A DNA stretch of 40,473 nt from a virus: IMG/VR virus record IMGVR_UViG_3300028025_003050, positions 1 to 40,473 of that record. One strand, written 5' to 3'. The notes beneath the pieces were generated by a model. That model was not told where the DNA came from, made no database searches, and worked only from the letters and a program-made list of their open reading frames with translations. Each line of letters begins with the position of its first letter. The stretch's first letter is position 1. The position numbers and the translations under genes were made by a program. This document shows positions 1-40,473 of this stretch, piece after piece.

Positions 1-30
1 GCCCCTACCTTTTCTGCTATCGTTTACCTA

Positions 31-72
31 GTGGCGAACACCTAACACCGCCACGAGAAGAGAGTAAAGAAA
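31..72 (+). promoter_or_regulatory. Leader hairpin and purine-rich tract before first early gene
   Basis: GTGGCG at 31-36 pairs with CGCCAC at 49-54 around a 12-nt loop. A purine-rich tract (about 54-72, containing GAGAAGAGAG) then leads directly to the ATG at 73 and probably supplies the ribosome binding site. The same hairpin plus purine-tract layout recurs before 1224 and 1932, so it may be a shared early-gene leader. No clear -10/-35 pair is visible in the 72 bases available. Confidence 0.4.
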
Positions 73-477
73 ATGGCAATTATGTGCGAAGAGTGTAAGT
101 GCTCTATTTACTTAGAGAAGCAAGAGGACGGCACTATGGAATACGGCGCTTGCGAAAATGGGTGCAGCTGCTGCAGCGGTGAAGATATGAAAGCACTAGA
201 GCAGACACTAAGCGAAAGAGTCGCGCAGCTGCTAGCAATTACGGAAGAGCAGCGCGACGCCGGCGAAGAAAATAACCCTATTCTGCACGCAGAAAGCGGG
301 CCTAATCGCTTCGCTCTTATGTCTCTATTTTTTACCGATAGTGACGGCGTGAAAATTGAAGAGGACCTAGACATCAACACAATTACCGTAACTTACTTTA
401 CGGACCTTGAAGAGCTAGAGATTAAAGAGGGCGCACTATATGAGTGGGCCATCAATTACTATAAAGAAAATTACTAA
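73..477 (+). CDS. Early hypothetical protein with Cys-rich N-terminus
   Basis: 134 residues, not assigned to a family. The first 35 residues hold seven cysteines (CEEC near residues 5-8, C10, then C27, C31, C33, C34), a pattern that suggests a small zinc-binding knuckle. The rest is acidic and ends in an aromatic-rich helix. The start is supported by the purine-rich leader at 54-72. It is the first gene of the rightward early block, where phages often place host-takeover proteins, but nothing in the sequence shows a specific role. Confidence 0.7.
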   Translation: MAIMCEECKCSIYLEKQEDGTMEYGACENGCSCCSGEDMKALEQTLSERVAQLLAITEEQRDAGEENNPILHAESGPNRFALMSLFFTDSDGVKIEEDLDINTITVTYFTDLEELEIKEGALYEWAINYYKENY

Positions 478-491
478 GGGAGAATAAGAAT

Positions 492-998
492 ATGAATACT
501 TTAACAATTCAAGAGACGGCGCAAGGCCAACACCTAGAGAGCTCTTTCGTGGGCCGTGACGCTGCGGGGAATAAGTACTATCTAACGGCGGCGATTAAGT
601 CTATGCAAGGCGCCGGGCTAGACGTGAGCCACCAACCCGTGAGCGGTGCGCCGGTGATATCTATGTCCGGCGTGATAGTGAGTAAGTACGGCTCACTAAT
701 ACACGATAGAGCTTGGCTTAGCGCGGGGCAATGCTTGGACTCTTTCAACAATATCACCCGATACGCGGGGCGGTGGAATTCAAGCGAGCTTAAGAGTGTG
801 CTCTCAATATGGGGCGCGTATCACCTTAATGAGATGAATTCTCATTGCGAGCACCAAAATAGCGACGTCGCTTGGGACGCGGTAGAGCCTTGCAGCGTTA
901 CCGGATACAAGGCGGGAAGCGCTTGGCTCTATGCACCAATTCCCGATAGCGTATTAATAGAGCTCACTGGCCTAATCATCAAGCACGGGCGCGACTAA
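492..998 (+). CDS. Early conserved-type hypothetical protein
   Basis: 168 residues, ATG preceded by GGGAGAATAAGA. The middle contains YHLNEM, CEHQ and later CSVTGYKAGSAWL. That His/Asn/Cys arrangement resembles, from memory, an uncharacterised protein common in actinobacteriophages (WHLNDM...C.HQ...GY.YGSAWL); I know of no demonstrated function. There is no signal peptide or membrane segment. The stop overlaps the next start as TAATG at 996-1000, so translation of the small membrane protein downstream is probably coupled. Confidence 0.7.
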   Translation: MNTLTIQETAQGQHLESSFVGRDAAGNKYYLTAAIKSMQGAGLDVSHQPVSGAPVISMSGVIVSKYGSLIHDRAWLSAGQCLDSFNNITRYAGRWNSSELKSVLSIWGAYHLNEMNSHCEHQNSDVAWDAVEPCSVTGYKAGSAWLYAPIPDSVLIELTGLIIKHGRD

Positions 999-1129
999 TG
1001 AGTGAACTAGCCTATCTCTTATCGGTGCTGCTCTCTCTTGCAGCTTACGCCGTCGCAGCGGTGGCTTTATGGGGCGTGATAGAGGGAATTCATTACATAT
1101 GGTGCAAGGCGACGGGGCGGGAATACTAG
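998..1129 (+). CDS. Small membrane protein (43 aa)
   Basis: The ORF starts at the TAATG junction with the preceding gene and encodes 43 residues. Residues about 4-30 form one long hydrophobic stretch rich in Leu, Ala and Val, so it is probably a single-pass inner-membrane peptide with a short Cys/Lys/Arg-containing tail. The function is unknown. Its early position, far from the lysis cassette, argues against a classical holin; an early membrane-acting protein such as a superinfection or host-modifying factor is possible but unsupported. Confidence 0.55.
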   Translation: MSELAYLLSVLLSLAAYAVAAVALWGVIEGIHYIWCKATGREY

Positions 1130-1141
1130 ACGGGTGACTCT

Positions 1142-1223
1142 TAGAGACGGTGACGGCGTGCAGCTGTACCCGTCTCTAGGGGCCGGCGTCTAGCCGGATC
1201 GACTACAGAAAGAGAGAAAGAGA
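1142..1223 (+). promoter_or_regulatory. Double hairpin and purine-rich leader before sliding-clamp gene
   Basis: TAGAGACGG at 1142-1150 pairs perfectly with CCGTCTCTA at 1170-1178. A second small stem, CCGGC (1183-1187) with GCCGG (1193-1197), sits in the context GCCGG-n5-AGCCGGAT. A GAAAGAGAGAAAGAGA tract then runs to the ATG at 1224. There is no T-run, so it is not a standard intrinsic terminator. The second stem and purine tract recur almost identically at 1889-1931. Confidence 0.45.
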
Positions 1224-1841
1224 ATGAGCACACTAGAGAAAGAGAAAGAGAGCGCCACCGTGAGCGCCGTTAATTATGTAGAGAGTGAGGGCGCGAGCTT
1301 GCTTACCCTATTAGAGGGCGTGAGCACTCACGCGTCTAAGGATAAGAGTCTGCCGGTACTTAACGCCGTACAGATAGAGAGTGAGGGCGGGGCGCTAGTC
1401 TCTCGCGCCACCGATAGGTACCGCCTAATAGAGGGCACTATTCAAGCGCTAGACGGGCGCTTAGACGTCTCTCTCATATCGCTAGACGATATTAAGAAAG
1501 TCATCACTCTACTAAAGGCGCATAAGGTGCACCGCGTGCAGCTCTCACGGATCGGTGACACTCTTACCGTGAGCGCACTAGGTGATTCTATGACAGTGAC
1601 ACTATTAGAGGGTAAGTACCCGCCGGTAGAGCAGCTGCTTAGTGATAGTGAGAAAGAGCCGGTATCCGTAGAGGGTATGGCCTTTAACCCCGCGTTTATG
1701 GCAGATTACGCGAAAATAGCCGGTAAAGGCGAGGGTATCAAGGTCTATTTTCACGGTGATGTTAAGCCTATGCGCGTGAGAATAACCGGCCATAAAGTGA
1801 CGTGGCGGGCGCTGCTTATGCCTATGAAATATAGAGACTAA
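1224..1841 (+). CDS. DNA polymerase III sliding clamp-like protein (short form)
   Basis: 205 residues. The N-terminal part reads LPVLNAVQIE...ATDRYRLIEG, close to the beta-clamp pattern 'LPVL..V.....L...ATD..R'. A GKYPPVEQLL segment matches the G-[KR]-[FY]-P loop that opens the last clamp domain, and the C-terminus (LLMPMK) resembles the VVMPMR end of DnaN. Bacterial clamps have three domains and about 370-390 residues; this length fits two, as in T4 gp45, so a trimer rather than a dimer is possible. It presumably tethers a polymerase to DNA, yet no polymerase gene is present here, suggesting recruitment of the host replicase. The assignment rests on motif reading only. Confidence 0.6.
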   Translation: MSTLEKEKESATVSAVNYVESEGASLLTLLEGVSTHASKDKSLPVLNAVQIESEGGALVSRATDRYRLIEGTIQALDGRLDVSLISLDDIKKVITLLKAHKVHRVQLSRIGDTLTVSALGDSMTVTLLEGKYPPVEQLLSDSEKEPVSVEGMAFNPAFMADYAKIAGKGEGIKVYFHGDVKPMRVRITGHKVTWRALLMPMKYRD

Positions 1842-1860
1842 GCTCTAAGCGCGAGACTAT

Positions 1861-1931
1861 CGGCCACCGTGTTAGGCGGTGGCCGGTGGCCGGTGCTTAG
1901 CCGGATAAGAGAAAGAGAAAGAGAGCGAGAG
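1861..1931 (+). promoter_or_regulatory. Hairpin and purine-rich leader, second copy
   Basis: CGGCCACCG at 1861-1869 pairs perfectly with CGGTGGCCG at 1877-1885 across a 7-nt loop. CCGG (1890-1893) can pair with CCGG (1901-1904) in the context GCCGG-n5-AGCCGGAT, the same arrangement as at 1183-1199. A GAGAAAGAGAAAGAGAGCGAGAG tract runs straight into the ATG at 1932. The hairpin could end transcripts of the clamp gene or act as a leader for the operon that follows; no T-run supports termination. Confidence 0.45.
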
Positions 1932-2075
1932 ATGACTATAGAGAAGAATAGAGAGGGCGCGTACGTGATATCCGATATCGTGAGCGGGTATCTAGTAACG
2001 CGCAGCTATTACGGATACGCGAAAAGAGACGCGGTGCGGTTATTCCGTGCCTATGTGAGAGGGGAAGAGCGATGA
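1932..2075 (+). CDS. Small basic hypothetical protein (47 aa)
   Basis: The ORF is open further upstream, but the ATG at 1932 directly follows the purine-rich leader and gives a sensible 47-residue protein; the upstream extension would only translate the GAGAGA tract as Arg-Glu repeats. The product is rich in Tyr, Arg and Val and ends in a basic helix (DAVRLFRAYVRGEER). No family is recognised. It overlaps the next gene by four bases (ATGA at 2072-2075), so the two are translationally coupled. Confidence 0.55.
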   Translation: MTIEKNREGAYVISDIVSGYLVTRSYYGYAKRDAVRLFRAYVRGEER

Positions 2076-2320
2076 TTAAAGTTGATGGTGAGGGACGGGA
2101 ATTCTGTCTGCCTTGCGCCGATACCTTAGATGTAGAGGGCGTGATAGTAGAGAGAGAGGGTGCTTGCGTAAAGTGCTCTAACACGTGCGACGATTGCGAC
2201 GCGGTAACTAGCGTCACCATAGAGCCTTACGGTAACGGCCATATGGCCACTATAAAGTGCCCTAATTGCGGGGTCTCTTACGATACTAACCTTGATCCAA
2301 TAGAGGGGGCGAGCAAGTGA
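2072..2320 (+). CDS. Zinc-ribbon-like hypothetical protein (82 aa)
   Basis: The protein contains four Cys pairs: CLPC near residue 12, CVKC near 32, CDDC near 39 and CPNC near 63. These could form two treble-clef or zinc-ribbon knuckles. The last one (IKCPNCGVSY) is a typical ribbon half. It starts in an ATGA overlap with the upstream gene and ends in a GTGA overlap with the next. It probably binds zinc and may contact nucleic acid or protein; no specific role can be assigned. Confidence 0.6.
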   Translation: MIKVDGEGREFCLPCADTLDVEGVIVEREGACVKCSNTCDDCDAVTSVTIEPYGNGHMATIKCPNCGVSYDTNLDPIEGASK

Positions 2321-2409
2321 CATATGAAAGAGCTAATGAATTATCCGATTACTTACTAGAGCGCGAGCTTATGTGGGAATTCTTTCTATACGAGAGGGGG
2401 AAAGCGTGA
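2317..2409 (+). CDS. Very small acidic protein, GTG start (30 aa)
   Basis: Starting at the GTG of the GTGA overlap at 2317-2320, a 30-residue ORF runs to a TGA that itself forms a GTGA overlap with the next gene. The sequence is acidic and amphipathic (VTYERANELSDYLL...). The chained GTGA junctions on both sides are the main evidence that it is translated; a stand-alone peptide this size has no diagnostic features. An alternative is that the region is only a spacer. Confidence 0.4.
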   Translation: MTYERANELSDYLLERELMWEFFLYERGKA

Positions 2410-2549
2410 GCTATTATGACGGCGACGCGTGGGCTAACCACGTGCTTAATGAGATTAAGTGCGGTGAATGCGAGAAAGAGTATGACGAGCAAGAGGGCGA
2501 GGGCAATATCTGCCCCGCCTGTAAAGAGAAAGAGGGAGAGAATGAGTAA
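2406..2549 (+). CDS. Small zinc-ribbon protein, GTG start (47 aa)
   Basis: The GTG start at 2406 lies in a GTGA overlap. The product has one complete zinc-ribbon pattern, CGEC near residues 19-22 and CPAC near 36-39, separated by an acidic linker and followed by a Lys/Glu tail. The spacing fits a one-zinc ribbon. The ORF is easily missed because of its GTG start. It overlaps the following gene by eight bases. Partner and role are unknown. Confidence 0.55.
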   Translation: MSYYDGDAWANHVLNEIKCGECEKEYDEQEGEGNICPACKEKEGENE

Positions 2550-2670
2550 GTGCCACGCCTACGGGTGCAAGAATGAACAGCAAGAGGACTTCTATATGTG
2601 CGATTACCACTATGGCGTAACGTGCGGGGATCACCTAGTACCGGTGAAAGAATGCGGGTGCAGAATATGA
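2542..2670 (+). CDS. Small Cys/His-rich protein (42 aa)
   Basis: The ATG at 2542 follows a GAAAGAGGGAGAG tract; the longer upstream reading is the out-of-frame shadow of the preceding gene. The 42 residues contain C4, C9, C20, C28 and two cysteines near the end (CGC), plus several His, so a small zinc-binding fold is likely. It ends in an ATGA overlap with the next gene. It is the third consecutive Cys-rich miniprotein here. Confidence 0.5.
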   Translation: MSKCHAYGCKNEQQEDFYMCDYHYGVTCGDHLVPVKECGCRI

Positions 2671-2786
2671 GCGAGACTATGCAAGAGATGATGGAGAGAG
2701 AAATGGCGGAAGCTATCGCCACCCTTAACAGGGCAAACCGTGCTTTCGATAGGCTATTCGGCACGCAAGAGGGAGAGGACGAGTAA
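2667..2786 (+). CDS. Small helical acidic protein (39 aa)
   Basis: Begins at ATGA (2667-2670). The 39 residues are Met/Glu-rich and predicted to be almost wholly helical (METMQEMME-like start, then AIATLNRANRAFDRLF). No family is recognised. The TAATG junction at 2784-2788 links it to the next gene. An upstream extension to 2598 exists but overlaps the preceding zinc protein out of frame and lacks the coupling signature. Confidence 0.5.
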   Translation: MSETMQEMMEREMAEAIATLNRANRAFDRLFGTQEGEDE

Positions 2787-3028
2787 TGGGAGAAGTGATT
2801 AGCTTTCACCCGCCTAAGTCCGATCTTATTTTGCTCTATGAAGTGGTGGACGAGAGCGGTAACGCAGAATGGGGTGGTAATAATGAGAGGGAAGCTCTCG
2901 CGTGGATAGCAAGTTCACCCACCGCTGCACGCATACTTGTATCGGGGTGGGAGAGCGACGACGACGACGCTCATCTAGTAGGCCAACCCTTAGACATAAC
3001 AACTATGGTAAAGGCAGCTAGCCTATGA
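2786..3028 (+). CDS. Early acidic hypothetical protein (80 aa)
   Basis: 80 residues beginning at a TAATG junction. An internal acidic patch (ESDDDDAH near residue 57) and a helix (EREALAWIASSPTAARIL) are visible. No domain is recognised. The stop overlaps the next start (ATGA at 3025-3028). Confidence 0.55.
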   Translation: MGEVISFHPPKSDLILLYEVVDESGNAEWGGNNEREALAWIASSPTAARILVSGWESDDDDAHLVGQPLDITTMVKAASL

Positions 3029-3096
3029 GTTACTGGCTAGTAATAATCGCTATCCTACTGGTAGGCTACCTTATGATTGAAAGAGGACGAGAATGA
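3025..3096 (+). CDS. Tiny single-pass membrane peptide (23 aa)
   Basis: ATG in an ATGA overlap; 23 residues of which about 4-17 are hydrophobic (YWLVIIAILLVGYLM), followed by a charged tail. This is the form of a minimal membrane peptide. The ATGA at 3093-3096 also couples it to the next gene. Its role is unknown; it lies just upstream of the transglycosylase-like gene, so cooperation at the membrane is conceivable. Confidence 0.45.
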   Translation: MSYWLVIIAILLVGYLMIERGRE

Positions 3097-3380
3097 GTGA
3101 AAGAAGAATTGAAACTGCCAAGAATATGGCAGTGCGTCAACGTAATTATAGGAGAGCGAGAGATCGTGCTCTAGTCCGGTTGGCTAAAGCCTACCCTGAG
3201 CTGTATCGAGAATATCTATTGGAAGAGAAGGTGTCAGATGAGCGTATGGGTAAAAGCTGGATTGATATTACTGGTAGCACTGTTATTGGCGAGCTGGGTA
3301 CACGAGCCAACGGTGCCATTATTATCCCACCAACCCCGCATAACAGAGAGAACGAAGGCGACAATGGGGGAGAAGCGTGA
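3093..3380 (+). CDS. Basic early protein, N-terminal helical (95 aa)
   Basis: 95 residues starting in an ATGA overlap. The N-terminal half is strongly basic and helical (RQRNYRRARDRALVRLAKAY then PELYREYLLEEK), of a kind I recall from small actinobacteriophage proteins with no known function. The C-terminal half (residues about 50-95) is encoded by DNA that is also read in another frame as the signal/membrane segment of the transglycosylase-like gene starting at 3238. It ends in a GTGA overlap with the gene at 3377. Confidence 0.6.
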   Translation: MSERRIETAKNMAVRQRNYRRARDRALVRLAKAYPELYREYLLEEKVSDERMGKSWIDITGSTVIGELGTRANGAIIIPPTPHNRENEGDNGGEA

Positions 3381-3654
3381 GAATAAACGAATCGCAAGGG
3401 AATATAGTAAGGCTCTCGGATATTCGCCGAGAGAAGTCACGTGCCTTGTCACCTTATGGACCCGTGAGAGCAGGTTTGACCACCTTGCCAAGAACCAACG
3501 TGGAAGTTCAGCTTACGGAATTGCTCAACTCCTTAGAGAACGTAGTGGACGAGCTGAACTCCAAGTCCTACACGGTTTGCGCTACCTTAACCACCGCTAT
3601 TCAGGGAGTGCGTGTCGCGCTCTCCGACACCACGATAGACGAGGGTGGTACTGA
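3238..3654 (+). CDS. Exported lytic transglycosylase-like protein, overprinted
   Basis: 138 residues. Residues about 6-20 form a hydrophobic signal or anchor (AGLILLVALLLASW). Residues about 57-138 match the small actinobacterial SLT fold: a helix with C69, then LWTRESRF with the probable catalytic Glu77, GSSAYGIAQ at 89-97, a second Cys (C126), and the typical C-terminal GWY. It would cleave the MurNAc-GlcNAc bond of peptidoglycan outside the membrane. The ATG is preceded by GAGAAGG at good spacing; an alternative ATG at 3364 would drop the signal. Nearly all of its length overlaps two other ORFs in different frames (3093-3380 and 3377-3664). The GSSAYGIAQ-to-GWY spacing is shorter than in most relatives, so activity is not certain. 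Confidence 0.6.
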   Translation: MSVWVKAGLILLVALLLASWVHEPTVPLLSHQPRITERTKATMGEKRENKRIAREYSKALGYSPREVTCLVTLWTRESRFDHLAKNQRGSSAYGIAQLLRERSGRAELQVLHGLRYLNHRYSGSACRALRHHDRRGWY

Positions 3655-3664
3655 TACACTATAA
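3377..3664 (+). CDS. Early hypothetical protein overlapping transglycosylase gene (95 aa)
   Basis: GTG start in a GTGA overlap (3377-3380), the coupling signature used throughout this phage. The product has a basic N-terminus, a probable helix with heptad-like spacing (VQLTELLNSLENVVDELNSK at about residues 44-62) and an acidic end. No family is recognised. It is read in a different frame over almost the whole transglycosylase domain of the gene starting at 3238. Its composition looks protein-like rather than accidental, but one of the two frames could be a by-product. Confidence 0.5.
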   Translation: MRINESQGNIVRLSDIRREKSRALSPYGPVRAGLTTLPRTNVEVQLTELLNSLENVVDELNSKSYTVCATLTTAIQGVRVALSDTTIDEGGTDTL

Positions 3665-3695
3665 GTGTTCATTTCTTACCCTCTGCACGAACACT
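3664..3695 (+). terminator. Hairpin after early rightward block
   Basis: AGTGTTC at 3664-3670 pairs with GAACACT at 3689-3695, leaving an 18-nt pyrimidine-rich loop. It begins at the stop of the last rightward gene and abuts a stronger hairpin at 3694-3731, with which it shares two bases; the two may form alternative structures at the end of the rightward transcript. Confidence 0.35.
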
Positions 3696-3731
3696 AGCCC
3701 TCACCGTTAATCTCTTTCCGGTGGGGGTTAG
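3694..3731. terminator. Bidirectional hairpin between convergent operons
   Basis: CTAGCCCTCACCG (3694-3706) pairs with CGGTGGGGGTTAG (3719-3731): 13 pairs with two G-U wobbles around a 12-nt loop. It lies exactly between the rightward early block and the end of the long leftward operon and covers the stop codon of the FmdB-like gene (3728-3730). No long T-run follows on either strand, so termination may be factor-assisted. Position and stability make a terminator role likely. Confidence 0.5.
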
Positions 3732-3907
3732 TGCTTGTTGTCGGTAGTATAAAAGCCAGTCCCCTTAAAGGTGACAGCGGGCGAGGACCACTTGCGCTGG
3801 AAGGTGGTATCGCAGTTGGTGCAAATGTATGTCTCTTCCGGTGCATTGATACTGCGTTCAATGATTCGTACATCACCGCACCCTGGACACTCGTATTCAT
3901 ATGTCAT
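3728..3907 (-). CDS. FmdB-like zinc-ribbon protein (59 aa)
   Basis: 59 residues with the layout of the FmdB 'putative regulatory protein' family: N-terminal TYEYECPGCG, a second Cys pair (CTNC near residues 29-32), then the characteristic VTFKGTGFY end. These proteins bind zinc through the two Cys pairs; their role is poorly defined, and regulation of transcription was proposed from the original family member. It is the last gene of the leftward early operon, joined to the nuclease gene by an ATGA overlap at 3904-3907. Confidence 0.75.
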   Translation of the reverse strand: MTYEYECPGCGDVRIIERSINAPEETYICTNCDTTFQRKWSSPAVTFKGTGFYTTDNKH

Positions 3908-4287
3908 AGCTTCACCGCTTCCTCTATATCTAGGTATCCAACTACCTTCTCTACCTTGTTGTTGTTCTCAAACTCTGTTGTCGCTGGCATAGGGTGGACA
4001 AACCATTCAGGTTCATCTAACTCTGTAAGATCAAAGGAGTAGATACCAAGCGGTGTGCTGTTGATATAGAAGGGCAGTAGGTCACGGTGGTATGCCTGTT
4101 CAATCAGCTTGCGATACTTCATCTGCTCTATAAGTAGCGTAGAATAATGGGTTTGGCGACACTTCAGTTCAATGAAGTGACCGGCCTTAGCACTGGTGCA
4201 GTCGAAGGCATCATAGATTCCAGGCGCACGCAGTAAATCTGGGTAGAGATTAAGTTTAAGAAAGTCATACAAAATTATCTCGTTCAC
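3904..4287 (-). CDS. PD-(D/E)XK-type nuclease-like protein (127 aa)
   Basis: GTG start in a GTGA overlap with the sigma-like gene. Residues 24-45 read GIYDAFDCTS...GHFIELKCRQ, fitting the nuclease core with an acidic residue (D26 or D29) and the E40-x-K42 pair on the next strand, followed by a helix (LLIEQMKYRKLI). Such proteins cut DNA, often as Holliday-junction or repair nucleases. A specific class cannot be fixed. A second nuclease of the same broad superfamily is encoded at 6682-7047. Confidence 0.55.
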   Translation of the reverse strand: MNEIILYDFLKLNLYPDLLRAPGIYDAFDCTSAKAGHFIELKCRQTHYSTLLIEQMKYRKLIEQAYHRDLLPFYINSTPLGIYSFDLTELDEPEWFVHPMPATTEFENNNKVEKVVGYLDIEEAVKL

Positions 4288-4916
4288 CGGTATGGACTTA
4301 TCCCACCGAGTTCATCTTGTAACTTGCGTACTGCACCCAAGCACCTACGCTCTGCTGTACTGGTAGCACAACCAAGTACGCCACCTATCTGAGCTAAGGT
4401 AAAGTTCTCGTGATGACGCAGGGTAAGTAACTGCTGCGAGCTAGCGTCTAGTTTAAGGTAAGCCTTCTTGATATCAATGAGTACTGCTAGCAGGTTGCCA
4501 CCCTCTGCTGGAGATGATGAACCTTTAGGCTGACCATCACGGATCATCTCTTGTGCCTGTTCTAGCACAGTGCCGTCGAGTACTGAGGCAATAACAAAGG
4601 GCAGTAACTGAGTGAGCGTAGCTCCCTCGTAGTAAGCCTCATCAGTAACGTGATAGCCAGACTTATCTGCCTTCTCCTTGCGTGCGTATCGCTCTGCTAC
4701 ACGTAACATCTGCCACGCTACACGGTGCTCGTTATGCTGGCGCTTCTTGGTATCCGGCTCTGATAACTGCTCGTTGATATAGTCAGCACGAGTAAGCGCC
4801 CACTTCAGACACTCCTGTTTGACATCATCTCGCTCTGCAAACGTGCCATACCTACGATGGGTGGTCTGCGCTACGGTGTATACGATGTCATAGATGTTCT
4901 TGTGTAGTTCAGTCAC
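4284..4916 (-). CDS. Sigma-70 region 4-like transcription factor
   Basis: 210 residues, GTG start overlapping the upstream stop. Residues about 155-205 form a region-4-type helix-turn-helix: LDASSQQLLTLRHHENFTLAQIGGVLGCATSTAERR, with the classic 'L.....LTLR...F.L.EIA..LG.S...V..R' spacing. The N-terminal part contains DDVKQECLKWAL, reminiscent of region 2, but a full core-binding region is not obvious. It could direct host RNA polymerase to late promoters or act as a sigma-like activator. No phage RNA polymerase is present, so a factor redirecting the host enzyme makes sense here. Confidence 0.55.
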   Translation of the reverse strand: MTELHKNIYDIVYTVAQTTHRRYGTFAERDDVKQECLKWALTRADYINEQLSEPDTKKRQHNEHRVAWQMLRVAERYARKEKADKSGYHVTDEAYYEGATLTQLLPFVIASVLDGTVLEQAQEMIRDGQPKGSSSPAEGGNLLAVLIDIKKAYLKLDASSQQLLTLRHHENFTLAQIGGVLGCATSTAERRCLGAVRKLQDELGGISPYR

Positions 4917-5217
4917 AATCAGGTAGCACCAAATCTATAGTGTGCTGAATGTTCAGCAGCTTGATGGCGAGGAAGTCTATGTAATTGCTAGCGTCGGCTA
5001 GCTCTTCAATCAATTCTCTAATGGTATCTGCAGTAGTAAAGGACTCGAACTTCTGCCCTTGTGCGTGTGAGTACTGGTCGTGGCCCACACCCTTGACTCT
5101 ATTAGCACGAAGGGATGCAAACGATTCAATGAAAGATGTCAGGTCCTCAGTGGACACGCCACCTGCACGGTATCCAACTACTGCTAAGTGATCTACTAAC
5201 GGGTTGCTGTTGGACAT
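4909..5217 (-). CDS. MazG-like / conserved hypothetical protein (102 aa)
   Basis: I chose the ATG at 5217 (MSNSNPLV) rather than an upstream in-frame ATG at 5298, because the extension runs out of frame over a more convincing small ORF (5196-5312). Residues about 40-95 read KGVGHDQYSHAQGQ...IRELIEELADASNYIDFL. The EELADASNY helix resembles the metal-binding helix of all-alpha NTP pyrophosphohydrolases (MazG/dUTPase-like), but the full set of acidic residues is not evident. It may be a nucleotide-pool enzyme or a relative without activity. Confidence 0.45.
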   Translation of the reverse strand: MSNSNPLVDHLAVVGYRAGGVSTEDLTSFIESFASLRANRVKGVGHDQYSHAQGQKFESFTTADTIRELIEELADASNYIDFLAIKLLNIQHTIDLVLPDCD

Positions 5218-5312
5218 ATTAGAAGCGTCTCTTTCTCGTAGTTGATTTCCAAGATGTGAAAGCCCATAGTATGCAAAATCTGTACCATCTGCGCCCATTC
5301 ACCCTTATCCAT
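5196..5312 (-). CDS. Small hypothetical protein (38 aa)
   Basis: The ATG at 5312 follows GGTGAGGGAA at good spacing, the best ribosome binding site in this stretch, lying within the end of the TOPRIM gene. The 38-residue product (MDKGEWAQMVQILHTMGFHI...) alternates charged and hydrophobic residues like a small folded domain. It overlaps the start of the gene at 5217 by 22 bases. Competing interpretation: the longer version of that downstream gene beginning at 5298. I favour this one because of the ribosome site and protein-like composition. Confidence 0.45.
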   Translation of the reverse strand: MDKGEWAQMVQILHTMGFHILEINYEKETLLICPTATR

Positions 5313-5955
5313 TTCCCTCACCTACCAGCAAAGCCTTCGTTGCTTCCGCTCCATAGGCTAGGTAGTAGTCATTGATGTCCATATTGGGTGGTAAGTGTAC
5401 TATCGTACCGTTTAATACTTCTTGTGACACGCGCTTAGAGAAGTCAGCTCCAGGATTGGAGCCATCTTCCTTTACATCATTGTCACCAACGATATATACA
5501 GCGTCATAACCTGATAACAACTTAGCAAAGTGTGGCTTCCACGCTTGCACTCCAGGGATACCTACTGCTGGTATACCAAGGACACCGGAGACTATGACTG
5601 TATCTAGTTCTCCTTCACATACAACGATGTGCTTACTCAGGATCGTAGTATCAACTACGTTATAGAGATGAGCTTTCTGTCCTGTAGGGCTACCGTACTT
5701 GGGTTTACCATCATCTAACCTGCGAAACTTAAAGCCAACGCAGTGACCAAGAGCTGTGATGTATGGAATAGATATCCACCCATCATAGAGTTCGTGACCA
5801 TTCATTGGTTCAACGATGGTCCCCAAAGAATAGAGCGCAGCTACCTCTTCAGATATCCCACGTTCTTCTAGCGCCACGATTGCCTCTGGACTTATTTGCT
5901 GAGCGTATCTCTGCGCCGCTTCCAGTAGCAATTTCGACTGCGCGTTTGAGGCCAT
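5305..5955 (-). CDS. DNA primase, TOPRIM subunit
   Basis: 216 residues. Residues 109-135 hold the first TOPRIM signature, HIVVCEGELDTV with Glu114 followed by the GIPAVGIPG loop; residues 152-162 give the second, VYIVGDNDV with Asp158 and Asp160. These acidic residues bind metal for RNA primer synthesis. The N-terminal helix region (EAIVALEERGI) is the usual linker between CHC2 and TOPRIM domains. The zinc domain is not in this ORF but in the gene just upstream, which overlaps it by 107 bases in another frame, so the primase appears as two polypeptides. Confidence 0.8.
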   Translation of the reverse strand: MASNAQSKLLLEAAQRYAQQISPEAIVALEERGISEEVAALYSLGTIVEPMNGHELYDGWISIPYITALGHCVGFKFRRLDDGKPKYGSPTGQKAHLYNVVDTTILSKHIVVCEGELDTVIVSGVLGIPAVGIPGVQAWKPHFAKLLSGYDAVYIVGDNDVKEDGSNPGADFSKRVSQEVLNGTIVHLPPNMDINDYYLAYGAEATKALLVGEGNG

Positions 5956-6226
5956 CGTTAAACTCCAAGTTCTCTAGTATGCACACGATATTCACTGCAT
6001 TGCCACCCTTACCGCAGGTAAAGCAGAAGTACAGGTTGTCATAGGTATTCATAGATGCAGAGCGTCTGCTGTCATTGTGCATTAGACAGCGAACGGATGC
6101 TTCTTTACCTTCTCTTACCTCACCACCAAAGTACCGAATGATCGGTGCTATGGGGACTGAGTTTGCATCAACGGAGCCTTTAAACCTTTTCTTAGAACCC
6201 AACCTGGACCAGTCTTGTGCTGGCAT
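5849..6226 (-). CDS. DNA primase, CHC2 zinc-binding subunit
   Basis: CHC2 zinc domain: C-x2-H (RCLMHND), then C-x2-C (FCFTCGKGG), followed by the conserved helix NAVNIVCILENLEF. This domain recognises the template start site for primer synthesis. I take the ATG at 6226 (MPAQDW), though an in-frame ATG at 6241 also exists; both lie inside the preceding zinc-protein gene. About 36 residues beyond the domain are read out of frame over the start of the TOPRIM gene and look non-conserved. The layout is that of a frameshifted or deliberately split primase. Confidence 0.75.
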   Translation of the reverse strand: MPAQDWSRLGSKKRFKGSVDANSVPIAPIIRYFGGEVREGKEASVRCLMHNDSRRSASMNTYDNLYFCFTCGKGGNAVNIVCILENLEFNDGLKRAVEIATGSGAEIRSANKSRGNRGARRTWDI

Positions 6227-6321
6227 ACGCACCCCTCGCATTGTTCGTGATGTGCTTCGCTAAGTTTAATCTGGTTCACACGATTGTATTCACCAGCATC
6301 TATACAAGGCTGGCAAATCAC
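6148..6321 (-). CDS. Zinc-binding miniprotein, CQHKTG type (57 aa)
   Basis: GTG start in a GTGA overlap (6318-6321). The product has CQPC near residue 3, then HHEQC-x2-CVCQHKTGPGW at about 24-41. The 'H...C..C.CQH..G' arrangement is one I recall from small conserved proteins of actinobacteriophages without known function. It probably binds one or two zinc ions. The last 26-31 codons overlap the start of the CHC2 primase gene in another frame. Confidence 0.6.
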   Translation of the reverse strand: MICQPCIDAGEYNRVNQIKLSEAHHEQCEGCVCQHKTGPGWVLRKGLKAPLMQTQSP

Positions 6322-6449
6322 GCTTGGTCTAGCTCTTCGTCTGCTGTTACTTCTTCTGTAACAGTTTCTTCAACAACTGTTTCTTCAACTACTACTTCTT
6401 CAGGTACTAAGATGTCTGATGTTGTGATGATACCTTCTGGTACTGCCAT
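6318..6449 (-). CDS. Highly acidic repetitive small protein (43 aa)
   Basis: ATG at 6449 directly follows the TAA of the upstream gene. The 43 residues are dominated by Glu and Val in imperfect repeats (PEEVVVEETVVEETVTEEVT) with no Lys or Arg at all. Such extreme acidity is seen in DNA-mimic and other charge-based inhibitors, but also in simple disordered tails, so no function is claimed. The gene is coupled to the zinc miniprotein downstream through GTGA. Confidence 0.55.
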   Translation of the reverse strand: MAVPEGIITTSDILVPEEVVVEETVVEETVTEEVTADEELDQA

Positions 6450-6689
6450 TTATTTTACCTTCCTTACGTTGTATTTAGTTCCCTGCCATCTGACAGTTGA
6501 CTTAGGATCTTCTGTGTTCTCTACCAAAATCCCTGCTTCTATTAGCAAGGAAACCACTGTGTTGTAAACATAATCTCTTTCACGAGGACCATCATATGAA
6601 CGAACTTCTACAGACCTAATACGACTATCAATTAAATTAGTAATATGGTTTAACTGTTGTTCAGTTACATATTTATTTTTCTTAAACAT
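6450..6689 (-). CDS. Hypothetical protein (79 aa)
   Basis: 79 residues, basic at both ends. The N-terminal half is helical (EQQLNHITNLIDSRIRSVE); the middle reads RERDYVYNTVVSLLIEAGIL, a helical segment reminiscent of a winged-helix or dimerisation element, and the C-terminus is Lys/Arg-rich. No family is recognised. It overlaps the upstream resolvase-like gene by eight bases and is followed at once by the acidic small gene, so it lies inside the coupled operon. Confidence 0.6.
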   Translation of the reverse strand: MFKKNKYVTEQQLNHITNLIDSRIRSVEVRSYDGPRERDYVYNTVVSLLIEAGILVENTEDPKSTVRWQGTKYNVRKVK

Positions 6690-7047
6690 TATCCTTCTCC
6701 TTTAACCACTGCGTTAGGTCTTGTATAACCCAAGCCTTCTCTATGCCAGCGTTGCGACGCTTAACTACAACATAATGCAGTGGCACTTCTCCTATACCAC
6801 GAGCCTTAGCGTAGTTAAGCGCCTCAACTTCTGCTTCTCTCCAGAACTGAGGCAAGTCTAGTCTCGCCGTGTTCTTGAGTTCCAGTATGTAGGTCTGTCC
6901 CGTGACAACTACAACCAGATCCCCTTCGTCGTCTTTACCAGCCAAGCGCAAGCGTTCAGCTAGTACACCAAGACCACGAAACCATTTCATTACATCAATC
7001 TCGAAGGCTGCACCCTTAGCCTTATTGTACTTCGGGCTGCTCATCAA
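6682..7047 (-). CDS. Holliday-junction resolvase-like PD-(D/E)XK nuclease
   Basis: 121 residues. KGAAFEIDVMKWF (about 11-23) is the N-terminal helix with a conserved Glu16; DDEGDLVVV gives the metal-binding Asp43; and YILELKN supplies the E56-x-K58 pair. This order (G-x3-E, D, ExK) matches small archaeal- and phage-type resolvases and related endonucleases, which trim branched DNA during replication and packaging. The start could be M1 or M2 (7047 or 7044). It overlaps the upstream gene by 26 bases. Confidence 0.7.
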   Translation of the reverse strand: MMSSPKYNKAKGAAFEIDVMKWFRGLGVLAERLRLAGKDDEGDLVVVVTGQTYILELKNTARLDLPQFWREAEVEALNYAKARGIGEVPLHYVVVKRRNAGIEKAWVIQDLTQWLKEKDNV

Positions 7048-7189
7048 CGAGCACTACCTTGTTAGTCTTGTAAACCATCTGGCCTTCTTCATCTTTGACT
7101 ATCTCTACAACACCTGACTGAATCAAAGCGTTGAAGAAGTTAGCAAGATCGACCTTAAGGATAGCTACTTCTCTATCTAAATCACTCAT
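7022..7189 (-). CDS. Small acidic hypothetical protein (55 aa)
   Basis: ATG at 7189 in a TAATG junction. The 55 residues begin with a helical segment (DREVAILKVDLANFFNAL), then a beta-like part (GVVEIVKDEEGQMVYKTNKV). This helix-then-wing order loosely recalls a small winged-helix or coiled dimer, but no motif is diagnostic. It extends 26 bases into the resolvase-like gene in another frame. Confidence 0.55.
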   Translation of the reverse strand: MSDLDREVAILKVDLANFFNALIQSGVVEIVKDEEGQMVYKTNKVVLVDEQPEVQ

Positions 7190-7320
7190 TAGAATTCCTT
7201 TCCGATATACCAGAAACCAATATCAACATACCAACTATACTTAGATACATCAAAGCCAATACCAAAGCCTGCCTTACGACCATACTGCCACCAATGTCCG
7301 GCAATTCTTTTCTCACTCAT
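7189..7320 (-). CDS. Small Gly/Trp/Tyr-rich protein (43 aa)
   Basis: ATG at 7320 overlaps the end of the helicase-like gene by four bases. The 43-residue product is full of aromatic and Gly residues (GHWWQYGRKAGFGIGFDVSK, then YVDIGFWYIG), a composition typical of short beta-sheet proteins of phage replication operons. No function is known to me. It runs into the next gene through TAATG. Confidence 0.55.
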   Translation of the reverse strand: MSEKRIAGHWWQYGRKAGFGIGFDVSKYSWYVDIGFWYIGKEF

Positions 7321-8204
7321 TGCTCTATCTCATTCCCATATTCATCTACATTATAGTTACCAGTATAGCCATAGCGTGCATCACGAGCGAGCATCGCACC
7401 GTATGCGTTTCTGTCTGATATCTGGCAAGCACCATAGTTAACTAACAAGGTTGCATAACTCTTACCGTCTGCTGCGTGTGGACCGAAGCGGTTCTTTACC
7501 GCAGCAATCTTTAACTCAGCATTGGTTGGGTTGTACCCAAGTGTAAGTATCAGTGCAGGTAACTGACTGACCTTACCGTGTACTGCACGTCGTGCCGGTG
7601 GTTCAGTAGGTGACCCATACTCTGACTGCTCAGAGACGTGGTGTAGTACCAAGACACAAGCCTCAGTCTTACGTGCCATATCGTGCAGCTCCATCATAAT
7701 TGCACGAAGCCCAGCCCATTCGTTGTCTGTCTCTGCAGCTACATTCATAAGGTTATCTATGATGATCAACTCAGGGGCTAGCCCGTACAACTCGACGTAA
7801 GCCTTAATCTCCAACTCGATATCATCGAGTGACGGACTGGAGTCAAAGACCCACTTGATGTGCTTTAGCTTCTCAAAGTGTGCGTCGTAGTAGTGGGAAT
7901 CAGAAGATAAGTTCTGCTCCACGTTCACCTGGTTGTGACCAGATGTATGCGCTGCTGCTCTCATCATTACAGTTGTTGTATCTGTATCTGCTGAGAAGAA
8001 CAATGTTGGTACTGCTGCCTTGACTGCATAGATAAGTGCAAACATAGACTTGCCAGCATTCGGTGCAGCTGCAACCATACAGACTTGGCCCCTTCGGAAC
8101 TTAATCTGCTGTGCTGCTAACGCATCCCATACATCAGGAAGCGGTGTTGCTTTGGTGAGGACTGTTCCCCACGCACGTTGCAAGTCAAGCACTGAATTCT
8201 CCAA
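7317..8204 (-). CDS. DnaB/RecA-fold replicative helicase-like ATPase
   Basis: 295 residues. Walker A is APNAGKS with Lys52 and Ser53; Walker B is LIIIDNL near residue 150; the following VLHHVSEQSEY matches the DnaB motif around the sensor His; later GYNPTNAELKIAAVKNRFG corresponds to the KNR arginine-finger region of DnaB-type helicases. The N-terminal primase-interaction domain of full DnaB is missing, so this is a core RecA-fold ATPase. It would unwind DNA at the fork with the split primase downstream. Confidence 0.7.
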   Translation of the reverse strand: MENSVLDLQRAWGTVLTKATPLPDVWDALAAQQIKFRRGQVCMVAAAPNAGKSMFALIYAVKAAVPTLFFSADTDTTTVMMRAAAHTSGHNQVNVEQNLSSDSHYYDAHFEKLKHIKWVFDSSPSLDDIELEIKAYVELYGLAPELIIIDNLMNVAAETDNEWAGLRAIMMELHDMARKTEACVLVLHHVSEQSEYGSPTEPPARRAVHGKVSQLPALILTLGYNPTNAELKIAAVKNRFGPHAADGKSYATLLVNYGACQISDRNAYGAMLARDARYGYTGNYNVDEYGNEIEQ

Positions 8205-8445
8205 ATGGAATTACGATTCCTCGACTTGTCCGAATTCTAGTTCTCTGGTTTTGGGTTAGCCCACCCCAGATACCGTAGCGTTCGTTCTTGATACCCCACT
8301 CAGCGCACTCTTCTTTATGAATACAGTTACCGCAGATAGACCTAAGAAGTGGTAACTCCCTAGGCTGTTCTGCCTCTGGTGGGTAATAGATTTCAGTGTC
8401 TATACCTTTACAACGTGGATCCTCAAAGTCCCAAGGTCCACGCAT
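8185..8445 (-). CDS. WhiB-family iron-sulphur transcription regulator
   Basis: 86 residues with all WhiB hallmarks: Cys12, then Cys38-x2-Cys41-x5-Cys47 for a [4Fe-4S] cluster, and the GIWGG turn (58-62) followed by a basic C-terminus. WhiB-like proteins bind the sigma-A subunit of RNA polymerase and DNA and are restricted to Actinobacteria and their phages, which identifies the host phylum. In mycobacteriophage TM4 the WhiB protein down-regulates host whiB2 and causes superinfection exclusion; a similar role is possible here. It overlaps the helicase start by 20 bases. Confidence 0.9.
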   Translation of the reverse strand: MRGPWDFEDPRCKGIDTEIYYPPEAEQPRELPLLRSICGNCIHKEECAEWGIKNERYGIWGGLTQNQRTRIRTSRGIVIPFGEFSA

Positions 8446-8448
8446 TGA

Positions 8449-8838
8449 CTAGCGAACCCAGATGGTCTCGCACTTATCTGGCGCACCCTTTGGTGAGGCG
8501 CACATATAACCCTGCCAAGGTCCCTTAGCTGATGTGCCTGTCTTATAGGCCATTACTCCGTGCTTACAAACCTTTGCACCTGGTTCTGCTGGCACAGCTA
8601 CTGCTACTGGAACTGGTACTGGTACTGAATTAAATGATTGTGCAATGACAGCGTTAGCTGTTGCTAGTGCGCTACCACCTGATAGTTCAGATGATGTTGA
8701 CTTGATGAGTGCTGCGACCATTGATAGGTCAGTAAGACCTGTCTCAAGATCCTTAATATCTGCAGCATAAAGATTGATAAGAGTTCCGTCAGCTAACTTA
8801 TAGTTAATCTGGAACTTTGTGTTTTCGTTTGCAGCCAT
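8449..8838 (-). CDS. Hypothetical protein with C-terminal zinc-ribbon-like end
   Basis: 129 residues, with GGAGGAAAG upstream as a strong ribosome site. The N-terminal 45 residues look like a small alpha/beta domain, the middle is an Ala/Ser/Pro linker (PVPVPVAVAVPAEP), and the C-terminal 38 residues read CKHGVMAYKTG...GPWQGYMCASPKG...KCETIWVR. That Cys/His spacing suggests a zinc knuckle. Its place beside nuclease and helicase genes would suit a single-stranded-DNA-binding or recombination accessory protein; this is only inference. Confidence 0.6.
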   Translation of the reverse strand: MAANENTKFQINYKLADGTLINLYAADIKDLETGLTDLSMVAALIKSTSSELSGGSALATANAVIAQSFNSVPVPVPVAVAVPAEPGAKVCKHGVMAYKTGTSAKGPWQGYMCASPKGAPDKCETIWVR

Positions 8839-9798
8839 TTACTTTCCTCCACTTGTTTTGATATTGAGTCTTACAGATTCGTTACCAACAATCTTTGGTA
8901 CAAACCCCAGAAGTTTCTCAACTTCTTTTGCATCAACTGTCTCACGACCTTTGACTGTTGTCCAGCTGATTTCAACGCCACTAGCAGTGATACCAGTAGA
9001 CCCTTGTAAAGATTCTTTCAAGGAATCACGTTCCTTTTCCAGCTCTTTAATCTTGCTATCTAACTGTAGGTAATGCAGTGCGTGCTTGTCAACTTCTTCG
9101 TCCTCAATCACGACTTCACTAAGGACGATACGTTCTTTCTTTAAACCACCGCAACCCATCTCTTCTGTTGCATCGTAGTACTGGCAGTAGTCCTTACAGA
9201 AAGACTGATCCTTCTCTGGTTCTGGCAATGTTGTAGACGCCTTGACATTAGATAACCAAGACAAAGCAGCAAGTGCCATCGTCTCATCGTAAGGCTCTGT
9301 ATGTACCTTGATGTCCTTCTCAGCACCATCTCTAGCGATAGCAACAAGGTTAACTGTATTAACCTGGTAGCCATTCTTAGATAGCAGGTAACCATAGAGC
9401 TGTACCTGCCAGCGCTGCTGGTTAGATGGGAAGTAACCAAGGTTCTTAATCTTAGAAGTCTTCCAGTCAATGACAGCACCGGTGCTAGGTACGAACAAGT
9501 CAACGTGTGCTTTCATATCACCAAAGGCAACCTCAGTTTCCACTAAGTATTCTTTACCTTCAGGATCGATAGCACCGATAGCCTCTTCGATAGCTGCGTG
9601 GATAGCAGTACCCATAATGGCAGCCAACTTAGATTGGTTCTCATTGGTATGTGGTTGTGCGTTTAATCTGTACCAGACCTTGCGCTTACATCCACCTATC
9701 TCTGACGGACCTACCTCTGTCTGTAGGCTACGGTCACGACTTGCATCTTTGTTATGCAGTACGTGCAACAGTAATTCTTTAGGGTCTTCAATCGCCAC
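8839..9798 (-). CDS. Cas4/RecB-like exonuclease
   Basis: 319 residues, GTG start. Core residues of the Cas4-type RecB nuclease are present: Cys37 after GPSEIGG, His67 in GTAIHAAI, Asp100 in AHVDLF, Asp111-x-Lys113 in VIDWKTS, and QVQLYGYLL. Three C-terminal cysteines (C201, C205, C216), with Cys37, could hold a 4Fe-4S cluster as in Cas4. No Cas1, Cas2 or CRISPR repeats are nearby, so it is a phage recombination nuclease, not CRISPR adaptation. Residues after about 225 form a coiled coil (LQLDSKIKELEKERDSLKE) and an extra tail beyond the usual Cas4 length. Confidence 0.8.
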   Translation of the reverse strand: MAIEDPKELLLHVLHNKDASRDRSLQTEVGPSEIGGCKRKVWYRLNAQPHTNENQSKLAAIMGTAIHAAIEEAIGAIDPEGKEYLVETEVAFGDMKAHVDLFVPSTGAVIDWKTSKIKNLGYFPSNQQRWQVQLYGYLLSKNGYQVNTVNLVAIARDGAEKDIKVHTEPYDETMALAALSWLSNVKASTTLPEPEKDQSFCKDYCQYYDATEEMGCGGLKKERIVLSEVVIEDEEVDKHALHYLQLDSKIKELEKERDSLKESLQGSTGITASGVEISWTTVKGRETVDAKEVEKLLGFVPKIVGNESVRLNIKTSGGK

Positions 9799-10072
9799 GA
9801 TAGCTCCTTGTCAAAGCCTTATCAATGATGCCCTCTAGCATCTTGGCTTGCGCCTCAAGTTTGTCATTAAGTTTACTTAAGCGTTCGTACTTATCTTTCC
9901 AATAAGCAACCTTTGCTTCAAGGCTTTCTGGTTCTTGAGGAATCATAGTGTTAATTAAATTATCGTAAGCACTTGTTAGGTAATTTGAACCGTAAGTATT
10001 TACTTTAACTGCAATGTAATCATCTTTAGGTTTTGGCTTGCGCTTTGGCGCAGCCTTCTTCTTTACCGCCAT
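9788..10072 (-). CDS. Basic N-terminal coiled-coil protein (94 aa)
   Basis: 94 residues. The first 16 are almost pure Lys/Pro/Ala (VKKKAAPKRKPKPKDD), a likely DNA- or protein-contacting tail; residues about 50-85 form a coiled coil (LEAKVAYWKDKYERL then LNDKLEAQAKMLE). It overlaps the Cas4-like gene downstream by 11 bases and the membrane peptide upstream by 10. It could be an accessory subunit of the nuclease, judged on position only. Confidence 0.6.
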   Translation of the reverse strand: MAVKKKAAPKRKPKPKDDYIAVKVNTYGSNYLTSAYDNLINTMIPQEPESLEAKVAYWKDKYERLSKLNDKLEAQAKMLEGIIDKALTRSYRGD

Positions 10073-10170
10073 TTGCGATCATCCTTCCACTGTAGGAATG
10101 TATCGAAAGCATAAGCTCCAATGAATCCCATTACAAAACTAATACCTGCTACGAGAATTAACTCTTTCAT
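10063..10170 (-). CDS. Small single-pass membrane protein (35 aa)
   Basis: Begins in an ATGA overlap (10167-10170). Residues 4-22 are hydrophobic (LILVAGISFVMGFIGAYAF), followed by a charged tail (WKDDRKWR), so it is a small membrane-inserted peptide with the tail probably cytoplasmic. It sits between the HslV-like peptidase and the coiled-coil protein. No function can be deduced. Confidence 0.55.
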   Translation of the reverse strand: MKELILVAGISFVMGFIGAYAFDTFLQWKDDRKWR

Positions 10171-10727
10171 TTGTCATTCCTTGTCTGTGCTACTACCTGA
10201 ATTGGTGGGTGTGTATTGATATCCAGTAAGGATGAAATCCTGACTGCCTTCTCAGCTACCACACTTGCTGTTAGGACTTTATTGTAAGACTTAGGTTCCA
10301 AGGAATACAAGTACCCAAGGGCATAATTTCCACCGGAGCCTGCCGAGAATAGACCACGCTCAGATGTGTTAAACGATAGGTCACCGCCGATAGAAAACAT
10401 ATTGCCGTTGAAACCTAGCAAGAACGAGAAGTTCATCTCCTTGTTATCGACTTCGTAGTTACCCTCTTTGAACGCAGCTGAGATACTAGGCAGTATCCTG
10501 CTACCCATAAAGCGGGTTGGGTCTTCACCGCGATAAAGCGGTGGCTTCCACGCATAGGCAAGGATGTCACCTGGACGTGAGTCACCTGTCAGGCCGAGTA
10601 GATACTTACCCGTTGAGACTATCTTGGGTGTATCTACCGAGATAATGCGTTGATCACCGTCAGTGATTTGTGAATCGGCTGCCATTACCAAGAAGTCTGA
10701 GCCTTGGATACCCACGAGTGTTGTCAT
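10167..10727 (-). CDS. HslV/proteasome-beta-like Ntn peptidase
   Basis: 186 residues, close to HslV (about 175). It begins Met-Thr-Thr-Leu-Val-Gly; removal of Met1 would expose Thr2 as the N-terminal nucleophile without a propeptide. Further matches to the proteasome fold are AADS (Asp18), TPKIV (Lys35), LTGD where HslV has a Gly-rich loop, and SAGSGGNYALG (Ser131), which closely resembles HslV GSGGNYA. In the host such peptidases form barrels fed by an ATPase; no phage ATPase of that type is visible, so it may act alone, with a host unfoldase, or as an inhibitor. First gene of the leftward early operon; no ribosome site is evident, so leaderless translation is possible. Confidence 0.75.
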   Translation of the reverse strand: MTTLVGIQGSDFLVMAADSQITDGDQRIISVDTPKIVSTGKYLLGLTGDSRPGDILAYAWKPPLYRGEDPTRFMGSRILPSISAAFKEGNYEVDNKEMNFSFLLGFNGNMFSIGGDLSFNTSERGLFSAGSGGNYALGYLYSLEPKSYNKVLTASVVAEKAVRISSLLDINTHPPIQVVAQTRNDK

Positions 10728-10850
10728 AGGAATACTTTACCAGTCTACGGCGTGTCGCAAGACACATACCAAGCTGTGTCCTATTACAATATGAGCCGTA
10801 GGCGAATAACAGTACGGCCCTTAGAGGGCCGACAGTCAGGAGGCCCGACT
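10728..10850. promoter_or_regulatory. Divergent regulatory region with competing hairpins
   Basis: This is the longest gene-free stretch and the only divergent junction inside the window. GTGTC-GCAA-GACAC (10752-10765) can form a tetraloop hairpin, while GACACA (10761-10766) can instead pair with TGTGTC (10775-10780). On the plus strand TACAAT at 10785-10790 could be a -10 box. On the minus strand TAAAGT, six bases before the peptidase ATG at 10727, could be a -10 box giving a leaderless transcript, with TTGCGA upstream as a weak -35. Promoter calls are tentative. Confidence 0.4.
10815..10831 (+). promoter_or_regulatory. Stable hairpin just before ribosome site
   Basis: CGGCCCT (10815-10821) pairs with AGGGCCG (10825-10831) around a three-base loop. 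It ends seven bases before the AGGAGG ribosome binding site (10838-10843) of the zinc-ribbon gene, so it could modulate translation or early termination of the rightward transcript. There is no T-run. Confidence 0.4.
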
Positions 10851-11117
10851 ATGCGGCTCCGTCTACCAACCCTGCGAAAGTTCAGGTCCATACGTGACCC
10901 ATTCATTGGCCTTCCTAAGCCTTTTGGGACCGATTTAAGACAGTTAGGACCCATCCACGTATGTCCGTGTGGGTCTATGGTCTTTAACGTCGCAGCGTCC
11001 TTTGAGGATTACGAGATAGTCTGGTATGCACTTGATGCTGAGTGCTATTCCTGTGGCAATCTGGTAGTCGTTCCCTGCCCTGTAGATCGTGATGAAGCAC
11101 AGACTTTCAGAGATTAA
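10851..11117 (+). CDS. Zinc-ribbon protein preceding HNH gene (88 aa)
   Basis: The ORF is open further upstream, but the ATG at 10851 has an ideal AGGAGG seven bases away, giving 88 residues. Two Cys pairs, CPC (VCPCGS) and C-x2-C (ECYSCG), flank FEDYEIVWY, a composition like a small rubredoxin-type ribbon; I recall similar phage proteins next to HNH nucleases. It is one of only two genes on the plus strand between the two leftward operons and overlaps the HNH gene by 26 bases. Confidence 0.6.
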   Translation: MRLRLPTLRKFRSIRDPFIGLPKPFGTDLRQLGPIHVCPCGSMVFNVAASFEDYEIVWYALDAECYSCGNLVVVPCPVDRDEAQTFRD

Positions 11118-11433
11118 CGAAGAGACTCGGACTGGTGTATGCTCAGTCTGTGGTCCTACCAAAGTCAACCTTAGAGACTCTAGGCAGGACAAAGCGCACA
11201 ACAAGTACAAGTGTCACGCAGTCTACCGGCGCTTTAGATACCCGCTATCAGTCCACCGTAAGAGCTACTGTGAACACTGTAACTTCCAGCCGGTACACAT
11301 CAGTCAGCTAGACGTTGACCATATAGACGGTAACCGGAACAACAACGACCCGTCTAATCTACAGACTCTCTGTGCCAACTGCCACCGCTTAAAGACACAC
11401 TTGCACGGTGATAGCAAGTCCAAGATATTTTAG
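11092..11433 (+). CDS. HNH endonuclease
   Basis: 113 residues from the ATG at 11092 (a GTG one codon earlier is possible). C-x2-C (CSVC near residue 18 and CEHC near 60) are zinc ligands; the HNH core is LDVDHIDGNRNNNDPSNLQTL, followed by CANCHRLKT. It cuts DNA with a metal-bound His. In many phages an HNH protein helps terminase at packaging, but this gene lies about 27 kb from terL, so it could equally be a free-standing homing nuclease. It ends just before a terminator for the opposing operon. Confidence 0.85.
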   Translation: MKHRLSEINEETRTGVCSVCGPTKVNLRDSRQDKAHNKYKCHAVYRRFRYPLSVHRKSYCEHCNFQPVHISQLDVDHIDGNRNNNDPSNLQTLCANCHRLKTHLHGDSKSKIF

Positions 11434-11437
11434 GGAC

Positions 11438-11468
11438 AAAAAAAGAAGGCCGGTCCCCGTAGGGACCG
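11438..11468 (-). terminator. Intrinsic terminator of the late leftward operon
   Basis: Read leftward, CGGTCCC (complement of 11462-11468) and GGGACCG form a perfect 7-bp stem with a four-base loop, followed by CTTC and then seven T (the A-run at 11438-11444). This is a textbook intrinsic terminator for the minus-strand late transcript arriving from the lysis genes. It sits between the last late gene (stop at 11495) and the convergent HNH gene. Confidence 0.75.
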
Positions 11469-11494
11469 ACCTCCTGTTGCCTCGCGCTTATGGG

Positions 11495-11686
11495 TTACTT
11501 AGACCCACGACCAAACTCTTTTGCCTTTGGGTCAAGTGACTTCCAAATTGGGGCAATGAAGGCTGATGCAAAAGCATAGGCTAATGTCTTTGGATCTGTG
11601 ATTCCAGCTGCGTAGAGCGCTACCACTGATGGCACTGCTGCACGAGCATAGGTTGTTGCGATAGCAACTAGCTTAGTTGTGTTCAT
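11495..11686 (-). CDS. Holin-like small membrane protein (63 aa)
   Basis: 63 residues. Two hydrophobic stretches (about 14-28 and 34-48) separated by a short GITDPKT loop, then a charged end (LDPKAKEFGRGSK). The 'ARAAV...L...GITD...L..A....APIW..L.P....FGRG' shape is common in small membrane proteins next to endolysins in actinobacteriophages. It is the last gene of the late operon. Holin is the likely role, though three other membrane proteins compete for it here. AAAGGATAACA gives the ribosome site. Confidence 0.55.
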   Translation of the reverse strand: MNTTKLVAIATTYARAAVPSVVALYAAGITDPKTLAYAFASAFIAPIWKSLDPKAKEFGRGSK

Positions 11687-11693
11687 TGTTATC

Positions 11694-11725
11694 CTTTACT
11701 TAAGGTTTCTTAGTCTTTACTTAAG
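11694..11725 (-). repeat. 11-bp direct repeat at endolysin/holin junction
   Basis: CTTTACTTAAG occurs at 11694-11704 and again at 11715-11725, ten bases apart; the second copy covers the endolysin stop codon and the first lies over the ribosome site of the 63-aa membrane protein. It may reflect a small duplication that created the holin-like gene's ribosome site. Confidence 0.5.
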
Positions 11726-12230
11726 ACTTGAAGACTGGCTTACCAAAGCCAACGATGGACACAGCCTGTGACCTACGTAGTTTGGAGCCATTCTTCTTTT
11801 TGTATGCACGAACCTTGCGGCAAACTTCTCCGCCGTTTCGCTGGTCACCCTTCTTATCTGGGGCAGTGTTGCCTTCGATACAGGTAACTGTGCCATCGCC
11901 GTTATCCTTAACGACAATGCCAACGTGAGAGATACGGTCTACGCCGTCTCCTGGGAAATCAAAGAACACGATATCCCCTGGTAGTGGAACTGCTTCCTCT
12001 GCCTTTTCCCATTGACCCTTCTTAATGAAGGCTCCTGCTCCTGCTGGTGTGTATACACAACTAGGAATCTTGAGGCCTACCTCGTTAGCGCACCAGTTAA
12101 CAAATGATCCGCACCAAGGTTGGAAGTTAGCTTTGGTAAATGCACCGTACTTGGTTTCATTATCCTTTGGTCCCTCGATAACTCCGAGTTCACCCTTTGC
12201 TACTGCAATGAAGTCTGCTCTCTGTCCCAT
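11721..12230 (-). CDS. CHAP-domain endolysin
   Basis: 169 residues. The CHAP triad is visible: Cys40 in PWCGSFVNWC, His102 in RISHVGIVV and Glu119 in CIEGNT. CHAP enzymes cut peptide cross-links or amide bonds of peptidoglycan. The N-terminal ADFIAVAKGELGVIEG is the usual start of these phage lysins, and the C-terminal 30 residues are basic without a clear wall-binding domain. There is no signal peptide, so export depends on a holin. It is flanked on both sides by membrane-protein genes, forming a classic lysis cassette. Confidence 0.85.
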   Translation of the reverse strand: MGQRADFIAVAKGELGVIEGPKDNETKYGAFTKANFQPWCGSFVNWCANEVGLKIPSCVYTPAGAGAFIKKGQWEKAEEAVPLPGDIVFFDFPGDGVDRISHVGIVVKDNGDGTVTCIEGNTAPDKKGDQRNGGEVCRKVRAYKKKNGSKLRRSQAVSIVGFGKPVFKS

Positions 12231-12472
12231 TACTCACTCGCTTTCTTGTCAACCTTAGCGAAGGCTGCGTTGATTTCTTCTGCCGATAGGTTTCCATCTG
12301 CTAGGTAGAAACGTGCTAGTGCTTCAAGTACTCGTGCTGCACCAAGGGCACCAGCAAGTACTGCTGCCTGCCATACTTCAATACCTACTAGAGAACCAGC
12401 ACCGATAACTCCTAGTGCTTCTGCTGCAATGACTGCAAGAATTCGCATCATTACATTCTTTAATGTATCCAT
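12230..12472 (-). CDS. Holin-like membrane protein (80 aa)
   Basis: 80 residues with two hydrophobic segments (about 10-27 and 33-50), then a short soluble tail containing LSAEEINAAFAKVDKKASE. The size and two-helix layout suit a class II holin. It is joined to the endolysin gene by TAATG and to the next small membrane gene by overlapping stop/start, so the three are co-translated. Confidence 0.6.
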   Translation of the reverse strand: MDTLKNVMMRILAVIAAEALGVIGAGSLVGIEVWQAAVLAGALGAARVLEALARFYLADGNLSAEEINAAFAKVDKKASE

Positions 12473-12645
12473 TATTCGTCGTCCTTTAGATTGCGTAGAT
12501 TAAGAGTGACTCCCCAGATAATCAATGAGAATCCAATGGCATATCCAACGATTGTCTTGGCAGAACCTTCAAGGACTACCCAAGCAATGAACATACCTAG
12601 AAGAGTCCATAGCTGATTTGCTATGTCGGAGAAGAACTTCTTCAT
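12472..12645 (-). CDS. Small membrane protein of lysis cassette (57 aa)
   Basis: 57 residues, start ATG at 12645 after GGAAGTAATA. Two hydrophobic stretches (about 11-26 and 31-49) with a charged DDE end. Together with its neighbours it makes a set of four consecutive putative membrane proteins around the endolysin, so holin and anti-holin roles cannot be separated by sequence alone. Confidence 0.6.
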   Translation of the reverse strand: MKKFFSDIANQLWTLLGMFIAWVVLEGSAKTIVGYAIGFSLIIWGVTLNLRNLKDDE

Positions 12646-12647
12646 TA

Positions 12648-13811
12648 TTACTTCCTTCTATAAGCAGCGCCTGCAGCAGCAGTTGCTGCAGCACTGGTGG
12701 CTATGTTTCCTACAATTACTGATGCAACGATTACCTCTTCAGCTCGCTCACGAACTTCAGGTGGTAGGTCTGCACCTACACTGCCAAGTGCAGCGAAGGC
12801 TGCTGCTGGATCTGTGAAAAGTTCACCTAGTAGGGCAGCAGGGTCTTGTAGTAAAGCGACAGCTATTGCAACTTCTGCTGTTACTACCACTCCGTTATCT
12901 AGTGTTACCGGTGTGCTAGGTGGTAGACTTTCCAAACTAACATCATTAACACTTGGAGGTTCCGGTGCAATATCAGGTTGAGGCTCTGGCTCAGGTTCTG
13001 CGACTGGCTCAGGCAAAGGCTCAGGAGCTGGTGCAGGTGGCTCAGGCTCCACTGGGGGTGCAGGCGGCTCTTCTTCAGGAGCAGGTGCAGGCGGTTCTTC
13101 GACAGGCGGTTGCTCTTCAACAACTGGCGGCTCTTCCGCAGGTGCCGGTGGTTCCGGTGCTGGTTCAGGCTGAGGCTCAGGTTGAGGTGCTGGAGCCGGA
13201 ACAGGTGCAGGTGTTGGTTCAGGTTCAACTACCGGAGGCGGAGCAGGCACGCTAGGTGCTGGCTCAACAGGAGGTGGGGGATTTGATGTGGCTGTACTTG
13301 TGTCTACTACTGTCGGTGTCTCAGACACTGGTGTGGATGTATCTGTATTACCGGAAGCCGTCTGAGTCTCAGTACTGGAAGTCGCAGTATCAACAGGCTC
13401 GACAGGATCTGGAACAACTACGGTCTGAGTATCTTCAGTCACAGGAGTTGCAGTCTCAGTTGGACTTGGCGAAGGCGAAGGCTCTGGAGTGGGACTTACA
13501 GTAGGCTCTGGTTCTGGTGTAGGTACTACTCCGCTATAGTAACCCAAAGAAATATTGCTAAGATCATCACTGATATAAACAACGTATGGGTTTGCATATC
13601 CACCTTCACAGTAGAGTCTAGGGATGTATCCCTTGTCAGCAAAGAACTGCTGACTATTATCCCATCCAATTTGGAATGAGCGTTGCTCGCCACCTTGAGT
13701 AGCACATATAACAGTAGCGTTACCGTATGCTGCTTGTGCTGATGGACTCCAAAAGAATGAAGTACCTAGGACGATAAAGAATACTGCGTACTTACTTGCC
13801 CTTACTCTCAC
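12648..13811 (-). CDS. Secreted Pro/Glu-rich wall-spanning-type protein
   Basis: About 387 residues from the GTG at 13811; a TTG at 13847 would add 12. The N-terminus (RVRASKYAVFFIVLGTSF... ending SAQA|AYG) is a clear Sec signal peptide. A small Cys-containing domain follows (to about residue 95), then over 200 residues of Pro/Glu/Thr/Ala repeats (PEPEPTVSPTPEPSPSPSP and PAPAPQPEPQPEPAP-like), and a C-terminal Ala-rich helical domain (DPAALLGELFTDPAAAFAAL...PPEVRERAEEV) ending in a hydrophobic segment with a basic tail. Extended Pro-rich proteins can span the cell wall. Its place in the lysis cassette suggests a role in envelope disruption, but it could be a virion or surface protein. Confidence 0.65.
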   Translation of the reverse strand: MRVRASKYAVFFIVLGTSFFWSPSAQAAYGNATVICATQGGEQRSFQIGWDNSQQFFADKGYIPRLYCEGGYANPYVVYISDDLSNISLGYYSGVVPTPEPEPTVSPTPEPSPSPSPTETATPVTEDTQTVVVPDPVEPVDTATSSTETQTASGNTDTSTPVSETPTVVDTSTATSNPPPPVEPAPSVPAPPPVVEPEPTPAPVPAPAPQPEPQPEPAPEPPAPAEEPPVVEEQPPVEEPPAPAPEEEPPAPPVEPEPPAPAPEPLPEPVAEPEPEPQPDIAPEPPSVNDVSLESLPPSTPVTLDNGVVVTAEVAIAVALLQDPAALLGELFTDPAAAFAALGSVGADLPPEVRERAEEVIVASVIVGNIATSAAATAAAGAAYRRK

Positions 13812-14016
13812 AGAGGATAAGGTAAATCTGGTCAACGCGTTGTTCAACTCTGTCCAATCTTTCGCTGTTGATGTTAACTGCGTCCCTCATTGAACCGCCA
13901 CCATTCGGCTTAAGTTCTTCTAGGTAGTGTTTGACTAGCCATTTAATAGCTGCAATAAATGCGCCAATGATTGTTAGTATCGCAACTGCTATCGTTGCGT
14001 AGTCTTGTGGCTGCAT
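13792..14016 (-). CDS. Membrane-anchored coiled-coil protein of lysis cassette (74 aa)
   Basis: 74 residues. One N-terminal membrane segment (about 8-26), then KWLVKHYLEELKPNGGGSMRD and a coiled coil (ERLDRVEQRVDQIYLIL). The 'LKPNGG.S.RD' linker is one I recall from small actinobacteriophage proteins beside lysins, and the layout resembles XhlA-type holin partners. It overlaps the start region of the Pro-rich gene by 20 to 56 bases depending on its start. Confidence 0.6.
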   Translation of the reverse strand: MQPQDYATIAVAILTIIGAFIAAIKWLVKHYLEELKPNGGGSMRDAVNINSERLDRVEQRVDQIYLILCESKGK

Positions 14017-15920
14017 TAGACCGTCCTTATAGTTACTAGGAGCGTGCCACCAAATCCAGAGAAGCGCTTATCTTCTGGTGTCTTATTGATGAAGTCCATC
14101 TCTTCAATGATACCTAGGTATGACTCACCTGTTCTAAAGTCTTGAACACGGATGGTGTCACCTACGTTTTCAATCTGCTCTAGTTGAGACATACGTGCAT
14201 AGGCAGATCCTTCGTATCCAACTTCGTTGCTAAACTTATCACTCTCGTGGTCATAGCAGAATACTGGGTACTGAATCAAGCGCTGACGTGGTACTGCAGG
14301 CAATGACTTTAACTGGTAGCCAGTAAATAGTGGCCCCTTAGTAGAGTCTGTAGTTGACCTAGACATAGTGAACTTAAAGCCAAGGTACTCTTGTGAAGTA
14401 GTTGGATAGTTCACGTTAATCTCAGGTACAGTCTCGCCTTGCGAGAAGACACCAATAGAGTACTCAGTATCTGTTGAGTCGATAGACTTAATGTTAATGC
14501 CACCATTGGTAGTATCAATACGAGCCTGTAGCAGTTTGTAAATCTTAGTTTCAAGTGTGTTGTAACGGATGTAACCGGTACGTAGGTAGCCTTCAGGTAC
14601 CAAGGTCGTAGCCTCAGCCCAGACGTTATTACCTGTGGCAAATGCTGCTCGGTCTGAGTTACCAAAGAAGGCAACCTGAGATGCAGTTGCGCTAGTACCA
14701 GTTGCAATAAGGTCCCAAGCCCAAGGGAAATACAGAGCACCAGCAACAACAGTTGTAGCTAGGTCAGTGCGAACTAGCCCTGCCTCACCGTCTACCTTTG
14801 TTGCAAGATAGGCATAGCTATCCTTGAAAGCAATAGAAGTACAGGCAGCATCTCTATAGAGCAATGGCCCATACTGGACATCTCCAGTTGCATCAGCAAC
14901 GCCAACTCTAAAGCCAGCACTGGTTGCAAGAATTGCATAGGTACCAAGGTACACGTCAAAGTCATTGATGTACTCACCAAGTGGCATATCAATAACTACA
15001 GTAGGTGTTTCAAGAGTTGGAAAACCTAAAGAGTTAGGAGTTGTTGTATCTAGGGTAATCTTAAATACAGATGACGATGTTCCGTTAGGATCATAGCCAG
15101 AGATATAGATAGCCTGTGGTCCTTCAGAGATGCTAGACCATACCCACGATGAATTAGGATGGGTATACAAAGCAGTAGGTAATGAACCGCCAGAGTGATT
15201 AGCATTGAGTTCATAGATAGATGCACCGATAGCAGCAATAAGGCGCTGCTTCACATAGCGGATAGTGGCACGAGTGGTACCAGATGCGTTATAGATTTCA
15301 GCATCGGCAGGTGTAGTACCGACTGAACCTCTGTGAACGTGTGTACCGTTAATGAAATAATAGTTAGTGCCGTTAGTAGTAAGGCTGTAGATAGTTGATG
15401 GCGTACCAGCCTGAGTGATAGTTGTTGAACTACCTGCGCTGGTAATCTTCTTAAGCGCACTACCGTCTGTAACAAAGATGCAGTCATTGGTACCATCATT
15501 GACACCGATTAACTGAGCAGGTGCAGAGCCTGTATAGAAGTTGGCTGTATCGTTAAGTAGCGTAGCCTGTCCTCTAGTCCAAACATCTATACCTTTAGAT
15601 TCTGTGTACTGAAAGCGCAGTGACTCTTCTTGGATAGGCTCGAAATACTTAATCCCCGCTCCTAAGTGGAACGAGGATTGACTTCTAACCCACCAACCGG
15701 TGAGCGTCTGCTCACCAGGTTCACGAGTCTGGTCAATCTGTTGCTTGCGATACTGAGCAGTTACACGGCGATAAGGTTGCTCATCGGATGCAGCAAGAAA
15801 GAATGGCAGCGCTGCGAAGGCTACCTCGTATGCTGGTCCAGTTGGAGTATAGGAAGTAGATCCCGCAGGGTTGGAAAGAACATATGGAATGCCCTCGGTA
15901 ATGTCATCGCCATAAGGCAT
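14016..15920 (-). CDS. Tail protein, probable beta-rich nozzle or hub
   Basis: 634 residues, beta-rich, with repeated short blades (for example DCIFVTDGSALKKITSAG, YYFINGTHVHRG, QAIYISGYDPNG, AYLATKVDGEAGLV) that suggest a propeller-like middle region. The N-terminus (MPYGDDITEGIPYV...) and C-terminus have no enzymatic motif. Size, beta content and place between fibre and lysis genes suit a tail nozzle or hub such as the gp12-type of podoviruses. The exact structural role is inferred. Confidence 0.55.
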   Translation of the reverse strand: MPYGDDITEGIPYVLSNPAGSTSYTPTGPAYEVAFAALPFFLAASDEQPYRRVTAQYRKQQIDQTREPGEQTLTGWWVRSQSSFHLGAGIKYFEPIQEESLRFQYTESKGIDVWTRGQATLLNDTANFYTGSAPAQLIGVNDGTNDCIFVTDGSALKKITSAGSSTTITQAGTPSTIYSLTTNGTNYYFINGTHVHRGSVGTTPADAEIYNASGTTRATIRYVKQRLIAAIGASIYELNANHSGGSLPTALYTHPNSSWVWSSISEGPQAIYISGYDPNGTSSSVFKITLDTTTPNSLGFPTLETPTVVIDMPLGEYINDFDVYLGTYAILATSAGFRVGVADATGDVQYGPLLYRDAACTSIAFKDSYAYLATKVDGEAGLVRTDLATTVVAGALYFPWAWDLIATGTSATASQVAFFGNSDRAAFATGNNVWAEATTLVPEGYLRTGYIRYNTLETKIYKLLQARIDTTNGGINIKSIDSTDTEYSIGVFSQGETVPEINVNYPTTSQEYLGFKFTMSRSTTDSTKGPLFTGYQLKSLPAVPRQRLIQYPVFCYDHESDKFSNEVGYEGSAYARMSQLEQIENVGDTIRVQDFRTGESYLGIIEEMDFINKTPEDKRFSGFGGTLLVTIRTV

Positions 15921-15929
15921 TGTTGCTCC

Positions 15930-16160
15930 TTAGTTGTTGGTAAGTGCTGCTACTTCTTCGCCTGTAAGTCCAAGTGCTGCGAGCTTTGCCTGTGCTGATA
16001 ACTTTGCATCAGCCTTAGCAGCCTCTGCTGCTTCACGCTCTGCTCGCTCAATCTCTGCAGCCTGTGCATCTACTGCACGCTGTTCAATCTCTTCCGGTGT
16101 AAGGTCCACATAAGTCTGTGTTCCTTTAGCAAGGTCTACGATCAGTTTCTTATCAGCCAT
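15930..16160 (-). CDS. Small coiled-coil tail-associated protein (76 aa)
   Basis: 76 residues. After a short beta-like start (KKLIVDLAKGTQTYVDLTPEE) comes a long Ala/Glu helix (EQRAVDAQAAEIERAEREAA), ending in an acidic stretch. Short proteins with this order accompany tail fibres in many aquatic phages and are thought to be fibre adaptors or chaperones. It overlaps the upstream gene by eight bases. Confidence 0.55.
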   Translation of the reverse strand: MADKKLIVDLAKGTQTYVDLTPEEIEQRAVDAQAAEIERAEREAAEAAKADAKLSAQAKLAALGLTGEEVAALTNN

Positions 16161-16473
16161 TTATTTCTTCTCCTCTGATGATTACGTGTGTGGCATCTGG
16201 ACAAGACCAGGTGCAAGTTTCTTCGTCAAAGACCACCTGATCTGGGTGGCACTCTGGCTTAGGTGCAATGAACGCATCGTGCTGTTCACTGTATGTATAT
16301 CCGATACCTGCATAGTTCTTACGGATGCGTGCGTTGTAACTGGTCTGTACCCAAGTACCACCAAGTCCCAACTCGTTAGCCAAGTAATCTTGGATACGAT
16401 GCTCTTGTTCGTTCGGTACTACTAGCACTCGAACTACTACATTATTGCCGTCAATCTCTGCTGCGTGAGCCAT
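16153..16473 (-). CDS. MAH-type conserved tail-associated protein (106 aa)
   Basis: I chose the ATG at 16473 (MAHAAEIDGNNVVVRVLVV); the longer upstream reading is only the out-of-frame shadow of the Gly-rich fibre. The rest reads WVQTSYNARIRKNYAGIGYTY, then DAFIAPKPECHP and TCTWSCP. This sequence closely matches, from memory, a protein widespread in cyanophages and pelagiphages, usually near tail fibres and without known function. Its presence here supports an aquatic origin. Confidence 0.75.
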   Translation of the reverse strand: MAHAAEIDGNNVVVRVLVVPNEQEHRIQDYLANELGLGGTWVQTSYNARIRKNYAGIGYTYSEQHDAFIAPKPECHPDQVVFDEETCTWSCPDATHVIIRGEEING

Positions 16474-16486
16474 ATCTTTTCTCCCT

Positions 16487-17881
16487 TTAAGCCATTGCGT
16501 AACGAATAATAACAATACCTGAACCGCCAGCGCCGGATGTACCAAAGCCACCTTCGACACCGCCACCACCACCACCAGTGTTAATTGTTGCTGGTGTAGC
16601 TGTGAAGCCTGTACTTGCAGAGCTTCCTGCTCCACCACCACCGGAGCCACCTGTGCTTGAGCCACCAGTTCCACCTTGTGCACCACCACCACCGCCACCG
16701 GCTATGTAGTAGGTACCGGAAACATTCTGACCAGCATTAGTTGCAGACAACCAAGAACTAAAAGCACTTGTTCCAACACCGCCATTATTCCAAGCGTTGT
16801 TACCTGTTCCTGCTGCACCGGCACCACCGCCTGATGCTCCGTAAACTGTTGTTGTTGCAGCAGCAGAGTTACCACCAGCAAAACCGTATGCTGTTTCTCC
16901 TGCACCCGCAGTTTGATTAGATGCACCACCTGAAGCTGTACCTGAATCTATTGCGCGAGAACCGCCACCTGATCCACCAGTTTTTCCTGGTATTCCACCG
17001 TTGTTAGACCAGCCACCGCCACCACCGCCACCTTTGGCGGTTAGTGATATTCCAGAACCAGTAATGGTTGTATCTGTTCCAGTATTTCCAGCACTATCTG
17101 ATGATATAGCAGCGCCACCAGCGCCGATAGTTACTGTGTATGAACTTGCTGTTACTGAAGCAGATGGCTTGTATAGAACTCCACCAGCACCTGCACCACC
17201 ACCACGTCCAACACCGCCTGAGCCACCACCTGCGACAGTTAAAATGTCACAGGATAAAGTTACTTGTGGAACAAATGTATCTGTAGTGCGGAATACGTGG
17301 TACCAGTAAGTGTTGTCTGTGTAGATAGAACCGCCTACTGCCTTTGGAGCAATAGTAGGTTCAGTGCCTACTGCTGCTAGGCCATATAGCGAGAAGGTGC
17401 TGTTGGCAAGGATGTTTGAACTTGTAAATGAAGATAAAGTAATAGATGTAATTGCTGCAGTATTAGACCACAAACCAGCAACCATATCTTGATAACCAGT
17501 TGTCGCATTGTTTTCTGAAACGGAGTCTCCAGATGCAGATTTATAGTTAGCACTTGTATAATTTGGAATGTAAATTTCACCATTGCTAAATGTGTTTGCA
17601 GTAGCAGTTGCTCCTGGAACCCAAGAAAGTTCTTGTTCAGTTGCTGAACTATAAGATGCTGCCGAAGAACCGTTGCCATAAATTGCACGCTGACTGTATC
17701 CAGTAGAACTTCCATTGTATTTAACAATAAGGGTATCTACAGGCTGACCGCTTCTATCAGTTCTTGCAGAGATGACAATCTTCAAATCGGTATAGCCCGA
17801 TTGTGGGATGTTGGAGAATGTGACGCTTGCTGTTGCAGCGTTGAGTTCGATGCGCTCGAGCAAAACATAGTTGCTTGGCAT
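16487..17881 (-). CDS. Gly-rich tail fibre protein A
   Basis: 464 residues. Residues about 1-170 are a beta-rich domain (SVTFSNIPQSGYTDLKIVI; NGSSTGYSQRAIYGNGSSA; AAITSITLSSF; STFSLYGLA), repeated in the two fibre genes upstream. A short TYWYHVF...F linker follows, then about 260 residues dominated by Gly with Ala/Ser, ending GGAGGSGIVIIRYAMA. Gly-rich tips of this type are found in tail fibres of marine phages, where the Gly loops can contact receptors. It is probably a receptor-binding fibre. Confidence 0.7.
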   Translation of the reverse strand: MPSNYVLLERIELNAATASVTFSNIPQSGYTDLKIVISARTDRSGQPVDTLIVKYNGSSTGYSQRAIYGNGSSAASYSSATEQELSWVPGATATANTFSNGEIYIPNYTSANYKSASGDSVSENNATTGYQDMVAGLWSNTAAITSITLSSFTSSNILANSTFSLYGLAAVGTEPTIAPKAVGGSIYTDNTYWYHVFRTTDTFVPQVTLSCDILTVAGGGSGGVGRGGGAGAGGVLYKPSASVTASSYTVTIGAGGAAISSDSAGNTGTDTTITGSGISLTAKGGGGGGGWSNNGGIPGKTGGSGGGSRAIDSGTASGGASNQTAGAGETAYGFAGGNSAAATTTVYGASGGGAGAAGTGNNAWNNGGVGTSAFSSWLSATNAGQNVSGTYYIAGGGGGGAQGGTGGSSTGGSGGGGAGSSASTGFTATPATINTGGGGGGVEGGFGTSGAGGSGIVIIRYAMA

Positions 17882-18429
17882 TACTTACCCACCTTTACTA
17901 ACAACTCAGGAGCGTACAGCTCTAGGATTTCTATTGCGTATTTCACTTTATCCTCTGCTCTCTGACCTGATGGTTGTGAAGTATTCCACAACTCTAAGTT
18001 CTCAATACGGTTATCTTTCTTGTCACCGTTAATATGGTGGATGTTCTCGCCCTTAACTAAGGGTCTGCCAAGATGCTCAAACATTACTAGGCGATGTTCT
18101 GCCACTAGCCCACCCTTACGTGCTATTGGATGTCCTGGTAAATGCAATGTTACGTACCCACCAATTTCAAATCCATCTAAACGAATTCTACTTTTAAGAG
18201 GATCACCGTATATCCAATTAGCTTGGTAGTGCTTACCGCACATACCCTTAGCAAGGTGCTTGTTAGTACAATCATCTACTTCACATAAGCGAGTAGCAGG
18301 TCTGCCTTTATTAAGGTCACCGTGTACATTAAGCCTGCGCTTGTGCATAGGACATAGCCCGTGAGTTCTACCGGAGATAGTTTTACCGCAGTCTTCAACT
18401 GAACAAATTTCAGCGTAGTTAGCTGCCAT
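17881..18429 (-). CDS. HNH homing endonuclease inserted in fibre locus
   Basis: 182 residues. The N-terminal part has two CxxC-type zinc knuckles (CSVEDCGKTI and CEVDDCTNKH, each followed by C.MH or CGKHY). The HNH core is VAEHRLVMFEHLGRPL, then ENIHHINGDKKDNRIENLEL. This is the typical free-standing homing nuclease of phages. It lies between two paralogous fibre genes and is unrelated to them; the upstream fibre gene stops 12 bases earlier. Its presence probably reflects a mobile gene invasion. Confidence 0.85.
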   Translation of the reverse strand: MAANYAEICSVEDCGKTISGRTHGLCPMHKRRLNVHGDLNKGRPATRLCEVDDCTNKHLAKGMCGKHYQANWIYGDPLKSRIRLDGFEIGGYVTLHLPGHPIARKGGLVAEHRLVMFEHLGRPLVKGENIHHINGDKKDNRIENLELWNTSQPSGQRAEDKVKYAIEILELYAPELLVKVGK

Positions 18430-18441
18430 TATCTATTCTCC

Positions 18442-19716
18442 CTATTTCGCATATCGAATGATGACAATACCTGAACCACCGTTGCCGCCAGCATTAACAC
18501 CGCCACCACCGCCACCACCTAGGTTAGTTGTTCCATTAACTCCATCACCAGTGCTAACACCGGCACCACCACCACCTGCGCCACCTGCTGCTGGTGTAGC
18601 TCCAAAGTTTCCACCACCGCCGCCGCCACCGGCGTATGTAACAGATGTTCCTGACAAAGAACTTGCTGTTCCAGCGCCACCGACACCACAATTAGTAGTA
18701 GTGCCTGTGCCACCTACAGCGCCAGCACCGCCGCCGCCACCAGTACCAAGATTGTTTGATGTGGTTGATCCACCACCGTTATTGCCTTGTGATGGAGATG
18801 TAGAAGGTGTATTTCCTGAACCTACGGTTCGATTGTAGTTACCACCACCACCTGATCCACCATTATTTGCATCTACGCCACCGGAAGCAAAAACACCGCT
18901 TGCTGCGCCGCCACCTGTAGAAGTAAAGGAATTAAATACAGAGTCGCTTCCATTAGTGCCTTTAGATGAAGCAACACCTGATCCACCAGCGCCAACAAGA
19001 ACTTGATATATTCCTGCTGCAATGCTTTGTGCAGTTGCCGTTCTAAATCCACCAGCACCGCCACCGGCTCCACCACTACCGCCACCGGCTCCACCGCCAG
19101 CAACTACTAGATAATCACAAGAAAGTGTTTGGTTAGGTACAAAGTTGCCTGACATTGTAAATGCGTGATACCAATAAGTTGCATCGGATGTGACAGTTCC
19201 ACCAGTTGCTTTAGGTGTCGCATCACCAGCATTTGAGACACCGTATAACGAAAATGTTGATCCTGCGGGAATATCTCCACCATCACCAGTAATTGTGATG
19301 ATATTGATTGCAGCAGTAGAACGCCACTGACTAACAAGAGCTACGCTATAAACACTTGCATCACTGTATCTAGTTAAAAATATTTTGTTTGTAGTGGTGT
19401 TTGAATAGTTACTAAATTGAGTGATTGTCTGATAAACACCGCCACCGCCGGTTGTCAAAGACATATAAGCCTTATTTTCGTTGGATGCTCTGCCCGATGT
19501 TGCGCTAGAACCATCGCCTATGAGTTGAGTTCTTGAGTAGTTTGATCCTGAATCTACTGAGGAATTTCCTACTCGATAAAATAAAGACCTAGTATTTGTA
19601 GAATTTGCTACTATAACCAAATCAGTATAAACCTGACTGATACCACTAAAAGTAATTGAAGGAGTAGCAGTTGCTACTGTTACCTTATCAAGTGCCACAT
19701 AAGTATTAGTTGCCAT
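18442..19716 (-). CDS. Gly-rich tail fibre protein B
   Basis: 424 residues, a paralogue of the fibre at 16487-17881. The N-terminal domain (ATPSITFSGISQVYTDLVIV; SNYSRTQLIGDGSSA; STAAINIITITGDG; STFSLYGVS) is followed by TYWYHAFTMSGNFVPNQTL and a long Gly-rich region ending GGSGIVIIRYAK. The shared domain order and end motif indicate duplication; the Gly-rich halves differ in detail, as expected for receptor-binding tips under selection. Confidence 0.7.
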   Translation of the reverse strand: MATNTYVALDKVTVATATPSITFSGISQVYTDLVIVANSTNTRSLFYRVGNSSVDSGSNYSRTQLIGDGSSATSGRASNENKAYMSLTTGGGGVYQTITQFSNYSNTTTNKIFLTRYSDASVYSVALVSQWRSTAAINIITITGDGGDIPAGSTFSLYGVSNAGDATPKATGGTVTSDATYWYHAFTMSGNFVPNQTLSCDYLVVAGGGAGGGSGGAGGGAGGFRTATAQSIAAGIYQVLVGAGGSGVASSKGTNGSDSVFNSFTSTGGGAASGVFASGGVDANNGGSGGGGNYNRTVGSGNTPSTSPSQGNNGGGSTTSNNLGTGGGGGAGAVGGTGTTTNCGVGGAGTASSLSGTSVTYAGGGGGGGNFGATPAAGGAGGGGAGVSTGDGVNGTTNLGGGGGGGVNAGGNGGSGIVIIRYAK

Positions 19717-20277
19717 TTATTTCACCCCGTATAATGCAAACTGTGTATATTGAACCCAGTTATTAGAACAAGCAAGTGTTATTGATGTCACGGCAGAAGT
19801 TGAGCGCCAGTTGCCGGAGCGAATTCCTACTGTACCACTTGAGTTGTCTTCATAACCCCAAAGGCTTCTTACAGTTTTAAATTTATTTACATTTGCATAA
19901 TCTAAAACATCAATAATAAAGCCACCAAAAGCATTAGCATTATTATTTGCTGCTGTTTGATCTACAATTCTCATATATGTAGATGATGTTCCACCATTAG
20001 AAGTTGGCGATGAGCCATTACCATTTAATTGATGCCAGGAATAGTTAGAACTTGTATCTGAATTAAATTGCATATTTGTTTGGTCATAGGAATATGCTCC
20101 CGAAGCTCGACTAATGCCACGAATTTGCAAGTGTTTGTAGCCAGTTGGTATGCCAGCAAAGTTTATACTTGCAACTCCACCTGAAGGTACAGTTACAGTA
20201 GCCAAAGCATCATAGGCACCAGCAGGTGCCCAAAGGTGTCCTGATATCTGTGAAGCCATAATTCCTAGAATTGGCAT
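19717..20277 (-). CDS. Tail fibre-like protein, domain without Gly-rich tip
   Basis: 186 residues. It is a third copy of the fibre N-terminal domain: VASINFAGIPTGYKHLQIRG, SWHQLNGNGSSPTSN, STSAVTSITLACSN and FALYGVK match the corresponding segments of the two Gly-rich fibres, but the protein stops where their Gly-rich parts begin. It may be a shorter fibre or a domain donor for recombination. A start at 20259 is also possible; the TAATG junction at 20277 favours the longer form. Confidence 0.65.
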   Translation of the reverse strand: MPILGIMASQISGHLWAPAGAYDALATVTVPSGGVASINFAGIPTGYKHLQIRGISRASGAYSYDQTNMQFNSDTSSNYSWHQLNGNGSSPTSNGGTSSTYMRIVDQTAANNNANAFGGFIIDVLDYANVNKFKTVRSLWGYEDNSSGTVGIRSGNWRSTSAVTSITLACSNNWVQYTQFALYGVK

Positions 20278-21122
20278 TAGGCAAGGTCTCCGATCAAGGT
20301 CCAGCTATCTGTTCCGAGTTTAACCAAAGTTGCTGCAGACCACTGTGTACGTAACTTGGTGCCAGTTCCGTTAACAGTAACGCCAGTGTCACCGACGACT
20401 GTTACCTGTCCTGCGTCGATTGCTTCAATGTTAATCTGCGCTCCTGTTGGATATGCAACTGAGGCATTAGTTGGCACTGTCAGCGTGATAGCAGAGGCAT
20501 TAGAAAGGGTTACCAGCTTGCCGTTATCTGCAAGCACTGGTGTGTAGGTCGTACCAGTCTGAGCATTGATAGCAAGGTTGACTGCAGATGTACCGATAGT
20601 AGCGCCGTTGATTACTGGAGAAGTCAAGGTCTTGTTAGTTAGAGTATCTGTAGTTGCCTTACCTACCAAAGTATCTGTTGCAGCAGGTAGCGTTAGTGTT
20701 GTAGTACCAGCGATAGCAGTTGCCTGCACTGTGGTAGTTCCAGAGGTTGATCCGCTAAAGCCAAAGGATGATACAGGTGAGGCGTTGTTACGGAAGAAGA
20801 TTAAGTCAGATGATGTCAGTACGTGCTTGACAGATGCACCGGCAGTATGTGATAGGCCAGATACTCCAGCAGTTCCTGTACCTGCCTGACCACGACTGAT
20901 AGTTAGTGTGTCACCAGATACCTGTGTAACGAACACAATTTCTTCGTTAACCGTATCTGCGTCTATCGCAACGGTGAAGATATCTACATTACCTGCAGCC
21001 AGTGTGATACCACCCATTAGAGCTGTAGCGGTACCAGTTGCCACTGTCATAGTAGTAGCAGTTGTGTTGATGCTACTAGCCAGCGTTGTCTCAACGCTAA
21101 TAGAAGAATACTGTCTAGTCAT
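20277..21122 (-). CDS. Tail fibre or appendage protein
   Basis: 281 residues, Thr/Ala/Val-rich and beta-structured. The middle reads GKATTDTLTNKTLTSPVING, a motif frequent in tail fibres of pelagic phages, followed by TPVLADNGKLVTLSNASAIT and LRTQWSAATLVKLG...LIGD. A similar C-terminal module ([12 protein letters not shown]..., [11 protein letters not shown]...) ends the collagen-like protein at 23099, so the two share a terminal domain. It is probably part of the virion appendage. Confidence 0.65.
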   Translation of the reverse strand: MTRQYSSISVETTLASSINTTATTMTVATGTATALMGGITLAAGNVDIFTVAIDADTVNEEIVFVTQVSGDTLTISRGQAGTGTAGVSGLSHTAGASVKHVLTSSDLIFFRNNASPVSSFGFSGSTSGTTTVQATAIAGTTTLTLPAATDTLVGKATTDTLTNKTLTSPVINGATIGTSAVNLAINAQTGTTYTPVLADNGKLVTLSNASAITLTVPTNASVAYPTGAQINIEAIDAGQVTVVGDTGVTVNGTGTKLRTQWSAATLVKLGTDSWTLIGDLA

Positions 21123-21131
21123 TTATCTGCC

Positions 21132-22028
21132 TTACTTTGTGTAGTGGATACGGATTGGGTACTTGTCTTGCAGCTTGAGTGCTTCATCATTAAGTCTCTG
21201 CTGATAAAGAGCAAAGATATAACGAGATGAAGCAACGCCTGCTGTGCTTGGAATCTTGGTATCGTTCAAGTCTGCCTCTGCAGAACTTAGGTTGATACGA
21301 CCAGCGTCTACGTATGAGAGCAACTTGTAGCAAGCGCCAAGGATTACTACTTCAACTGCTGAAACAGGTAGCCCTGTTACGTCAGCAAAGTCATCTGTAT
21401 TGTTATCCAAAGTGTTTGGAGTAGTTGTGTAGTACACCTGTACTGTTCTACCAGGCTGGATATTCTCGTAGATGTTTACTGTGTTTGTTGTGTTAAATGC
21501 TGAAATGTTTGCCATTGGGTCTGCACGCCAACGGTTGATAGGCAGCCATTCAAGGCTTGATCCTGTTGTCTGCCAAGACATATAAAGGATTGACTCTAAA
21601 TCATCAGGCAATGGATATGTTGTCTGGCTTGCATTGAAGGTAAAGGTAGTTGAGGCAACAGCCCATAGTTTAGGATAGAGGCTATTGATAACATCGTTGA
21701 TAGCTTTCTTAATCATTACTCGTGGAAAAGTTGGAGTAAGAGTTACCTGTGCATACTGAGCGTGTGGTGAGGCTGGTGTGTTCTGATAGCCACGACCAAA
21801 GCCTGGAGCTGCATTGAGTGTGCTGCTTGCTTGAGCAAAGTTGTCAATCCAGATAAGTTCATCATCAATTTCAATGATACCTTTAGCAAGGTTAGAACTT
21901 GATCCGATGTTGATAGCAGTAGCAGTAGATGAGATAGCATTGTTGAGATAGGTTATTCTATCTTGGCGCAGGGTGTAACCTGCTAGAGATGAGCGAACCT
22001 CATCTACCATATCGCTAAATGTAGGCAT
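21132..22028 (-). CDS. Probable head-tail adaptor or tail connector protein
   Basis: 298 residues. The N-terminus (FSDMVDEVRSSLAGYTLRQD), a middle helical part (RVMIKKAINDVINSLYPKLW), and a C-terminal helix series (VEVVILGACYKLLSYVDAGR; YIFALYQQRLNDEALKLQ) are consistent with adaptor proteins that join portal to tail. No catalytic motif is visible. The assignment rests on size, order and fold impression only. Confidence 0.5.
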   Translation of the reverse strand: MPTFSDMVDEVRSSLAGYTLRQDRITYLNNAISSTATAINIGSSSNLAKGIIEIDDELIWIDNFAQASSTLNAAPGFGRGYQNTPASPHAQYAQVTLTPTFPRVMIKKAINDVINSLYPKLWAVASTTFTFNASQTTYPLPDDLESILYMSWQTTGSSLEWLPINRWRADPMANISAFNTTNTVNIYENIQPGRTVQVYYTTTPNTLDNNTDDFADVTGLPVSAVEVVILGACYKLLSYVDAGRINLSSAEADLNDTKIPSTAGVASSRYIFALYQQRLNDEALKLQDKYPIRIHYTK

Positions 22029-23089
22029 TATTTCCTTTCATACCAGCCATCTCCCCATAGAGTTAGCAGTCGTGCAAAGTATTGTTCGTATTGTGGTGCA
22101 ATAGCATCTAGGGAATACAGCCCTACTGCTCTCTTATGTATTGCTACTGGGTCTAAGTCCTTAACCCATTCTGTTGCTACTGCAAATTCCATTGCATTTC
22201 TGCAACGGTATCCAGTAACTCCATTGGGATTAGTTTCCGTGAACGCTCCCCAGTCTGTAGTAATCGTTGGAGTACCACAGGCTTGTGCTTCGATAACTAC
22301 ATTTCCAAAAGGTTCTATGTAAAGCGTTGGGGCAAATAGAGCAATAGCGCCACCCATCAGCTTTGCTCGTTCTTCTGCCTTGACTGGCCCTATCCATTCG
22401 CCGTACTCAATCTTTGGATTGTTACCTGGACCTGCCATAATTAACTTAAGACCTAGTTCTTTACAGACGTGCTGTGCTACAACTAAACCTTTGCGGTCTA
22501 CCATACGTCCTACATACAGGTAGTAATCTTCTTTCTTCTCCTGCAACGGAAACATCTCTGGTTCTAGGTAACCAGGAATTACCGCATCATAGAAGTTACC
22601 ATCTACCGATGTTGGATCCTTATACATTGCATAGATACTGTGCATCCAAGCGTATGATTCAAAGACCTTGTACTTGCTAAATACTCCACCGTAGCCAATA
22701 CCAAACTCTACGCTCATATACTCTGGGTAAGCATCTGCAATGGGTTTCTGTGAATAGCCACCGATAAGACAGATAAAGTCTTTCTGTTGCAGGCGCTTGC
22801 CTAGTTCTTTGATAGCGTTGCCGTTAAATATCTGCCAATGCGGTAGTGCATTATCAAAGGCAGCTTCGGTGTAATGCTTACCGTCTAGCGCTTCGTCCTG
22901 CTGTTCTTTAGTGATACAGGTAATTAACTCATCACAAGGTGCTTCGTTCTCATCACCGGCATAAAGGTAGACCGTATGGCCTAGACCTTTCATCATCATA
23001 CAAAAGCGTCTTACCTTTTCGGTATAAGCGCAGTTGACATAATCTTTAGTTGTTTGTGTATGGGGCAGACTGATAACGTGGAATCTCAT
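22028..23089 (-). CDS. GT4-type glycosyltransferase in virion module
   Basis: 353 residues with the two-domain GT-B layout. The C-terminal domain shows YYLYVGRMVDRKGLVVAQHV (donor-domain start), KLIMAGPG, and the E-x7-E region EPFGNVVIEAQACGTPTITT that binds the nucleotide sugar in family GT4 retaining transferases. It would transfer a sugar from a nucleotide or related donor. It lies between fibre genes, so virion or fibre glycosylation, or host surface modification, are plausible. TAATG links it to the next gene. Confidence 0.8.
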   Translation of the reverse strand: MRFHVISLPHTQTTKDYVNCAYTEKVRRFCMMMKGLGHTVYLYAGDENEAPCDELITCITKEQQDEALDGKHYTEAAFDNALPHWQIFNGNAIKELGKRLQQKDFICLIGGYSQKPIADAYPEYMSVEFGIGYGGVFSKYKVFESYAWMHSIYAMYKDPTSVDGNFYDAVIPGYLEPEMFPLQEKKEDYYLYVGRMVDRKGLVVAQHVCKELGLKLIMAGPGNNPKIEYGEWIGPVKAEERAKLMGGAIALFAPTLYIEPFGNVVIEAQACGTPTITTDWGAFTETNPNGVTGYRCRNAMEFAVATEWVKDLDPVAIHKRAVGLYSLDAIAPQYEQYFARLLTLWGDGWYERK

Positions 23090-23098
23090 AGTTCGAGA

Positions 23099-24506
<1,408 letters not shown>

Positions 24507-24510
<4 letters not shown>

Positions 24511-24791
24511 TCAGAGACTCCTCTAAGAGCCTGCGCTGCAGGTAACTGAAAAGTACCAGCGATGAGGTTACATACGCCGTTATAGTCAAGACGATTACTA
24601 CTGGTCGTCCCCGCAATCGCATTCAATACTCCTACTGTGTCTGTTAAGTTTGTACTTACTGAACGTGCTACCGCCCATTGACGGGCAGCAAGCGCTTCAT
24701 CCACCATCTCACTTGGTGCTCGATAGGTGCCACCATTAGCGAGACGATTGAGTTCATCTAATAGCGTTGTGCCGTATGTTCCTAGTGCCAC
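24507..24791 (-). CDS. Hypothetical virion-module protein (94 aa)
   Basis: 94 residues, largely helical (TTLLDELNRLANGGTY; MVDEALAARQWAV). No signature is recognised. It joins the Lys-rich miniprotein cluster to the fibre genes and ends in a GTGA overlap. A connector or completion role is possible but unsupported. Confidence 0.5.
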
Positions 24792-24801
24792 CTATGTCTC
24801 C

Positions 24802-24963
24802 TTACTTCTTTTTGCGAGCTGCTGCAGCGTTATCTATCAGGTTTGGATAAGGCCGTCCTGCTGCCTTAGCCGCTGCCCTTGCTGCTGCTTTTTGTGCTGG
24901 CGTTAATGTCTTTGACTTTGCTTTGGGATTCTTCTTATCCCAGAATGCTACTTTCTTTTTCAT
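24802..24963 (-). CDS. Lys/Ala-rich basic miniprotein (53 aa)
   Basis: 53 residues starting in an ATGA overlap: KKKVAFWDKKNPKAKSK, then an Ala-rich helix and a Lys tail. No acid residues except three Asp. It is the first of several adjacent tiny basic genes and could bind packaged DNA or RNA. No family name can be given with certainty. Confidence 0.6.
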   Translation of the reverse strand: MKKKVAFWDKKNPKAKSKTLTPAQKAAARAAAKAAGRPYPNLIDNAAAARKKK

Positions 24964-25238
24964 TTGCAACTACAATCCCAAGCACGAAGTGACTTGTTTA
25001 TTCTTGAGTTCGGATCTTTAGCAGTTTTGCTAGAAGTATTCTTTGCCTTCATTCCACACATACGACCACAGAAAGACTTGCGTCGTCCTGCAGCCTTGGG
25101 TGACTTGGCAGCCTCAGCCTTTTTAACTGGAGGCTTAAGGTTCATCCCCTGCGCTTTAGCAGAGGCACGACCCTTTGCATTGAGGCCACCCTTTGGGTTC
25201 TTGCCCTCTGCTCTTTGCCACGCTGGAGACTTAGCCAT
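24960..25238 (-). CDS. DUF6321-like basic protein (92 aa)
   Basis: 92 residues: SPAWQRAEGKNPKGGLNAKG, then LKPPVKK, GRRKSFCGRMCGM, and SRINKSLRAW. This order matches, from memory, DUF6321, a small protein widely seen in cyanophages and pelagiphages and of unknown function. Five Cys residues near the end could bind metal. Neighbouring genes are also small and basic. Confidence 0.65.
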   Translation of the reverse strand: MAKSPAWQRAEGKNPKGGLNAKGRASAKAQGMNLKPPVKKAEAAKSPKAAGRRKSFCGRMCGMKAKNTSSKTAKDPNSRINKSLRAWDCSCK

Positions 25239-25409
25239 TTACTTCTTCTTACCCATTTTCTTCTTAGACATCTTTGCCTCTGATAGTGCAATAGCAACTG
25301 CTTGCTTCTTGCCTTTAACTACTGGGCCTTTCTTGCCAGAGTGAAGTGTTCCACCCTTGAACTCACGCATTACTTTAGCAATCTTTGCTTTCTTGGCTGC
25401 CTTGTTCAT
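25239..25409 (-). CDS. DUF6496-like basic protein (56 aa)
   Basis: 56 residues: KVMREFKGGTLHSGKKGPVV, then KKQAVAIALSEAKMSKKK and a Lys tail. The 'KVM.EFK.G.L.SG...V..RKQA.AIALSEA' order matches DUF6496, common in aquatic phages. Function unknown. Coupled by TAATG to the tiny Cys-rich gene upstream. Confidence 0.65.
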   Translation of the reverse strand: MNKAAKKAKIAKVMREFKGGTLHSGKKGPVVKGKKQAVAIALSEAKMSKKKMGKKK

Positions 25410-25486
25410 TAGCACTTACACGCTTTCTTTGACTTACCGCACTTCTTGCACATTCCTGCCATAGGCTTCTTCTTGGTCATTGCCAT
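25409..25486 (-). CDS. 25-residue Cys/Lys zinc-knuckle peptide
   Basis: Starts and stops at TAATG junctions (25486 and 25409). The 25 residues hold CKKCGKSKKACKC, four Cys in C-x2-C-x6-C-x-C spacing, amid Lys. This is the layout of a minimal zinc knuckle. Coupling on both sides is the best evidence for translation. Confidence 0.5.
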   Translation of the reverse strand: MAMTKKKPMAGMCKKCGKSKKACKC

Positions 25487-25629
25487 TACTTTGCTGCCTT
25501 TCCCATTGCTCCGGTTTGTAGTGATTCGTAAGTTGAATACTTCATAGCGCCTGCATACTGCTTATCAGGTGTTGGGTACTTGGTAATGTACTCTTCTGAT
25601 TCCATTTCCATCTCTGGGTAGTTTTCCAT
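25486..25629 (-). CDS. Small hypothetical protein (47 aa)
   Basis: 47 residues: an acidic start (ENYPEMEMESEE), then YITKYPTPDKQYAGAMKYST, ending basic. A spaced AAGGAGC upstream is an acceptable ribosome site. No family is recognised. It lies within the run of miniprotein genes between capsid and fibre modules. Confidence 0.55.
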   Translation of the reverse strand: MENYPEMEMESEEYITKYPTPDKQYAGAMKYSTYESLQTGAMGKAAK

Positions 25630-25639
25630 TTTTTGCTCC

Positions 25640-25906
25640 TTAGTTCTTGAAGGTCATTGCAATACCATCGAAAGCCTTACCAGCTTCGTTGGAAAGTTTA
25701 ACTGCTGCATCTATATCTTTACTCTTTGTTGAACGTGGTTCTATGCCCTGCCTTGTTGCGTCATAATAAGACTGCAACTCTTTGTCGTGCTGCTTGGCGG
25801 TAGGAATACCGTTACCTCGTAGAGATACTTCGTTAACTTGTAGTCCTAGAACCTTGCATCCAAAGCAACTGTCTACTGGTTCTGGATGATCTTCCCAATG
25901 CTTCAT
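25640..25906 (-). CDS. Small conserved-type virion-module protein (88 aa)
   Basis: The start at 25906 (MKHWEDHPEPVDSCFGCKV) uses an ATGA overlap with the gene before and is preferred to the longer GTG form at 25921. The CFGC pair and GLQVNEVSLRGNGIPT are features I recall from an uncharacterised protein found next to capsid genes in actinobacteriophages. It may bind zinc. No enzymatic motif is visible. Confidence 0.6.
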   Translation of the reverse strand: MKHWEDHPEPVDSCFGCKVLGLQVNEVSLRGNGIPTAKQHDKELQSYYDATRQGIEPRSTKSKDIDAAVKLSNEAGKAFDGIAMTFKN

Positions 25907-26226
25907 ACCTCGGTTAACCAACTTCCATATCCGGCATCAATAAGGACCTGTGCTTGGTAATCACTAAGTGTGTACTCGTGACCGCCAAGGAAATAAAAAC
26001 TAGCTGCAGCCAAGTCATCTTGGCTAGGAGTCAAGGTTGCTACAACGTTAGTACCGTTGACGATAAGCGTCTGACCACGTGGGATATCTGTCATACTGGG
26101 AGCAATAGCTCCATCAATAGTTCCGCCATTGAGACGGCGACCAGCAAGGCGTGAGTACTTGCTGTACTCGTCATAGCCTGCTCCCCAAGTTTGCCACTGG
26201 TAGGGAGTCGTCAATGTGTATGTCAT
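25903..26226 (-). CDS. Hypothetical head-associated protein (107 aa)
   Basis: ATG at 26226 follows AAAGG with correct spacing; a start two codons earlier is less likely. The protein has an aromatic-rich start (QWQTWGAGYDEYSKYSRL), a central beta part (GQTLIVNGTNVVATLTPS) and a conserved-looking end (ASFYFLGGHEYTLSDYQAQ). It lies immediately downstream of the major capsid gene and may be a head completion or decoration protein. Confidence 0.55.
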   Translation of the reverse strand: MTYTLTTPYQWQTWGAGYDEYSKYSRLAGRRLNGGTIDGAIAPSMTDIPRGQTLIVNGTNVVATLTPSQDDLAAASFYFLGGHEYTLSDYQAQVLIDAGYGSWLTEV

Positions 26227-26245
26227 ATCCAACCTTTCATAAGTA

Positions 26246-26273
26246 GCAGAGGTGGGTTTGACCCCACCCCTGC
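26246..26273 (-). terminator. Hairpin after major capsid gene
   Basis: GCAGAGGTGGG (26246-26256) pairs with CCCACCCCTGC (26263-26273), 11 positions with one A-C mismatch and a six-base loop. It lies just past the capsid stop codon. No T-run follows in the leftward direction, so it probably acts as an attenuator or RNA-stabilising element that keeps capsid mRNA abundant relative to downstream genes. Confidence 0.45.
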
Positions 26274-26289
26274 CGTTGCACTAGCGGAA

Positions 26290-27468
26290 TTATCCGTTTG
26301 TTGCTGCAGACTCAATGCGATAGAGCGCTGCTTCACGGAGGCGTGCAAAGCCACCGAAGTAGTACCAACCGATTGTGCGGAAACGACGGAGTGCGTCAAT
26401 CTCTGGACCGATAACGGTTGAGATGTCTGCTGCCTGTGCTTCAGCCAATGCTTCACGACCTGCGACGATTGCGCGGTAGTTGTTGGTAAATGTAACTGTA
26501 CCTGTATCTGCGCTTGACACGTTTGATGTTGTCACTGCGTATGTGAAGGTAGTTGTTGTTGGAACAGATGCGATTGTAAATGTTCCGTTTACAGTTGTGT
26601 TTGTTACAGCAGCAACTGTTACGACCTGGCCTACGCCAAGACCGTGAGCAACTGCTGTTGTGATTGTTGCTACGTTTGTAGCCACTGCTGTGTTTGTGAT
26701 TGCAACTGTAGGTGTGATACCTGTAGCGAGCTTAAGACCGTTAAGAACACGTGGTGTCTCAACAACGAAAGCGCCTTCGATAACGCCTACTGCACCAGCA
26801 ACAAACGGAGTACGATCTACGTACTTTGAGAGTTCCTGGAATCCGCCTGTACCAGTCTCAGCGCGGAGGTCTGCTGACTGACGTGGGTGGAGGTATGCTG
26901 CATAGAGTTCACCCATACGAGGCAATGCCTTGTTTGTACGTAGTGAAACAACAGCGTTGCGGATATCCGCTACTGTCATTGTGTCTACTGGTAGAACTGT
27001 TGCAGATGAAGTTGGAGCAGAACCTGATGGACCGTTTGAGTAGATTGCGTTAGTTCCTGCTGAGAGAACCTGTCCTACTACGTTGTCGATTGAGTCTGCT
27101 GCGTTGTACGCGATGATGTCAGCAAGAGCTGAATCAACGTCGTTGAAAGAAGTTAGGTTTAGCTTCTTTGTTGTTGTAACTGCTGAACCGTATTCGTTCA
27201 GTGTTACTGTAACCTGTGAAGGGTTACCTAGTGCGATGCTTGAAACATCTGAAGATTCTGTCAATGTAGATGTAGCTTGTGCTAAATCTGAGTAGATTGA
27301 GAATACAACTGATGATCCTGGCATTGCCTGCTGTACTGGCTTAACATCTGCAAGTGAGCGCATAACAGGAATGGAGCGAAGCGCCATTCTTACATACTGG
27401 TCGTATGCTGCTTGTACTAGGTTGCTGATGCTAGACGTAGTAGTGGGGGTACCTGTTGGGATAGCCAT
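26290..27468 (-). CDS. Major capsid protein with inserted domain
   Basis: 392 residues. The N-terminal arm and core (VMRSLADVKPVQQAMPGSSV; TKKLNLTSFNDVDSALADII; LYAAYLHPRQSADL; GVIEGAFVVETPRV) and the end (YRAIVAGREALAEAQ, IGWYYFGGFARLREAAL) are consistent with an HK97-fold capsid. Residues about 253-329 interrupt the core with a beta-rich Thr/Val domain (AHGLGVGQVVTVA; NGTFTIASVPTTTTFTY) typical of Ig-like insertions that project from the capsid surface. It follows the scaffold gene, the usual order. Confidence 0.8.
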   Translation of the reverse strand: MAIPTGTPTTTSSISNLVQAAYDQYVRMALRSIPVMRSLADVKPVQQAMPGSSVVFSIYSDLAQATSTLTESSDVSSIALGNPSQVTVTLNEYGSAVTTTKKLNLTSFNDVDSALADIIAYNAADSIDNVVGQVLSAGTNAIYSNGPSGSAPTSSATVLPVDTMTVADIRNAVVSLRTNKALPRMGELYAAYLHPRQSADLRAETGTGGFQELSKYVDRTPFVAGAVGVIEGAFVVETPRVLNGLKLATGITPTVAITNTAVATNVATITTAVAHGLGVGQVVTVAAVTNTTVNGTFTIASVPTTTTFTYAVTTSNVSSADTGTVTFTNNYRAIVAGREALAEAQAADISTVIGPEIDALRRFRTIGWYYFGGFARLREAALYRIESAATNG

Positions 27469-27498
27469 TGAGGTCTAGCCTTTCTGTTTAGGGTTGGA

Positions 27499-27975
27499 TT
27501 AGAGTCCAGACAATCTAATGACTTCATCCAACTCTTCACGGCTATTTGTATTAAGAAGTTTTTGCATAATATCTGCATTGTGTTCTGGCGCTGCGCCTGA
27601 ATCTGCAGTATTAGTCATTCTCTTATACGCTGCCGCTTGAGCGGGATCTACATTAGGTGTTGACTGGGGTTGGCTAGCTTCAAAGCCGAATACATCGGCA
27701 TAGTCGTCTAGCCATTTAGACAAAGACTCTTCAGTTGGGTCAATGTCCTGCGGAATAAATGAAGCAATTTTGCTATTTACCCCGCGAGTTGCGAGGACAT
27801 CCTTAATTGCTCGTTCGCGCTGGCCTTTGCTTAGGTTTTCAAACTGAGAGCGAAGCTCCTGTAGTTCTTTATCCTTTTGCTTTGCAGCCTTGCGTAGTTG
27901 CTTTACAAGGTCATTAGACTGTGAAGATTCCGTTGTGAAATCGTCGTCGTCATCCTCGTACTCGTAATTGGACAT
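27499..27975 (-). CDS. Probable scaffold protein
   Basis: 158 residues. An acidic N-terminus (YEYEDDDDDFTTESSQ), a coiled coil (LVKQLRKAAKQKDKELQELR), a central helical part and a C-terminal helix. This charge pattern and size, directly upstream of the capsid gene, are typical of scaffolds that are expelled or degraded during head assembly. No protease gene is next to it; the HslV-like peptidase at 10167 lies far away. The assignment is by position and composition. Confidence 0.65.
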   Translation of the reverse strand: MSNYEYEDDDDDFTTESSQSNDLVKQLRKAAKQKDKELQELRSQFENLSKGQRERAIKDVLATRGVNSKIASFIPQDIDPTEESLSKWLDDYADVFGFEASQPQSTPNVDPAQAAAYKRMTNTADSGAAPEHNADIMQKLLNTNSREELDEVIRLSGL

Positions 27976-27993
27976 ATGTCCTTCTCCCTATCA

Positions 27994-28065
27994 TTAGTTG
28001 ATTACGCCAGCCTCATACTCCAATGGGGATTGGGTATGGCTCTGACTCCTGGTAATTGTTGTCAC
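27994..28065 (-). CDS. Possible 23-residue peptide
   Basis: A GTG at 28065 opens a 23-codon ORF (TTITRSQSHTQSPLEYEAGV...) ending just ahead of the scaffold ribosome site. A CCACTAG/CTAGTGG hairpin lies at once upstream. There is no convincing ribosome site, so this may be a chance ORF in a 123-base intergenic stretch. Confidence 0.25.
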   Translation of the reverse strand: MTTITRSQSHTQSPLEYEAGVIN

Positions 28066-28066
28066 T

Positions 28067-28090
28067 CCACTAGGCCAGTCGTTCTAGTGG
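28067..28090 (-). terminator. Hairpin before scaffold gene
   Basis: CCACTAG (28067-28073) pairs perfectly with CTAGTGG (28084-28090) across a ten-base loop, just past the stop of the 420-aa gene. No T-run follows. It could separate internal-protein from scaffold/capsid transcription or protect the capsid mRNA 5' end. Confidence 0.35.
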
Positions 28091-28098
28091 CAGGTCTG

Positions 28099-29361
28099 TT
28101 ATATACCGCCTGCGCGGTCTCTTGCTAGCGCTCCGCTAGTAAGTCCTGTCTGACCACCGAAGGTGGCCTTCTCAAGTCCAGTAACTTTCTGACGCTGTTT
28201 GCGTGCTTCCTGTTGTCCTGAAAGTTTAAATACTTCTGACTCTGCAGTGGTCTGGGTGTATGGATCTTGCTTGTATATTGCAGCAAGTTCTGAACCACGT
28301 TGCAGTCCAGCACCGATTGAGGCATAACCTTCAGTAGCTGCGGCCTTATCAATACCAGCGTTGCGAAGTTCTTCAGCACGAGTCATTCCTGTTGTAAGTC
28401 CGGCTTGAAGCGCTGCTCCACCAATCTCAGCAGCAGTTACCTTACGCTTAATATCCTCAAGACCCTTTGTTGGATCAAGTGTATAAGCCAAGATATCGCC
28501 ATTAGTAATATCAGGATAGAATTGCTTAAGTGCTTTAGATACTTCTGGATTGGCGTTAATAACACGCTTCTGTGCTGTAGAGATTCTATCTTCTAACTCC
28601 ACTGCGGAGACATCTCCAGCAATAAACTTATCAAATCCTACCTGCTTGCCGGTGGCATCTTTTGTATAGTATGAAGCTGGCAATCCGTAGTTACGCATAA
28701 CTTCCTGGTATTGGTCTTCAAGCCTAATATATTCAGCAGGGCTTAATGCTCTTAGTCCTGCTTTAATGCGCTCTTCGTTTGCCTTAAATCTAGTCTTGTA
28801 AGCATCTGTTTGAGAAAGAGCCAAACGAATAGAATCTGCGTCATCAATGCCACCTACGAATATATCAGTAAGTGGTTTGATAAGGCTATCTAAGCCAAGG
28901 TTTTTAAGTTCAAGAGTGATTAAATCAAATGCAGAAGTATTCTTTTCTTTAGGACCTGGGCCACCTACAGTTTCTGTAGTTCCATCACTGTATGTAAGAG
29001 TTACGCTTCCATCAGAGTTAACCTTTTTGTTTGTTACTGTTTTTTCAGTTGTTTTTTCTGCTGTAGGTGCAACATAGTTTGGTGACGTTTTACTAAATGC
29101 TTTTAAACGAGCATCAGATTCAGCAATGCGTGCGTCTTCAGCCGCTGAAGCAGTACTTGCTTGCCCAAATGGAGTTCCTAACTCTGTTGCTGCAGCTGAA
29201 CCTGCTTGTCCGAATGGTGTACCGGCAGCTTGTGCCGCAGCTGAGCCTGCTTGACCGAATGGTGTAGCGCTAGGTGCGACTTTAGGCATAGTGCTCTTAG
29301 GCTTGTATCCTGCAGGTGCGCCACCGATTGTGACAGTAGGTTCTAATTTAGGTTTAGCCAT
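28099..29361 (-). CDS. Virion protein with N-terminal TPFGQAG repeats
   Basis: 420 residues. Three tandem 15-residue units beginning TPFGQA (about residues 32-46, 47-61, 62-76) form a flexible N-terminus. The rest is a long helical protein (RLALSQTDAYKTRFKANEER; SPAEYIRLEDQYQEVM; ELRNAGIDKAAATEGYASI) ending in a Gly/Thr-rich stretch. It stands third among proteins between portal and scaffold, where podoviruses carry internal core or ejection proteins. It may travel inside the capsid. Confidence 0.6.
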   Translation of the reverse strand: MAKPKLEPTVTIGGAPAGYKPKSTMPKVAPSATPFGQAGSAAAQAAGTPFGQAGSAAATELGTPFGQASTASAAEDARIAESDARLKAFSKTSPNYVAPTAEKTTEKTVTNKKVNSDGSVTLTYSDGTTETVGGPGPKEKNTSAFDLITLELKNLGLDSLIKPLTDIFVGGIDDADSIRLALSQTDAYKTRFKANEERIKAGLRALSPAEYIRLEDQYQEVMRNYGLPASYYTKDATGKQVGFDKFIAGDVSAVELEDRISTAQKRVINANPEVSKALKQFYPDITNGDILAYTLDPTKGLEDIKRKVTAAEIGGAALQAGLTTGMTRAEELRNAGIDKAAATEGYASIGAGLQRGSELAAIYKQDPYTQTTAESEVFKLSGQQEARKQRQKVTGLEKATFGGQTGLTSGALARDRAGGI

Positions 29362-29364
29362 CGT

Positions 29365-30750
29365 TTACCCCATAAATCCAAAGTCTTTAAGGACTTGTGT
29401 CAGCCCACTTGAAACTGTTTGTCGAGCATTATCTGTATACTGCCAACGAGGGTCCTTGCGTAGTGCTCGTTGGAATTCATAGATAGGCATTTCTCTGTCG
29501 CCTTGGATTGCACTTCTCAATAAAGGATCACTAAGGCTAATTGAGTCTGGGTTAACCTCAAGCAATGAAGCCATAGTATTTTTATACGGTGCGTAGACAG
29601 CATCAAGGTCTAAGCCCTGGTCAAGTAACTTGCTTACCTTATCTGGTAAACCAATCTTTGCTGTCTGACGAATGATCTGCTTAAAAATTTCAGGGTCTTC
29701 GCCGTTTTCAATTCTTTTAATCCAGTTAGGAAGCTGGCTTGCAAATGTCTTATCTAAATCAAGGCCGTTAGCAACTGCTGTCTTAACTAGGTCTTGTCTT
29801 CCTACATCACGAGCACCCTGCTTACGCTTGTCATACTCAGGATTCTTTTTAATAATCTCTGAAAGGAACTGGACTTCATCTAAGTTACCAGTTACATCTG
29901 CAACCTTTACACCATTAACCATTGAATACTTGGTAGTGGTGATTGCCTTTGACTGCGCTTTTTTAAGACTTGAAGTTAACTTAGCCAACTCTTCTGGAGT
30001 AGCTTCACGCCCAAGAAGGCTTTTAGAAACAGTGTTGATAACAGATGCTGCTTCTGTTGGTGTGTATATAGTTCTAGTTCCAGAAGGAAGGTTAGCCCCT
30101 TTAGCAGTTCCAGTTGCTGGAGCGTTGAGTCCTCTAGTAGCAATATCCTGGAAGAATGTATTTCTATCTACTGTCTTGCCTGTCTGAGTTTCAAGAGTTG
30201 TCATCTCAGAATCAGCATTGTTAATAGCCTGACCTAGTTGAACGTTAAACTTTCCGTCAACTGGTCCTGAGTAGTAAGGTACGCCTAGGTAGTTCTTTCC
30301 AGCATCCTTTAATAGTTGCTGAAGATTCCTAATTTGTTCTGGGCTAGATGCTGCTACAGATTTTAGGTATGCCTCTGTTGCGCTTCTTGGCTTTGCGCCA
30401 GCCTCTGCTTCTAAATCTTTCTTGCTCTTAGGTGGTACATATTCCTCACCACGTTGCAATGCTTCAAGTTCATTCTTGTTAGCGTTCTTTAATTCTTGCT
30501 GTTCAGACTTAGCTGTATCAAGCAAACGCTTTGCTTGTTTTTCTTTTGTGGCTGCTTCTTTAGCAAGTGTTCCAAGTCGCTCCAACTCAGCATAAGCAGC
30601 GTCGCCTTGTGGTGTTCCTTTTTGAAAGTCTTTTGGAAACTTTTTAATTCTATCTGCAATAACCTTGGCAGCAGTTTTTGAGTTGCGAGCAGCTTGGCGT
30701 GCATCGGCAAATGCTTTATCTAGCGCCTTAATTTCTTTATCTGTAGCCAT
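29365..30750 (-). CDS. Probable internal virion protein with PG-binding-like segment
   Basis: 461 residues. A highly charged, coiled N-terminus (DKEIKALDKAFADARQAARN; EQQELKNANKNELEALQRG). Residues about 140-175 (NLQQLLKDAG...YYSGPVDGKFNVQLGQAINN) follow the 'LQ..L...G.Y.G.VDG.FG..T..A' pattern of peptidoglycan-binding domains. The C-terminal half is helical. It ends in a Leu/Phe-rich tail. A role at entry through the cell wall is plausible, but no catalytic domain is visible. Confidence 0.6.
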   Translation of the reverse strand: MATDKEIKALDKAFADARQAARNSKTAAKVIADRIKKFPKDFQKGTPQGDAAYAELERLGTLAKEAATKEKQAKRLLDTAKSEQQELKNANKNELEALQRGEEYVPPKSKKDLEAEAGAKPRSATEAYLKSVAASSPEQIRNLQQLLKDAGKNYLGVPYYSGPVDGKFNVQLGQAINNADSEMTTLETQTGKTVDRNTFFQDIATRGLNAPATGTAKGANLPSGTRTIYTPTEAASVINTVSKSLLGREATPEELAKLTSSLKKAQSKAITTTKYSMVNGVKVADVTGNLDEVQFLSEIIKKNPEYDKRKQGARDVGRQDLVKTAVANGLDLDKTFASQLPNWIKRIENGEDPEIFKQIIRQTAKIGLPDKVSKLLDQGLDLDAVYAPYKNTMASLLEVNPDSISLSDPLLRSAIQGDREMPIYEFQRALRKDPRWQYTDNARQTVSSGLTQVLKDFGFMG

Positions 30751-33700
30751 TACTCTCCCAATAAACTTCCGAATAGAACGTTATATGCTGCCTTGGTGTT
30801 TTCGTTTGTATCTGACAGAATCTTAATCTGTAGTATGGTTTGATCTTTAAGAGCAGATATAGCGTTTCTTGAACCGCTTACCAATTCAAGCTGTTGCTTC
30901 TGGTCTTTATAGCTATCATAAAGTCTAAGCATACTGTTAAGAGCTTGCTGTGTCTTAGGCTTCACAGTTACATTCTTATCGTTGAGCATTGCTCTTAAAT
31001 CATCAAGTGCCTTTAGACGTTCGATAGCCTTTTGTCCACCTTGTGACAGTTGTTCCTGTACTAATGGACGACCAGCAAAGAATATTTCTTTCCAAGAGTT
31101 GAACTCTTCTCGGAGTGCAGTCTTGCCTACTCCTTCTGGAACCATCTCAAGGTTCTTCTCGTACTCACCCTTTTTATCGTAGTAAGCCTGTAGGTCTGTA
31201 GCAGTCTGTACTTCAAGTAGGTAATCTTCTACACGCTTAGATGTACGAAGGCCCATATCCTTCATAGTCTTGTAGGCATCCCAAGAGAAGCCAGCCTTGT
31301 GAGGGATAAGGAAAGCAGCAGCTTGTGGATACTGCTTAAAGAGTTCTTCGTTCTGCGCTACGAAATCACCTGATTCTTCTGCATATCTAAAGTATGCAAC
31401 AGTTGAACGCTTAGATTCTGTAACAGTAAATGGAATCTGATCTGGGTAAAGTTCTACCCACTTCTCCATTGCCTTGTCATAGTCACCTGGATACTTGTCT
31501 AGCAAGTCATTCCATACCTGCTTAAAGCTGGCGCTACCGTTATCTCTTACCCACTCAGCCATATCTGACTTGAGTTGTACTTGAGGTGATGCAGGAGCAA
31601 AGAATCCGAATACGAATCTAGTACCAAGGATACCGATAGTAGTGTTCTTTACCTTAAGGCGATAAGCCTCAAGCTCTGCAGCAGTAGGTGGAATCAATGT
31701 TCCATCTGGGTTGTACTTCTTGGGAATACCATTTCCTGATGCTTCTAGGTAAGTAACTGACTTACGCCAAGCTGATGCGTACTGTGAATCTCTTTCGTCA
31801 CGATCCATTGCTGCATATAGACGATTGATGTGAGCAGGTAGGAATGCAGAGACCATAGACTGGTCTACTGCGTACTTACCCATTGTCATCTGTGTAATAG
31901 TGTCTGCAGTTCCAGGTGCTGCGAAGCCAATTAGGTTAGTAATTACCTTCATTGATACACCAGATACAGGACCAGCAAATGTAGGTACGATAGAATCAGG
32001 GTTCAAAGATGGTGTAATCATCTTGACCTGAGCACCGAACTGAACTGGTAGTGGCACTCTGAACTCTGCAGGAATACCAAGTGCTGTCATTGTTCCTTGA
32101 ACTGCACGGTACACAGGCTCAATGCCTGGGTATACGAAGTAAGATTCGCCTTGATCATCCTGCTGAATCCAACCAGAGTGTGTAATACCCTCGTAAGTAA
32201 GTCCAGCTTTAACAATCGCTTCTGGGTTGTATCGAACAACGCGGTACATACGGCGATAGAAGTCTTCAGTAGCGCGATAGAATCGTGCAAAGTTACGGAC
32301 ACCAAATGCTAGCTGGCTACGAACCATTGGATTATCAACATAGTCAAGAATCTGTAGTCGTGCTCTGTCTTCAACAATCTGTGCCAACTTCTGCTTGGCA
32401 AGATCAGTTGCTTTTTCTATCTTAGCTGCATCATTTGGGTCTACATTCTTAGTGAATGATTTAATAAAAGCATCTTCAAAGCCAGACTTACGCATATCCT
32501 TACGAATACGAATCATCTCAGAAAGCGCTAATGGCTCACGAGATAGACGTGCGTTAGATAGTCCTAGCCAAGTCCAACCCTTCTCCATAAGAGAAGATGT
32601 GTAGTTACCTGTATCAGATATAGCCACAAGTTGTGGCCCGATAACGTACTGTGGAACATCTAGTTCATTGTCCGGTAGGTCATCAAGAGATAACTTTCCA
32701 CGAACTACATACTCGCCAGTCTTCTCATCAATCTGACGCACCTTGTTAAGAAGGTCTAGGTTTAAATCCTTGTTCTGCTTTTCAAAGAGTTCACGTGCAG
32801 CCTTGTAAACTATCTCTGCGTGCTGTTGCTTTGTAGAACCATTTGTTTCTAAACGGAAGGCATCTACAACCTTCTTGTTCTTTGGGTCATCAAGCCAAGC
32901 AAAGATCTTAGCGACTGCATCTTCTTTGTCTAGGTTAGCAATAGCAATAGCACCTAGTTCATCGTTACTGTAATAAGATATACGCATAAGCCACGCAACC
33001 ATAGATGCTTCATCTTCTGGTCCAACTGCAATCTGCTTGTATCCAATAGAGCCTTTAGCTCTTGTCATTGGTCTAGGTATTTCAATCTTTAGTGCAGCGC
33101 TGCGAACTCCGTGCTGGCGAGTAAAGTTAACGGCACGTGATACGTAATCAATGCCAACTGCAAAGTTCTTTCCGCCTTCTACAATGTCAGCAAGTGCGTT
33201 ATCAAGATCACCGTGAAGAATCTGCTCTGCAAGAAGGTCTTTATCTTCCTTACCTAGAGGCTTAAGTCCGAGTCGCTTATATGCTCGATTTAGCTTACCT
33301 TCATTAAGGGCTTGAGCAAGAATAACTCTGCGTTGTTGAACTGGACCACCTTTAATGCTGGCCTTAAGTTCTGCAATCCTAGCCTTTGTAGCGTTTTTTA
33401 CAGCTTCATCAGTAGTAGACTTTACTGTATTGTTTAATGTCTTAATTTCTTCTCTGGTCTTAGCGATGACATCATCGATCTCATCCATCTTTTTAGTAAA
33501 TGCTTGTGCTTCTTTTTTATTAACCACTCTTAGTACAGCACCAAGTGGATTAGCTGCAATTTGCTCTGATTTAGTTAGACCCTTTTGAATACCTCTAGCT
33601 GTATTGAGTCGTGTAGATAAGATTCTGCCCTTTGCAAGACCCCACGCAGTCTCACCAATAGCAAGGTTAACCATTAAATCTTCTGTTGCGTTACGAAGTG

Positions 33701-35609
33701 CGTAACGAGGACCAGCAAGTGTGAGGAATGACCAGCCTGCAGTCATCTTTTCTACCCACTCATTGTTGGCAAGACCTGCCATACGCTGAATTAAGCCTGA
33801 TCGAGTTGCTGCTCTATCAATATCTGCGATAGATGGAGCTGAAACAAAGGTTGAATTATCAGATGGAATGATAGCGATGTCACTACCATCCTTAGCCTTG
33901 CCATAACGACCTACGCTAAAGCGAGTTTGGCCCTTACCAGTTAACTGACGGACAATTAGTTGACCAGGTTCAGTTGCTTTAAGGCCACGAATGTCAGCAA
34001 TAGTTGACCATAGTCCATAGAATGCGTCTTTTCTAGCGTTAACATCTTCAATGGCGGCAAATGATGAGGCAAGAACTCTAGATTCAGCCTTTGGTAGTAC
34101 CAATCTTGCTAGGCGATACATCTGTTCTGGTGCATCAACTGCAGTTACGTCTAGTACGTCATCCTTAAAGAATGGGATAGTTGTAAACTTTGCTTTAAAT
34201 CTATCAATTTTGTAGTTAATCATCTCCATAGAGAAGCGACCAACATCTTGACCTGGAGTTCTGGCCTTTACTACTGTTGATATTGTTTCTTGTCCATCAA
34301 CAAGTTGTTTCATAACTCCATCTGTAGTAGAAGGAGCGCCATAGAACAGATCATTGACAAAGCGTGAACCCATTCTGTCAATATTAAAAACTTTGTTAGC
34401 AGTAGTTGCTACAGTTACACGAGCTTTACGTGCTGCATCAAGTCTAGGAGCTATGACTCTACGACGACCAATGCTGCCTGTCATAATAGAACCTAGTTCT
34501 GCAGCATTCTCAAAGTAAGCCTTAGCAGTAAGTGCATCGACTACAGGCAAATCTGCCTTCATCATATCCTTGATTACTGCTGGACCGAATTCAGGTGCTA
34601 GGCGCTTAAGGTTTTCTTCAGCAACCATAGCTTCTTTTACGTTCTTAGAGGAACGTGCCTTGTTAAGAGCGTTAAGGTTAGCGCCGTATTCATCCCAGAA
34701 GTTAATTGCTGCTGGCTTGGAAAAGTACTCTGCAAGTTTAGTTCCACCTTTTGTGGTGTCTCCAACGAGTACATCTACTGCGTACTTTTTAATATCATAA
34801 AGGCGCTTTGCCTTGCCAGCTACTAGAAGAGGATCTGCAAAGATACGATAGGCAGCATCAGTTGTACCTGAGATAGCCTTGTAGAAAAACCCTGAACCTT
34901 CCATTGAGGCTGGAAGAATAAGGTTTGCTAACTGGCGACCAGGTGAGAACTTAGCAGCGTTAACCGCATCAAGAGTATCCTGGAATAGGTCTCTATCTGC
35001 TTGGTCCTTCTTAGTTGTCTGCTCTTTTTCTAGACCTTGGTTCTTATCAGCAAGTCTTAGATACTTTAACTGCTCTGGTGTTGCAGTCTCTGCAATCTCT
35101 GCTGCAGTTTCTCCTTTAGCAATTCTAATTGCTACGTCAACTGCTGCTTGTCCAAACTTGGCTTTAGCATCTTCAATGCGTCCATCGTTAAATACTTTAT
35201 CGCCTTTATCGTTTGCTTCATCCCAAGCAAATCCCACTTCACCTTGTGATAGTGGAATAGCGACGGCACGATAGGCACGTGTTGTGACATCAGATACATT
35301 CTGTAGTCCAGCCATACCAAGGGTAAAGCCTTCTTTAACTACGTTAGCTGCACCACCAAAGGTGTAAGCCCAAGCAGTTCCTAACCAGCCACGATCTGGC
35401 TTAACGGTTGGATCTTCAGTTCCGTAGTTGTCAGCAAGAATCTTTTTCTGATTTGCTGGCTTGTTATTGTAAACAGTTTTGGCTACGTCTGGAGGAAGAT
35501 TTAATAATTCTCTATGTACTTTGAGAGACTTGTTATAGTCCTCTACTTTCTTCTTTTCATTGGGTGATAAGCCCGCAGAAAATGCAGCTGCTTTTAGATT
35601 CTCAGCCAT
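30750..35609 (-). CDS. Giant internal virion or ejection protein (1619 aa)
   Basis: 1,619 residues, the largest gene of the window, starting and ending at TAATG junctions. It is almost entirely helical. A conserved-looking stretch near residues 630-650 (WSFLTLAGPRYALRN then EDLMVNLAIG) is one I recall from giant internal proteins of other phages; a coiled coil lies at about 695-760, and near residues 1240-1260 FAGPVSGVSMKVITNLIGFA may insert into membrane. No polymerase, transglycosylase or protease motif is recognised. Given its size, the portal upstream and the absence of a tape measure, it probably forms the ejection core. Confidence 0.65.
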   Translation of the reverse strand: MAENLKAAAFSAGLSPNEKKKVEDYNKSLKVHRELLNLPPDVAKTVYNNKPANQKKILADNYGTEDPTVKPDRGWLGTAWAYTFGGAANVVKEGFTLGMAGLQNVSDVTTRAYRAVAIPLSQGEVGFAWDEANDKGDKVFNDGRIEDAKAKFGQAAVDVAIRIAKGETAAEIAETATPEQLKYLRLADKNQGLEKEQTTKKDQADRDLFQDTLDAVNAAKFSPGRQLANLILPASMEGSGFFYKAISGTTDAAYRIFADPLLVAGKAKRLYDIKKYAVDVLVGDTTKGGTKLAEYFSKPAAINFWDEYGANLNALNKARSSKNVKEAMVAEENLKRLAPEFGPAVIKDMMKADLPVVDALTAKAYFENAAELGSIMTGSIGRRRVIAPRLDAARKARVTVATTANKVFNIDRMGSRFVNDLFYGAPSTTDGVMKQLVDGQETISTVVKARTPGQDVGRFSMEMINYKIDRFKAKFTTIPFFKDDVLDVTAVDAPEQMYRLARLVLPKAESRVLASSFAAIEDVNARKDAFYGLWSTIADIRGLKATEPGQLIVRQLTGKGQTRFSVGRYGKAKDGSDIAIIPSDNSTFVSAPSIADIDRAATRSGLIQRMAGLANNEWVEKMTAGWSFLTLAGPRYALRNATEDLMVNLAIGETAWGLAKGRILSTRLNTARGIQKGLTKSEQIAANPLGAVLRVVNKKEAQAFTKKMDEIDDVIAKTREEIKTLNNTVKSTTDEAVKNATKARIAELKASIKGGPVQQRRVILAQALNEGKLNRAYKRLGLKPLGKEDKDLLAEQILHGDLDNALADIVEGGKNFAVGIDYVSRAVNFTRQHGVRSAALKIEIPRPMTRAKGSIGYKQIAVGPEDEASMVAWLMRISYYSNDELGAIAIANLDKEDAVAKIFAWLDDPKNKKVVDAFRLETNGSTKQQHAEIVYKAARELFEKQNKDLNLDLLNKVRQIDEKTGEYVVRGKLSLDDLPDNELDVPQYVIGPQLVAISDTGNYTSSLMEKGWTWLGLSNARLSREPLALSEMIRIRKDMRKSGFEDAFIKSFTKNVDPNDAAKIEKATDLAKQKLAQIVEDRARLQILDYVDNPMVRSQLAFGVRNFARFYRATEDFYRRMYRVVRYNPEAIVKAGLTYEGITHSGWIQQDDQGESYFVYPGIEPVYRAVQGTMTALGIPAEFRVPLPVQFGAQVKMITPSLNPDSIVPTFAGPVSGVSMKVITNLIGFAAPGTADTITQMTMGKYAVDQSMVSAFLPAHINRLYAAMDRDERDSQYASAWRKSVTYLEASGNGIPKKYNPDGTLIPPTAAELEAYRLKVKNTTIGILGTRFVFGFFAPASPQVQLKSDMAEWVRDNGSASFKQVWNDLLDKYPGDYDKAMEKWVELYPDQIPFTVTESKRSTVAYFRYAEESGDFVAQNEELFKQYPQAAAFLIPHKAGFSWDAYKTMKDMGLRTSKRVEDYLLEVQTATDLQAYYDKKGEYEKNLEMVPEGVGKTALREEFNSWKEIFFAGRPLVQEQLSQGGQKAIERLKALDDLRAMLNDKNVTVKPKTQQALNSMLRLYDSYKDQKQQLELVSGSRNAISALKDQTILQIKILSDTNENTKAAYNVLFGSLLGE

Positions 35610-36016
35610 TACTGTCCTTTGGATAGTGCTTGCTGATAAAGAATTCCTATTTCGCCGGTTTCGTCATATGGAAGCATTTTTGCTAAAGCATCTGAAAGTT
35701 TCTCTGCAGACTTACCCATCATTAACGCTGATGATCCAACGCCTGGCCCAATGTCAACACCAGCTGTAATCTCTTCTTCAGGACGTTGTGTTGGAGCGTA
35801 CAGTGGAGTTACTGTCTCTGTAACTGATGCACGAACTTCTGATGCTGGCATACCTTTTACGTCGCCAGTCTTTGCAAGTGGAGCGCCTGACTTAATAGCG
35901 GCTGTCTCTACACCTTCTCCGTATGCAGTTGAACCCATATCAAGGTTATCTGTACGTACTGAATATTTACCAGGACCTGCTACGCCTGCCAATGGATTCA
36001 TTGGTGCTGTTGTCAT
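35609..36016 (-). CDS. Small virion-module protein, GPGKYSVRTD type (135 aa)
   Basis: The ATG at 36016 in an ATGA overlap (36013-36016), preceded by GAGGAGGACC, is preferred to the in-frame codon at 36061. The sequence NPLAGVAGPGKYSVRTDNLD, then MGSTAYGEG, matches my memory of small proteins next to the portal in pelagiphages. The rest has short helices (MMGKSAEKLSDALAKMLPY; GILYQQALSKG). It could be a minor head or packaged protein. Confidence 0.6.
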   Translation of the reverse strand: MTTAPMNPLAGVAGPGKYSVRTDNLDMGSTAYGEGVETAAIKSGAPLAKTGDVKGMPASEVRASVTETVTPLYAPTQRPEEEITAGVDIGPGVGSSALMMGKSAEKLSDALAKMLPYDETGEIGILYQQALSKGQ

Positions 36017-36222
36017 CGGTCCTCCTCTAAAGTCTCTAGGTCTTGTGCCATCTCTTCCCACGCCTGATTAGTTTCAGTCTTATGGTTAGAATGGTAGACG
36101 CTTAATTCATATAATGATTCAAAAAATCCTGCTGCTACCTGCGATAAATTATACGCAGTTTCTGCAAGTACTACAACGAAATCAGAAGAGCGTATAGGAC
36201 GACGAATTCTGTGTTTGTCCAT
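36013..36222 (-). CDS. Small helical protein (69 aa)
   Basis: I use the ATG at 36222; a GTG at 36234 would add four residues. The N-terminus is basic (DKHRIRRPIRSSDFVVV), followed by a long helix (LAETAYNLSQVAAGFFESLYEL) and an acidic end (EEMAQDLETLEEDR). No family is known. It ends in an ATGA overlap with the gene after it. Confidence 0.5.
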   Translation of the reverse strand: MDKHRIRRPIRSSDFVVVLAETAYNLSQVAAGFFESLYELSVYHSNHKTETNQAWEEMAQDLETLEEDR

Positions 36223-36249
36223 CGTCCTACACACCTTCCACTAAATTTG

Positions 36250-36393
36250 TTAACCCTTTTTTACTGCATTACCGCGACGGCCTGCTGGCATCATTGATGG
36301 TACAACCTTGCCTGGTCCTGCTGGCTTAGAGGTATCCTTCTTGCCTTCAACTGGCTTTGACATAGGTGCTGTTGCACGTGATCCTTTGTTCAT
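36250..36393 (-). CDS. Basic Pro/Lys-rich miniprotein (47 aa)
   Basis: 47 residues, with AGAGGAGGTGTAA giving one of the strongest ribosome sites in the window. The product (NKGSRATAPMSKPVEGKKDT, then GPGKVVPSMMPAGRRGNA) is basic and probably disordered. It follows the portal gene directly. It might contact packaged DNA or the portal; no family is known. Confidence 0.6.
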   Translation of the reverse strand: MNKGSRATAPMSKPVEGKKDTSKPAGPGKVVPSMMPAGRRGNAVKKG

Positions 36394-36410
36394 ATTTACA
36401 CCTCCTCTGC

Positions 36411-38168
36411 TTAAGCTGCGCCGGTGATACCAGCGAGTAGTTGGGCTATATCTGGACGTTGACCAGCAGCAGGGGCCTGACCTGCTTGTTCTTGTGGAGG
36501 TTGCGCTGAGGCTTGAGCGGGGGCCACACCTGCTGCTGGAATCTGTTGCTCCATACCTGGTGCCATAGTTGGCATCTCTGGGGTTGGTGCTGGTTCTGGC
36601 ATAAATGCCTTTTCAATAATATTTTCTAGCGCTTGTCCCTTTTGGCGACCTTGGATAACAGCTGCGATGCGTCCAATAATCTGTGAAGGGTCTTGGCCTT
36701 GCGCCGCGAGTGCCGGTATCGCCTGAGCGTACTGAGCAACAGCAACGCGCAAAGAGTCGCGCATCTCTTCAATATCGACACGTTGTTCCTCTTGTGTAAC
36801 GTTAAGGTCCATCGGAATCTCACGGCGTACATAGTCACGTGAGACGAGCTTATCTGAACGCATTTGTAGCAAAGCAATGATGGCGCGGTTAGGATCCATA
36901 CCGGACATAATGCCGTAACGGACATCTACGCCGTACTCGCCCTTAATGTCACGTGATGGGATGTACTTAAGTACGTACGGTGTTCCATCGTCAGATCCCT
37001 TAATAGTCTTTGGGATGCCGCCAAATACTTTCTCATCTGCTTCAAAGCAGAGTGCTGCAAGCTCTGTAAATAGTCGAGCAAACTGCGCCTGTGCTGCCTT
37101 AATCTGTGTATCAAAACCAGCCTGAAGTGCTTGCACACCACGACCTGTAACAACAGATGCGTCGATGTTGCCTGAACGAGACTCTGGGTAACGAGCACCC
37201 ATACGAAGTTCACGCTCTAGTACGCCGGATTCAGTAAAGACTCCAGGTGGGAGTTCAAGTGGTACGCGACGGATACCTTGTGGGTTAGCAGAACGCATAA
37301 TGGAGTCTGGACCAAGAGCAAGTTCTTGCACATCCTGTGGGATAGCAATAGGTGCTTGGATAGACTTCTCTGCTGCTTGAATCTGCAAGATAGCAAAGCG
37401 AGCACGAGCGAGCTGTACTGAGAGTACATCATCAAACTGACCGCGTGCTTCTCCGTCTAGGGATGAACGCATTACGGTACGTGCCATACACTTACCAAGA
37501 ACGTTTGGTGTTGAAGATAAGACCAAGTTCTTACGCTCTGGTAAGTAGAGTAGGTCCTGATCTTTGTCGTGGTAGCGAACCATTGACACATAAGGTGAAG
37601 ATAGCTGGTACTGGTTACGACCTAGAATCTGGTCATAGTACTCTGGGTACTGAGATGCCAAAGACTCTGCATCAGTGATAATAACCTGAGTGACAGATAG
37701 TGTTCTGCCATATCGGTCTAGTTCTGGGTAGACACCGAATGGGTTGAGCATACGGATACGTGGGTTGTTGTCATCGTAATCCATCTCAACCATACCAACG
37801 CACATACCATAGGTGTTGTACCAGTCGGCTGCGGTGTACATTTGAAGCTGTAGGTCAGAGTTTGATACATAGAAATTAACGATACGGGTACGAGTATCTG
37901 CCATCTTACGGGCAGAGTCTGAAACCATATTGGTTGCTGAACAGTTAAAGGATGGCAGTGGTGCCATCGCTTCTGCTAGATCGCGTGCTGCTACGTCAAT
38001 GAAGTTGGCAACGAGAGGCTTAGGATAGTCCTCGGAGAACATAGATGGAAATACCTTTGAGATATCTCCTTGACGTACCGAAAGCACGTCGCGCATACGC
38101 TGGTCGCGTGATGCTGACCGTTGGCGTAGCCGCGATAGTTTCGCGTCAACTTCTTTGACTGATAACAA
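36411..38168 (-). CDS. Portal protein
   Basis: 585 residues. TTG start at 38168 with AAGGA seven bases upstream; no ATG is available nearby. The body is typical of portal rings: SMFSEDYPKPLVANFIDVAA, TAADWYNTYGMCVGMVEMDY, NPFGVYPELDRYGR, then a helical wing (QLARARFAILQIQAAEKSI), ASVVTGRGVQALQAGFDTQ, and a Pro/Gln/Ala-rich C-terminus. It forms the dodecameric DNA gate. It sits two genes downstream of terL, the usual packaging order. Confidence 0.8.
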   Translation of the reverse strand: MLSVKEVDAKLSRLRQRSASRDQRMRDVLSVRQGDISKVFPSMFSEDYPKPLVANFIDVAARDLAEAMAPLPSFNCSATNMVSDSARKMADTRTRIVNFYVSNSDLQLQMYTAADWYNTYGMCVGMVEMDYDDNNPRIRMLNPFGVYPELDRYGRTLSVTQVIITDAESLASQYPEYYDQILGRNQYQLSSPYVSMVRYHDKDQDLLYLPERKNLVLSSTPNVLGKCMARTVMRSSLDGEARGQFDDVLSVQLARARFAILQIQAAEKSIQAPIAIPQDVQELALGPDSIMRSANPQGIRRVPLELPPGVFTESGVLERELRMGARYPESRSGNIDASVVTGRGVQALQAGFDTQIKAAQAQFARLFTELAALCFEADEKVFGGIPKTIKGSDDGTPYVLKYIPSRDIKGEYGVDVRYGIMSGMDPNRAIIALLQMRSDKLVSRDYVRREIPMDLNVTQEEQRVDIEEMRDSLRVAVAQYAQAIPALAAQGQDPSQIIGRIAAVIQGRQKGQALENIIEKAFMPEPAPTPEMPTMAPGMEQQIPAAGVAPAQASAQPPQEQAGQAPAAGQRPDIAQLLAGITGAA

Positions 38169-38183
38169 TGTGGGGTCCTTAAA

Positions 38184-38552
38184 TTACTTAGTAGTCTTCT
38201 TGACTGGCTTCTTGGCTGCTGCCTTCTTAGCAGCTGCAGCAACTCCTGGGTTTAACTTCTTCTTTGGAGCAGGGTTTCCTGTAGCTGCTGCTGCACGACG
38301 TGCTGTTGCTTTTTTCTCTTGCATTTTTTCAATTCCAACAGCACGAGCTGCTGTCTTGCCACGATCAATTTTCATACGAGCTTGTAGAACCTTTTTAGCT
38401 GCACGCTCTTCAGCCATAGAGAGTTTTACTCCAGCTGCTTTTGCGTTGCGATCTACTGTCTTAGACGCTGCAATACTTGTTTCCATACTGGTTGCCTTGC
38501 GACGAGCTTCACGCACTTTGTCGTTGATTGGACTGTTGTTATATAATCCCAT
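38184..38552 (-). CDS. Histone H1-like Lys/Ala-rich protein (122 aa)
   Basis: 122 residues, strongly basic. The N-terminal part is helical (NDKVREARRKATSMETSIAA; MAEERAAKKVLQARMK); the C-terminal 45 residues consist of Lys/Ala/Pro (NPAPKKKLNPGVAAAAKKAA, then KKPVKKTTK), like the tail of histone H1 or bacterial HU-tail proteins. It lies between terL and portal and may coat or compact DNA in the head or bind host DNA. No sequence-specific motif is present. Confidence 0.65.
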   Translation of the reverse strand: MGLYNNSPINDKVREARRKATSMETSIAASKTVDRNAKAAGVKLSMAEERAAKKVLQARMKIDRGKTAARAVGIEKMQEKKATARRAAAATGNPAPKKKLNPGVAAAAKKAAAKKPVKKTTK

Positions 38553-38561
38553 TGTTGTCTC

Positions 38562-40424
38562 CTATATGACTCTGATTTTGTTTTGCTCTGCGAATGCTTC
38601 TTCTAAGTTAATTACTGTTCTTTTGCCTATCTCTTGACGAGAGAGGAAAGGGTTTTTCATATGGTGGGTAGCATACTTGCCGTAGTTGAGCATCTCACGT
38701 GCTCGGATTTCACAGAACCAGAGAGCCATAACCATATCGGTCTTACCCTTAGTCGTTGGAGTCCAGGTAATCAACTGTTCTATCAGAGCCTTAATGTTCT
38801 CGGTCTGATCTGATGGAAGGTGTATCAAGTTATCTCGATGGTGCTTACCATCAAACTGCTTGGTACCAAAGAGGGTAGACATAGATGCCACACCGAAACC
38901 GGCATCCCATTTATTAGAGCCGGTATGGTGTTCCTTAAACTGCACACCCCGTGATGCTAAGTGCATACGGATGCCTTCGTCCTGCGTTAAGAAGGATTGG
39001 AAGGCGTTCTTCTCGACGATCCATTCGGACGGTGAGTATAGGGATGTCCAATCAAAAATAAGATTACGGATATCGGCTGGAGACGGACGGCTAATCTTGA
39101 TAGCATCTACTATGTACCTCTTGCTCGTTGATCTATCAATGGCGTAACAGATAGCTGCGGTATCGCCAATCATCGCAGGGTCTAGCCCACAGATGTAGGT
39201 AAATCCGTTTAAGTCTCGTGGATGTCCTGGGTGGCCTGCAACTAAGTTGCCTGCCTTACGCATTCCATCAATAGAACCTTTTACACATACGGGGTCAAAG
39301 GCAGCGTTCTCGGATACATCCTGCTGCTGATAGACCAAGGCCCAAGTACTAGCATCCATCGCTTGACGTTCGTTGTAAAGGTTACGACCAGACCAACGTG
39401 GGTATAGGCCGTCATCGTTCTTATCCGATTCTGCCTGTCCATCAAAGGGTGCGTCCGATGCGGGCCAAAGGGTAACCCACTTGTCAGGGTCTTCATCTGC
39501 CTCAAGCAGAGCTGGCATCGCTAGGTACTTCCAAGGGACTAGTCCTCCTGGGTACCGGTCTTCAGAGCGAAGCTCGCGGTATAGATCTACCGAGGCTACT
39601 CGTGTACCAATAATAATCAACTTGCCGGTTGGGTTAAGACGGGATCGCACGTCCTGGGTTAACCACCGGATTTGCTTCTCAAACTCATTAGCGTTCTTCA
39701 AGGTAACGGCGTCATCGACAATAATCATATCGGCACGCTTACCGTAAATCTGACCGCCGATACCGACGGCTTCAATGTTCGGATCCTTTTCAGAGGACTC
39801 ACGAAGCTCATCACCAAAGGTGACGCGGGTTGCCTGCCAAGAGGCCGTCTTGGAATTAAACCCTACGCCAGCTGCATAAGCGCTCTGTAAGTCGGCATAC
39901 ATAGGATGCGTTAGTCGCTGCTTGATAGCGTAGAGAAAGTCTGCTGCGAGTTGCTGTGTCTGTGAGACTATCAGTACTCGGAAGTTTGGGTTACGTGCTA
40001 CCTGCCAGGTAACGTAGTCGACGGTGACCGTAATCGACTTAGCGTGGTTTGGCGGAATATTTATCAGGACGCGGTTAGCTGCAAGTCCTGGCTCATATTT
40101 CATACTGGGGTGTAACCAAGAAGGTTCACGCCCTTCGATGACATCTATGAGGTTCTTCTGGTGAGCAAAGGTCTTAGAGTGTAGGAACTTCTCCCTAAAC
40201 TCCACGAAGTCGATATCGTGAACATCGCCGGATGCAAAGGACTTCTCCTTCAGGCCGAGGCGGGTTCGATCTATCTTATCTGCAAATACTTTATCGGTGC
40301 GACGGTAGTACTCGTAGGTCTTCATCGACTTACCGGCGCTGCCGCAGGCGGCGTCGATAGTCATACCTTCTGCTACACATCCAAGGATAATACGCTTGGC
40401 AATATCGGCGGAATTCTCTGCCAC
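38562..40424 (-). CDS. terL: Terminase large subunit
   Basis: 620 residues. GTG start at 40424 with AGGAG five bases upstream. Walker A is PPNHAKS (Lys129, Ser130); Walker B is MIIVDDA (Asp237, Asp238); the motif III-like GKLIIIGTR follows. The C-terminal nuclease begins at FTYICGLDPAM with its metal-binding Asp, and continues through SEWIVEKNAFQS and a later acidic set. Residues 15-45 resemble a small HTH found in terminase small subunits, which may explain why no separate terS is visible. It translocates and cuts DNA during packaging. Confidence 0.9.
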   Translation of the reverse strand: MAENSADIAKRIILGCVAEGMTIDAACGSAGKSMKTYEYYRRTDKVFADKIDRTRLGLKEKSFASGDVHDIDFVEFREKFLHSKTFAHQKNLIDVIEGREPSWLHPSMKYEPGLAANRVLINIPPNHAKSITVTVDYVTWQVARNPNFRVLIVSQTQQLAADFLYAIKQRLTHPMYADLQSAYAAGVGFNSKTASWQATRVTFGDELRESSEKDPNIEAVGIGGQIYGKRADMIIVDDAVTLKNANEFEKQIRWLTQDVRSRLNPTGKLIIIGTRVASVDLYRELRSEDRYPGGLVPWKYLAMPALLEADEDPDKWVTLWPASDAPFDGQAESDKNDDGLYPRWSGRNLYNERQAMDASTWALVYQQQDVSENAAFDPVCVKGSIDGMRKAGNLVAGHPGHPRDLNGFTYICGLDPAMIGDTAAICYAIDRSTSKRYIVDAIKISRPSPADIRNLIFDWTSLYSPSEWIVEKNAFQSFLTQDEGIRMHLASRGVQFKEHHTGSNKWDAGFGVASMSTLFGTKQFDGKHHRDNLIHLPSDQTENIKALIEQLITWTPTTKGKTDMVMALWFCEIRAREMLNYGKYATHHMKNPFLSRQEIGKRTVINLEEAFAEQNKIRVI

Positions 40425-40444
40425 GTAATCTCCTAAAAAATAAA

Positions 40445-40468
40445 GGGCCGGAATAGACGGGCCGGAAT
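40445..40468 (-). repeat. GGGCCGGAAT direct repeat upstream of terL
   Basis: GGGCCGGAAT occurs at 40445-40454 and 40459-40468, four bases apart, just upstream of the terL ribosome site in the leftward direction. It may be an operator or terminase recognition site (cos or pac). It lies a few bases from the window end, so the full context is not visible. Confidence 0.45.
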
Positions 40469-40473
40469 CACAG

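Follow-up and report, generated by a model that had tools for sequence, protein, structure and literature searches.

The question raised by this locus is whether three overlapping reading frames in a viral DNA window (the whole stretch analysed, 40,473 nucleotides) all encode selected proteins and, if so, which of them came first. U (3093..3380, + strand) encodes a 95-aa protein whose N-half (NYRRARDRAL...) is conserved and single-coded and whose C-terminal 47 codons overlap SLT. SLT (3238..3654, +) encodes a 138-aa transglycosylase-like protein; it starts 145 bases inside U and stops 10 bases before the D stop. D (3377..3664, +) encodes a 95-aa orphan, read in the +1 frame of SLT from a GTG start. 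U, SLT and D occupy three different frames of the + strand. Because 143 nt are shared between U and SLT and 278 nt between SLT and D, SLT is left without any singly coded base. The U stop and the D start meet in the sequence GTGA (3377-3380), and these four bases belong to U, SLT and D alike. Frames, coordinates, overlaps and junction are exactly as given in the original prediction. The SD-like site that it assigned to SLT, GAGAAGG, is also present (3225..3231, +), written within U codons (LLEEKV), and a GGAGA(A/G)GG-like stretch lies upstream of most SLT starts in the family. The SD-like site of D, GGGGGAG (3366..3372, +), falls within SLT codons 43-45; it reads as Met-Gly-Glu in the SLT of the window, and Met-Glu-Glu is frequent across the clade.

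SLT had been described as encoding a membrane-anchored, transglycosylase-like protein within two other genes, and both its homologues and its match to NCBIfam NF052397 (aggregation-promoting factor C-terminal-like domain; 47.1 bits, cut-off 40) support this description. Residues 67-138 cover the entire model. SLT also matches PHROG 15428, 12661 and 35836, families labelled transglycosylase, and when compared by profile with the Endor1 lytic transglycosylase (a Streptomyces phage protein) it reached a probability of 99%. Scores were below the Pfam gathering cut-offs for PF01464 (SLT; 17.2 of 21.3 bits) and PF18013 (phage tail lysozyme; 23.1 of 28.2), and the DNA of the region found no match when searched against phage records. 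All motifs previously pointed out in the ORF (TRES, GSSAYGIAQ, a Cys pair and a final GWY) are present. The N-terminal membrane segment corresponds to residues 3-21, a hydrophobic stretch that scores 2.24 by Kyte-Doolittle; a misassigned SLT start in L040, L041, L042, L053 and L063 lowers the membrane score of these loci and affects nothing else. In the predicted structure, a helix at the N-terminus (3-19) is followed by a helical domain with a loose active-site loop. The SLT product is probably a small protein tethered to the membrane through its N-terminus, with a predicted transglycosylase-like domain outside the cell membrane that would cut or remodel peptidoglycan. Its role may be to weaken or reshape the wall while infection proceeds, or to help with lysis.

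A scan of viral contigs yielded 170 SLT relatives. Stops in the SLT frame and loss of the putative catalytic Glu were sought among them and neither was found: all 72 distinct homologues are intact and carry Glu77 (codon 3466-3468, + strand). Ser78, Asp81, His82, Ser90, Gly94, Gln97, Cys69 and Cys126 are likewise invariant in 72 of 72, as are Ala92, Gly94, Ile95 and Gln97 of the A-[YF]-G-I-x-Q motif. The overlap-aware rate dNN/dSN was 0.31 (0.22-0.42), and on this comparative evidence SLT is under strong purifying selection in the 72 distinct homologues. The same protein, even if both SLT and D are genes, could be inactive and serve as a membrane-tethered peptidoglycan-binding or exclusion protein. 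Its domain is very short (~95 aa), the modelled active-site loop is loose, a PDB fold search against solved structures gave no usable match and no lysozyme fold, and one relative (L286) has TREA in place of TRES, though the Glu is retained. The invariance of Glu77, Ser90, Gly94, Gln97 and both cysteines argues against a loss of activity, and so does the resemblance of the model to LT_GEWL/SLT entries in a viral fold library; we therefore consider an inactive SLT unlikely.

Frame-wise alignment and silent-site comparison across the relatives indicated that SLT and D are both constrained, and the U tail weakly. Among the clade's 65 distinct SLT sequences, all 65 have a D frame free of stops; as the loci are related, these are not 65 independent trials. 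When SLT codons were shuffled or resampled from three codon pools, the frame stayed open in only 2-4% of trials (P(open) 0.02-0.04 per sequence). Codon resampling predicted about 3 stops per sequence, and 3-12 occur in the third frame. An artefact of codon use could thereby be ruled out as the reason for the open frame. In the sister clade that lacks D, the same frame is interrupted in all 44 sequences, by 1-7 stops and in nearly all by 3-5. The D start (GTG or ATG) is found at a nearly constant place although the underlying codons differ, and the D stop falls within a few codons of the SLT end.

The silent sites of SLT were then compared between clades. At 70-80% SLT-domain protein identity, fourfold-site identity of SLT was 0.752 in the D clade versus 0.486 in the D-less clade, and fourfold agreement in the N part of SLT was 0.44 versus 0.35. 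Within the same phages, fourfold agreement reached 0.75 for SLT under D versus 0.425 for the singly coded half of U. For D itself the overlap-aware rate dNN/dNS was 0.66 (0.50-0.88), with 1.45 in the control frame; the effect is significant but modest, and the interval comes from a bootstrap over columns in which shared ancestry remains. RNA folding of the D/SLT region was ordinary (z -1.3), which rules out an RNA-structure signal as the source of the constraint. These data bear directly on the possibility that D is not a gene at all, its frame being open through the SLT protein, through codon use, or because of RNA structure or another signal at silent sites. Such a reading is consistent with three observations: no homologue of D is known, the codon usage of D does not surpass that of the third frame, and the structural model of D is mostly of low confidence, one helix excepted. 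It does not account for the rarity of open frames on resampling, the stops at this place in every D-less sister sequence, the strongly held silent sites beneath D combined with ordinary RNA folding, or the conservation of the D start, stop and SD-like site, and we judge it very improbable. By comparative evidence D is a selected gene, and the comparison shows SLT and D to be two selected coding sequences from one stretch.

The predicted D structure has a disordered N part followed by one long confident helix (39-86), and would fit a coiled-coil oligomer. No D homologue was found in phage records or genome contigs, and PDB and PHROGs gave no convincing match. D apart from SLT was also sought among the loci without success, as all eight candidate loci carry SLT. 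The idea of an old gene present elsewhere was dropped, since matches did not extend beyond SLT loci. The D loci number more than 500. L143 had appeared to be D-less owing to a frame error at the contig end. In L210 and L214 the +1 frame is open over the domain, but both score only weakly for D and were left out of the D count. The open frame of L082 probably reflects high G+C. The best explanation, in which as a whole we have considerable confidence, is that D is a separate protein kept by selection, soluble and mostly helical according to its model.

The original prediction held that the transglycosylase-like gene arose inside early genes, in parallel with the embedded lysis genes of small phages. 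The polarity turned out to be the reverse. SLT genes without D form one branch (34 rows, support 98/91) that includes the isolated Planktophila phage F5, in which SLT overlaps a preceding whiB-type gene by 4 bp and, just as in the window, terminase and SLT are transcribed divergently. L209, L211 and L215, which are more distant SLTs, lack D too. Codon usage is nearer to that of the genome in SLT than in D at 74 of 74 loci. Because D-less SLT relatives exist and SLT codon usage is more native, SLT appears to be old and D overprinted later; the comparison thus shows D to be younger than SLT. The parallel with embedded lysis genes is inverted as well, because the enzyme is the host gene and not the guest. 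In the window SLT is wholly contained in U plus D, as would be expected had it been overprinted inside these two as older early genes. Phages that carry SLT behind other genes and lack D (F5, with whiB upstream, is one), the wide distribution of the SLT domain family and the less native codon usage of D make that order of events extremely unlikely. D-less relatives commonly read ATG GAA GAG AAG AAA GCC, and the common motif of the D clade, ATG GAG GAG AAG CGT GAG, includes both an SD-like stretch and a GTG. A single gain of D is the simplest account. The tree is compatible with more than one root among the D clade, L067-L072 and L076, and hence also with a single gain that was later lost in the F5 clade.

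The U tail behaves differently from SLT and D. Over SLT it is open in 55 of 56 sequences (P = 0.19 each), its residues agree in 28% of comparisons, and its overlap-aware rate of 0.82 does not depart significantly from 1. In the main clade its stop falls on the D start, and in loci of the L067-L072 type it stops about 22 codons into SLT. It has the look of a bridge that brings ribosomes to D and places little demand on its own sequence. Among 80 U loci scanned, SLT and then D follow U wherever downstream sequence is present; a U without SLT or D was sought in the same set and none was seen where such sequence exists, the L268 contig stopping short of the SLT/D region. As shown by comparison of these loci, U, SLT and D travel together and the three-gene order is conserved. 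L067-L072, L232 and L251 make up a separate D-bearing lineage in which D is uncoupled from the U stop because U ends early inside SLT. It provides a ready-made contrast for judging the proposed coupling.

Together, these results make it highly probable that the locus is a nested U-SLT-D cassette in which SLT is ancestral, D was overprinted later and U supplies ribosomes. The cassette would lie at the end of a + operon of a tailed phage, probably one of freshwater actinobacteria; this host is suggested by the terminase large subunit of the window, which is 47% identical to that of the Planktophila F5/E7 phages. D would have been born in the +1 frame of SLT, with a Glu-rich SLT stretch used as ribosome-binding site and a start codon formed by neighbouring SLT codons. 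The U tail would read through the SLT start and stop on the D start, allowing termination-reinitiation, and SLT would be translated from its own site within U. The SLT domain would be exported with its Cys pair outside, and peptidoglycan would be cut there. Within the + operon the cassette neighbours a RusA-like gene and is followed by a strong terminator, a placement that suggests a non-structural, possibly early set. A very stable hairpin at 3691..3735, located 3' of D between convergent gene sets (folding z-score -5.0 for 3640-3760), contains a terminator-like site at 3705-3733 and is likely a bidirectional terminator that closes the + operon downstream of D.

U is itself preceded by T (3025..3096, +), a 23-aa single-membrane-span micro-ORF (MSYWLVIIAILLVGYLMIERGRE) that is coupled via ATGA both to U and to its other neighbour, and that was missed by ORF lists because it is small. 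Most of 48 distinct loci have a similar hydrophobic peptide of 22-29 aa in the position before U, though none of L067-L072 does, and pN/pS is 0.48 for T (13 copies of 23 aa). T is possibly an unannotated membrane peptide gene. A conserved single-span micro-ORF two genes ahead of a membrane-anchored muralytic-type protein could point to a second lysis module, with T as a holin-like peptide, SLT as an endolysin of the signal-arrest type and D as a brake. We regard such a module as improbable, given that L067-L072 keep SLT and D without T and that the obvious endolysin is a CHAP enzyme encoded elsewhere (11721-12230, -). The distance between SLT and this CHAP gene had been predicted correctly, and the CHAP enzyme is likelier than SLT to be the main endolysin. 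A 74-aa ORF weakly like PspB lies nearby (13792-14016, -), and the two are likely the main lysis region. Other features of the window include a gene at 10167-10727 (-) that matches a proteasome subunit family and the HslV-type PHROG 1040. At 16487-19716 (-), two genes matching PHROG 2295 flank an HNH endonuclease gene (17881-18429), which suggests duplication or homing within the structural region.

Overprinting and nested genes are known in phages, and the lambda Rz/Rz1 spanins are an envelope-related gene pair that shares DNA in two frames of one strand. The U-SLT-D cassette resembles Rz/Rz1 in being made of frame-sharing, envelope-related genes. It differs in three ways: an enzyme gene is the host, its guest D encodes a predicted soluble helical orphan, and what D leaves of the host gene is covered by a second gene. 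In leviviruses, de novo lysis genes are overprinted within old genes (PMC7693330); there the guest is the lysis gene, whereas here the envelope enzyme is the host and D the guest. The closest relatives described are those of Planktophila phages LanE43AprF5/E7 (OX376641, OX376640), which carry a homologous membrane-anchored SLT (45% identity) divergent from the terminase gene; unlike the SLT of the window, it is preceded by a whiB-type gene and lacks D, and the corresponding frame is full of stops. The Streptomyces Camvirus phages (Endor1, phiCAM, Joe) have the same lytic transglycosylase domain, likewise among small non-structural genes, but with a longer linker and no overlap by other annotated genes. 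NF052397, as a domain model, is silent on overprinting. A description of a U-SLT-D cassette was not found in the available portions of the open-licence literature, PMC10202952, PMC6139136 and PMC5295617 included. Overprinting as such is familiar, but for tailed phages a nest as completely double-coded as this one is out of the ordinary.

That D is a de novo protein controlling SLT, for instance as a cytoplasmic partner or brake, or controlling the T-U-SLT set, is a speculative proposal to which we assign little likelihood. If true, nesting would enforce co-inheritance and a fixed dose of enzyme and regulator, and such a pairing would occur in phages of abundant freshwater bacteria. At the level of the cassette itself, these comparisons indicate that an enzyme gene can survive even when each of its bases also codes for something else, and that gene callers working in a single frame necessarily misannotate one of the two selected genes here. 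A long out-of-frame overlap kept in hundreds of tailed phages, together with D-less sisters and a D-less isolate, allows direct tests of how a gene can be born from the coding sequence of an enzyme.
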